Below, piece by piece: positions 1-40,546 of a stretch of 40,546 nt of DNA. A program made the translations under genes and the position numbers. The DNA is taken from positions 1 to 40,546 of the IMG/VR virus record IMGVR_UViG_3300009515_000005, one strand, 5' to 3'. Positions within the stretch are counted from its first letter, which is position 1, and each line of letters begins with the position of its first letter. The notes under the pieces were generated by a model. It ran no database searches. It worked only from the letters and a program-made list of their open reading frames with translations, and was not told the origin of the DNA. Source of the DNA: a virus.

Positions 1-600
1 ATATATAATGAAACATGCTTTAGACCGTCTAAATTGCCCTTAAAGGGTGATATGAGTTTACCCTGACATGGAAAAATAGTAAGTAGTAATTGGAACTGTC
101 TTGATCTCCGTTTTTCCCCTCTTGGGCGCGAAGGAACTCCCCCTGTTAAAACATGCTTGTTTACAAATTTCCGGACCGGCTGTAAACTATGTCCGTATCA
201 TATTGATAGTCGGATCCGAGACTCATAGGGCCTTCATTCCCTTCTCCGGTCTCGGGTCCGGCGCTGGATACAGAGAAGGGATAATCAGAACCGGCAGGCC
301 TCAGCTTAATTGCGAAGGGAGAGACGCTCTGGGTTATCAAAGTTACTGGCGCAGTCCCACCATCCAGGTCCGGTAGGAGTCCGGTTAAATCGGGAATTCT
401 TTGAGCAGAGCCTGGAAACAAATTACCCCGCCCGTCATAGGCGGACTGTACAGTGAGGGTTAAACGCGGGGATGGCCCGTTCCCGAGTGAACCCAAGGAG
501 GATTGAGGGCCTCACTGGCTGAGGAAGCAAACATTGTAGGGGATGTAAAGGTTTTGCTTCCCGGTTACCTTTAACCACTTTCCTCCACGGGCACCTAATT
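1..600. other. Leading region without a convincing gene
   Basis: I see no gene here that I would defend. Two TTG-initiated open frames exist (101-376 plus, 161-496 minus), but neither has a Shine-Dalgarno sequence or a recognisable domain. The minus frame is somewhat more protein-like (Gly, Ser and Pro rich), so a fibre remnant is possible. The region has a 10-bp direct repeat AAACATGCTT at 11-20 and 149-158, a near-palindrome TTGTTTACAA at 157-166, and a small hairpin near 509-525 (CCTCA/TGAGG). A weak promoter-like pair, TTTACA at 160 and TAAACT at 183, is spaced 17 nt. Its position upstream of the terminase genes would suit a packaging site, but nothing in the sequence proves that. Confidence 0.4.
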
Positions 601-624
601 TATTATGCAGGCACAAGGGGGTAT

Positions 625-840
625 ATGAGAAACTGTCATAAACGCTGGAAGAAAGAGATGAATGCCATTAAAGAGAAGAGGCGCCTGGACCAGGAAAAAT
701 TTGACCGGGACCACGCTAAATTTATGATAAGCCTCAATGCCTTGGCTAAAAAGATAAAGCGCCGGATCTTTATGAAACGTGCTATACTGGTTGCGATTGT
801 TCTACTGTTCTTTGCAGTAGCTGTAATTACAAACCTCTAA
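625..840 (+). CDS. Small coiled-coil protein with C-terminal membrane anchor
   Basis: A 71-residue protein of unknown function. The first 48 residues are very basic and charged with a helical pattern (KRWKKEMNAIKEKRRLDQEK), followed by one hydrophobic segment, about residues 52-69, reaching the C terminus. That predicts a tail-anchored membrane protein with a cytoplasmic basic helix. The ATG at 625 follows an AAGGGGG-type ribosome-binding site. It lies before the packaging genes and next to an SPFH protein, another membrane-associated family, but a functional link is only a guess. It is separated from the next gene by a terminator-like hairpin. Confidence 0.6.
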   Translation: MRNCHKRWKKEMNAIKEKRRLDQEKFDRDHAKFMISLNALAKKIKRRIFMKRAILVAIVLLFFAVAVITNL

Positions 841-911
841 AATAGAAAGGCAGCGAATGAGGAAACGCCAATAGATATTTGATAGATTTGTAATTCCAAA
901 CATGTTATATT

Positions 912-941
912 AGAGAGGTCTCCTTGGTGGGGGACCTTTCT
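912..941 (+). terminator. Terminator-like or attenuator hairpin before the SPFH gene
   Basis: A 12-bp stem (912-923 with 930-941, two G-U pairs) closes a 6-nt loop. Its 3' arm ends in TTTCTT. It lacks a long clean T tract, so termination may be partial. It sits only 16 nt before the ATG at 958, so it could act as an attenuator for the packaging operon. A possible -10 (TATATT) lies just upstream at about 906-911 without a good -35. Confidence 0.5.
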
Positions 942-957
942 TAATTGGAGAACAGTT

Positions 958-1485
958 ATGGACTGGGGAGCAGTATTCAAGGAGGCCTTGAAGTTCTTTC
1001 CCCGTTGGGAAATCCTCGACGAGGATGAGGGGGGTCTGCTGCTTCGATGCGGTAAACTGAAACGCGTCCTGGGAGCAGGCGTCTGGTTCTGCCTGCCTTT
1101 TTTCGATCAGATCACACGGTACACAATAGCCCTCAACCATATTGATACAACCAATCAATCTATAACCAGCAAAGATAAAAAGGAAATTCTTGTTTCCTGG
1201 AAAGCCACTTACCTGGTGGCAGAACCGGTTAAAGCCTTTCTCCTTATTGATGACATCGAAGAAACCATATCCGCGGCGATTGGTTCTCGCCTTGTTGATT
1301 ACATCAGTAAACATGACTACCAGGACATCAAAGGACACCTCTTAAAAAACTATTTACTTCAACAACACTTCGTGGCAGAGTTTAGTGAGGAGTGGGGAAT
1401 CAGTTTAGTTGGTTTCTTTCCGAAAGACCTGGGTCTTCATCGGATATTCAGGCTGATTTCCCCGGCTGATATGGATCAGCAATGA
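958..1485 (+). CDS. SPFH/band-7 (stomatin-like) domain protein
   Basis: A 175-residue protein. Residues about 18-115 match the pattern of the SPFH/band-7 fold: a GLLLRCGK-type strand, a G-AGVWFCLPFFD segment, a central strand where the family usually has a Gln-Ser-Ile/Val-Thr and Asp-Lys pair (here NQSITSKDKKEILV), and then a YLV-EPVKAF stretch. Family members scaffold membrane microdomains or regulate membrane proteases. Unlike stomatins, this copy has no obvious N-terminal transmembrane segment or long C-terminal coiled coil, so it is a minimal domain. GGAG lies 7 nt before the ATG. It sits directly upstream of the terminase genes and is probably cotranscribed with them. The domain call is by pattern recognition; the role in the phage is unknown. 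Confidence 0.7.
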   Translation: MDWGAVFKEALKFFPRWEILDEDEGGLLLRCGKLKRVLGAGVWFCLPFFDQITRYTIALNHIDTTNQSITSKDKKEILVSWKATYLVAEPVKAFLLIDDIEETISAAIGSRLVDYISKHDYQDIKGHLLKNYLLQQHFVAEFSEEWGISLVGFFPKDLGLHRIFRLISPADMDQQ

Positions 1486-1509
1486 TAATGGCCTCATGAG
1501 AGGACGCCT

Positions 1510-2169
1510 ATGAAAAAGTTCAAGAAAGTCAAGCGGCAGAAGCCCGCTTCCTACAAAGAACAGGCAAGACTGGGTAAGAGGAACAAAGACAAGCCTTCTA
1601 CGTTTAGAACAACTCAGAAAAAGAAAACCCAGAAAAACCTGCTTTTATTTATACAGACAATCCGGCAAACAGCCTGCGTATCTACCGCCGCGGCTGAAGT
1701 CGGAATCAGTACCCGGCTTTCCTATGTCTGGAAAAAAGACCCCGAGCTGAAAGTCACCCTGGAGAACGGGGAGTCCTGTACTTTTAAAGAAGCCTGGGAA
1801 GAAGCCCTGGAATTCGCGATTGATAAGTTGGAACGTGAAGCGCGGAAATGGGCGCTGGATGGCCAGCCGGAGTCCGTAGTCTATCAAGGCCAGCAGGCCT
1901 GGCTCCGGGACCCCGAGACCATGGAGATCAAGCGCGACGTCCAGGGAAATCCCATTCCCCTTACCATACATGTACGGTCCCCCCGTATGATGGAGATTCT
2001 GCTTAAAGCCCACCGACCTAAATTCCGGGAAAAACCCCCTGCAGAAGAGCAAAAAGGTTCTGCTGGTGTCCTGGTGATTCCCATGGCCCAGGATGATGAA
2101 GCCTGGGAACAACTGGCTGAGCTCCAACAGCGGGTTCACCGTGAAAAAATCGAGCAGGAGGCATCATGA
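1510..2169 (+). CDS. terS: Terminase small subunit
   Basis: A 219-residue DNA-recognition subunit of the packaging motor. The N terminus is strongly basic (Lys-rich to about residue 45). Residues about 52-80 form a helix-turn-helix of the kind seen in phage small terminases (VSTAAAEVGISTRLSYVWKK). The middle region (EEALEFAIDKLEREARKWAL) is helical and probably oligomerises. The C-terminal part includes a Pro-rich stretch and an acidic helix. It lies two small steps upstream of the large terminase, the usual order. It overlaps the next gene by 4 nt (ATGA). The family is well supported; the DNA site it recognises is not visible. Confidence 0.85.
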   Translation: MKKFKKVKRQKPASYKEQARLGKRNKDKPSTFRTTQKKKTQKNLLLFIQTIRQTACVSTAAAEVGISTRLSYVWKKDPELKVTLENGESCTFKEAWEEALEFAIDKLEREARKWALDGQPESVVYQGQQAWLRDPETMEIKRDVQGNPIPLTIHVRSPRMMEILLKAHRPKFREKPPAEEQKGSAGVLVIPMAQDDEAWEQLAELQQRVHREKIEQEAS

Positions 2170-2393
2170 AGAAACCTGATGAACTGGAGGCGATGGAGTT
2201 TGAAGCTATGTTATTTCCAGTTAAGGTTTATGATGGCAAGGGTAATCTGAAAAGAATTATCAAGGTTAAATCTTTGTCCACGCGTCATTGGAAAAAATTC
2301 GAAGACAAGACAGCTTCTGTCAATTATGATATGCCGGAAGAGCCTGTACCGGTGGAGATGAAAAATGCTGAGCGACATAACGGAAGACACTAA
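2166..2393 (+). CDS. Conserved small protein between terminase genes, unknown function
   Basis: A 75-residue protein with no domain I recognise. Its start overlaps the stop of the small terminase gene in an ATGA arrangement, and its 3' end overlaps the large terminase start by 29 nt, so translation of the three genes is probably coupled. The sequence is acidic at the N terminus and has a beta-like centre with basic residues (VKVYDGKGNLKRIIKVKSL). It may be a packaging accessory protein, but this rests only on position. Confidence 0.6.
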   Translation: MKKPDELEAMEFEAMLFPVKVYDGKGNLKRIIKVKSLSTRHWKKFEDKTASVNYDMPEEPVPVEMKNAERHNGRH

Positions 2394-3891
2394 TATTGTC
2401 TGGGTGCCTCAACCCGGGTCACAGCCTATTTACCTGGGTTGCCCGATCTTTGAGGCCATGCTGGAAGGAACACGTGGTCCCGGCAAGACAGATACACTGC
2501 TCATGGATTTCCTCCAGCATGTGGGTGTAGGCTGGGGACCAGAATGGAAAGGCATCCTATTCCGGCAGAGTTATCCGCAACTGTCAGACGTTATCTCCAA
2601 GACGCAGAAATGGTTTAAGCGTATTTTCCCAAGTGCGGATTATAACCAGGTCAAGACAACCTGGACATTCCCCGACGGCGAACAACTCCTGCTACGGCAC
2701 ATGAAAGACCCAGACACGTACTGGAATTACCATGGCCACGCCTACCCCTGGATTGGCTGGGAGGAACTGACCAACTGGGCAGACGACAAATGTTATAAAG
2801 TCATGATGTCCTGTTGCCGTTCCACGGTCGGTCCTGATCTTAAAGATAAGTTTGGGCGCATGATGCCAAGGAAGTACCGGTCGACAACCAACCCGTATGG
2901 CAGAGGCCATAACTGGGTTAAGAAAAGATGGAAACTTCCTCAAATGCGCGGTATAGTACTCAGGAATGAGGTTGGCCTGGACGGCTCTTTGGAACCGCCC
3001 AGGATTGCCATTCACGGACATATCTCGGAAAACAAGATTCTCCTGGAAGCGGATCCGGATTATATTCAGAGGATCAGGGCGTCTGCCTCGAATCCGGCAC
3101 AGGCTGAGGCCTGGTTGGAAGGGAGCTGGGATATAACCTCTGGCGGTATGTTCGACGATCTTTGGGATCCAAGGACGCATATTGTTGATGCGTTCAAGAT
3201 TCCCAAGACCTGGAAAATCACCAGGTCCTTTGACTGGGGCTCTTCCAGGCCGTTCAGCGTGGGCTGGTGGGCCAGGTCAGACGGCTCGGATGTTATTCTC
3301 CTGGACGGACGCAAACGCAGAACTGTCCGGGGTGACCTCTTCCGTATCAATGAATGGTACGGGACCAATGGCCAGGCCAATGAAGGGATCAAGCTGTCAA
3401 GCCAGGGTATAGCTAAAGGAATTATTGTCCGGGAGATTCAAATGGGTCTCAGGACAAAAGCCGGCATTGTTACCCGGGTAAAACCAGGTGCGGCAGATTC
3501 TGCTATTTGGAATGACGGCGACGGTGGAGGAGCACCCTCCATCGCAAAAAAGATGGCCCAGGTCCAGGACGTCAATGGGATTAAAATGCCAGGAGTGACT
3601 TTTGTGCGTGCGGATAAACGCCCCGGGTCCAGGCATATTGGCTGGCAATCTATACGAGATATGCTGGAAGACGCTATTCCCCCAAAGAATGGCGTCAGGG
3701 AAAAGCCAGGGCTTTTTATATTCAGGAACTGTGAATCATGGATTGAGCATGTTCCCCCTTTACCCAGGGATGAAAAAGATCCCGATGATGTGGATACAGA
3801 TACAGAAGATCATATCGGGGATGAAACCAGATATGAAGTAATGACCACTAACAGGACTTCCAGGTCCGGCCAAACTGTTGGCACTTACTAG
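2365..3891 (+). CDS. terL: Terminase large subunit (ATPase and nuclease)
   Basis: A 508-residue DNA packaging motor. The N-terminal ATPase has a Walker A at residues 35-42 (GTRGPGKT), a Walker B-like strand ending in the acidic pair E133-E134 (YPWIGWEEL), and a coupling motif STTNP at 173-177. The RNase H-like nuclease begins with the strand containing D290 (RSFDWGSSRPF) and ends with a D-H-x2-D-x2-RY arrangement (DHIGDETRY) near residue 480, typical of this family. The motor cuts concatemeric DNA and translocates it through the portal. The start at 2365 has GGTGGAG 7 nt upstream. The gene is followed by the portal after 9 nt. Confidence 0.96.
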   Translation: MLSDITEDTNIVWVPQPGSQPIYLGCPIFEAMLEGTRGPGKTDTLLMDFLQHVGVGWGPEWKGILFRQSYPQLSDVISKTQKWFKRIFPSADYNQVKTTWTFPDGEQLLLRHMKDPDTYWNYHGHAYPWIGWEELTNWADDKCYKVMMSCCRSTVGPDLKDKFGRMMPRKYRSTTNPYGRGHNWVKKRWKLPQMRGIVLRNEVGLDGSLEPPRIAIHGHISENKILLEADPDYIQRIRASASNPAQAEAWLEGSWDITSGGMFDDLWDPRTHIVDAFKIPKTWKITRSFDWGSSRPFSVGWWARSDGSDVILLDGRKRRTVRGDLFRINEWYGTNGQANEGIKLSSQGIAKGIIVREIQMGLRTKAGIVTRVKPGAADSAIWNDGDGGGAPSIAKKMAQVQDVNGIKMPGVTFVRADKRPGSRHIGWQSIRDMLEDAIPPKNGVREKPGLFIFRNCESWIEHVPPLPRDEKDPDDVDTDTEDHIGDETRYEVMTTNRTSRSGQTVGTY

Positions 3892-3900
3892 GAGATTGTC

Positions 3901-5355
3901 ATGAGTATTGACTCCAAGCATCCTTTATACAATGATCGCATGGACGAGTGGACTCAGCTGAAGGATACGCACCGGGGTCAAGCTGCAGTCAAAGCCAAGA
4001 AACAAGATTACCTTCCAGCCACAAGCGGCATGGTCGCTGATGGAATGAATGCCGGACAACCAGGAGAAAAAGCCTATAATGCTTATTTGAAGCGTTCGGT
4101 TTTTCCAGACCTAATGGTCGAAGCCGTTGAAGGCATGGCTGGAATCATGCACCGGGAAGCGCCAATCATCGAAGTGCCCAAGCGCCTGGAGCCTATGCTG
4201 GAAAAAGCAACGGATAATGGGGAGCCTTTAAAACTACTGCTTCGCAAAATTAATGAACAGCAGTTAATTTATGGCCGGTTGGGTTTACTCCTGGAAGTCC
4301 CTGATGGATTGACTGCTGGAGAGGCTATCCCTTTTATTGTGCCTTACAAAGCTTTGCGGACCATTAACTGGGATGCAGGTTCTACCACAGATGGCAGACA
4401 GCGCCTGCAGTTTGTAGTCTTGGATGAGTCAAAATATGAAATCAAGAATACTTTTGAATGGGAATTAAAAAATACGTACCGGTTGCTTTCTGTCATGGGA
4501 GATGGTACTGAAGCCAATCCTCCAGGAGTGTACCAAGCCGCTTTGGTCCGCGAAGATGAAGGCAACCAAGTAAACTTTATCACCCCTTCAATCGGAGGGA
4601 ATACTTTAGACCAGATTCCTTTCGTATTTGTCAATGCGTCAGACCTGGTGCCAGAACCCAGTAATCCCCCGCTTATGGGGATTTCCAACCTGGCGCTCAC
4701 AATTTACCGGGGAGAAGCAGATTACCGGCAAGCCTTATTCCAGACCGCGCAAGAAACCCTGGTTATTATCGGCCGGGAAGAGCAAACAGATTCCGATGGG
4801 GAAACTCGTGTCGGGGCGGGAGCAGTTCTGGACTTACCTGTAGGCGGAGATGCCAAATATGTTGGTGTCTCTGCTGCAGGTTTGGACCAGATGGCTAAAG
4901 CATTAGAGGCCGATCGTTTAGCCGCTCAAGCCAAAGGCACGCGTCTTCTCCAAGATGTGGAAGGCAACCAGCAATCCGGTGAGGCTTTGCGGATCCGGGT
5001 TGCTGCTTCCACTGCAACCCTGACATCAATTGCTGTGGCCGGTGCAACAGGTCTTGAAGCCATCTTGAAACTTGCGGCTGTCTGGGTCGGGGCCAATCCC
5101 GATGAAGTCAAAGTCACGCCCAACCTGGACTTCTCTGAAGATGAGCTCTCTGGTAAAGAACTGCTCGACTTTATGTCTGCCAAAAACCTGGGCGCGCCAA
5201 TCAGCCTTGAGTCTATCCACCGGTTGCTGAAACAGCGTGATCTTACGGATAAAGAATTTGAAGAAGAGTTGGAGTTAATTAATAATGAAGAACCTTTGGT
5301 TGATCCTCTTCCAACTGATCCAGGCAATACTTTTGAGGATGATGAAAGAGTTTAG
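3901..5355 (+). CDS. Portal protein (DUF4055 type)
   Basis: A 484-residue protein resembling the DUF4055 portal family. These form the dodecameric ring at the head vertex through which DNA enters and leaves. Support comes from length, position directly after the large terminase, and family-typical features: an N-terminal region with repeated Tyr/Lys helices, the GIMHREAPIIEVP segment near residue 80, and a C-terminal helical clip/crown region ending in an acidic tail (EEELELINNEEPL). The ATG follows a GGAGATTGTC ribosome-binding site. The 3' end overlaps the next small gene. Confidence 0.88.
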   Translation: MSIDSKHPLYNDRMDEWTQLKDTHRGQAAVKAKKQDYLPATSGMVADGMNAGQPGEKAYNAYLKRSVFPDLMVEAVEGMAGIMHREAPIIEVPKRLEPMLEKATDNGEPLKLLLRKINEQQLIYGRLGLLLEVPDGLTAGEAIPFIVPYKALRTINWDAGSTTDGRQRLQFVVLDESKYEIKNTFEWELKNTYRLLSVMGDGTEANPPGVYQAALVREDEGNQVNFITPSIGGNTLDQIPFVFVNASDLVPEPSNPPLMGISNLALTIYRGEADYRQALFQTAQETLVIIGREEQTDSDGETRVGAGAVLDLPVGGDAKYVGVSAAGLDQMAKALEADRLAAQAKGTRLLQDVEGNQQSGEALRIRVAASTATLTSIAVAGATGLEAILKLAAVWVGANPDEVKVTPNLDFSEDELSGKELLDFMSAKNLGAPISLESIHRLLKQRDLTDKEFEEELELINNEEPLVDPLPTDPGNTFEDDERV

Positions 5356-5560
5356 CCAGGAACAAATTGACGCTGTTGATTTAGGGCGCAACCATTTATG
5401 GCCGGGGGGTGCTGTTTTTATTTGTATGGGTAAAATGCTTTGTCCATATTTAGATGAATTGTCCAAAGCCGAGCCGTGTCCCGTGTGTTACCCGGTAGAG
5501 TACGGAGATCCTCGACCGACAAGACAAATTCTAGAGAGCCTGCAGAATGCCTACAGCTAA
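5339..5560 (+). CDS. Small cysteine-containing protein, unknown function
   Basis: A protein of about 73 residues with cysteines that could form a metal site (a Cys in FICMGKMLC and a CPVC knuckle). I chose the ATG at 5339, overlapping the portal by 17 nt. An upstream ATG at 5285 has the better Shine-Dalgarno (GGAG, 10 nt away), but would add a very hydrophobic N terminus encoded wholly inside the portal gene, which looks like an out-of-frame by-product. The 3' end overlaps the MuF gene by 14 nt. The role is unknown; a head-assembly accessory is possible from position. Confidence 0.55.
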   Translation: MMKEFSQEQIDAVDLGRNHLWPGGAVFICMGKMLCPYLDELSKAEPCPVCYPVEYGDPRPTRQILESLQNAYS

Positions 5561-8039
5561 TGAAGATCTTCGAGATGCTTTCCTACGCCATCAGATTTTT
5601 CTGATGCAAGGAGTGGGGACTATCAACAAGGATGTCATCGGCATCCTGGATAAATCTGAAGCAGACATGCTGACTCAAGTCCGCAAGCAGACCAGTCGGT
5701 CAGGGGATAAAATCACCAAAGCCAACCAGGTTCGGCTCGCCAGACTCCAGGATTCAATTACCGCTATCCGGGGCGAAGCCTGGGACAATGTAAAAAAGGA
5801 ATGGAACGTAGAAGCCTTTCAACTGTTGAATGAACAGCAGGAATTCCTGGCTTCATCATTTGAAACGGTTTCTCCAACAGTTGTTAACATAGCTACAGTC
5901 GCTCCCCCTTTGCTGCGAAGTATTGTAACCACCCATCCTTTTGAGGGGAAGACTCTTAAGGAATGGGCTGATACAGTAAAGCGGGCGGACCTGGCCAGGA
6001 TCATGGACCAGGTTAAAATAGGTATGGTCCAAGGCGAGTCTTCAGAGCAAATTGCCAGGAGAATCGTTGGAACCGTCGGTCAACGTGGTCGAAACGGTGT
6101 TACACAAATCAGCCGGCGAAATGCAGCAGCTATTACGAGGACAATGGTCAATGACTTCTCTAACCAGGCTAATCAAACATTTTTTCAGGAAAACCGAGAT
6201 CTTATTCAGTTTGAAGTTTATACTGCGACTTTGGATTCTAGGACGACTCCAATCTGTCAGAGTCTGGATGGCAAACGGTTCCCCGTGGGTGAGGGTGCTG
6301 TTCCTCCCCTGCATTTTGCTTGTCGTTCTGTCCGCATTCCTGTGCTGGACCCTGACTCACTTACTGGAGTAGACCGGCCTTTCAAAGCATTTACCGAGAA
6401 AGGCCTGTTGGATGAGTTCACCCGGAACAATAAGCTGAAGCGGGTATCCTCCAGGAAGAAACTCCCTAGGGGATTCAAGGGCCGGTTTGATAAGTTCGCC
6501 AGGAAGCGCGCCAAACAGCTGACCGGGAATGTGCCAGCCAGTATGTCTTACCAGGACTGGCTGAAGACTCAGTCTCCCGCTTTCCAGGACCAAATCCTGG
6601 GGAAAACCAAGGGCCAGTTATTTCGCCAGGGCGGTCTTACCCTGGACAAGTTTGTAGATAAACGCTTCAATCCTGTAACTATAAGCCAGTTAAGGACTTT
6701 GAACCAGGAGGCTTTCAAGAAAGCAGGCCTGGTCCCAGTACAGGCTCTGGACGCCAGGAAACTGGGAGTCGGCCAGAGAGCTACGGAACTTCTCCTGGAA
6801 GGCAAGAATGTGGATGATGTTCTGAAGACTATCCTGGCTGAATTCCCAGAGGCCAAGACAACAAAGGCTTCTATTCAATGGTATAAGTCCCAGTTAAAGA
6901 AGAAAGGCACTCTGCCAGGAACAACTGTCAAGCCTGTCAAACCTAAAACCCCAGGACCCAGGACAATTGCCCCGGCGCCTGGGACTGAGCCCCCAGTACC
7001 TCCCAGGAAACCAGGATTCCGGCCGGCAGATACTTCTGTTACGAACTGGAAGAACAGCGATAAATTCCGGGACCGGACAGAAGAGCTGGTGCGTATGGGG
7101 CATGGAAACAAAGATGTTGAGAAGATACTACGGGTTGAGTTCCCCAATATAGAGCAATTCCCCAGGAGTTTTATCCCGGCGACCAGGACCCGGCTGAAGA
7201 AACTTGGAGTTACCCCAGTACCGACCAGGGCAACCGCGATTCCTGGAAGCCCCCTGAACCCCAACTCTGTCCTGGCCAAGCCCAAACTTACTGACCGGAC
7301 GGAAGTCAGGCTGGCCCGGAATAAAGCGATCCGGGAAGAGATTGACTTCGCGACACGCGGGCAACCAGGAAAAACTGAAGTCGAGAAATGGTATAAAGAA
7401 TTCATGCTGGATATGGATGCTGCACCTATTGTTATTGACAACCGGCTGTTTGAAAAGACCGGAGGCAGTCAATTAAAAGAAATATTTGCCAGCACACAAA
7501 AACTGCATGAGGGTCGTCGAGGGTCAACGGTACTGGGCTCTTTCTGGCATACAAACAGAATTGGCATACAGACTAGGTCCAGTAAGAGCACTTTTATTCA
7601 TGAATATTTCCACCACCTAGACTATACTTCCCTCAGAGCCGGAACCGGTCAGACAAACTTCTGGACGAAAAATCTCTTAAGAAAAGATATTGATGGGGTC
7701 AAGGCTCAGTCCATACGCCGTGTCATGGAAGAAGAGATGCGGGACACCAGGAAAAAGATTGTAGAGTATATTACAGATAACAGCAATTCTCTGGATCCCA
7801 TTCTGGTTCGGGATACCTTAGGCAGTCAGACTGACTTGGATTTTACAAAACATTGGCGGAGTCTGTATGACATTCCCAATCATGCGGTCCCACGGCCATC
7901 CAACTATGCCACTTATAGTATAGAAGAGTGGATTGCAGAATCCGGTCAATTGTATTTTACTAACCGCGGGAAACTGAGAGAAGTCGCCCCTCGTACTTAT
8001 GAGGCCATAGAAGACTGGCTCTCTGGAGGTGTATTTTAA
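5547..8039 (+). CDS. MuF/SPP1 gp7-like minor head protein fused to a zinc-metallopeptidase-like domain
   Basis: An 830-residue multidomain virion protein. Residues about 150-280 are the MuF/gp7 minor head domain, ending in the signature T-R-T-PICQSLDGKRFPVGEG with a following PPLHFACRS. The linker carries two copies (about 408-452 and 508-555) of a helical module with the pattern EFPEAKTT-SI-WYKSQLKK, separated by a Pro-rich hinge. The C-terminal third has an HExxH motif at 685-689 (HEYFHHLD) and a downstream acidic cluster E793-E794-E798 (YSIEEWIAES) that fits the third zinc ligand of gluzincins. MuF proteins carrying C-terminal toxin or enzyme domains are known; they enter the head and can be ejected with DNA. 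The peptidase could process head proteins or act in the host; the sequence does not decide. Confidence 0.85.
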   Translation: MPTANEDLRDAFLRHQIFLMQGVGTINKDVIGILDKSEADMLTQVRKQTSRSGDKITKANQVRLARLQDSITAIRGEAWDNVKKEWNVEAFQLLNEQQEFLASSFETVSPTVVNIATVAPPLLRSIVTTHPFEGKTLKEWADTVKRADLARIMDQVKIGMVQGESSEQIARRIVGTVGQRGRNGVTQISRRNAAAITRTMVNDFSNQANQTFFQENRDLIQFEVYTATLDSRTTPICQSLDGKRFPVGEGAVPPLHFACRSVRIPVLDPDSLTGVDRPFKAFTEKGLLDEFTRNNKLKRVSSRKKLPRGFKGRFDKFARKRAKQLTGNVPASMSYQDWLKTQSPAFQDQILGKTKGQLFRQGGLTLDKFVDKRFNPVTISQLRTLNQEAFKKAGLVPVQALDARKLGVGQRATELLLEGKNVDDVLKTILAEFPEAKTTKASIQWYKSQLKKKGTLPGTTVKPVKPKTPGPRTIAPAPGTEPPVPPRKPGFRPADTSVTNWKNSDKFRDRTEELVRMGHGNKDVEKILRVEFPNIEQFPRSFIPATRTRLKKLGVTPVPTRATAIPGSPLNPNSVLAKPKLTDRTEVRLARNKAIREEIDFATRGQPGKTEVEKWYKEFMLDMDAAPIVIDNRLFEKTGGSQLKEIFASTQKLHEGRRGSTVLGSFWHTNRIGIQTRSSKSTFIHEYFHHLDYTSLRAGTGQTNFWTKNLLRKDIDGVKAQSIRRVMEEEMRDTRKKIVEYITDNSNSLDPILVRDTLGSQTDLDFTKHWRSLYDIPNHAVPRPSNYATYSIEEWIAESGQLYFTNRGKLREVAPRTYEAIEDWLSGGVF

Positions 8040-8305
8040 TGTTTACAATCACAAAATATGGTGAGAATATATCATTGGTAGTTTTAAATGATGAACTGGA
8101 TACTATTAAAGAGTCTTCAGACCCAGCCGTCAAGAAACAGATTCAAGGCTGGCTGGAACATGGGTTTCCAGTTAAGACCCAGCATACTTTTAACCGTTCG
8201 TTAACCTCGGATGCCGGAACCCAGCTCAATGTCGAGCCAGGATCACTTCAGGCTTTCCAGGAATTTTTACAAAACGAACACGCCCTGGACATCAAGGGCA
8301 ATTAA
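8039..8305 (+). CDS. Small conserved phage protein, unknown function
   Basis: An 88-residue acidic protein. The start codon overlaps the stop of the MuF gene (TAATG), which implies translational coupling. It has an N-terminal beta-hairpin-like segment, then alternating helices, with no cysteine motif or membrane segment. It sits between the MuF protein and the scaffold, where small head-assembly factors are often found. I do not recognise the family. Confidence 0.6.
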   Translation: MFTITKYGENISLVVLNDELDTIKESSDPAVKKQIQGWLEHGFPVKTQHTFNRSLTSDAGTQLNVEPGSLQAFQEFLQNEHALDIKGN

Positions 8306-8344
8306 CCCGCAGGGATATGATCTCTGCATTACGGAGGATAAGAC

Positions 8345-9160
8345 ATGAGTCTTAAAGCGATACATGATTCAATCGATGATATTCCTGAGCAGTACCAGTC
8401 TCTTTATACGGAACGAGACAATAAGTGGGAACTGACGGGCATTGAAGGCGTCAAGACAGAAGCGGACGTCTCCCGGGTCCAGACAGCTCTCGAAAAAGAA
8501 CGCAAGGACCACAAGAAAGTGAAAGAAGCCTTGAATACCTGGGGTGACTTGAACCATGAAGAAGTGATCCTTCAGCTTGACAAGATTCCAGAATTGGAAG
8601 CCGCAGCCGGGGGCAACATCGACGAAAAGAAGATGGATGAACTGGTTGAAACCCGGATTAAAACCCGGTTGGCTCCTGTTGAGCGGGAAAACAAAACACT
8701 TAAAGAAAAACTGGAAGTTGCTTCTCAGGAAATCACAGGTTTCAAACAAAAAGACGTTGAGCGGACGGTTACAGAGCAGGTGCGGAAAGCCGCAACTGTT
8801 GCAAAAGTCCTTGCTCCTGCCATGGACGATGCCGTCATGTTGGCCGGTCGAGTCTTTGAGTTGAATGAAGATGGAGTAGCCAGGACAAAGGATAATGTCG
8901 GGTTTGCCCCAGGTATGACTCCAGATATTTGGCTGCAGGATATGCAGCAAAAACGGCCGCACTGGTGGCCAGCAAGTGTCGGTGGCGGAGCCAATGGAAA
9001 TGAGGGTGGCGGGAATTTTTCCAAGAACCCTTGGTCTAAAGATCATTGGAGCCTCACAGCACAAGGCCAAGTTGTTAAACAACAGGGAGTAGAAAAGGCC
9101 GAACAAATGGCCAAAGCTGCAAACTCTGAAATTGGAGCAACCAGGCCTACTGAGAAATAA
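8345..9160 (+). CDS. Scaffolding protein
   Basis: A 271-residue, highly charged, mostly alpha-helical protein with a coiled-coil core at about residues 35-150 (KERKDHKKVKEAL, ENKTLKEKLEVASQEI). A Gly/Asn-rich hinge (GGGANGNEGGGN) precedes a helical C terminus with a PWSKDHWSLTAQ segment. Length, composition and position immediately before the capsid gene fit an internal scaffold that directs shell assembly and leaves before or during packaging. No separate head protease is seen. It has a good ribosome-binding site (GGAGGATAAG). Confidence 0.82.
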   Translation: MSLKAIHDSIDDIPEQYQSLYTERDNKWELTGIEGVKTEADVSRVQTALEKERKDHKKVKEALNTWGDLNHEEVILQLDKIPELEAAAGGNIDEKKMDELVETRIKTRLAPVERENKTLKEKLEVASQEITGFKQKDVERTVTEQVRKAATVAKVLAPAMDDAVMLAGRVFELNEDGVARTKDNVGFAPGMTPDIWLQDMQQKRPHWWPASVGGGANGNEGGGNFSKNPWSKDHWSLTAQGQVVKQQGVEKAEQMAKAANSEIGATRPTEK

Positions 9161-9161
9161 A

Positions 9162-9191
9162 TTTACAATCTAGTAAAGACCGTTATATAAT
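9162..9191 (+). promoter_or_regulatory. Sigma70-type promoter for the major capsid gene
   Basis: TTTACA at 9162-9167 and a perfect TATAAT at 9186-9191 are separated by 18 nt. The match is 5 of 6 and 6 of 6 to the bacterial housekeeping consensus. It begins directly after the scaffold stop codon and predicts a transcript start near 9198, giving a leader of about 120 nt before the capsid ATG. Confidence 0.65.
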
Positions 9192-9197
9192 TTTTTC

Positions 9198-9317
9198 ATT
9201 AAGTGCGAGAAGTCAACGTGGTTGATTCTCTTTTCACGGTCACAGTTAAGCTGACCATGGGGTTCGGCTTCAATAGTTACACATTGAATCTTCAACCTAC
9301 TATTAGGAGAATTAATC
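9198..9317 (+). promoter_or_regulatory. Structured 5' leader of the capsid mRNA
   Basis: The leader has two small hairpins: TCAAC (9213-9217) with GTTGA (9221-9225), and GGTCA (9238-9242) with TGACC (9252-9256). It ends in AGGAG about 7-8 nt before the ATG. Such 5' hairpins can stabilise an abundant structural mRNA. No known riboswitch motif is visible. Confidence 0.4.
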
Positions 9318-10352
9318 ATGGCTGCAGGACCCGTAACGAAGATCGCGGACGTAGTAGTCCCCGAAATCTTCACCCCGTACACTCAGCAATTGACCGAGCA
9401 AAAATCTCGGTTGATTCAATCAGGAGCCGTTGCTCGTAACGCTCTGCTCGACCAGGAACTGGCCGGCGGAGGCTTGACGTTCAATGCCCCTTCCTTTAAA
9501 GACCTCGATGATGACGCGGATAACGTGTCGACAGACGATGAAACCTCCAGCGCGGTACCGAAGAAAACCGGTACGGCCACGGAGATCGCCGTTCGTCTGT
9601 CTCGTAACCAGTCTTGGTCAAGCATGGACCTTGCTGCGGCTTTGGCCGGAGCGGATCCGATGGAGTCTATTGCTTCCCGAGTCGCAAATTACTGGACTCG
9701 CCGGTTGCAAGCTGTATTCCTGGCTACCATGGCCGGTTTGTTCGCTGACAACGATGCTGCTCCCGCCGGTGACGACACTCATACCCAAGGGGATATGACT
9801 GTTGACATCAAGGGTGGTGGTTTTGTTGACGGCGTGACGAACTTTTCCACGGAAGCCTTCATTGATGCGGCTGTTACCATGGGTGATTCCATGGAAGACC
9901 TCGGAATGGTTATGGTTCATTCCGTTGTTTATGCCCGCATGCAGAAAAACAACCTGATTGACTTTATTCCGGACGCCCGCGGAGAAACGGATATTCCTTT
10001 CTTCCTCGGTCGGATGGTTATCGTCGATGATGGTATGCCTGTTTCCACCGGTGTCTATGACAGTTACCTGTTTGGCGGTGGGGCACTTCAACTCGGTGTG
10101 GGTTCTCCGAAAGTTCCGACTGAAACCGATCGAGAACCTCTCCAAGGTGACGGCGGTGGTCGTGACATTCTGATTAACCGTGTTGAATGGGCACTCCATC
10201 CGGTTGGCAACAAGTATGCAGGTACGCCTCCAAATGGCGGTCCGGCAAACGGCGCGGGAGCAAACAACCTCCCGGATGCTGGAAGCTGGAGCCGTATTTG
10301 GCCGGAGCGGAAACAAATCAAGATCGCTCGTCTCGTTACCCGCGAGTCCTAA
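9318..10352 (+). CDS. Major capsid protein (HK97-fold type)
   Basis: A 344-residue protein following the scaffold. The N-terminal arm (VVVPEIFTPYTQQLTEQKS) leads into a region typical of phage coat proteins that lack a fused protease: ITIPxF/NAPSFKDL-type strand, an RNQSWSSMDLAAALAGADPM helix, and a central spine helix VANYWTRRLQAVFLATMAGL. The DLGMVMVHSVVYARMQKNNLI segment is a hallmark of this coat family's A domain. The gene has its own promoter upstream and a strong terminator downstream, consistent with the most abundant virion protein. Confidence 0.92.
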   Translation: MAAGPVTKIADVVVPEIFTPYTQQLTEQKSRLIQSGAVARNALLDQELAGGGLTFNAPSFKDLDDDADNVSTDDETSSAVPKKTGTATEIAVRLSRNQSWSSMDLAAALAGADPMESIASRVANYWTRRLQAVFLATMAGLFADNDAAPAGDDTHTQGDMTVDIKGGGFVDGVTNFSTEAFIDAAVTMGDSMEDLGMVMVHSVVYARMQKNNLIDFIPDARGETDIPFFLGRMVIVDDGMPVSTGVYDSYLFGGGALQLGVGSPKVPTETDREPLQGDGGGRDILINRVEWALHPVGNKYAGTPPNGGPANGAGANNLPDAGSWSRIWPERKQIKIARLVTRES

Positions 10353-10374
10353 GCCCTCTTGGTTTTATGGTTCG

Positions 10375-10403
10375 GGTGGGACCTTCGGGTCCCGCCTGTT
10401 TTT
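10375..10403 (+). terminator. Strong intrinsic terminator after the capsid gene
   Basis: A 9-bp GC-rich stem (10375-10383 with 10388-10396) is closed by a TTCG tetraloop and followed by TGTTTTT. This is a textbook rho-independent terminator. It isolates the capsid transcript from the downstream neck genes or lets through only part of the transcription. Confidence 0.9.
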
Positions 10404-10430
10404 CCAACTTTTCGCACACGGAGAATTGAT

Positions 10431-10904
10431 ATGTCTCGAACAGGCGTAGCAAGAACACGACATTTAAGGTATTCCTTTTTTGACCGTATGGCCAAACGGG
10501 ATACTTTTATTGGCTGGTTGGCCAGAGTCGTTACTGCTTTGACCGGTACAGGGGCCACTACCAACTTCACCACGGTTTTTGCCACGGATGTTGTTACTGC
10601 GACAACCCATGGTTTGACTACCGGTGACGGTCCTTTTGTACTTACTTCGACGACCACTCTTCCTGCAGGTCTTAGCTTGGATCCAGCCCGCTATTGGGTA
10701 AATGTGATCGATGCAAATACTTTCAAGTTTTGTGCTACTCGAAAAAATGCAATTGAAAATATCCCTGTTGATTTAACGGATGACGGTACTGGAACTCATT
10801 CCTTTGCCCGAGCCGCTGAAGCCAATGAGGATATTTACTACTACAATCGTCAAGGCCATAAACCTGAAACGATTGATGACCTGGCAGACATCGACTCACT
10901 CTAA
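10431..10904 (+). CDS. Small virion protein with beta domain, possible head decoration
   Basis: A 157-residue protein. The ATG at 10431 follows GGAG; the same frame is open further upstream but would run through the terminator, so I reject the longer form. A basic N terminus is followed by a hydrophobic helix (TFIGWLARVVTALTG). A beta domain then runs from about residue 45 to 120 (DVVTATTHGLTTGDGPFVL, PARYWVNVIDANTFKFC). This 'THGLxTGDxV...YWVxxIDxNTFK' pattern recurs in phage structural proteins. The position after the capsid suggests a decoration or fibre-like head protein; this is inference. Confidence 0.6.
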   Translation: MSRTGVARTRHLRYSFFDRMAKRDTFIGWLARVVTALTGTGATTNFTTVFATDVVTATTHGLTTGDGPFVLTSTTTLPAGLSLDPARYWVNVIDANTFKFCATRKNAIENIPVDLTDDGTGTHSFARAAEANEDIYYYNRQGHKPETIDDLADIDSL

Positions 10905-10925
10905 GGAGTGGGTCGTTCGTCTTTT
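10892..10925 (+). terminator. Possible terminator overlapping a stop codon
   Basis: A 10-bp stem (10892-10901 with 10906-10915, one G-U pair) has the loop TAAG, which contains the stop codon of the preceding gene. It is followed by TTCGTCTTTT. The short T run makes a partial terminator plausible. Confidence 0.5.
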
Positions 10926-10957
10926 AGGCGTGTACATTATTAATGAACGGAGGATTT

Positions 10958-11479
10958 ATGGCTACGAAGAAAAAAGAAAAGCTTGATCTTGAAGATCCAA
11001 AAGCACCTAAGGAAGAAGAGATCAACCCTGTAACAGAATCTGATCCAGAGTCTGAAGAGGTTGATCCGCTCGATGCCGAGTTGGATTCCCTGGAGCATGA
11101 GAATCAGCGGGACCAGGCAAAAGCTGAGTATGAAGCCCAGCAAAAAGTAGTCGCCAAAACCCAGGAAAAAGCAGATGATCTGCTGGCTAAACGGGATGCG
11201 GCAGAAAAAGAATACCGAAAAGCCATTGCTGATCGTGACGCTGAAACCCGAAAAATGAATAGTATGGACGGGGCGAAAGTTTCTAATCAGCATAACATAC
11301 AGGCTTACCTGGAAACTCAGAACAAATTACGGGAAGAGCGCTACCGGGAAAAAGCCAAGATGAAAGAAATGCTGGGAATGAAACCTGGAGTTGCCCAGGC
11401 TCCGATCGATGCCGCTATGGCAAGACGACCGGGCCGGGGGAATGCACGACCCAAACGGACTCCCATTAACCAAGGATAA
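10958..11479 (+). CDS. Charged coiled-coil protein in the head region
   Basis: A 173-residue hydrophilic protein. I chose the ATG at 10958 because ACGGAGG lies 5-6 nt upstream; the in-frame ATG at 10943 precedes that ribosome-binding site. An acidic, Pro-containing N-terminal half is followed by a long predicted coiled coil (about residues 50-130, AKAEYEAQQKVVAKTQEKAD). A basic C-terminal tail follows (MARRPGRGNARPKRT). The family is not recognised. The composition resembles scaffold or linker proteins. Confidence 0.6.
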   Translation: MATKKKEKLDLEDPKAPKEEEINPVTESDPESEEVDPLDAELDSLEHENQRDQAKAEYEAQQKVVAKTQEKADDLLAKRDAAEKEYRKAIADRDAETRKMNSMDGAKVSNQHNIQAYLETQNKLREERYREKAKMKEMLGMKPGVAQAPIDAAMARRPGRGNARPKRTPINQG

Positions 11480-11482
11480 ACC

Positions 11483-12058
11483 ATGTCCTTTCAATTAATG
11501 AAAAACCGGCGGGAAAGAAATGACCCTTCCCTCCAACTTAGCCGGACTCATGTTTTCGACAGTGGAGATAATAATTTCGCGGTCGGAACTTTTTTCCCTA
11601 ACAGGGCGAAGCCAATTACCGTTGCTTTCAGTATTTCCAGGACCGGCGCGGATAATGGCATGATCCTGGACATGGGGGATACTGTAACGGGTCTTGCTAT
11701 CTGGATCGACACCGGAACAATGGGCTTTTGTGCGGGAGATGTTGTCGCCGCTGACGGGGTAGAGTTTACCCTGGCCAATGCTCTCCCGGCTACAGGGCAG
11801 ACCTTTAAATTTATCCTGGCTGTAAATCCCGGGAATGGAAAAATCATTATCTGGCGCAATGGTAAAGTTGTTGGTCGCGCCCAGGCAACAAATACCAATT
11901 TACCCAATGGCTGGGGAGCTGCTGCAGATGGTGCAGTTGAGGCTGTTGGAACAGATGTCACGACTCGAGTCCCGGTCGGGGCTCGTGTAGCTTTAGCAAA
12001 CGCGTCTGTCATAGGAAAAGTTTCTATTTATGATGGACAGGTACCTCAACAGATTTAA
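11483..12058 (+). CDS. Jelly-roll (LamG/concanavalin-like) virion protein
   Basis: A 191-residue, beta-rich protein. Strand patterns such as NNFAVGTFFPNRAKPITVAF, then ILDMGDTVTGLAIWIDTGTM, and FKFILAVNPGNGKIIIWRNG, resemble the concanavalin-like lectin fold used by phage decoration and adhesion proteins (the 'GKIIIWRNGKVVGRA' strand is typical of LamG-like domains). It is encoded between capsid and neck genes, so a head-decoration role is the simplest reading. No catalytic residues are evident. Confidence 0.6.
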   Translation: MSFQLMKNRRERNDPSLQLSRTHVFDSGDNNFAVGTFFPNRAKPITVAFSISRTGADNGMILDMGDTVTGLAIWIDTGTMGFCAGDVVAADGVEFTLANALPATGQTFKFILAVNPGNGKIIIWRNGKVVGRAQATNTNLPNGWGAAADGAVEAVGTDVTTRVPVGARVALANASVIGKVSIYDGQVPQQI

Positions 12059-12070
12059 GGGAGAAATAGA

Positions 12071-12592
12071 ATGGCTTTGATTGTTGAAGACGGTACCGGT
12101 AAAATTGATGCCAACAGTTATGCCACGGCAGCAGAAGCTGATACCTATTTTACTGACCGGGGCAATGCAACTTGGCTTGGGACAGATGCTGTTAAAGAAC
12201 AGGCTTTGATCCGTGCAACAGATTATATTGAAGCCCGCTACTCTCAGCGGTTTAAGGGCAACTTTGAATTTCCCGACGTCCCACAGCGGTTGAGTTTCCC
12301 CCGTCTGGGACTGTTGGATCGGGAAGGTCGAGTGGTTACCGGAGTTCCAGAAGCATTGAAAAATGCCACAATGGAATATGCCTTGAAGGCTTTAACTGAA
12401 AATCTTTTTCTTGAACCGAACATTGATTCAAATGGTTTAACACCCACCTTGATACGAAGCAAGGTTGGACCGATCGAGGATGAGACCGAGTATGCAGATG
12501 GGAGCACACAGAAGACTATAAAACCCTTCCCAATGGCTGACCGGTTGATTTCTCGCTACATAGTACCGAGCGGGAGCACGGTAAGAGCATGA
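12071..12592 (+). CDS. Head-tail adaptor (DnaT-like/gp6-like connector)
   Basis: A 173-residue protein beginning with the ALIVEDGTGKIDANSYATA segment typical of the phage 'DnaT-like' adaptor family. A helical stretch with ARYSQRFKG and a buried Arg/Pro motif (PRLGLLDREGRVV-GVPEALK) follows. These proteins dock beneath the portal as the first connector ring. The gene overlaps the next by 4 nt (ATGA), and the order adaptor, closure, terminator, tail tube is as expected for the neck module. Confidence 0.8.
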   Translation: MALIVEDGTGKIDANSYATAAEADTYFTDRGNATWLGTDAVKEQALIRATDYIEARYSQRFKGNFEFPDVPQRLSFPRLGLLDREGRVVTGVPEALKNATMEYALKALTENLFLEPNIDSNGLTPTLIRSKVGPIEDETEYADGSTQKTIKPFPMADRLISRYIVPSGSTVRA

Positions 12593-12951
12593 CCGAGTAT
12601 ACACAGTCCATTACTAATGCAAATACGGCAATCAGGAAAAAAGGCCGTGATATTTGTATCCAGCGGACAGTCATTACCACCAGCACTTCAACTCCCTGGA
12701 CTGTACCCACAGATAGTCCCTCCAGTCATTTGACAAAAGGGGTTTTCCTGGATTACAGTTCCCATGAAGTGGATGGCACACTTATACTGGCTGAAGATCA
12801 GAAAGTCCTGGTCGCTGCTTTAGGTTTGGATATTGTGCCTACAACTAAAGATAAAATTATTGATGGGGATGATACCTGGGCCATTAAAGCCGTCAAACCC
12901 CTCAAGCCTGGAGACGAAGCAATTATCTATGAATTGCAAGTGAGGCGTTAA
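12589..12951 (+). CDS. Head closure (stopper) protein
   Basis: A 120-residue beta-rich protein in the position of the head closure ring. The pattern KGVFLDYSSHEVDGTLILAEDQKVLV with a later DTWAIKAVKPLKPGDEAIIYELQVRR matches small connectors in which a strand reports on 'thing measured in the sandwich' and ends in a short basic tail. It overlaps the adaptor gene by 4 nt and is directly followed by the tail terminator. The assignment is mainly by size, fold pattern and synteny. Confidence 0.68.
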   Translation: MTEYTQSITNANTAIRKKGRDICIQRTVITTSTSTPWTVPTDSPSSHLTKGVFLDYSSHEVDGTLILAEDQKVLVAALGLDIVPTTKDKIIDGDDTWAIKAVKPLKPGDEAIIYELQVRR

Positions 12952-13398
12952 ATGATTACTGATATAGAACAGGGTCGAAATGAAATTTATGTTGCCGTCA
13001 AGAATGCCTGGGACGGAATGACCCTGGACGCTGCAAAAAATCTGGATGCTGTCCCAAAAATAATCTGGCCTAATGTGGATAGCGAACAACCGACTGATGT
13101 CAATCTGCCATGGGCCAGAGTGACAATTTTACACGGTGACCGAGAACAAGTCACCCTGGGTGCCACAGGTACCAGAGTTTTTCGCCGATCTGGAATGGTG
13201 ATTGTTCAGATCTTTACCCCCTTGAGGAAGGGAATGGTTTTGTCCGATCATCTTTCGACTGTACTTGAAGATGCCTTCGATGGGGTACAGACAGCAAACG
13301 GAATATGGTTCCGCGATGTTAAGACCAATGAGATTGGCCCGGAAAAATGGCAACAAGTAAATGTTATAATGGAATTTCAATACGACTCATTAAAATAG
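12952..13398 (+). CDS. Tail terminator protein
   Basis: A 148-residue protein with the features of the phage tail terminator family: an N-terminal helix (IEQGRNEIYVAVKNAW), a PWARVTILHGDREQVTLG strand-loop, then RRSGMVIVQIFTPLRKGM. The C-terminal part includes an amphipathic helix and a final beta strand (NVIMEFQYD). The tail terminator hexamer caps the tail tube and joins it to the neck. The start codon directly abuts the previous stop, and the major tail protein follows. Confidence 0.78.
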   Translation: MITDIEQGRNEIYVAVKNAWDGMTLDAAKNLDAVPKIIWPNVDSEQPTDVNLPWARVTILHGDREQVTLGATGTRVFRRSGMVIVQIFTPLRKGMVLSDHLSTVLEDAFDGVQTANGIWFRDVKTNEIGPEKWQQVNVIMEFQYDSLK

Positions 13399-13411
13399 GA
13401 GAATTTGAACA

Positions 13412-14857
13412 ATGAGTGATACCAATCGCGTTGCAGTCGGAATCGTGGAAGAAGTTACTCAGGGCACGACCCCGGCTACACCTGCCTGGAAGGGATTGCG
13501 GATCACTTCCGCTCCGGACCTGGCGGTTAACCCTGAAACTGTTGTCAGCGATGAAATTGCAGCTGACGGCAATGTAAGTGACTTGCCTCTCGTAGGCATT
13601 TCAGCTGGTGGTTCTCTCAACCACGAAGTTTCTTTTGAAGCCCTTGATTTGATCTATGAAGGGGCTATGCGGAACGCCTGGGTGGACAATTCCACTCGTA
13701 AGGGTACAGGTCAGATCACGGACATTACCCTGACCAACAACGTCAACATGACTGACACGAACGATACTTACCAGCAGGGAGATATTGTTCTCATGTCTGG
13801 TTGGCCAACTGCTGGAAACAACGGCAATTTTGTTTTGGAAGCTACCACGGATAATGACACCCTCGTTATCACCGGTCTCTCGAATGAAACTGCTGTCGCT
13901 GCGACCCAAGTCCGGAGGATTGGCCATCAAGGTACGGCTGGGGACATTGACGCAGTTGCGGGTGGTACAAATGGATTGACTTCCACCACTTTGGATTTCA
14001 CAACTCTCGGTCTTGCCGTTGGTGAGTGGATCAAAATTGGCGGGGTTGGTGCGTCCTTCAGGTTTGCGACCGAAGCCAACAACGGATATTGTCGGATCAG
14101 TGCAATTGCCGCTAATGCCCTGGATTTTGATATTGTTCCAACCGGTTGGGCTACTGAAGCCAATACGACTGAGACTATCAAGCTTTGGTTTGGAAGCCGT
14201 GTCACCAATGGCATTACTAAAAAGTTTTACTCTATTGAGGAACAATTCCAAGACCAAGCCCCCACGTATCAATATTTTCGTGGTCAAATGGTTGATGGTC
14301 TGACATTGAGCCTTAATGCAAAAGCCATTGTTACGGCTGAAGCAACTTTCCTCGGTCTCTCAGGTGAAATTACAGAGACCCGGTTTGCAGGCTCCACTGA
14401 TGAAGCCGCTCCAACCAACGATGTTTTGAATACTTCTTCAAATGTCGGTCAAATTCTGGAAAATGGAGTTGCGATTTCAGGTTCCAATTATGTCCTGGCA
14501 AACACCATCAGTATCGCAAACAACCTTCGGGAACAACCAGCGATCGGTACCCTGGGTGCAGTTGGCATTGGTCAAGGAGAGTTTACTTTGACTGGAACCC
14601 TCAATACCTATTTCGATGACAAAACCATGGTCGAAAAGGTTATCAACAATACCGAGTCCGCCTATAATATTGTCCTGGCAGATGGTGCCAACCACAGTAT
14701 GCTGGTAGATATACCTCGGTTGAAGTTCTCCTCAGGTTTCCCGGAAGTCCCGGGTAAAAATGAGGATACCACGGTTAACCTCGGCTTTCAGGGAATCAAG
14801 CATGCGACACTGGGTTACTCCATGTTGATGCAGCGGTTCTTCTACGTCGAGGCGTAA
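13412..14857 (+). CDS. Major tail tube protein with inserted Ig-like beta domains
   Basis: A 481-residue tail tube protein, unusually long for the family. The core lies at the N terminus (VAVGIVEEVTQGTTPATPAWKGLR, a tail tube start motif) and at the C terminus (about residues 240-481, including GEFTLTGTLNTYFDDKT and LVDIPRLKFSSGFPEVPGKN). Between them, about residues 100-245, are two related beta domains. Both carry the pattern G-D/E-x-I/V-x-I/M-S/G-G-x...N-N-G-x-F/Y/C. Inserted domains of this kind usually decorate the tube surface. The same module recurs in two later virion proteins (31997 and 35195). Confidence 0.88.
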   Translation: MSDTNRVAVGIVEEVTQGTTPATPAWKGLRITSAPDLAVNPETVVSDEIAADGNVSDLPLVGISAGGSLNHEVSFEALDLIYEGAMRNAWVDNSTRKGTGQITDITLTNNVNMTDTNDTYQQGDIVLMSGWPTAGNNGNFVLEATTDNDTLVITGLSNETAVAATQVRRIGHQGTAGDIDAVAGGTNGLTSTTLDFTTLGLAVGEWIKIGGVGASFRFATEANNGYCRISAIAANALDFDIVPTGWATEANTTETIKLWFGSRVTNGITKKFYSIEEQFQDQAPTYQYFRGQMVDGLTLSLNAKAIVTAEATFLGLSGEITETRFAGSTDEAAPTNDVLNTSSNVGQILENGVAISGSNYVLANTISIANNLREQPAIGTLGAVGIGQGEFTLTGTLNTYFDDKTMVEKVINNTESAYNIVLADGANHSMLVDIPRLKFSSGFPEVPGKNEDTTVNLGFQGIKHATLGYSMLMQRFFYVEA

Positions 14858-14862
14858 CAAAC

Positions 14863-14882
14863 AGGGGATGGAGGCGTCCCCT
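14863..14882 (+). terminator. Small hairpin after the tail tube gene
   Basis: A 6-bp stem AGGGGA (14863-14868) with TCCCCT (14877-14882) lies in the 43-nt gap before the tail chaperone gene. There is no T run. It may be a partial terminator or an mRNA 3'-end stabiliser that lowers expression of downstream genes relative to the tube protein. Confidence 0.4.
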
Positions 14883-14900
14883 CTAAGCTAGGAGGCTTGC

Positions 14901-15308
14901 ATGAGTTTATATGGAATGTTTAAAACCAATCGAGACTATGAGACTGAAGGAGTCTGGATTGAATATGGAAAAGATACTCGGATAAAAATTGCCCGGGCAG
15001 GTGGATCCAATAAAACCTACCTCGCTGCGGTCAATAAAATGAATGCCGAGTATAAGCACCAGATTGCAAATGAACTGCTTGAAGAAGAGGTAGCGGAAAA
15101 GCTGCTCTTGGATGTTTTCGTTAATACAGTTATCCTGGATTGGGAAGGAGTTTCTGATGAAGATGGAAACCCTCTGGAATTCAATAAAGAGAATGTACGA
15201 CAGGTTATGGGAGATTTACCAGACCTGTTTAGAGACATTCAACGAATGGCGGGAACTCTAGCGATCTTCCGTGCTGAGGCTTTGGAGAAAGAAGCAAAAA
15301 ACTCATAA
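14901..15308 (+). CDS. Tail assembly chaperone, short form (G-like)
   Basis: A 135-residue protein in the slot of lambda gpG, between tail tube and tape measure. It starts with LYGMFKTNRDYETEGVWIEY, a pattern typical of tail assembly chaperones, and ends in a charged helix just before a slippery site. It has AGGAGG-like spacing upstream (GGAGGCTTGCATG). This form would be made by normal termination at TAA 15306-15308. It would coat the tape measure during tail assembly and is not part of the finished virion in known systems. Confidence 0.85.
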   Translation: MSLYGMFKTNRDYETEGVWIEYGKDTRIKIARAGGSNKTYLAAVNKMNAEYKHQIANELLEEEVAEKLLLDVFVNTVILDWEGVSDEDGNPLEFNKENVRQVMGDLPDLFRDIQRMAGTLAIFRAEALEKEAKNS

Positions 15309-15652
15309 CCTTTCTTGAGTACAAGCTAGGTGGTACCGGCAAAAATGAAAAAATGATTATTGCCGCGGCTCTTGAAAGGGGGGATCCAATACCGCCTACG
15401 ATAATGAATGCCCCAGACTTAGACCTGCACCTGGTCTTTGTCTGGGAAGCGTTCTGGGAGTTGAGTACCTGTCGGCCTGTAGGAATGACCACAGGTTCTA
15501 TACCCTGGACCGCGATCAATGAGTATGCCGTCCGGTATGAAGTCAACAGCCCGGATGAGTTTGACCGATTTGTTAAACTGCTGTATGCGATGGATGAAAG
15601 TTTCTTCAACCTGATGGAGCAGCAACGAAATGCCCAAAAAAGTAAAAACTAA
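14901..15652 (+). CDS. Tail assembly chaperone, frameshifted long form (GT-like)
   Basis: The predicted fusion joins 14901-15296 to 15296-15652 by a -1 shift and is 250 residues long. The second part runs through LITFLEYKLGGTGKNEKM before the internal methionine, then MIIAAALERGDPIPPT and PDLDLHLVFVWEAFWELST. This extension has no ribosome-binding site of its own at 15353, which argues that it is made only as a fusion. In lambda and many siphoviruses the G and GT proteins, in a fixed ratio, bind the tape measure and recruit tube subunits. The 3' end overlaps the next gene by 23 nt. Confidence 0.85.
15296..15302 (+). promoter_or_regulatory. Programmed -1 ribosomal frameshift site (A AAA AAC)
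   Basis: The heptamer AAAAAAC occupies 15296-15302, with the zero-frame codons AAA (15297) and AAC (15300), just two codons before the TAA of the short chaperone. A AAA AAC is a canonical -1 slippery sequence. Slipping leads into an open frame that includes the ATG at 15353 and runs to 15652. Only a weak 4-bp hairpin (CTTG 15314-15317 with CAAG 15322-15325) is obvious downstream. Confidence 0.88.
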
Positions 15653-16040
15653 GTTTGCGGTTCTTGCTGCTTCCATTCAAGGCAAACTGGAAAAAGCCAA
15701 GCGTGCCACTGCTCTTGAAGTCCTTAAAAATGTAGTCTTCCTTACCCCGGTTGATACCGGTCGGGCCCGGGCCAATTGGTTTGTTGGTGTCGGAGGTCCG
15801 AATACAGAAAGGAAGGACACCAACCCCGGAGCAAAAGGAAACCAGGGTTTTGCCGGATCTTTTGAACAAGGAAAAAGAAAGATCCTTACTACTCCTGCCA
15901 TTGGTCAGGATATTTATCTCAGCAATAACCTTCCTTACATTTCAAAATTGAATGAGGGGTCTTCAGACCAACAACCTGCAGGTTTCGTTGAACGCGCAAT
16001 CCAGGCAGGGGTCAATACTATAAGAGGACTTAGTTTCTAA
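15630..16040 (+). CDS. HK97 gp10-like neck/tail completion protein
   Basis: A 136-residue protein with the HK97-gp10 family signature: an N-terminal helix, the TPVDTGRARANWFVGVGGP motif at about residues 39-57, and a YLSNNLPYISKLNEGSSDQQP motif with a final helix (GFVERAIQAGVNTI). Family members connect head and tail or complete the tail. Here the gene is placed after the chaperone rather than beside the tail terminator, a known alternative order. It overlaps the chaperone gene by 23 nt, and its stop overlaps the tape measure start (TAATG). Confidence 0.88.
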   Translation: MPKKVKTKFAVLAASIQGKLEKAKRATALEVLKNVVFLTPVDTGRARANWFVGVGGPNTERKDTNPGAKGNQGFAGSFEQGKRKILTTPAIGQDIYLSNNLPYISKLNEGSSDQQPAGFVERAIQAGVNTIRGLSF

Positions 16041-18724
16041 TGGCAACTGAAAATATTGACATTCGTATTTCTGACAATGGCGGAGCGAGAAGGGTTTCCC
16101 GGGATATAACTGGGATTGGCACTTCAGCCAGTGGGGCTTTAACTGCAGTTAAACTTTTAGCTGCGGGCCTTGCAGGTCTTGCTATTTTTAAAGTCACTAA
16201 AGCTGCAATCCAATTAGAATCAGCCATGGTCGGAGTACAGAAGACTACTGGTTTGACCGATATACAGATCACCAAACTTGCAGGCAATTTTCAGAAGCTA
16301 TCCCAATCAATACCCCTGTCTGCAACGGAACTGGGTAAAATTGGTGAAGTTGCCGGTCAGTTGGGCATCACTGGCGTTAAAAATATTACGGTTTTCACCG
16401 AGACTGTTGCCAAGGTTGCATCCACGACTGACTTCACTGTTGAATCTGCTTCGGCGGATCTTGCTCGACTGTCTAAAGTGTTTAAGCTACCGATTCAAGA
16501 AGTCAACCGTCTGGCTTCCTCATTGAATGCTCTGGAAAACACCACTACGGCTAATGCTCCGACAATTGCTGAATTTTCCAAAAGAATGGCAGGTGCTGCA
16601 AAGACCATTGGTTTAACTGCTGCACAAGTCAATGCAGTCGGTGCGACTCTCGATCAGTTAGGTGCCCGGGCTGAAGCAGGTTCATCTGTTATGATCCGGG
16701 TTTTTGGGGCAATGATTGCTAAAGCTGATGAATTTGGTGCAATCATGGGAACTACAACTGACGAATTTCGTGCGCGCCTAGAACAAGACGCTATTGGAAC
16801 AGTTACTCAATTCTTAGAAGCCCTTGGGGCCTTGGGTAAAACAGAAGCCGTCGCAGCTTTGGATGATCTCGGCCTCGCTGGTGTTCGAGCTCTTCCAATC
16901 ATGCTTCAGTTAAAAGATAATGCTGCTCTACTGACTACAAATGTAAATACCTCGACCAAAGCTTTTAGAGAAGGTACTTCGATTCAAGATGAGTTTGCCA
17001 CCCAGGTTCGATCAACAGAAAACCAACTTAAACTGCTTGGGAATGAATCAGAAATTATACAGCAAAGGATAGGTGCAGGTTTATTGCCAGCTGTCCGTCA
17101 GATAATTGGTATTTTTAAGAACTGGTTATCTGAATTGAATAAAAATGAGTTTCGCTTAAGAAATATTGGAGCCTTTATTGGCGGTACCATGATCGATGTA
17201 TTGAAACTGGGTAGAGATGCCTTCAATGCAATTCGAGCCGCAATGGAAACAGTTGCTGCGATTGCTCTCAAAGTTACGGCCAACCTTGGACAGTTGCTCA
17301 TACCTTTCGCTAAGTTGAAAGACCTCATTTCCGGTAACACAAAAGCGACTGAGGCCCTCAAGATAAACCTAGAAGCGATGAATTCTGCCGGCGATGGTTT
17401 ACTGGATACTGCCTCAGACCGGGTCAAAGATTTTCAGACCGGAGTTAAGAATGCCAATATTGAAGTAGAGACTACCCTTAAGAATTTTAAAGAAGCTAAT
17501 GCCGAACAAGATAAGTTGCTGGCTAAGAAGACAACTGTTCCAACCGCAACCGGACCTAAACTGGATGCAGATACCCTGGAGGATATTGTCGATGCCGGAG
17601 CCTTGGCCGGAACAGAACTTTTTATATTCCAGTTAGAGCAGATTGACCTGGCCCTGGCAAAAAATAAAATCAGCGCGGAACAGGCCTCCAGGGCGATCCA
17701 GGAATTTTCTTCCAACAACCTGGGACCCGATGATAATCCCTTCCAGGATATTGTTGATGCAGGAGCCATTACAGGTACGGATCTTTTCATTAAACAGCTG
17801 GAACGGATTCAGGAAGGATTTATTGATGGCAAGATTGGTGCGGATGAAGCATCCCGGGCAATTCAGGCTTTTTCTTCCGGCAACCAGGGCGCAGCAGAAG
17901 AGGTTCAAGGTTTAGCTGCAGTTTTGAAAGCAGCAGAGACACCTCTTGACCGATTGAACAAAAAACTGGAAACAGTTGTTGATTTATTCGAGCGAGGTTT
18001 TATCGATGATACCCAAGCGGCAAATGCCGTTCGGCGATTCACCGATACTTATAATTCTGAAATGGATCGTCTTAAAGAGAAGACAGATCAAGCCACCAAA
18101 GATATTCAGGACGCAATCAAGAACCTGGCCAACAGTATGGAAAGTCGGATGTCTGATACTTTCCTGGATATTATCAAAGGAACCAACAGCCTTAAAGACA
18201 ACTTTGTTTCATTGATGGATGAGATTATCCGGCAGGTTTTAAGGTTGACTGTTGTCAAGCCGATTATTGATGGCCTCTTTGGATCCAGTGGCAGTGGCGG
18301 GCTACTGGGAGGATTTCTGACTGGGTTATTTACCGGAGGGACAGGGGGAGCAGCAGCTGGAGCTGCTTCAGGCCTTGTCTCTGATTTACCCATTGCCCCC
18401 AGTTTTGCTTCAGGCGGAGAGTTCCGTGTTGGTGGTATTGGAGGAACGGACAGTCAGCGGGTCTCACTGAATGCAACTCCAGGTGAAATTGTACGGATTA
18501 CAACTCCTAGCCAGGAACGTGTAATGAGCCAGAGTGGTATTAGTAATGTCAGTGTCGTTGTTAATATCGCAGGAGGACAGGAAGAGACCTCTTCTTCCGG
18601 GGATACTGAAAGCCAGGAGTTTGGACTACAAGCCGCGAATGTTATCAAGTCTGTTGTCCTGGATATGATGAGACCAGGCGGACCACTTGCAGGAGTACGG
18701 CAGGATAATACGAGGAGACGTTAA
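16040..18724 (+). CDS. Tail tape measure protein
   Basis: An 894-residue protein, the largest in the tail assembly module before J. Residues about 60-330 form the TP901-type tape measure core (AIQLESAMVGVQKTTGL, TDFTVESASADLARLSKVF, then TANAPTIAEFSKRMAGAAK). A hydrophobic region lies around 355-430. Three copies of a roughly 55-residue helical repeat follow (about 515-670). The C-terminal part (DIQDAIKNLANSMESRMSDT, EIIRQVLRLTVVKPIIDGLFG) resembles the lambda H C terminus. The C-terminal tail has FASGGEFRVGGIGGTDSQ, also common in the family. The length sets the tail length in known phages. The gene overlaps both neighbours by 1 nt. Confidence 0.95.
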   Translation: MATENIDIRISDNGGARRVSRDITGIGTSASGALTAVKLLAAGLAGLAIFKVTKAAIQLESAMVGVQKTTGLTDIQITKLAGNFQKLSQSIPLSATELGKIGEVAGQLGITGVKNITVFTETVAKVASTTDFTVESASADLARLSKVFKLPIQEVNRLASSLNALENTTTANAPTIAEFSKRMAGAAKTIGLTAAQVNAVGATLDQLGARAEAGSSVMIRVFGAMIAKADEFGAIMGTTTDEFRARLEQDAIGTVTQFLEALGALGKTEAVAALDDLGLAGVRALPIMLQLKDNAALLTTNVNTSTKAFREGTSIQDEFATQVRSTENQLKLLGNESEIIQQRIGAGLLPAVRQIIGIFKNWLSELNKNEFRLRNIGAFIGGTMIDVLKLGRDAFNAIRAAMETVAAIALKVTANLGQLLIPFAKLKDLISGNTKATEALKINLEAMNSAGDGLLDTASDRVKDFQTGVKNANIEVETTLKNFKEANAEQDKLLAKKTTVPTATGPKLDADTLEDIVDAGALAGTELFIFQLEQIDLALAKNKISAEQASRAIQEFSSNNLGPDDNPFQDIVDAGAITGTDLFIKQLERIQEGFIDGKIGADEASRAIQAFSSGNQGAAEEVQGLAAVLKAAETPLDRLNKKLETVVDLFERGFIDDTQAANAVRRFTDTYNSEMDRLKEKTDQATKDIQDAIKNLANSMESRMSDTFLDIIKGTNSLKDNFVSLMDEIIRQVLRLTVVKPIIDGLFGSSGSGGLLGGFLTGLFTGGTGGAAAGAASGLVSDLPIAPSFASGGEFRVGGIGGTDSQRVSLNATPGEIVRITTPSQERVMSQSGISNVSVVVNIAGGQEETSSSGDTESQEFGLQAANVIKSVVLDMMRPGGPLAGVRQDNTRRR
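17582..18050 (+). repeat. About 55-residue repeats inside the tape measure gene
   Basis: Two clear tandem copies start at 17582 and 17747 (period 165 nt, 55 residues), both with DIVDAGA-x-GT-LFI-QLE-I followed by I-A-EASRAIQ-FSS. A third, more degenerate copy follows at about 17943-18050 (LDRLNKKLETVVDLFERG, then DDTQAANAVRRF). Copy number changes in such repeats would alter tail length. Confidence 0.7.
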
Positions 18725-19062
18725 TGGCTACTTTCACTTATATCCCATCTTCTACCAGTCGTCTTGCTAAAAAACCAAGGATGAATAAAGTCCAGTTCGG
18801 CAATGGCTATTCACAACGGGCAGGAGATGGTATAAACAGCATTACTGAAAAATGGGGACTGGTATTCTCCGTACGTGATAACACAGATGCAGATGCAATC
18901 ATTGCTTTCTTGGATGCAAGAGAGGGCCACGAGTCTTTTGACTGGACTCCTCCAGGCGGATCAGCAGGAAAGTATATCTGTGATACTTATGCCCGAACTT
19001 ATACTAAGGCTCTGGATATGAACCAAATTTCCGCGACTTTTGAAAGGGTGTATGAGGCATGA
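18724..19062 (+). CDS. Minor tail protein, lambda gpM-like
   Basis: A 112-residue protein with the gpM family pattern: FTYIPSSTSRLAKKPRMNKV, QFGNGYSQRAGDGIN, and FDWTPPGG-AGKYICDTY, ending in ISATFERVYEA. The stop of the tape measure and its start overlap (TAATG). It is a tail tip component that joins the tape measure end to gpL and J. Confidence 0.92.
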   Translation: MATFTYIPSSTSRLAKKPRMNKVQFGNGYSQRAGDGINSITEKWGLVFSVRDNTDADAIIAFLDAREGHESFDWTPPGGSAGKYICDTYARTYTKALDMNQISATFERVYEA

Positions 19063-19754
19063 CAATTGCCAGTGACATTCAACTGCTCGATGCCGGCAAG
19101 GAAGTCAAGCTATATGAAATTGACACCACAGCCTTGGTTGGGGGGTCAATCAACCGTTTTCATCCTGGAACCGATGAGTTTAATACAGATATAACCTGGG
19201 ATGGGAATGTTTACCAGGCTTGGCCTGTTAAAGCAACTGGCTTTGAGAAAACAGGTGAAGGTACAATTGCGCGTCCTCGTATACAGGTTGCCAATGTCCT
19301 GGGAACTTTTTACAATCTCAACACTCAATTCCAGGATTTGGTGGGCTCTCCAGTAACTCGAATTTCTACTTTTGTTAAATACCTGGATGCCGCAAATTTC
19401 ACTGCAGGCAATCCCAGTGCGGATCCCACTCAAAAGCTGCCGGATGAAATTTTTGTTGTTCATAGGAAGCTGTCAGAAAATAAAAAGATGGTGGAGTACG
19501 AACTAGCTCCACCATGGGATGTTGAAGGAATTACTTTACCCAGGCGCAAGGTTGTTGCCAATATTTGTCCCTGGGTTTATCGGTCGGCTGAATGCAGCTA
19601 TGCCGGGGGAGCAGTAGCTAAAAGGGACGATACACCGACAGCAATTATGAATGAAGACGATTGCGGAAAGCGTGTAGCCTCTTGTAAACTCCGGTTTGGT
19701 AACGAAAATGAATTACCCTTCGGAGGTTTTCCTGGTGCAAACTTGGTTGTCTGA
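19059..19754 (+). CDS. Minor tail protein, lambda gpL-like, with iron-sulfur cysteines
   Basis: A 231-residue tail tip protein. The N-terminal part carries the gpL pattern (EIDTTALVGGSINRFHPGT, DITWDGNVYQAWPV). The C-terminal domain has four cysteines, C170, C179, C202 and C209, arranged as IC-x8-C and DDC-x6-C. In lambda gpL the equivalent cysteines bind an iron-sulfur cluster. The gene starts 4 nt inside gpM (ATGA) and overlaps the next by 20 nt. Confidence 0.92.
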   Translation: MTIASDIQLLDAGKEVKLYEIDTTALVGGSINRFHPGTDEFNTDITWDGNVYQAWPVKATGFEKTGEGTIARPRIQVANVLGTFYNLNTQFQDLVGSPVTRISTFVKYLDAANFTAGNPSADPTQKLPDEIFVVHRKLSENKKMVEYELAPPWDVEGITLPRRKVVANICPWVYRSAECSYAGGAVAKRDDTPTAIMNEDDCGKRVASCKLRFGNENELPFGGFPGANLVV

Positions 19755-20502
19755 TGCTTTTAAGCATGCTGAAAGAGAATATCCAAAAGAATCCTGTGGC
19801 CTGGTCTACAAGGCTTCATACCTCCACTGGGATCAACCTGTGGATGACCAGCTTGCCTATTTTCCCTGTCGAAACCTGTCGGTAGAGAAAGACCTGTTCT
19901 ATATCCACCCTGAGGACTACGCAGAGTGTGAGGACCGAGGAGATGTCCTGCAAGTTGTGCATAGTCACCCAAACTATCCCCCCGAACCATCTCAAGCTGA
20001 CCTGGTTGCTTGTGAACAGGGAAATTTACCCTGGACCATAATCGGTTGGCCTTCAAAGAAATACAGGCAGATTGTCCCCAAAGGATATAAAGCGCCTTTG
20101 GTCGGCCGGCAGTTTACCTTCGGTCTTTTGGATTGCTATACCCTTATCCGGGATTACTATAAAGAGGTTGTAGGTATTACACTCAATGACTATGAGAGGG
20201 AAAACTACTTCTGGGAACGGGGGGAAGACTTGTATGAAGAGAACTTCCGAAAAGAAGGATTTGAAGAAGTAGAGTTTACAGACATTAAAAAACATGATCT
20301 AATTTTAATGGCTATTAAATCCAAGGTAATCAACCATGCGGCTGTTTTCCTCGGGCACCGAAATTTCAATGGCAAAACTGAAGTTCCGGTTATATTGCAT
20401 CATGTCCAGGATCGTCTTTCTGAGGAAGTTGTTTATGGCGGTTTCTGGCATAAGAATATGAGAAAAGTGATTCGCCATAAGGATTTTATAAAATGCCCAT
20501 GA
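19735..20502 (+). CDS. Tail tip protein, lambda gpK-like: JAMM peptidase and NlpC/P60 domains
   Basis: A 255-residue two-domain hydrolase. The N-terminal JAMM/MPN+ domain has E19, H76-x-H78, S86 and D89 (HSHPNYPPEPSQAD), a complete zinc site. The C-terminal NlpC/P60 domain has the catalytic cysteine C134 (LLDCYTLIRDYY), H201 (VINHAAVFLG) and a further His at 222/223. Such proteins are thought to cut peptidoglycan during entry or process tail proteins. I chose GTG 19735 because GGAGG lies 8 nt upstream; starts at TTG 19696 or ATG 19708 precede that site and lie deeper in gpL. Confidence 0.92.
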   Translation: MQTWLSDAFKHAEREYPKESCGLVYKASYLHWDQPVDDQLAYFPCRNLSVEKDLFYIHPEDYAECEDRGDVLQVVHSHPNYPPEPSQADLVACEQGNLPWTIIGWPSKKYRQIVPKGYKAPLVGRQFTFGLLDCYTLIRDYYKEVVGITLNDYERENYFWERGEDLYEENFRKEGFEEVEFTDIKKHDLILMAIKSKVINHAAVFLGHRNFNGKTEVPVILHHVQDRLSEEVVYGGFWHKNMRKVIRHKDFIKCP

Positions 20503-21125
20503 CAACTGTAAAATTATATGGACACCTCGGAGAGAAGTTTGGCAAAGAGTTTAAGTTTGACGTGGTAACTCCTAAAGAGGCCCTTCATGCTTTGAAAGCC
20601 AACTTCCCAGAGTTTGCTGGACACCTTATTCAGAATAATGAGCCTGGGTATTGGATCTTTGTCGGGAAAGAAAACCGAGACAAAGAAGGATTGTATTTAC
20701 CGGCAGGGCGTCAGACTATTAAAATTGTACCAGTAGTCAAAGGCGCAAAGAAAAGTCCGATCTGGTCAATCCTGATTGGAGTGGCTTTAGTTGTCGTTGC
20801 CGGTCCCCTAGGTGCTTTAGGTGGAGGTGCCCTGGCAACAGCAGTAGTGGGTATTGGTATTTCTCTGGCGTTAAATGGTATCTCTGCCTTGATTGCAGGC
20901 AACCCCAATGACGGTCCGGAAGATCGTGGAGATAATAGGCAAAGTACCTTTTTCTCCGGACCAGTTAACACAATACAGCAGGGGGGTCCAGTCCCCCTTA
21001 TTTATGGAAAAGTCTTGGCAGGATCCGTTGTAGTTTCTGCAGGGGTCCGGACAGAAACCACTGGGGCAGTGGCGGATGATGAAAATTGTACCCAGTCAAT
21101 GGGTGGAGCCGAGGTCTGCGTATAA
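20493..21125 (+). CDS. Tail assembly protein, lambda gpI-like
   Basis: A 210-residue protein. Residues 1-80 have the ubiquitin-like beta-grasp pattern of gpI (TTVKLYGHLGEKFGKEFKF, then TIKIVPVVKGAKK). Residues about 88-135 are hydrophobic and Gly/Ala rich (IWSILIGVALVVVAGPLGALGG), likely membrane-active. The C-terminal part has the FFSGPVNTIQQGGPVPLIYG motif typical of the family and of J-adjacent proteins. It overlaps gpK by 10 nt, and its stop overlaps the J start (TAATG). In lambda, gpI is needed for tip assembly but is not found in the mature tail. Confidence 0.9.
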   Translation: MPMTTVKLYGHLGEKFGKEFKFDVVTPKEALHALKANFPEFAGHLIQNNEPGYWIFVGKENRDKEGLYLPAGRQTIKIVPVVKGAKKSPIWSILIGVALVVVAGPLGALGGGALATAVVGIGISLALNGISALIAGNPNDGPEDRGDNRQSTFFSGPVNTIQQGGPVPLIYGKVLAGSVVVSAGVRTETTGAVADDENCTQSMGGAEVCV

Positions 21126-24100
21126 TGAAATCTAAACTTTTCAAAATTAAAGGAGCCGGTGGGGGGAAAGGTGGAGGCCAAAGCCCAGTTGAAACTTCAG
21201 ATACCCTATTCTCCAGTCAAAAAGTCCGTATCCTGGATTTAATTTCAGAAGGTGAAATTGAAGGCCTAGGGGTAGATCCTCTTAAAAGTGTTTTCCTGGA
21301 TGGGACACCCATTCAGAACGGGGATGATTCTTTTAACTTCTTTGGAGTTAAACTTTGGGAGCGTTTGGGCACTCAGGCTCAAACACATATCCGAGGCATT
21401 CCTTCTATTGAAAGTTCTTCTGCAGTTGGGATCGAGGTCACAAACAGCCTTCCCCATACAGAGACAATTAATGATTCAACCGTTGATGATGTTATTGTAA
21501 CGGTTAACACCCCTTCTCTTTTATTTACAGACCAGAAAACAGGGGATATTGAGGGCTCATCATTTTCTTTTATCCTGGAAGTCGATGTTGACGGTGGGGG
21601 CTTTAGTACATTTATCACGGATACTATTAAAGGAAAAAGTACAAACGGATTTTCTAAAGATTATAAAATTGAATTACCGGCAGGAACGACACGTCAGGTA
21701 CGGATGACCCGTACCTCTGCTGATTCAAATTCTGCTCTACTGGCAAATAAGTCTATCTGGCAGACCATCACTGAAGTCAAAAACGATAAGCTGACTTATC
21801 CAAACAGTGCAGTCTATGGCCTGCAAATGGATTCCGCGCAATTCAATAAAGTTCCTGTTCGCGGATACCTGGTTAAAGGTCTTAAAATCCAGATACCAGA
21901 TAACTATAACCCTATAACCCGGGCTTATTCTCCTTCAGTATGGGGTGGAGCCTTCACAACAGCCTGGACAGATAACCCTGCTTGGATCTTCTATGACTTA
22001 GCCACCAACGACCGCTATGGCCTGGGTCAGTTCATTACTCCGGCTCTTATTAATAAATTTGACTTGTATGCCATTGGCCAGTATTGTGACACCCTGGTTG
22101 ATGACGGGTTCGGGGGATCAGAGCCCCGATTCACCTGTAATACACAAATCTCAAACGCCAAAGAAGCCTATGAACTTCTGGTTGAACTGGCTTCTGTCTT
22201 CCGAGGTATGCCCTACTGGTCTGGCGGACAGATTACCGCTGTCCAGGATTCTCCAGCCAGTCCTATCGCTTTGTTCAACGCAACCAATGTAGAAGGGGGG
22301 GATTTCAGTTATTCTGGAAGTTCTATTTCAGCGCGTCATACTGTTGCCCATGTTACCTGGAATGACCCAAACAATCTTTATAAGCAGGAAGTCGAATACG
22401 TAGAAAACCCGGCAGGAATTGAACGCTATGGAATCCGGGAGAAACGAATTATCGGGATAGGTGTCACTTCTAGAGGCCAAGCAAATCGAGTCGGGCTTTG
22501 GGCCCTTTACTCAGAAGTTAATGAGACAGAGACTGTTGCCTTCACAACAGGCTATGAAGCAACTTTACTTTTTCCTGGCGCTATTATTCAAATCCAGGAT
22601 CCAAATAAAACATCTAAAGACTTTGGTGGAAGAGTTCCAACTGGAGCTACAACAACCTCAATCCCTTTAGATCAAACTGTTACTTTAGAAACAGGAAAGA
22701 CCTACAGTCTTAATATAATCCTGCCAGACGGTACTGTAGAAAATCAACCGGTAACCAATGCGGTTCCCGGGAGCTATTCTACCCTTACAGTATCTCCTGC
22801 TTTTACGACAGCCCCACAAGCCCAATCCGTTTGGATCTTGGAATCTGATATTGAGGTACCCACTGAATGGCGTATCCTGGCCGTCACCGAAGGAGAAGGA
22901 ATCAACCGCGAAGTTCTGGCAATTCAACATGACTCCACAAAATTCAGCCAGGTTGAATCGGGGATTATCCTAACTACTAAACCCGAAGACCTGCGTAAAG
23001 GAACCATATCCCCCCCAGCCAATGTTACCCTGGATGAATACCTGGTTTCTAATGACGGTGAGGTGACTTCAGTTCTTAAAGTACAATGGGATGAAGTACT
23101 GAAAGCTGAAACCTATGCTGTAAGATGGCGAAGGGGAAATGAAAACTGGGTTGGGGTAGATGGTATTCAAAACAATTATTGGGAATTACCAGGAGCTATT
23201 AAAGGGATATATACTGTCCAGGTTACTGCTTTTGATGGTAAAGGCTTATCTTCAATTCCTACTACAGAAACGGGTCAAGTCCAAGGGATTGACGGCTTAG
23301 AACTTGCTCCTCTTGTTACAGGTCTTGAATTGTTTGAACAAGGGAACGAAACAGACTTTGCAGGCAGAGACGCAAAGTTTACCTGGAGAAAAGCCAGCAA
23401 CCTTTCTTCTTTTGAGTTAGGCAGTGAACCAGAGGGTGCAAACAGTGGGGCTTTGGATGCGTTTTTTAAAGACTATGAGATACGCATATATGATACAAAT
23501 GACTTAGACACAAGAAAACTTTTGCGGTCAGAATTTGTTACTGACAACTTCTATACCTATACTTGGGAAAAAAATATAGAAGACGCAAAATTTAGAGCTG
23601 TTCCAGATCAAAATATTCCATATCGGTCTTTTGTTATTGAAGTCTACCAGCGGAATATAAATAATGCGTTATCTGCATTCCCGGCTAAACTGCAAGTTCA
23701 AAATCCAGCACCAGCTTTGCCTTCACAGATTACTTTTTCAAAAGCCGTTTATAACCATTTTATTGATTATGAACCACCGCTCGGAGATCATGACTGGGTT
23801 GGTATGATAGTTTGGCGCTCAGAGACTCCTGGTTTTACTCCTGGGCAATCCAATAAAGTATTTAAAGCCCCCGATAGTTTTATTGTATTAGAAGGCGTAC
23901 CAGGAACCACATATTATTATAGATATGCAACCTATGATGCCTTTGACGAAGTAGGGTTGAATATATCCGCTGAACAAGTTGTTGTAATGAATCGGATTGA
24001 CACACCAGACATTGAAGCCGGGGCAGTCACAGCGGATAAAATCTTGGCTGCGTCAATTACAGCAGACAAGTACAATCAACTACGCAATAGTCAGCTGATT

Positions 24101-24994
24101 ACATTTGGAGATTCATTGGATGCGACACACCCCTTTGAAATTGTTTTTCCTATCTCATCCGAATTAGAGCCAAATGGGATTAAGGCAGTTAATTTATCAT
24201 TTCAAATTTTAAATTATCGGGCTTACTCAACGGGCGTTGCAAGCGGTGGAGCAAACACCCCGACTAGCAATTCAGGAGGCAGTTCAACGCCGACATCTTC
24301 CAACACAACGGGAGGAACGCATAATCATACCGAAACAACAGGAAACAGTAACCCAAGTGCGTCATTGATTATTTATTATGATGGTGTTAACAACCGTTTT
24401 GTAAATGGAAGCGGCGGTACAATTACAATTGACACAGGGGATGGTCATACACACACAGTAACGGTTACCAATGCTTCAACCTCAGGATTGCAACAAGTCT
24501 ATTGGAGCGTAACACAGGGACAATTAACCTGTAATGGCGGTGGAGTAATATTCACCAACACCACAAACAATCATGAACATGAATTAATAATTGGTAATTA
24601 TAATGCCGGGGATACAAATCAAACCTTTGGTGAATCAGCAAATACATTTGTGGTTAATGGCGGTACAAGATTATTAACTTTCGGCTTAGGACCGAGTGGT
24701 CATACCCATACCGTTACAATCGGCAACCATACGCATGATGTAGTTATTCCAAACCACACGCACGGTGTTGATTATAATATTTTTGAGGAAGCAAATTCTC
24801 CGACGATCAATGTCTTTGTCGATGACGGCTCTGGTTATGGTTCAAGCATTGGTGCATATACCGCAGATCAATTAGAGGTTGACATTAAAAGTCATTTTGC
24901 AGGAAGCACAGGTATTAAAAGAATAAAATTTGAAAGCACGACACGAGCAAGAATTATGACGACTGTCGAATTAAAAATAGATATTGCAGCCTAG
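21125..24994 (+). CDS. Tail tip attachment protein J / host specificity protein
   Basis: A 1289-residue central tail tip protein. I chose ATG 21125, which overlaps the gpI stop by 1 nt; an upstream in-frame start has no ribosome-binding site. The N-terminal two thirds carry the J family pattern (VRILDLISEGEIEGLG, KSVFLDGTPIQNGDDSFNF, then YDLATNDRYGLGQF). Fibronectin III-like segments lie at about 635-730 and 865-960. The C-terminal 250 residues are Gly/Asn/Thr rich and contain six H-x-H motifs (for example THNHT, GHTHTV, NHEHEL, NHTHDV), like the metal-binding needle of phage fibre tips. Receptor recognition is expected at the C terminus. Confidence 0.92.
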   Translation: MKSKLFKIKGAGGGKGGGQSPVETSDTLFSSQKVRILDLISEGEIEGLGVDPLKSVFLDGTPIQNGDDSFNFFGVKLWERLGTQAQTHIRGIPSIESSSAVGIEVTNSLPHTETINDSTVDDVIVTVNTPSLLFTDQKTGDIEGSSFSFILEVDVDGGGFSTFITDTIKGKSTNGFSKDYKIELPAGTTRQVRMTRTSADSNSALLANKSIWQTITEVKNDKLTYPNSAVYGLQMDSAQFNKVPVRGYLVKGLKIQIPDNYNPITRAYSPSVWGGAFTTAWTDNPAWIFYDLATNDRYGLGQFITPALINKFDLYAIGQYCDTLVDDGFGGSEPRFTCNTQISNAKEAYELLVELASVFRGMPYWSGGQITAVQDSPASPIALFNATNVEGGDFSYSGSSISARHTVAHVTWNDPNNLYKQEVEYVENPAGIERYGIREKRIIGIGVTSRGQANRVGLWALYSEVNETETVAFTTGYEATLLFPGAIIQIQDPNKTSKDFGGRVPTGATTTSIPLDQTVTLETGKTYSLNIILPDGTVENQPVTNAVPGSYSTLTVSPAFTTAPQAQSVWILESDIEVPTEWRILAVTEGEGINREVLAIQHDSTKFSQVESGIILTTKPEDLRKGTISPPANVTLDEYLVSNDGEVTSVLKVQWDEVLKAETYAVRWRRGNENWVGVDGIQNNYWELPGAIKGIYTVQVTAFDGKGLSSIPTTETGQVQGIDGLELAPLVTGLELFEQGNETDFAGRDAKFTWRKASNLSSFELGSEPEGANSGALDAFFKDYEIRIYDTNDLDTRKLLRSEFVTDNFYTYTWEKNIEDAKFRAVPDQNIPYRSFVIEVYQRNINNALSAFPAKLQVQNPAPALPSQITFSKAVYNHFIDYEPPLGDHDWVGMIVWRSETPGFTPGQSNKVFKAPDSFIVLEGVPGTTYYYRYATYDAFDEVGLNISAEQVVVMNRIDTPDIEAGAVTADKILAASITADKYNQLRNSQLITFGDSLDATHPFEIVFPISSELEPNGIKAVNLSFQILNYRAYSTGVASGGANTPTSNSGGSSTPTSSNTTGGTHNHTETTGNSNPSASLIIYYDGVNNRFVNGSGGTITIDTGDGHTHTVTVTNASTSGLQQVYWSVTQGQLTCNGGGVIFTNTTNNHEHELIIGNYNAGDTNQTFGESANTFVVNGGTRLLTFGLGPSGHTHTVTIGNHTHDVVIPNHTHGVDYNIFEEANSPTINVFVDDGSGYGSSIGAYTADQLEVDIKSHFAGSTGIKRIKFESTTRARIMTTVELKIDIAA

Positions 24995-25002
24995 GGGGAG
25001 TC

Positions 25003-25386
25003 ATGTTAAAGAAACCGATTAGTACAATCCGAAAAGAATTTAACGAAAATGGCTCATTGCCGGATGATACTGCCATTGAAATAATTGAGGAGGTATCACG
25101 GTTATCAAACCTGTTGGACGGAGAAAAAGATAAAGCAAAGGCTGCGATCAAAAATATACAGGATCAGGTTAATACAACGATGGTTGAAATACAAAAAGAT
25201 TTTCAAGAGAAATTCGATCAGGATTTAGCCGTTGCAAAAAACAAAGCCCACGAGGATGCGATCCGATTCACTAAAGAACGGGATGAAGCGAAAAAAGAGT
25301 TAAAAGCCAAAAATAATATAATCAAAAAACTACAGGTTGATCTACAGACCTTGAAGAAAGAAAGGGGATCCGATGTCACAGTATAG
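25003..25386 (+). CDS. Coiled-coil protein next to J
   Basis: A 127-residue, highly charged and mainly helical protein. A strong coiled coil runs from about residue 30 to 120 (KDKAKAAIKNIQDQV, ERDEAKKELKAKNNIIKKLQ). No domain is recognised. It sits between J and a fibre-like protein and overlaps the latter by 14 nt, so it may be a trimerising linker or chaperone for tail fibres. This is inference from position only. Confidence 0.6.
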   Translation: MLKKPISTIRKEFNENGSLPDDTAIEIIEEVSRLSNLLDGEKDKAKAAIKNIQDQVNTTMVEIQKDFQEKFDQDLAVAKNKAHEDAIRFTKERDEAKKELKAKNNIIKKLQVDLQTLKKERGSDVTV

Positions 25387-26026
25387 AGTTGGGACAGTTA
25401 CCGTTACAAATGCCTCGACTGCTGTTGTCGGAGTGGGTACAAAGTTTTTAACAGAGGTTACTGTAGGGGACTTATTTATCCGAGTAGGAGATAATGTCAC
25501 TTATGAAGTGGCGTCCATAACGGATGACTTAAACTTAGTATTAAATGCCAATTATAGTGGAGTAACGGGGGCAGGTGTTTTATATACCATCAACCGGGAT
25601 TTCACGACAGGTAATATACCCTATTTTCTACAAGGAGATATTGAGACAGCGACAGTCTTTAAAAGGGCAATGCTGCGGATCCAAGATTTAATATCTCCTG
25701 CGCCTATTCCGATAACTTTAATCCAAGATGCAGAAGCTGGATTAATTGTTTATGATGGGATGACCCTAGACCGGGATTTATCAATTGCAAAAGTTGGAAT
25801 TTATGCTGCTATCCCACCAACAGGTGCAAATATAAATATGAAACTTTTAAAAGATGGCTCAGAAGTAAACGATGCTATAGTATTAACCGCAGCTGCCAAT
25901 AATGAAAAGACGACTCTGGGCACACCAGAATCTTTTATTACTGGAGATCGTATAGGTTTAAAATTTACCCAGGCAGGTTCAGGTACGCCTGGAGGCGAAA
26001 TAATTGTAACCTTGTACCCACTATAG
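25373..26026 (+). CDS. Tail-associated beta protein, probable fibre or baseplate component
   Basis: A 217-residue beta-rich protein. Its N-terminal 85 residues follow a pattern common in phage tail appendages (YRVGTVTVTNASTAVVGVGT, then FLTEVTVGDLFIR and VTYEVASITDDLNLVLNA). The C-terminal part is a second beta domain (IYAAIPPTGANINMKLLKDG, GDRIGLKFTQAGSGTPGGE). This C-terminal half resembles side-fibre or appendage modules. The ribosome-binding site (AAGGGG) lies within the preceding gene. Confidence 0.65.
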   Translation: MSQYRVGTVTVTNASTAVVGVGTKFLTEVTVGDLFIRVGDNVTYEVASITDDLNLVLNANYSGVTGAGVLYTINRDFTTGNIPYFLQGDIETATVFKRAMLRIQDLISPAPIPITLIQDAEAGLIVYDGMTLDRDLSIAKVGIYAAIPPTGANINMKLLKDGSEVNDAIVLTAAANNEKTTLGTPESFITGDRIGLKFTQAGSGTPGGEIIVTLYPL

Positions 26027-26035
26027 GGAGGTTTT

Positions 26036-27667
26036 ATGAAAAGAGTTTTATTGTTCCTTTTATTTATACTGATACCTTCTTTAGCGCTTGCTGGAGATAT
26101 TACCAGGGATAAAGTAACTGCTCGGGACCACGTTGTCCTGGAGAATACCACGACTCCTGGGAATGCCCCCACTGGAGCATCCAGAGTTTATGTCGACAGT
26201 GCAGATGACACCTTACGCCTCAAGGATGATACAGGTGCTGTTTCTGATTTTGTCCATGTACCCATTGCCCAAACTACGGGCTTTGTTCATAAGAATGGCA
26301 CGGCTGATTATACGGCGATTTTATCAAATTTAAATGCCTCTGTTGATCCTGGTACATCCGATGACTCAGTTGCGGGTTACGCCGTCGGCTCTGTGTGGGT
26401 TAATACAACAGCCGATAAGGTTTTTCGTTGCGTGGATTCAACTACCTCTGCTGCTGTATGGATTGACATAGGAGCGGGTGCAACGGGTGGCGATCCTGAC
26501 CAAAATATTTTTGAAACTATGTCGGATGGAACTAACAATGCAGTCGCTGATACCGTCACAGATACTTTTACCTTTAATGGGTTTGGGGATGTAGCCGTTG
26601 AGGTCACCCCCGGAACGGATACCATTACAATTGGAAATTCAGCGAGAATTCAAAACCATAATTATGTAATTAACCCAGAGGGGGTAATTACTCAGCGATT
26701 AAATTCGGCCCAGACGTCAGCAAGTGCCCCGACCAATGCAGATTTTAATAAGGCGAAATTTGACCATTGGATTTTGTTAGCCGAAGGAACGGATGCCGCT
26801 GACTGGAGTCAATCCGTCGGGGGGACTTTAGGCAGTTTAACCGCTATGAAAGGTGACGCGGAAACCGCTAATTTACAATTTGGCTTGGTTCAGTTTTTAA
26901 ATGGAAATCAAACCAGTCAGTTTGTGGGTGGGGCTGCAAGTACAGGCTTTGCATTGAGCGCATATGTAAAAACAGATACAACAGAAATTGCTAATGCTCG
27001 CATGGCTTTGTTGTGTTGGGAAAGTACCGTTGACGCTCCGCCTGATCCAATTTCAACCTGGGGCTCAGGGGGTGGTGCGTTTACCTGGGCGACCAATTAT
27101 AGTCAGGAAGCCATATCAGGTCAATTGGCGTTAACATCTACTTATACTTTGCAGGCTATATCGGGAACCATTACTGGGACTTGTAATAATATTGCTGTGG
27201 TTATTGTGACGGATGATGCGACCCTGTCCGTTGATGATTCTTTATATATCACCAATGTAAAATTAGAATATGGGGGTCTCACAGAATATTTCAGCAAAGA
27301 TTTATGGGAACAATTGTTTGATGCCCAATTATATTATGACAAAAGTTATGATCTTGATATTAATCCCGGAACCTCCACCAGCGATGGAATGATTGCTTGT
27401 GGTGATACTGGATTAGCCAGTGCAGTACATACAACGAGGTGTATGGTTTATTTTAAACGGACCATGTTTAAAAAACCCACTATGCTTGGCTGGACAAATT
27501 CAGGAACTGCTGGGTCATGGCATGTTGAGGGAGGAGTAACGACAGGAACTTTTACCACCCCAGTGTCTGGTCGTAATAATGTAGAGGTTGAGGTTACCAG
27601 TACAACGTCCACAGATGGTAGAATTTGGGGGCACTTTACAGCAGACGCTGAGTTTGCAGGAAATTAA
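26036..27667 (+). CDS. Tail fibre-like protein with an N-terminal signal peptide
   Basis: A 543-residue protein. Residues 1-20 form a classic Sec signal peptide (MKRVLLFLLFILIPSLALA, cleavage expected after LALA before GD), which is odd for a structural phage protein. Residues 20-210 contain fibre-like beta repeats (VTARDHVVLENTT, VYVDSADDTLRLKDDTGA). From about 220 onward a domain starting NYVINPEGVITQR resembles C-terminal carbohydrate-binding regions in fibre proteins (FDHWILLAEGTDAADWSQS, later NVKLEYGGLTEYFSKDLWEQ). A strong GGGAGG ribosome-binding site precedes the ATG. Either the signal is real and the protein is exported, or the hydrophobic N terminus serves assembly. Confidence 0.75.
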   Translation: MKRVLLFLLFILIPSLALAGDITRDKVTARDHVVLENTTTPGNAPTGASRVYVDSADDTLRLKDDTGAVSDFVHVPIAQTTGFVHKNGTADYTAILSNLNASVDPGTSDDSVAGYAVGSVWVNTTADKVFRCVDSTTSAAVWIDIGAGATGGDPDQNIFETMSDGTNNAVADTVTDTFTFNGFGDVAVEVTPGTDTITIGNSARIQNHNYVINPEGVITQRLNSAQTSASAPTNADFNKAKFDHWILLAEGTDAADWSQSVGGTLGSLTAMKGDAETANLQFGLVQFLNGNQTSQFVGGAASTGFALSAYVKTDTTEIANARMALLCWESTVDAPPDPISTWGSGGGAFTWATNYSQEAISGQLALTSTYTLQAISGTITGTCNNIAVVIVTDDATLSVDDSLYITNVKLEYGGLTEYFSKDLWEQLFDAQLYYDKSYDLDINPGTSTSDGMIACGDTGLASAVHTTRCMVYFKRTMFKKPTMLGWTNSGTAGSWHVEGGVTTGTFTTPVSGRNNVEVEVTSTTSTDGRIWGHFTADAEFAGN

Positions 27668-27693
27668 TTTTTAAAAATTAAGGAGAAAGAATC

Positions 27694-27987
27694 ATGGGTG
27701 GATCATTATCGCAGGAAGATTTGGACCGGGCTGTTCGAAATCTTAAAGAGCATATAGATGTCAAGTTCACAGCCCAACAAGCCTATGATAAACTGATCCA
27801 CAAAGAATTAATCAAAGATGTGGCCCACCATGATATGATTTTACATGGAGACGGCAATGGTATTCCCGGCCTGAAAATAAAGGTTGACAGAATTCAAACT
27901 GGGTATAAAATAATAAAGCGGGTTGTAGCAGGCTTTATGGGAGTTTTGACCCTACTCGGAACATACCTGGGACTTAAATTTAAGTAA
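27694..27987 (+). CDS. Small C-terminally anchored membrane protein, holin-like candidate
   Basis: A 97-residue protein with a hydrophilic helical N-terminal two thirds, a short HGDGNGIPGL turn, and a single hydrophobic segment at about residues 74-93 (VVAGFMGVLTLLGTYLGLKF). This layout recalls XhlA-type membrane-associated phage lysis proteins and small holins. AAGGAG precedes the ATG. It begins a cluster of small membrane and lipoprotein genes. The holin call is tentative because only one membrane segment is present. Confidence 0.55.
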   Translation: MGGSLSQEDLDRAVRNLKEHIDVKFTAQQAYDKLIHKELIKDVAHHDMILHGDGNGIPGLKIKVDRIQTGYKIIKRVVAGFMGVLTLLGTYLGLKFK

Positions 27988-27995
27988 GGGAAAAT

Positions 27996-28412
27996 ATGTT
28001 TACTGGTATAAAATACAAATCAGGCTATCTATATCAATTGGCTCAGACCTATGAAGTTCAAACCCATATAGAAGTAGAACAGACCATCTATTGCGGGTAT
28101 GTAACTTTATATACTGAAGGCCTTATAATTATACAAAAAGGATATGCTTGGGATGGTCCCAGCGGTCCGGCCATTGATACAGATAATTTCATGCGGGGAT
28201 CTTTAGTGCATGACGCTTTTTATGAGCTGATGCGAAAAGGCATGCTGGATCCATACATTTACCGCAAGAAAGCTGATGAACTTTTACGAACACATTGCCG
28301 GGAAGACGGAATGTCCTGGATAAGAGCTTGGTGGGTGTATAACTCACTCCGGCAGTTTGGGTATAAAGCTGCAACCAGGGAAAACCAAAAACCAATACTG
28401 GAGGCTCCATGA
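27996..28412 (+). CDS. DUF1353 family protein
   Basis: A 138-residue protein with the DUF1353 signature: KGYAWDGPSGPAIDTDNF followed by RGSLVHDAFYELMR, and a helical C terminus (ADELLRTHCREDGMSWIRAWWVY). The family is common in phage genomes near lysis and tail genes; its biochemical role is unknown. The conserved Trp, Asp and His residues suggest a catalytic or binding pocket. It overlaps the lipoprotein gene by 4 nt (ATGA). Confidence 0.85.
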   Translation: MFTGIKYKSGYLYQLAQTYEVQTHIEVEQTIYCGYVTLYTEGLIIIQKGYAWDGPSGPAIDTDNFMRGSLVHDAFYELMRKGMLDPYIYRKKADELLRTHCREDGMSWIRAWWVYNSLRQFGYKAATRENQKPILEAP

Positions 28413-28690
28413 ATAATTTAATTTTATTTTTAATGCTAATTGGTCTTGTGGGATGCGGTACATCAATCAGCGTTACCAAACAGACATACGATAAAGGCAA
28501 GATGGTCAGTAACACTGAAGCTAGTTACTGGTCCAGTAAAGATGTAACAGCTCCTTCCTTGTCTATTGATAAAGATGATAAAGGTTATAGCATGGAAATG
28601 AAAGCTGAAGATGCCAACAACAGCGAACCTATGAAACAGGTCAATGAAGGCATGAAGATCATGTTGGAGGGGATTAGTAAATTCAAATAG
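28409..28690 (+). CDS. Putative small lipoprotein
   Basis: A 93-residue protein with a lipoprotein signal: hydrophobic ILFLMLIG followed by the lipobox LVGC, so the mature protein would begin at C16 and be lipid-modified. The mature part is hydrophilic with Lys, Glu and Met residues and no Pro-rich stretch, so it is not a typical Rz1. Possible roles are an outer-membrane spanin subunit or a superinfection exclusion lipoprotein. It lies between DUF1353 and other small membrane genes. Confidence 0.7.
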   Translation: MNNLILFLMLIGLVGCGTSISVTKQTYDKGKMVSNTEASYWSSKDVTAPSLSIDKDDKGYSMEMKAEDANNSEPMKQVNEGMKIMLEGISKFK

Positions 28691-28705
28691 GAAAAGAGGG
28701 ACCCC

Positions 28706-29044
28706 ATGAAAATATTGTTTATTATATTTATGCTGGCATCAGCATCATGGGAGGTAATGCCAAACAGGACAGTATTAATAGAGGGCAGGTACCATCCAAT
28801 ACGGGAAATTGGTTTATGTGAAACAATTTTCTATAAACTGGAAGATGAGATAATCCTGCGAGCAGATAAATACTGTTACCGGGTAATGAAAGAAAGCTTC
28901 AACCTGGAGATGAAAAAGACATGGCCTTTAAATCGGAAAGACTCTACAAAATTGCCATTGCCATACTCCTATCCATTGTCGGAGCCCTTACATCCATCCT
29001 CACCTTCTTGTTGGGTGGTTGGATGTACTGGGTCAGTGAAGTAG
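28706..29044 (+). CDS. Small exported protein overlapping the next gene
   Basis: A 112-residue protein with a signal-like N terminus (MKILFIIFMLASASW), two Cys (GLCETIF, DKYCYRV) in the predicted exported part, and a C-terminal Pro/Ser-rich tail. The last 124 nt overlap the gene at 28921 in another frame, so the tail may be a read-out of that gene's sequence. Its ribosome-binding site is GAGGGA. The function is unknown. Either a genuine overlapping pair or a longer frame whose 3' end was altered by a mutation is possible. Confidence 0.5.
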   Translation: MKILFIIFMLASASWEVMPNRTVLIEGRYHPIREIGLCETIFYKLEDEIILRADKYCYRVMKESFNLEMKKTWPLNRKDSTKLPLPYSYPLSEPLHPSSPSCWVVGCTGSVK

Positions 29045-29139
29045 CCCTAGAAGCTGGAGACAAAAAAGAGTGGATGCTCAAGCAGCAGAAACAGATTAAT
29101 GAGAATAAGGAAGACCTCATACGTCTTAAGGAGAAATGA
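28921..29139 (+). CDS. Small membrane protein with C-terminal coiled coil
   Basis: A 72-residue protein with one transmembrane segment at about residues 12-38 (AIAILLSIVGALTSILTFLLGG) followed by a charged helix (DKKEWMLKQQKQINENKEDL). GGAG lies 11 nt before the ATG. The architecture fits an inner-membrane spanin-like or holin-accessory protein, here with the periplasmic or cytoplasmic coil undetermined. It overlaps the exported-protein gene by 124 nt. Confidence 0.6.
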   Translation: MAFKSERLYKIAIAILLSIVGALTSILTFLLGGWMYWVSEVALEAGDKKEWMLKQQKQINENKEDLIRLKEK

Positions 29140-29143
29140 CTCT

Positions 29144-29332
29144 ATGTCTTTCCAGCATGAGCAGGTGGTATATGATGGGAACTGGTTGAGGTTAACACAT
29201 CATCAAGAAGAAATTACTGATCCACCCATGTTAGTTCCTGATGTGTATAGGCTGATGAATAAACCTTTGGATGTAGCCACAGTGTCAGGCATGGTTCTGG
29301 TTTTACAAACTTGGCTGGAGAACAACTCGTGA
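29144..29332 (+). CDS. Small protein of unknown function
   Basis: A 62-residue protein. The start at 29144 is chosen because AAGGAG lies about 10 nt upstream, spanning the previous stop; the frame is open further back but without a good start. It is rich in His, Leu and Val and shows no membrane segment. Its stop overlaps the next start (GTGA). No family recognised. Confidence 0.5.
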   Translation: MSFQHEQVVYDGNWLRLTHHQEEITDPPMLVPDVYRLMNKPLDVATVSGMVLVLQTWLENNS

Positions 29333-29547
29333 GTAAACAATCGGACGAAGCAGCAGAATTGGTAAGGTTTAAACGAAATCGTATGGCTGATTTTGAAGCA
29401 AAAAATCCCACACTGTTTAACAGTGATGAGGTGCAAGCGAGGATTAAATTTTTAAATGAGAATGTCCGGGACAAAACAAAATATGGTTTGTCTTTAATGG
29501 CTTTGGGCAATCATTCACTGAAACGCATTATTCCACCTGGTAAATAA
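29329..29547 (+). CDS. Small basic helical protein, unknown function
   Basis: A 72-residue protein. I chose GTG 29329, which overlaps the preceding stop in a GTGA arrangement and has GGAG 10 nt upstream; a TTG at 29311 in the same frame lies before that site. It is mostly helical and charged (AAELVRFKRNRMADFEAKN). It lies directly before a large appendage gene, 2 nt away, and may be a chaperone or linker for it. This is a guess from position. Confidence 0.5.
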   Translation: MSKQSDEAAELVRFKRNRMADFEAKNPTLFNSDEVQARIKFLNENVRDKTKYGLSLMALGNHSLKRIIPPGK

Positions 29548-29549
29548 GA

Positions 29550-31976
29550 ATGGCAATTACATCAGGAGCATCCCCAGGAATCGTCGTTACGACACCTGCA
29601 AAAGATTCACGATTAACTGAAACTACATTAGGTTCTCAATCGGGAGCCAATGCAAATCAGGTTATCGTTCCCAATGCTATAGGTACGAATAACGAAGGGA
29701 ATTTGATGTCCTCCCCTACCTATGTGGGACGACTGATAATGATCCGACCTTTCGCCGACGGCTTATCGGATACATCCTCTGTCTCGAATGGTGGAACGGG
29801 TTATTCGGTTTCTGATGTACTTACTCTTTCTGGTGGTACGAGGAATAATGCGGCTACCATAACTGTAACAGGTGTTAGCGGTGGAGTAGTCACGGCCTTT
29901 ACTGTAACAACACGAGGAGATTATACGGTTACACCTGGGAGCCCAGTGTCAACGACCGGAGGAACAGGCACAGGATGTACCATTGCAGCCGAGTGGTTAC
30001 CGAATCAAGAAGTAAATTATATTTCTGCGGACGCGTCCAATACATTGACTTGCTCTAATGACTGGATACAGCCACCCATCTCAGGCGAAGATTGGGCGAT
30101 ATGTTATATCCTTGCGGATGCTGCAACGCTGACTGGACTTTCACTGATTAACAAACGTGTTTCGGATTACTCTTCTTCTCGACGGTTTACTGTTGGGAAT
30201 GGGACTAATATTGCATGGTTTGCTTTGCTGGATGGGGCAAGTTTGGAAACATCGGACAATAGTTCCACATCGGTTGCTGATTTTATTGTGGAGGCTAACG
30301 CACGTTTTGATAATGGCTACCTGGTCCAAGGATTGCCCGTTGGTGGCGGGTATATTATTGGAACCCCTGCAGTAAATGGCGAATGGGTTTTTGACTCCAA
30401 GTCTGGTGGTCAATGTTTTCTCTATGATTGGTTTTTAACCTGCGTAAAAAATAACCAATGTAATTTTGATGGAGACATCTTTTTAAATAAGGGAAAGTTT
30501 TTTGCCGCTACCGATACATTAGAATTTACTGGGGCTAACGTAAATTTAGAAGCCATTTTTGTACAGGGTCGCGGTACATCGACTGAAACAATTGTGTGGA
30601 CAGGCGGGGTAGCCGTTTTTGATTTTATCGTTGCTGACATTGCGGGATTTACTTCAGAAACAACAACAGGTGCTGAATCCTTTTTCCTGGTTGATCCCGT
30701 TTTTCTTCGTACAGCGCCGAAAGTAACTGTCGAACAAGACAAGACGTGGATTATTGTTAATCCAATTTGGACGATTGATGAGAGTGACCAAAGTGATATT
30801 CTATTTAATTCAGGAACCAACAACGTTGTATGGTGGGCAACGTTGGTTGAGTTTGTGGTAACGAATACAGCCTTGGGTCCAATTCCCAGTGCAAAAGTTT
30901 ATGTCTACGAGGGAGGCATTACTGATGACCTTCAATTGGATTTAAACACAGACGCAGATGGTGCGGTATTCGATGCCTATATTTATAAACAATATGACGA
31001 TGATGGTGCGAGCGGGTTAACTGTTGTTACACTCTCATCATTTGCTCTAAAAATATTTGCGTATGGTGGATTACCTTTTGTAGTTCCCATTTCGCAAACA
31101 GAACCTTGGAAAACCAATGTAGCGATTGTTGTTGATGACCATATCAGTGAGGCCGTTGAAGCAACGGCAATCACCAATGGTCCAACGGTCGCACCAACAC
31201 GAGATACAAATTCAAATACCCTTTTGTTTTTTGATACGGGGGTTAATACTTTAAATGTGGGTGAGACAGTAACGGGTGGGTCGTCCGGTGCTACAGGTGT
31301 TGTCCAGGAAATTTCCGAGGGTGATTCTGTTTCCGGTAAGGTATTTTTGAAAACAAGAAACGCAACGGCCTTTACACAAAATGAATCCCTGTCCTCAAGC
31401 GGTACATGGACGGGAGGCGTTTTAAACAATGCCACCTTCTTTCAGAATTTTAAAATCCATATCGACGGCGACAATAAATCCATGCAGTTGATTTATAATT
31501 GGCAAGCGGCGAAGATGGCAGAAACCACTCTCGATGCAATCTGGGAGGTTTTAATTGAATGGGGTACTTCTAATTTTGGCTATCTATTATTATGGGATGG
31601 CGCTGGCTATGTCACAGCGATGAATAGTTCAGAAGGTGTTTTCGTTTCTAAACGTGGTGCGGGTGATATTACCTTCTTTACAGCCGATGACGGGACCACA
31701 TGGACACCTCCGCAAACAAGAACCCATACAGTTAATGGTCTGGATGCCGGGTCTCAGGTTGTCTGGTTAACCCGTCCAGGAGAAGTAGAACTGGAAAATA
31801 AAGCCGAAGTATCAGGGGTTGCAACGTATACTTATGTATGGTCCTCAGACGTGGATATTTGGGTTCAGATTTTAGACCTTAATAAAAAGAATGACTTGCT
31901 TGAAACAGTTTTGACAAACGGAAACGTAACATTAACGGCTCCACAAAAAGACGATCCATTTTATTTAAACCCGTAG
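29550..31976 (+). CDS. Large beta-rich virion appendage protein
   Basis: An 808-residue protein. An N-terminal stretch (about residues 75-150) carries a repeat-like motif seen in phage appendages (SNGGTGYSVSDVLTLSGGT, then GVVTAFTVTTRGDYT). The middle (150-450) is beta-rich and looks like a beta-helix or lectin domain. A second part (about 560-640) has a gliadin-like 'VGETVTGGSSGATGVV' pattern common in phage proteins. It ends with a DPFYLNP tail that resembles the end of the next gene's product (DERVYVNP). I infer a fibre or tailspike-like role; no catalytic residues are recognisable. Confidence 0.65.
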   Translation: MAITSGASPGIVVTTPAKDSRLTETTLGSQSGANANQVIVPNAIGTNNEGNLMSSPTYVGRLIMIRPFADGLSDTSSVSNGGTGYSVSDVLTLSGGTRNNAATITVTGVSGGVVTAFTVTTRGDYTVTPGSPVSTTGGTGTGCTIAAEWLPNQEVNYISADASNTLTCSNDWIQPPISGEDWAICYILADAATLTGLSLINKRVSDYSSSRRFTVGNGTNIAWFALLDGASLETSDNSSTSVADFIVEANARFDNGYLVQGLPVGGGYIIGTPAVNGEWVFDSKSGGQCFLYDWFLTCVKNNQCNFDGDIFLNKGKFFAATDTLEFTGANVNLEAIFVQGRGTSTETIVWTGGVAVFDFIVADIAGFTSETTTGAESFFLVDPVFLRTAPKVTVEQDKTWIIVNPIWTIDESDQSDILFNSGTNNVVWWATLVEFVVTNTALGPIPSAKVYVYEGGITDDLQLDLNTDADGAVFDAYIYKQYDDDGASGLTVVTLSSFALKIFAYGGLPFVVPISQTEPWKTNVAIVVDDHISEAVEATAITNGPTVAPTRDTNSNTLLFFDTGVNTLNVGETVTGGSSGATGVVQEISEGDSVSGKVFLKTRNATAFTQNESLSSSGTWTGGVLNNATFFQNFKIHIDGDNKSMQLIYNWQAAKMAETTLDAIWEVLIEWGTSNFGYLLLWDGAGYVTAMNSSEGVFVSKRGAGDITFFTADDGTTWTPPQTRTHTVNGLDAGSQVVWLTRPGEVELENKAEVSGVATYTYVWSSDVDIWVQILDLNKKNDLLETVLTNGNVTLTAPQKDDPFYLNP

Positions 31977-31996
31977 CCTAAAAGTGAGGATGTACC

Positions 31997-33841
31997 ATGG
32001 CAAAAATTGTAGATCCAGATCAACTAACCCAGGCAACTGAAGTCACTTTTGGTACGTCTACCAAAAAGATTGACTTGGCTGTTGCCGGCAACTTGGACGA
32101 TAACGCTCCCGGTAAAAGTTCAGGAGTGGCTCACCAGGCACTTTATTCTTTCGCGAAAGAAGAGTGGCTGACCGATACAAACCTGCAGAAAATCCGATTT
32201 CCTTTCAATCCGATCTTTGAAGCCAAGTTCGACTGGATCAATGACTGGCAACCGGAAGATGCGCAGACGATTGACTTGATTCGAGACGGTGGTTTCCGGG
32301 TCGACATACTGGATGATGAGTACGCGGCAATTCTTTCTTTGCTGTCTTTTCAGAATCCGGCATCAGACCTGGCCTATTACTGGCAGACTACCGGTTGGAC
32401 GTCCACGACAAACTCTTTTGATAAGACCGGAGAGTTGAATGAACCGATTCTTATCTGGGACGGTACGACCGACTGGAGAGACTTCCTGAAAGTCGCTTTG
32501 AGAGTTCAAGGAAAAACGCATGGCTACGGAAACCTCCTGGTTGACCAGGAACTGTCTGCTTTGACCTATCAGGCTTACAGACTTCCGTTGTCCAACTCCC
32601 TGGACCCGAATGTCATTGAGACTGATGGCAATATTGACACTCTTACGCCGTATACCAATATGCGGTTGAATTATATACAGGGTTTAGGTTTTACGACCTG
32701 GGCGAACTCCACTGTTTATGCGGCAGGGGCTGTTGTCCTGGATCCAATCCGTCAGTCCGGTGGCTCCTCAAATGGGACCTGGTGGTTTACTGTTGCCGGT
32801 GGAACAAGTTCTGGAACCGGTACAGCGGATGATGTTGGTGTAACCTGGGAATCATATGTAGGTGAAGAACAAATTGGTACCGAGTGGTTTGCCTTCAACC
32901 GGATTATTGATCTATCAAGCGGTACGGCTCTTGCCCAGGAAATTTATGAATGGGGTGAACGGCAACTGCGTTTGACAACCACCATTAATGATGATGCCCT
33001 GGGTTCTCCGAATCAAGATGGATTTGGTACGGTCAACGGTGAAGTTGCCATGGACCTGTTTGACTACATCGGTTCCACTCTTCGGACCCGTGGCGGTGTA
33101 CTGATTCGTAATTTTGATGCGAATGACACCAACGCCCTTGAACTGAGAGATATTACAGTAGACGGTGGCGGACTGGACGCGGACAATGTTCCAGTTACTG
33201 CAACGATCCGAACTTTTCCTTTTGTATCGGCTTTTACCATCGTCTTCTCAAATAATATCGTAGCTGAAGCAGACGTAGACACTATCTATAAGATGTTCTT
33301 CCAGTATACTTCAAGAGATACTGGAACAGATATTGCAACTACGGCTTCTTCCGGGGACGCGACGACCTTGACCAGTTCTACCACAGATTTCACAGTAAAC
33401 TTTTCAAATGGTGACTACTTAAATATTTCTGGATTCACCACCAATGCTGTGAATAATGGACTGTATCAAGTCAATGGCGCTCCCAGTGCGAACTCTATGG
33501 TCTTGCGGAAAGTTAATGGTGAAAACCCGATCAATGAAACGGCGGGTGATACTGTTAACCTGGATGCAGATCCATACGATTCTCCCGATGCGGTTATTGT
33601 CAACGACAACGGCGGGTCTCCAATCACCGGCCAGGTAACGGCTGCAAGTATTGCCGGAGACTTTGACTACGACAATAACAACCAGGGAGGTCGAACTGCA
33701 GCGACGGATGCCCCGGTGGCCATCGAGTGTCAGGGTAAAGGAGGAGCTCAATGGGTTGATGGACTCTTTACAATTACCCGATCGGTTGGTCTTAACTTTC
33801 CGTTGAACCCAGCGGATGAACGTGTTTATGTAAACCCGTAG
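31997..33841 (+). CDS. Large virion structural protein with Ig-like insert
   Basis: A 614-residue protein. The N-terminal part (residues 1-230) has a conserved look (YSFAKEEWLTDTNLQKIRFP, then PIFEAKFDWINDWQPEDAQT) and resembles large structural proteins in uncultured phages. A beta domain at about residues 448-520 carries the TLTSSTTDFTVNFSNGDYL...SGF...NNGLYQV pattern shared with the tail tube protein and the 35195 gene. It ends in DERVYVNP. The exact role (appendage, baseplate or head fibre) is not decided by sequence. Confidence 0.65.
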   Translation: MAKIVDPDQLTQATEVTFGTSTKKIDLAVAGNLDDNAPGKSSGVAHQALYSFAKEEWLTDTNLQKIRFPFNPIFEAKFDWINDWQPEDAQTIDLIRDGGFRVDILDDEYAAILSLLSFQNPASDLAYYWQTTGWTSTTNSFDKTGELNEPILIWDGTTDWRDFLKVALRVQGKTHGYGNLLVDQELSALTYQAYRLPLSNSLDPNVIETDGNIDTLTPYTNMRLNYIQGLGFTTWANSTVYAAGAVVLDPIRQSGGSSNGTWWFTVAGGTSSGTGTADDVGVTWESYVGEEQIGTEWFAFNRIIDLSSGTALAQEIYEWGERQLRLTTTINDDALGSPNQDGFGTVNGEVAMDLFDYIGSTLRTRGGVLIRNFDANDTNALELRDITVDGGGLDADNVPVTATIRTFPFVSAFTIVFSNNIVAEADVDTIYKMFFQYTSRDTGTDIATTASSGDATTLTSSTTDFTVNFSNGDYLNISGFTTNAVNNGLYQVNGAPSANSMVLRKVNGENPINETAGDTVNLDADPYDSPDAVIVNDNGGSPITGQVTAASIAGDFDYDNNNQGGRTAATDAPVAIECQGKGGAQWVDGLFTITRSVGLNFPLNPADERVYVNP

Positions 33842-33848
33842 GAGGCTT

Positions 33849-34262
33849 ATGAAAAACCCTTGGGAACAATTGGTTGCGCTCCCTCATCTCTCAGGAGAAA
33901 TGAGGGAGCGTCTGGAACGAAGGAAGCGTTTAAAACAGGTCCGGTATATCTGCTTTGGTATACAGAAGGACCTGGGTTTAAACAAATCCTTGAGCGAAGC
34001 AAGCAGGAATGTTTTTATCCAGGGCTTCGTAGATTTTTGGTTGCACCAGGTACCAAAGTACATGGTGTCACCTACAAAGCAGATCATACCGGTGCCGGAG
34101 AAATGGCAGGTACCTGTTCATGAATTAGGAGGCTATGAACAGTTTGCAAAGCGCTGGGATGTCGATCACGACCTTAATGTTTATCTCCGGCATTCCAGTA
34201 TATGGCAGGAATGGAATGCCACTCTTATGCGTGTTGTTCCGGTCTTAGGCGAGGGGGAATAA
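33849..34262 (+). CDS. Phage protein of unknown function in the appendage cluster
   Basis: A 137-residue basic protein, mainly helical (ERRKRLKQVRYICFGIQKDL) with aromatic residues toward the C terminus (GGYEQFAKRWDVDHDL). No known motif is recognised. AGGAGG precedes the ATG, and the stop overlaps the next start by 1 nt (TAATG). It may be an assembly factor or linker for the neighbouring structural proteins. Confidence 0.55.
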   Translation: MKNPWEQLVALPHLSGEMRERLERRKRLKQVRYICFGIQKDLGLNKSLSEASRNVFIQGFVDFWLHQVPKYMVSPTKQIIPVPEKWQVPVHELGGYEQFAKRWDVDHDLNVYLRHSSIWQEWNATLMRVVPVLGEGE

Positions 34263-34912
34263 TGGCTGCGAAAGTTACTGCAGATCCAAGTACAAGGATC
34301 TTTACATTAACTGAAGCCCCGGTCAGTAATCGAGTCACTCTGGATATGCGCCAGGATTTCTACAGCGCATTGAAAGACGACTGGTTTGGTCTGGTGGCCA
34401 ATCTGGATAAAAATAAGTTCCCCATGCGGTCCTTTGGTGATCCACAGGGTTCCGGCCAGATTGGCCCTTATGTCTTCTTGGATAATCTGACTCAAGGCTG
34501 GAGGGTACAGCCCTATGATGCAGACCATGAATTGATAATTGTCGGGAACCTGATTTCAGAGTCTGCCGTCGCCCAGGTTATAAAGCCTTTGTGGTTGTCC
34601 CGTCCCGGACGTACAATTACCATCCGAGAAGTACAATCCGCCCAGGCTTTGACCTTGGAAACCGGGGTTTCCGGATTGACTTCAGGGGAAGCCCAGCAGT
34701 TGACCAATATTGAAACTGAAACCGAACGCCTGAGAAAATTAAAAGGCAACGAAATGAAAATGGACCGAGCCAATGGTAAAATCCTTATCCTGGAGGATAA
34801 CGATACAGATACTTATCAAGAAGCGGATGCTTATGAAGATTTTGCCAAGACTATTCCATTGAATCCCAATTCAACCGGGGTGGATGTTCGAGAACGGTTT
34901 AAAACGCCATGA
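34262..34912 (+). CDS. Virion structural protein, appendage cluster
   Basis: A 216-residue protein. I chose ATG 34262, which overlaps the preceding stop and follows GAGGGGG. Residues 1-125 form a beta-rich domain (VTADPSTRIFTLTEAPVSNR, then DFYSALKDDWFGLVANLDKN). A helical stretch around 130-165 (SGEAQQLTNIETETERLRKL) may trimerise. A short beta C terminus follows. The N-terminal domain recurs as a small structural protein in other phages. It overlaps the next gene in an ATGA arrangement. Confidence 0.6.
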   Translation: MAAKVTADPSTRIFTLTEAPVSNRVTLDMRQDFYSALKDDWFGLVANLDKNKFPMRSFGDPQGSGQIGPYVFLDNLTQGWRVQPYDADHELIIVGNLISESAVAQVIKPLWLSRPGRTITIREVQSAQALTLETGVSGLTSGEAQQLTNIETETERLRKLKGNEMKMDRANGKILILEDNDTDTYQEADAYEDFAKTIPLNPNSTGVDVRERFKTP

Positions 34913-35073
34913 CCTGGATTCCGACCTGGGGTTATGGCTCTGCCGCTTCGCCCGTGACCTGGGGATATGGCCATTTCCGGGTTATCCCCCCGGAGTTTCT
35001 GGTTAACGCCCGGAGGCAGGCTTATATCCGTTTTGAAAACAGGGTCTTCCTTGTTAAAAGAGAGGTATGCTGA
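34909..35073 (+). CDS. Very small protein with WGYG repeats
   Basis: A 54-residue protein starting MTWIPTWGYGSAASPVTWGY with two TW-GYG repeats, then a basic C terminus (AYIRFENRVFLVKREVC). The start overlaps the upstream stop (ATGA) and the stop overlaps the next start (TGATG), so translation is coupled on both sides. The aromatic-Gly motif could bind another virion protein. The IRFENR segment resembles IKFENR in the next gene. Confidence 0.5.
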   Translation: MTWIPTWGYGSAASPVTWGYGHFRVIPPEFLVNARRQAYIRFENRVFLVKREVC

Positions 35074-35198
35074 TGCGGGTTTATAAAGTTCCAAAAGAAA
35101 TTCGGACTCTGGTTATCAGAGAAAGCCGTGTCCTTAAAATACCGGTTGAATCGAGGACGGTTAAAATCAAATTCGAAAACAGGAAGGTGACGATATGA
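35073..35198 (+). CDS. Very small basic protein
   Basis: A 41-residue protein with a basic, beta-like sequence (MRVYKVPKEIRTLVIRESRV, then VKIKFENRKVTI). Its ATG overlaps the previous stop and its stop overlaps the next start (ATGA). The C-terminal IKFENR matches the end of the preceding small protein, which suggests duplication or a shared contact surface. No family is known to me. Confidence 0.5.
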   Translation: MRVYKVPKEIRTLVIRESRVLKIPVESRTVKIKFENRKVTI

Positions 35199-35773
35199 GT
35201 AAGGAAGGCTTTTATATTGACGTAGCAGACGGACTTCTTAAGATCCGGAAAGACTCTGATTCAGAATTGAATTATACCCTTGACTGGACAGACTGGTTGG
35301 ATACAGATACCATCACCGCTTCTGACACGACAGACGTCAACACTGATGTCGCAATGACTTCGGCTGCGACCAACACCGGGGTCATTACCAGTACAGCAAT
35401 TAATTTCAATACAAATTTCCGGATTAATGACCTGATAACTGTTTCAGGCTTTTCTAACTCGGTAAACAATGGCCAGTACCGGGTAACTTCCGTTTCGGCT
35501 AATGCCCTGGGCGTGACAAAAGTTGTTGAAGCGGATGTGCTGATTGATGAATCAGCCGGACCTTCTATAACCCTGGTCAATCCGAAAAGCGCCTGGTTGA
35601 TTCCGGCTCCTCTCCGGGAGTACTCTGCAGGCCAGGTCGTAGGAAATACCCAGGCTGTAGGTTTTATTGCCGGCGGAGTCGCAGGAACCGACTATACAAT
35701 TGTAAATCGAATCCGAACAACCAACAATTTGAGGGATGAAAGAAGTTTTGTTCTTAAAGTAACCTCCAAATAA
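35195..35773 (+). CDS. Fibre-tail adaptor-like virion protein with inserted beta domain
   Basis: A 192-residue protein. The N terminus (DSDSELNYTLDWTDWLDTDT) and C terminus (TDYTIVNRIRTTNNLRDERS) match the two halves of the phage fibre-tail adaptor family. Between them, about residues 55-135, is an inserted beta domain with TSTAINFNTNFRINDLITVSGF...NNGQYRV, the same module as in the tail tube and 31997 proteins. It probably links appendages to the particle. The adaptor call rests on pattern; the insertion is clear by alignment of the shared motif. Confidence 0.65.
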   Translation: MSKEGFYIDVADGLLKIRKDSDSELNYTLDWTDWLDTDTITASDTTDVNTDVAMTSAATNTGVITSTAINFNTNFRINDLITVSGFSNSVNNGQYRVTSVSANALGVTKVVEADVLIDESAGPSITLVNPKSAWLIPAPLREYSAGQVVGNTQAVGFIAGGVAGTDYTIVNRIRTTNNLRDERSFVLKVTSK

Positions 35774-35782
35774 GGGGGAGCC

Positions 35783-36271
35783 ATGTTTAAACTGGGCAAT
35801 AGAAGCAGGCGGGAATTGGTTGGAGTTCACCCAGATTTAATCCAGGTAGTGGAGAAGGCGCTTGAACTGTCTGAGATCGATTTCTCTGTTCATGACGGGA
35901 TCCGTACAATAGAAGAACAACGGGTCCTGGTACAGAACGGCGCCTCGAAAACAATCAAGTCCCGGCATATTGAAGGATGCGCCGTTGACCTGGTTCCGTA
36001 TTTGAACGGTAAAATGAGATGGGAATGGAATCCTATTTACAAAGTCGCCCTGGCCGTACGAAGGGCAAGCGCAGAACTGGAAATCCCAATCCGCTGGGGT
36101 GCAGTATGGGATAGAAACAGAATGAACGAACTTCCAGGAACTGAACTTGGTTTGAGGGATGCTGTCCTGGACTATGTAGAACGACAGCAGATGAGGTCAC
36201 GGAAGGTCTTTTTGGATGGCCCGCATTTTGAATTACCCAGGAGATTTTATCCTGAATCCCATTTTCCGTGA
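35783..36271 (+). CDS. Endolysin: M15 L-alanyl-D-glutamate-type peptidase
   Basis: A 162-residue peptidase of the M15 family (VanY/T5 endolysin type). Zinc ligands are H62 and D69 in SRHIEGCAVDLVP and H148 in DGPHFELP. D145 is close to the expected catalytic position. The N-terminal helix region (EEQRVLVQNGASKT) is typical. There is no signal peptide, so release through a holin is expected. It is the last gene of the rightward late block and cuts the peptide stems of peptidoglycan to lyse the cell. Confidence 0.93.
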   Translation: MFKLGNRSRRELVGVHPDLIQVVEKALELSEIDFSVHDGIRTIEEQRVLVQNGASKTIKSRHIEGCAVDLVPYLNGKMRWEWNPIYKVALAVRRASAELEIPIRWGAVWDRNRMNELPGTELGLRDAVLDYVERQQMRSRKVFLDGPHFELPRRFYPESHFP

Positions 36272-36288
36272 CGCCTCCCACGGAATAG

Positions 36289-36363
36289 GTCAACCGGGGC
36301 CGGTCGCTTGTTTACAACTCCTTCCCCCCCGGCATGTGAGCTTGCGATTCGGTTCCGGTTGAC
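36289..36363. other. Long inverted repeat in the convergent intergenic region
   Basis: A perfect 9-bp inverted repeat GTCAACCGG (36289-36297) and CCGGTTGAC (36355-36363) closes a longer imperfect stem. Inside it, GGCCGG with TTCGGTT pairs using G-U pairs, and TCGC (36304-36307) pairs with GCGA (36344-36347). The span is 75 nt. The loop has a seven-C run and TTGTTTACAA. It could be a stable 3' end of the late mRNA, an antisense RNA element, or an unknown RNA. Confidence 0.5.
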
Positions 36364-36375
36364 TGATAGGCTAGG

Positions 36376-36439
36376 GAATGCTCGATTCTGGGCCACCGAC
36401 AAGAAAATCGGTGACCAGAATCGACATTTCAAGGCATTC
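36376..36439. terminator. Large hairpin between converging operons, possible bidirectional terminator
   Basis: Three nested arms: GAATGC (36376-36381) with GCATTC (36434-36439), CGATTCTGG (36383-36391) with CCAGAATCG (36415-36423), and CACCGA (36394-36399) with TCGGTG (36408-36413). The apical loop is CAAGAAAA. It lies between the end of the rightward endolysin gene and the leftward gene ending at 36457. There is no T tract on either strand, so any terminator role is by position and stability only. Confidence 0.5.
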
Positions 36440-36456
36440 TGCAGGCTGTATCAAGC

Positions 36457-36882
36457 CTAATTCTGGATCCCTTCAATAAAACCATTTTCCAGGCGTCCGG
36501 GGAAAGAAATTAAAAACCGGTAGAAAGCTATAGTCTGTTTGACTTCAGCAATCACCTCATCAAAGGGAACGCCCTCATTCTCGGGGGGTCCGACAATAGA
36601 AAAGTCCATCGTAAAAATCAAGGCCGGACCAAAAACCCTCAAAGGCAGGTGAGTCTGGGCCAGCCAATCAAATAAAACAAAACTATGTTGAAAGCTGGGA
36701 TCCCCCTCTTCTTTCAAGCCTACGTTTTGACTGTTGACAAAAATAAAGTCTCCAGATTTAAAGCCCATCAAAGGAACCATGGGCCCCCCTATAAACTTCT
36801 CAATTTCTTTCACGCTTTCCGGGTAGTAGTAAGCCATTTCTTTTGTTTCCGGATTTATACTGATGGTCATTGTTCTTTTCAT
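36457..36882 (-). CDS. Early-region protein of unknown function
   Basis: A 141-residue protein, last gene of the leftward operon. Strands such as MTISINPETKEMAYYYPESV and a helical region (FDEVIAEVKQTIAFYRFLI) show an alpha/beta protein, with no motif I recognise. It overlaps the preceding gene by 4 nt (ATGA). No ribozyme precedes it. Confidence 0.6.
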   Translation of the reverse strand: MKRTMTISINPETKEMAYYYPESVKEIEKFIGGPMVPLMGFKSGDFIFVNSQNVGLKEEGDPSFQHSFVLFDWLAQTHLPLRVFGPALIFTMDFSIVGPPENEGVPFDEVIAEVKQTIAFYRFLISFPGRLENGFIEGIQN

Positions 36883-37274
36883 GAGGCCTCCTTCGGATCT
36901 TTATCGAGACAGATGAATTCAACATAAGTCATGTCTTTCTCCACCTGCATCTTGGAATCCAGTTTATCCCCCAATATCATGGGGATCCTATAATAGAAAG
37001 ACTTCAACCAATCATTCGCCTGGGCTTCAAAGAATCTTTCTACAACTTCCTGTTCCCGGCCGTTCGGTACATTCCGGGAAACCCACAGGTGCCCGTCTAT
37101 GGCCTGAATGACCATGGTGATAAAAGGATTTTTGCTGTAGATAAGGCGGACAGCATTCTTTGCCATCTGGGTGACTTGCTTCCAGTCCTTCTTATACATT
37201 TTTGCGGTGGTGTGCATTCCCATCGCCCAACCGATCGATGCGGCTGCAGCCAGGTAATACCATTCAAAAGTCAT
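36879..37274 (-). CDS. Small protein with N-terminal membrane segment
   Basis: A 131-residue protein. The N-terminal residues 4-24 are hydrophobic (EWYYLAAAASIGWAMGMHTT) and may be a membrane anchor. The rest is mixed helix and strand with many aromatic and basic residues. No domain recognised. It has a ribosome-binding site (AGGAG) and overlaps the next gene by 4 nt. It may be a host takeover protein acting at the inner membrane; this is a guess. Confidence 0.55.
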   Translation of the reverse strand: MTFEWYYLAAAASIGWAMGMHTTAKMYKKDWKQVTQMAKNAVRLIYSKNPFITMVIQAIDGHLWVSRNVPNGREQEVVERFFEAQANDWLKSFYYRIPMILGDKLDSKMQVEKDMTYVEFICLDKDPKEAS

Positions 37275-37283
37275 AGTGTTCTC

Positions 37284-37490
37284 CTAAAGTCCGGTTAAAA
37301 CTCTGTCTCGATCGAAAACTTTTCTATGGTCTGGCCTCATAGGACCATGGTCCTTGTAAAAGTCAATCATCATATTTAGAATTGTTCCAGGTTTTAATTC
37401 TTGAGTCTTGGCAATTTCCCGGATATACTCATCCTGAGAACCTCGGACCCGGTAACTTTTTCCATAAAAAGTATCTGATGATATTGACAT
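37284..37490 (-). CDS. Small ribbon-helix-helix-like protein
   Basis: A 68-residue protein. I chose the ATG at 37490 because AGGAGG lies about 6 nt upstream on the minus strand; a longer in-frame start at 37532 would overlap the upstream gene. The pattern KSYRVRGSQDEYIREIAKT followed by GTILNMMIDFYKDH fits a ribbon-helix-helix DNA-binding fold: a short strand, then two helices. It could be an early transcription regulator. No ribozyme lies before it. Confidence 0.5.
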   Translation of the reverse strand: MSISSDTFYGKSYRVRGSQDEYIREIAKTQELKPGTILNMMIDFYKDHGPMRPDHRKVFDRDRVLTGL

Positions 37491-37498
37491 AGTTCCTC

Positions 37499-37765
37499 CT
37501 AAGCCTTGTTTGGGTCTCTGCCCCTCCCCCACTTATGGGGTCTTCGTGGGCGAAGGGGCATTATGAAACCCGGGTTTTGTTTTTGGAAAGTGGTGGCATA
37601 CCACCTCAATCCTTTTAAAGTTGTTTTACAGTTTGGAAACTCTTCTTTAAGAGAGGCCAGGATTTCATCATACCGCAATCCAAGATTGCTTCCATTAGTC
37701 TGACACAGTTTCTCATAGACCGCAGCACGAATTGTCCTTGGGACTTTCTTTTTTCTACGTACCAT
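37499..37765 (-). CDS. Small basic protein carrying the FP-KTT-WY module
   Basis: An 88-residue very basic protein. Residues about 28-62 (YDEILASLKEEFPNCKTTLK, then GLRWYATTFQKQ) match the helical module found twice in the MuF-metallopeptidase fusion (VLKTILAEFPEAKTTKASIQ, then WYKSQLKKKG). The N terminus (MVRRKKKVPRTIR) and C terminus (RPRRPHKWGRGRDPNK) are highly basic, suggesting nucleic acid binding. The module is familiar from phage proteins as EFP-x-KTS/T-x4-WYKS; its function is unknown to me. The gene lies 1 nt from its upstream neighbour. Confidence 0.6.
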   Translation of the reverse strand: MVRRKKKVPRTIRAAVYEKLCQTNGSNLGLRYDEILASLKEEFPNCKTTLKGLRWYATTFQKQNPGFIMPLRPRRPHKWGRGRDPNKA

Positions 37766-37766
37766 G

Positions 37767-38105
37767 TCAGCCCTCCTTGGTTACTGTCTCCTTTTTCTTG
37801 GCTAAAATCCGCTTGGTCCACATCTCAAAAGTGACCGACTTGATATAGGCATCAACGGCATTTTGGATTTCCTCTAACAGGTCAACAATCTCCGTATGAT
37901 TATGCCCGTCTTCCTTCAATCCATACTTTGGGTCGAACAGTTCCTCACAGTCCCCGATTACATTAGCATCACAGTAATCATGGAGATCAGAAAAACATTT
38001 GACTTTATCGAGGGGCATTTGGTCAGTCAACATCATCCACTTGACTTCCCCGATAATATCATTAATCTTTTTCAACTTTAAATCTTCTCTATCTTGCGTT
38101 TTCAT
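37767..38105 (-). CDS. Acidic early protein of unknown function, first gene after ribozyme 1
   Basis: A 112-residue helical, acidic protein (KKINDIIGEVKWMMLTDQMP, and NHTEIVDLLEEIQNAVDAYI). No motif recognised. Its mRNA would begin 28 nt before the ATG after ribozyme cleavage between 38134 and 38133, with AGGAGG in the leader. It is followed 1 nt later by the gene ending at 37499, without a ribozyme. Confidence 0.6.
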   Translation of the reverse strand: MKTQDREDLKLKKINDIIGEVKWMMLTDQMPLDKVKCFSDLHDYCDANVIGDCEELFDPKYGLKEDGHNHTEIVDLLEEIQNAVDAYIKSVTFEMWTKRILAKKKETVTKEG

Positions 38106-38127
38106 AATTACCTCCTAAAAAGTTTTA

Positions 38128-38178
38128 AACTCAGACGCCCCGAAGGGCGTTTCGACCTTAAGGTCTCATCAGTGAGTT
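38128..38178 (-). ncRNA. Hammerhead ribozyme 1 (type I), class A
   Basis: Read on the minus strand: stem I 5' arm AACTCA (38178-38173), core CTGATGA (38172-38166), stem II GACC-TTAA-GGTC (38165-38154), core GAAA (38153-38150), stem III ACGCCC-TTCG-GGGCGT (38150-38135), cleavage nucleotide C (38134), then stem I 3' arm TGAGTT (38133-38128). All invariant core positions of the hammerhead are present, and the cleaved triplet is GUC. Ends lie in stem I, so it is type I. The UAA stop of the upstream gene (38179-38177) overlaps the first two stem I bases. Identical in sequence to ribozyme 4. Confidence 0.95.
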
Positions 38179-38617
38179 AACGGACATTGAGACGGAAGAC
38201 TCTTGAATCCGTCTCGATGAACTTATAGGACTGTGTACCATGTTTGAGAGCTGTCCATAAACTCGAGGCGGCTCGGTCACGACGGTCTATTTTACGTTCG
38301 TCGTCCGGGAACTTAAAAATGGTATTGACAAGAGACTCAATCGTAAGTTTGGTTTGTTTGTTATCAAGGAAAGCCTGAGTCGCAGCTTCATGATACTTCT
38401 TACCTTGATATTTCTGACGAATGAAAATTTTAATGTCGTCAGGGTTTTTGGTTTTTGTATGGATCTTTAAAGGTTTTGCACCACCTGTTGAAGCAACACC
38501 ATGATGCTTTTTATAGAAGCGGACCAATCTTTCTAAAACCACATCAGCTCCCTCCCAATCAGTATCCATTTTCCGCAGTTCACGATGGATCTCGTCTGAA
38601 ACTCTTAGCTCTTTCAT
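38177..38617 (-). CDS. Early protein with possible ribbon-helix-helix N terminus
   Basis: A 146-residue basic protein. The N-terminal 40 residues (MKELRVSDEIHRELRKMDTD, then EGADVVLERLVRFYKKH) look like a ribbon-helix-helix or SeqA-like N-terminal domain. The C-terminal 90 residues (about 50-146) form a separate mixed domain (DDIKIFIRQKYQGKKYHEAA, and AASSLWTALKHGTQSY), which I do not recognise. It is flanked by ribozyme 2 upstream and ribozyme 1 downstream. Its mRNA would start 37 nt before the ATG after cleavage. Confidence 0.6.
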   Translation of the reverse strand: MKELRVSDEIHRELRKMDTDWEGADVVLERLVRFYKKHHGVASTGGAKPLKIHTKTKNPDDIKIFIRQKYQGKKYHEAATQAFLDNKQTKLTIESLVNTIFKFPDDERKIDRRDRAASSLWTALKHGTQSYKFIETDSRVFRLNVR

Positions 38618-38647
38618 AACTTTGCTCCTTCAAAAGTTTTAATGTTT

Positions 38648-38710
38648 AAACACTGACGCCCCCAAGTTGCCTTGGGGGCGTTTCGTCCTTATGGACTCGT
38701 CAGAGTGTTT
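38648..38710 (-). ncRNA. Hammerhead ribozyme 2 (type I), divergent copy
   Basis: Minus strand: stem I AAACACT (38710-38704) with AGTGTTT (38654-38648); core CTGACGA (38703-38697, the variable position is C); stem II GTCC-ATAA-GGAC (38696-38685); GAAA (38684-38681); an 11-bp stem III (38681-38671 with 38666-38656) with a GCAA tetraloop; cleavage C at 38655, triplet GUC. All three stems differ from the other copies by compensatory changes. The 3' end of the upstream gene runs into the ribozyme: codons for NTLTSP overlap stem I and the core, and the UAA stop is in loop II. Confidence 0.94.
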
Positions 38711-38922
38711 TCAAGTTTGTACTCTTCGGCATGATCGAAAACCCAACCTTCACCACTCATCCAAGTTGCGATGTGAAGAGGATATTCTTTGATGTCCTCT
38801 AAGTAGTAAAGAGTCAGTTTCTTTCCGTCTTCGATGTAGGGACTTGCTACCAAACCTGTGAGACCGAATTCTTTGACCAATTTGTTTTCAAAATCTCTCT
38901 TAGTAATCTTAATCCGTTTCAT
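38689..38922 (-). CDS. Small early protein whose 3' end overlaps ribozyme 2
   Basis: A 77-residue protein with a basic N terminus (MKRIKITKRDFENKLVKEFG), then an alpha/beta pattern with aromatic residues (KKLTLYYLEDIKEYPLHIAT). No motif recognised. The last six sense codons and the stop lie inside the hammerhead, which is unusual and makes ribosome passage and RNA folding compete. Its own mRNA would start at 38952, after ribozyme 3, 30 nt before the ATG. Confidence 0.65.
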   Translation of the reverse strand: MKRIKITKRDFENKLVKEFGLTGLVASPYIEDGKKLTLYYLEDIKEYPLHIATWMSGEGWVFDHAEEYKLENTLTSP

Positions 38923-38946
38923 TTTGTCTCTCCTTTTAAAAGTTTA

Positions 38947-38997
38947 AACTCAGACTCCCCGAAGGGAGTTTCGACCTTATGGTCTCATCAGTGAGTT
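38947..38997 (-). ncRNA. Hammerhead ribozyme 3 (type I), class B
   Basis: Minus strand: stem I AACTCA (38997-38992) with TGAGTT (38952-38947); core CTGATGA (38991-38985); stem II GACC-ATAA-GGTC; GAAA; stem III ACTCCC-TTCG-GGGAGT; cleavage C at 38953, triplet GUC. Compared with class A it has a stem III T-A pair in place of G-C and loop II ATAA in place of TTAA. Sequence identical to ribozyme 5, which is on the opposite strand. The upstream gene's UAA (38998-38996) overlaps stem I. Confidence 0.95.
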
Positions 38998-39208
38998 ACT
39001 CAATTGGATGCTGACTTCTGAAAAACTCTAAAGCCATATAGAGACAGTCTGCGTGATTGTGAACAATAAAAGTATTTTTAGTGGGACTTCCATTTGGGTT
39101 GTGTAAACTACATCTGAAAACTAATTCAGTGTGCATGATTTCTCCACTGCAACCCAAGCAATCAGTATTGTCTTTACTTTTATCAAATTCTGAGGTTTCA
39201 ATTTTCAT
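38996..39208 (-). CDS. Small zinc-finger-like protein
   Basis: A 70-residue protein with several potential metal ligands: DCLGCSGEIMHTE, then FRCSLHNP and VHNHADCLY. A Cys-x2-Cys pair and later His and Cys residues suggest a zinc-binding fold of the treble-clef kind, though the spacing is not diagnostic. It lies between ribozymes 4 and 3. Its cleaved mRNA would begin 30 nt before the ATG with a conserved TTTTAAAAGGAG leader. Confidence 0.6.
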   Translation of the reverse strand: MKIETSEFDKSKDNTDCLGCSGEIMHTELVFRCSLHNPNGSPTKNTFIVHNHADCLYMALEFFRSQHPIE

Positions 39209-39232
39209 TTTGTTGCTCCTTTTAAAAGTTTA

Positions 39233-39283
39233 AACTCAGACGCCCCGAAGGGCGTTTCGACCTTAAGGTCTCATCAGTGAGTT
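39233..39283 (-). ncRNA. Hammerhead ribozyme 4 (type I), class A
   Basis: Minus strand: stem I AACTCA (39283-39278) with TGAGTT (39238-39233); core CTGATGA (39277-39271); stem II GACC-TTAA-GGTC; GAAA; stem III ACGCCC-TTCG-GGGCGT; cleavage C at 39239, triplet GUC. Identical to ribozyme 1 across all 51 nt, although about 1.1 kb away. The upstream gene's UAA (39284-39282) overlaps stem I. Confidence 0.95.
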
Positions 39284-39557
39284 AGGCACCAATTGCATTC
39301 CAATAACCATCTGCAACTACTCGAGTCCAATTCTTTCTCTTAGTGGAATAAAATTCCGGAACAGAACCCGTGAAATGGATAATTGCCTCACACATGAAAT
39401 CAAGATTGATGATGTCTTTATCTCTAACCACTTTATTGATTACATCCTTCCAATCTTTTTTAACTACAAGATTGAGTTGCTGCTTCATTGCAGTTTGTAC
39501 ATGGTCATCAAAAACTTCTACATACTCATACTTGCCATCAATCAGTTTCAGTCCCAT
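39282..39557 (-). CDS. First leftward early gene, unknown function
   Basis: A 91-residue protein (MGLKLIDGKYEYVEVFDDHV, then MKQQLNLVVKKDWKDVINKV). It is mixed strand and helix, with a hydrophobic C-terminal half ending in a YWNAIGA tail. No motif recognised. It is the promoter-proximal gene of the leftward operon, has AAGGAG upstream, and is followed at once by ribozyme 4. Confidence 0.65.
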   Translation of the reverse strand: MGLKLIDGKYEYVEVFDDHVQTAMKQQLNLVVKKDWKDVINKVVRDKDIINLDFMCEAIIHFTGSVPEFYSTKRKNWTRVVADGYWNAIGA

Positions 39558-39593
39558 TTGTTTTCTCCTTAGTTAAATTTATATTACTTAAAT

Positions 39594-39622
39594 AATATAT
39601 AGTAAAGTGCTGGTTTTGTAAA
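39594..39622 (-). promoter_or_regulatory. Leftward early promoter
   Basis: On the minus strand: -35 TTTACA (39622-39617), 17-nt spacer (39616-39600), -10 TATATT (39599-39594). Matches are 5 of 6 at each box. It would start transcription near 39587, about 30 nt before the ATG of the first leftward gene. The -35 lies in a near-palindrome TTGTTTACAA, and the spacer holds a copy of the GTGCTGGTTT repeat (39607-39616). Confidence 0.72.
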
Positions 39623-39711
39623 CAAGAATATTACAAAATAAGGATAAAAAAGGCTTTTTGGCTGACAATTTTTGTCACTGGGAAAAAAGTGCTGGTTTAT
39701 TTCACTTTACT
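39601..39711. promoter_or_regulatory. Candidate operator region between the divergent promoters
   Basis: This stretch has a perfect 6-bp inverted repeat TGACAA-TTT-TTGTCA (39663-39677). It also has a direct repeat GTGCTGGTTT at 39607-39616 and 39689-39698, and a 9-bp inverted pair AGTAAAGTG (39601-39609) and CACTTTACT (39703-39711). The arrangement around two promoters suggests binding sites for a regulator that controls both early operons. The protein is not identified; a small ribbon-helix-helix candidate is encoded in the leftward operon. Confidence 0.5.
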
Positions 39712-39712
39712 G

Positions 39713-39741
39713 TGTACAATAGGGGGAAAAGGTACTATATT
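39713..39741 (+). promoter_or_regulatory. Rightward early promoter
   Basis: TGTACA (39713-39718) and TATATT (39736-39741) with a 17-nt spacer; 4 of 6 and 5 of 6 matches to consensus. Transcription would start near 39748, about 36 nt before the ATG of the first rightward gene. Confidence 0.6.
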
Positions 39742-39783
39742 ATATAAGTATTGATTAACACCGATTTTTAAGGAGACAAAAAA

Positions 39784-39975
39784 ATGAATATGGCCCAGGT
39801 ACGATTCAATAAACATCTTCAAGCAGCAGAAGCTAATCTCAAAGCTGTCAAAAAACAAATCAACCAATTGAAAAAAGATCGTAACAAGAAAGCTGATAAA
39901 AGTGGTTGGCAGTATGTTGCTGACATGAACCATCTTGCAGACAGTTTGCAAGATTTAATTTGGGAGGAAAATTGA
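39784..39975 (+). CDS. Small coiled-coil protein, first rightward early gene
   Basis: A 63-residue helical protein (RFNKHLQAAEANLKAVKKQI, then NQLKKDRNKKADK). AAGGAG lies 8 nt upstream of the ATG. It is rich in Lys and Asn, with a strong coiled-coil pattern, and probably oligomerises. Its stop is 1 nt from the next start, with no ribozyme between. Function unknown. Confidence 0.6.
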   Translation: MNMAQVRFNKHLQAAEANLKAVKKQINQLKKDRNKKADKSGWQYVADMNHLADSLQDLIWEEN

Positions 39976-39976
39976 T

Positions 39977-40210
39977 ATGACTTTAAAAGAAGCGAAGAGA
40001 GAAGCTTGGAAAAATCAAAATCCAATCATTACTAAAGTAGATGGGCATGACGAATATGTGTGGTTTCCTTCCCACTGTTTTGACAGTCAAAAAGATGTCT
40101 TCACAACTGTTATGGATGTTACTCCAATTTATTGGTGGAGTAGTAAGGACCGAGAATGGAAGGAATTCAAAAATAAACTTGCTCAAGAAGTTCTGCAGGA
40201 AATCCAATAA
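39977..40210 (+). CDS. Small early protein of unknown function
   Basis: A 77-residue protein, mixed helix and strand with several Trp and Tyr residues (MTLKEAKREAWKNQNPIITK, then DEYVWFPSHCFDSQKD). No motif recognised. GGAGG-like sequence lies in the end of the preceding gene. Its UAA stop (40208-40210) overlaps stem I of ribozyme 5. Confidence 0.6.
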   Translation: MTLKEAKREAWKNQNPIITKVDGHDEYVWFPSHCFDSQKDVFTTVMDVTPIYWWSSKDREWKEFKNKLAQEVLQEIQ

Positions 40211-40259
40211 CTCACTGATGAGACCATAAGGTCGAAACTCCCTTCGGGGAGTCTGAGTT
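40209..40259 (+). ncRNA. Hammerhead ribozyme 5 (type I), class B, plus strand
   Basis: Plus strand: stem I AACTCA (40209-40214) with TGAGTT (40254-40259); core CTGATGA (40215-40221); stem II GACC-ATAA-GGTC (40222-40233); GAAA (40234-40237); stem III ACTCCC-TTCG-GGGAGT (40237-40252); cleavage C at 40253. Identical to ribozyme 3, though it belongs to the opposite operon. It would leave a 30-nt leader before the ATG at 40284. Confidence 0.95.
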
Positions 40260-40283
40260 TAAACTTTTAAAAGGAGAAATAAA

Positions 40284-40546
40284 ATGACTAGTGAAGAGTT
40301 GGAAGAAAGAGCAAATCGCTTAGAAGAAATCAAAGATGAAATAGAAGGCCTCTTGGATGAAGCAAAGCAATGTGTGAGAGGTACTTCTGAAGAAGAAAGA
40401 GCCCATGGTTATTGGTACGCCCATATCACTACTGCTTTAAGTGATGACCATTCTTATCTTGGTGGGTCAATGTGTACCATGCAAAGTTCTGTTGAAAGCC
40501 TTATGAGAGACTCAGAAGAAAAAGAAGATGAAGAGGAAGACGAATC
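40284..40546 (+). CDS. Acidic early protein, truncated by the window end
   Basis: At least 87 residues, incomplete at the 3' end. It starts MTSEELEERANRLEEIKDEI, strongly helical and acidic, with a middle part YWYAHITTALSDDHSYLGGS and a C-terminal acidic run. AAGGAG lies within the conserved post-ribozyme leader. No family recognised. Confidence 0.7.
   Translation, partial: MTSEELEERANRLEEIKDEIEGLLDEAKQCVRGTSEEERAHGYWYAHITTALSDDHSYLGGSMCTMQSSVESLMRDSEEKEDEEEDE

Follow-up and report, generated by a model that had tools for sequence, protein, structure and literature searches.

Five type I hammerhead ribozymes as probable intergenic cleavage modules on both arms of a divergent gene region in an uncultured tailed phage

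We find five complete type I hammerhead ribozymes in the window, which is an entire linear virus record of 40,546 nt. Four lie on the minus strand and one on the plus strand, and 5/5 share the sense of the genes flanking them, just as the original prediction had it. From their sequence and placement, the five elements are probably active ribozymes that work as intergenic cleavage modules, processing polycistronic RNA. Terminase, portal, major head and tail genes in the same record mark this uncultured virus as a tailed phage. YuA-like phages and relatives, with genomes of 58-65 kb, have terminases with 58-60% identity to that of the window, and the record is therefore probably incomplete. Because the window is the whole linear record, the contig end truncates the plus arm, where more may follow. 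The array region has no DNA similarity to named phages.

All five copies have an intact CUGANGA strand, stem II (GNCC/GGNC), GAA, the A15.1-U16.1 pair and GUC. Every position that defines the hammerhead core (C3 U4 G5 A6 N7 G8 A9, G12 A13 A14, A15.1-U16.1 and H17) is present in each. Stem I has at least 6 bp, stem II 4 bp and stem III 6-11 bp, and the cleavage triplet is GUC. Loops close stems II and III and stem I is open, an arrangement that makes the five copies type I. The pattern CTGANGAGNCCNNNNGGNCGAAAC has exactly five matches in the window, on the minus strand at 38149-38172, 38680-38703, 38968-38991 and 39254-39277 and on the plus strand at 40215-40238, compared with 0.1 expected by chance even with three mismatches allowed. 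For the covariance model R1, we took 50 type I hammerheads from other viral contigs and none from the window. Against this model, the five copies reach 58.4-67.6 bits (E 3.4e-14 to 8e-17), compared with 15.8 bits (E 0.049) for the next-best match in the window, in which the CUGAUGA strand is missing. Core pattern and model together bear out the claim of five complete hammerheads at these places.

On the minus strand, HHR 1 lies between genes a and b (39230..39284; core 39277-39239; 67.6 bits, E 8e-17), HHR 2 between b and c (38944..38998; core 38991-38953; 65.7 bits, E 2.8e-16), HHR 3 between c and d (38646..38710; core 38703-38655; 58.4 bits, E 3.4e-14) and HHR 4 between d and e (38125..38179; core 38172-38134; 67.6 bits, E 8e-17). 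HHR 5 is on the plus strand between genes p2 and p3 (40208..40262; core 40215-40253; 65.7 bits, E 2.8e-16). The predicted cleavage sites of HHR 1 to HHR 5 fall at 39239/39238, 38953/38952, 38655/38654, 38134/38133 and 40253/40254, and the positions proposed earlier are correct as predicted sites. An Rfam covariance search had also been proposed; it detects all five copies, but below the gathering cut-offs. The best Rfam matches are RAGATH-1-hammerhead (RF03152), at 28-33 bits against a gathering cut-off of 56.3 bits, and Hammerhead_3 (RF00008), at 25-28 bits. Both have the core in common with the window copies, whose stem order is type I and not type III. With such scores, routine Rfam annotation would miss all five.

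Copies 1, 2, 4 and 5 are nearly identical, so comparing them tells little about whether the fold has been maintained. HHR 1 and HHR 4 have identical cores, as do HHR 2 and HHR 5, which are on opposite strands; inverted arms of 96 nt at 38919-39014 and 40192-40287 are 91% complementary. In copy 3, stem I has changed from ACUCA/UGAGU to ACACU/AGUGU and stem II from GACC/GGUC to GUCC/GGAC, both in compensatory fashion. Its stem III, of 11 bp, has also diverged compensatorily, and the sole change in its core is at the free position 7. Among the cells counted for the 50 viral relatives, 98.8% are paired. Double changes occur at 10 of 13 pairs, and both the pairing and the covariation score far exceed those of shuffled and slid controls. 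The invariant core is thus surrounded by three covarying stems.

In folding calculations on a transcript that ends at stem I, the hammerhead fold comes within 1 kcal/mol of the lowest energy for 5/5 copies. With the Shine-Dalgarno (SD) region added, alternatives that lack stem I are better by 2-6 kcal/mol in nearest-neighbour energy in four of the five; in copy 2, the optimum retains the hammerhead stems. Since an alternative fold is favored once the SD has been transcribed, a slow ribozyme could misfold, and according to these models cleavage before or soon after SD synthesis would avoid this. We also considered whether the SD is hidden before cutting as a general switch, which the calculations do not support (SD accessibility of 0.55 in the uncut RNA versus 0.52 with shuffled ribozymes).

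A second covariation involves loop II and the flank of stem I. We surveyed the 100 viral hammerheads among the matches listed that have a 6-bp stem I and a loop II of 4-5 nt. In 98 of these 100, a Watson-Crick pair is possible between the final loop II base and the nucleotide directly 3' of stem I (A-U 51, U-A 38, G-C 9), with a mutual information of 1.29 bits, compared with at most 0.78 for the other loop-flank pairs tested. The 5'-side base of stem I opposite is usually one that cannot pair with the post-stem I base (T-T, A-A, C-T or T-C in 91 of the 100 listed). The arrays in L013 and L058 each contain both A-U and U-A classes, which indicates that the covariation does not reflect lineage alone. 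Six of the model-found hammerheads in terminase-related viruses have a loop II of 4-5 nt, and five of these conform, by an eye count that takes stem II as 4 bp. The covarying pair points to a possible tertiary contact between stems I and II. All five window copies have the A-U pair, which would favor activity at cellular Mg2+. A longer pseudoknot, of UUAA in loop II with the downstream GUUUAAAC, was rejected because only the single adjacent pair covaries. Published accounts give Hoogsteen-type contacts for type I and Watson-Crick ones for type II, and Perreault et al. report pseudoknots in about 40% of hammerheads (PMC3088659). We found no description of this single pair in the accessible hammerhead literature, and it should be treated as a lead.

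The genes around the ribozymes diverge from a control region at 39558..39783, with promoter-like sites at 39622-39594 (minus) and 39713-39741 (plus) that are consensus matches only, and a 13-nt direct repeat, AAAGTGCTGGTTT, at 39604 and 39686. Leftward on the minus strand are the orphan genes a (39282..39557, 91 aa), b (38996..39208, 70 aa), c (38689..38922, 77 aa) and d (38177..38617, 146 aa), followed by gene e (37767..38105, 112 aa), the last of the ribozyme-separated series; genes a and b each have the SD AAGGAG. Rightward on the plus strand are p1 (39784..39975, 63 aa), p2 (39977..40210, 77 aa) and p3 (40284..40544, at least 86 aa), which is truncated at the contig end. Genes a-e and p1-p3 are based on the ORF list and the codon score. 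When the structural genes serve as the training set for codon usage, the annotated frame is the best of six in 12/12 small genes, some by small margins; the weakest score is that of gene b (-0.14), yet its frame is still the best of the six. In the loci and collections searched, genes a-e and p1-p3 have no relatives, with only weak sub-threshold family matches, and gene a could be assigned to no family.

The junctions fall into two kinds. Gaps that bear a ribozyme measure 73 (a-b), 73 (b-c), 71 (c-d), 71 (d-e) and 73 nt (p2-p3), whereas those without one measure 1 nt at p1-p2 and 1 (e-f), -34 (f-g), 9 (g-h) and -4 nt (h-i) further along the minus arm; among the junctions of both arms, gaps of 71-73 nt are confined to the five with ribozymes. 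At these five, the order never varies: a stop codon, the ribozyme, the predicted cut, a leader of 28-37 nt with an AAGGAG-type SD, and ATG. Four copies have the UAA stop of the upstream gene within their distal stem I region, among them HHR 5, whose stem I overlaps the stop of p2. In copy 3, the UAA of gene c is inside the stem II loop of HHR 3, and gene c therefore overlaps its ribozyme. The array is unusually regular, with one gene per interval between the minus-arm ribozymes, and ribozymes are present in both divergent arms. The original prediction placed hammerheads between consecutive single genes, which holds for these five junctions but not for p1-p2 or for e-f-g-h-i.

Similar modules recur in other viruses. 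Our viral scan yielded at least 120 stretches and, with four earlier loci and the window's five copies, at least 116 complete type I hammerheads. Among the matches listed, 98 have enough flank, and long ORFs that end upstream and start downstream are on the sense strand in 51 cases versus 8 on the antisense strand. The stop codons in the listed viral hammerheads cluster from -12 to +12 of the core start, with 17 using the core's own UGA. Whole records carry up to five ribozymes (G020 and G007), with four in G008. Inter-ribozyme intervals among the matches listed hold one ORF in 13/35 cases, three of these 13 from the window, and two ORFs in 7/35. In each of the array records searched, the copies are on one strand; the window alone has them on both. 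The named terminase-related phages RcRudolph, Epa5, MW2 and YuA have no ribozyme (4/4), and one or two hammerheads occur in 6/33 terminase-related viral contigs, which indicates that the function is dispensable for this group. Together, the recurrence and the scattered absences show that the modules are widespread but patchy. A search of genome contigs with the exact pattern found no host or cellular relatives. Short-query matches in Streptomyces phages were mostly partial stem matches, with one real hammerhead core in phage Alvy.

How would such an array work? We propose that polymerase would transcribe polycistronic RNA leftward and rightward from the control region at 39.56-39.78 kb. As each spacer emerges, the ribozyme would fold and cut after GUC, 28-37 nt ahead of the next start codon. 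The upstream mRNA would retain stems II and III, giving a hairpin end flush with a 2',3'-cyclic phosphate, and the downstream mRNA would have a 5'-OH, a short and weakly structured leader, and a Shine-Dalgarno sequence. Cutting would thus place genes a-e and p2/p3 on separate mRNAs, each with a half-life of its own and free of translational read-over. In this scheme, we infer the cleavage in cells, its co-transcriptional timing, the effects on stability or expression, and the early timing of the array genes.

Maturation into single-gene mRNAs, as originally predicted, is the likeliest function, although some junctions are not covered. It is supported by the sense orientation, the position of the ribozymes from stop to SD, the compensatory stems around an invariant core and the recurrence in many viruses. 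Also in its favor, cleavage of similar arrays has been published, both in vitro and in E. coli (PMC3088659). Against it count the alternative folds favored once the SD is transcribed, the absence of ribozymes from most terminase-related viruses searched, and the near-identity of four copies, since part of the conservation is accounted for by recent duplication alone. The early operons and the independence from host RNase in the original prediction are suppositions. It is tempting to go further and regard the whole accessory region as a ribozyme-punctuated transcription unit with most junctions of both arms self-cutting. Its monocistronic mRNAs, with 5'-OH and hairpin/2',3'-cyclic-phosphate ends, might then evade host decay that starts from 5'-phosphate or single-stranded 3' ends, and the stop codon inside the ribozyme might coordinate termination with cutting. 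We regard this extension as tentative, and somewhat doubtful.

Could the same features serve another purpose? A terminating ribosome might unfold the ribozyme, so that the cut waits for translation of the upstream gene or is coupled to it, and the element would be a regulator instead of a constitutive processor. We consider this unlikely. The stops do overlap the ribozyme, with UAA in distal stem I in four copies and in the stem II loop of copy 3, and in the listed viral hammerheads they cluster about the core start and draw on the core UGA, but such overlap may simply reflect compactness and a sequence rich in UGA and UAA. Moreover, the related SD-hiding idea failed as a general rule. Somewhat less likely still is that a block of 66-96 nt, running from stop through ribozyme to SD, spreads as a copied spacer or recombination module, swapping small accessory genes or inverting the divergent region, with cleavage incidental. 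The identical cores (HHR 1 with 4, HHR 2 with 5), the 96-nt inverted arms and the orphan genes between the ribozymes speak for it. However, a block of homology alone needs no invariant core, no compensatory stems as in copy 3 and no covarying tertiary pair, and in other viruses the same positions are occupied by unrelated sequences. We give very little credence to non-catalytic structured spacers, i.e., hairpins acting as terminators or 3' stabilizers. Stem III with its UUCG loop is a stable hairpin, but none of the five copies is followed by a terminator-like T run, and the catalytic core is intact in 5/5. Processing of polycistronic RNA by active ribozymes is the reading we prefer to these three.

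Several known systems resemble the array in part. The nearest modules that we found, on IMG/VR contigs L001-L004, share its layout, with a stop codon within or close to the ribozyme, a stem I of 6 bp, 3' GUUUAAA, SD and ATG; in contrast to the window, each contig carries a single hammerhead, and we found no genes shared with the window. The theta ribozymes of gut phages (PMC10879173) are likewise small and self-cleaving and serve phages in trimming their own transcripts, but they have an HDV-like fold and lie beside tRNAs, not between protein genes. The original prediction knew of no array that spaces successive phage genes in both arms of a divergent operon, but the novelty this implies is contradicted by Perreault et al. 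(2011; PMC3088659). They described clustered hammerheads that flank single genes in prophages, proposed the same processing into single-gene mRNAs, and reported in vitro cleavage for three such arrangements, with that of A. tumefaciens also cleaving in E. coli. According to a 2017 review, what hammerheads do for bacteria and phages was still an open question (PMC6155905). The window array is regular and compact, with ribozyme-free junctions in the same arms as an internal control, and is thus a good test bed for mRNA processing. Our survey adds two generalities that can be checked in viral type I hammerheads: the layout of stop codon, ribozyme and SD, and the covariation of a loop II base with the nucleotide that follows stem I. 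Like the prophage clusters of Clostridium scindens, Azorhizobium caulinodans and Agrobacterium tumefaciens, the window has several sense-strand hammerheads set close together around individual phage genes or short blocks of genes, with the same proposed role. Cleavage has been demonstrated for those clusters. The window differs in its five near-identical modules, single-gene intervals on the minus arm, orphan genes and use of both divergent arms. Altogether, the window is a genuine, well-formed case of a known kind, whose special traits are the two-arm arrangement and the one-gene spacing.

The hammerheads HHR 2 (38944..38998, minus strand) and HHR 5 (40208..40262, plus strand) both lie inside a pair of 96-nt inverted arms (38919-39014 and 40192-40287; 91% complementary), and the same arms bracket the predicted divergent promoters. 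Recombination between the arms would invert the region while leaving the sense of the ribozymes unchanged. In the divergent control region of the window, an exact 13-nt direct repeat, AAAGTGCTGGTTT, is present in two copies (39604-39616 and 39686-39698), which adjoin promoter-like sites on both strands. Judged by sequence, the copies look like a candidate operator pair. Elsewhere in the window, a Band_7/SPFH domain protein (958-1485; Pfam E 3.6e-15), an unexpected cargo for a tailed phage, is encoded upstream of the terminase genes.

Among the matches listed for viral contigs (loci L001-L129), the last base of loop II in type I hammerheads covaries almost perfectly, in Watson-Crick fashion, with the base that directly follows stem I (98/100); in these viral hammerheads the two positions apparently form a tertiary base pair. 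In 17 viral hammerheads among these listed matches, the UGA of the core strand CUGANGA is positioned as the would-be stop codon of the upstream ORF. A hammerhead core is also found in a named phage, Streptomyces phage Alvy (NC_054669.1), where it lies on the minus strand at 51434-51479 (positions 101-150 of locus L251) and overlaps the start of annotated gene 89, a start that may have been placed too early.
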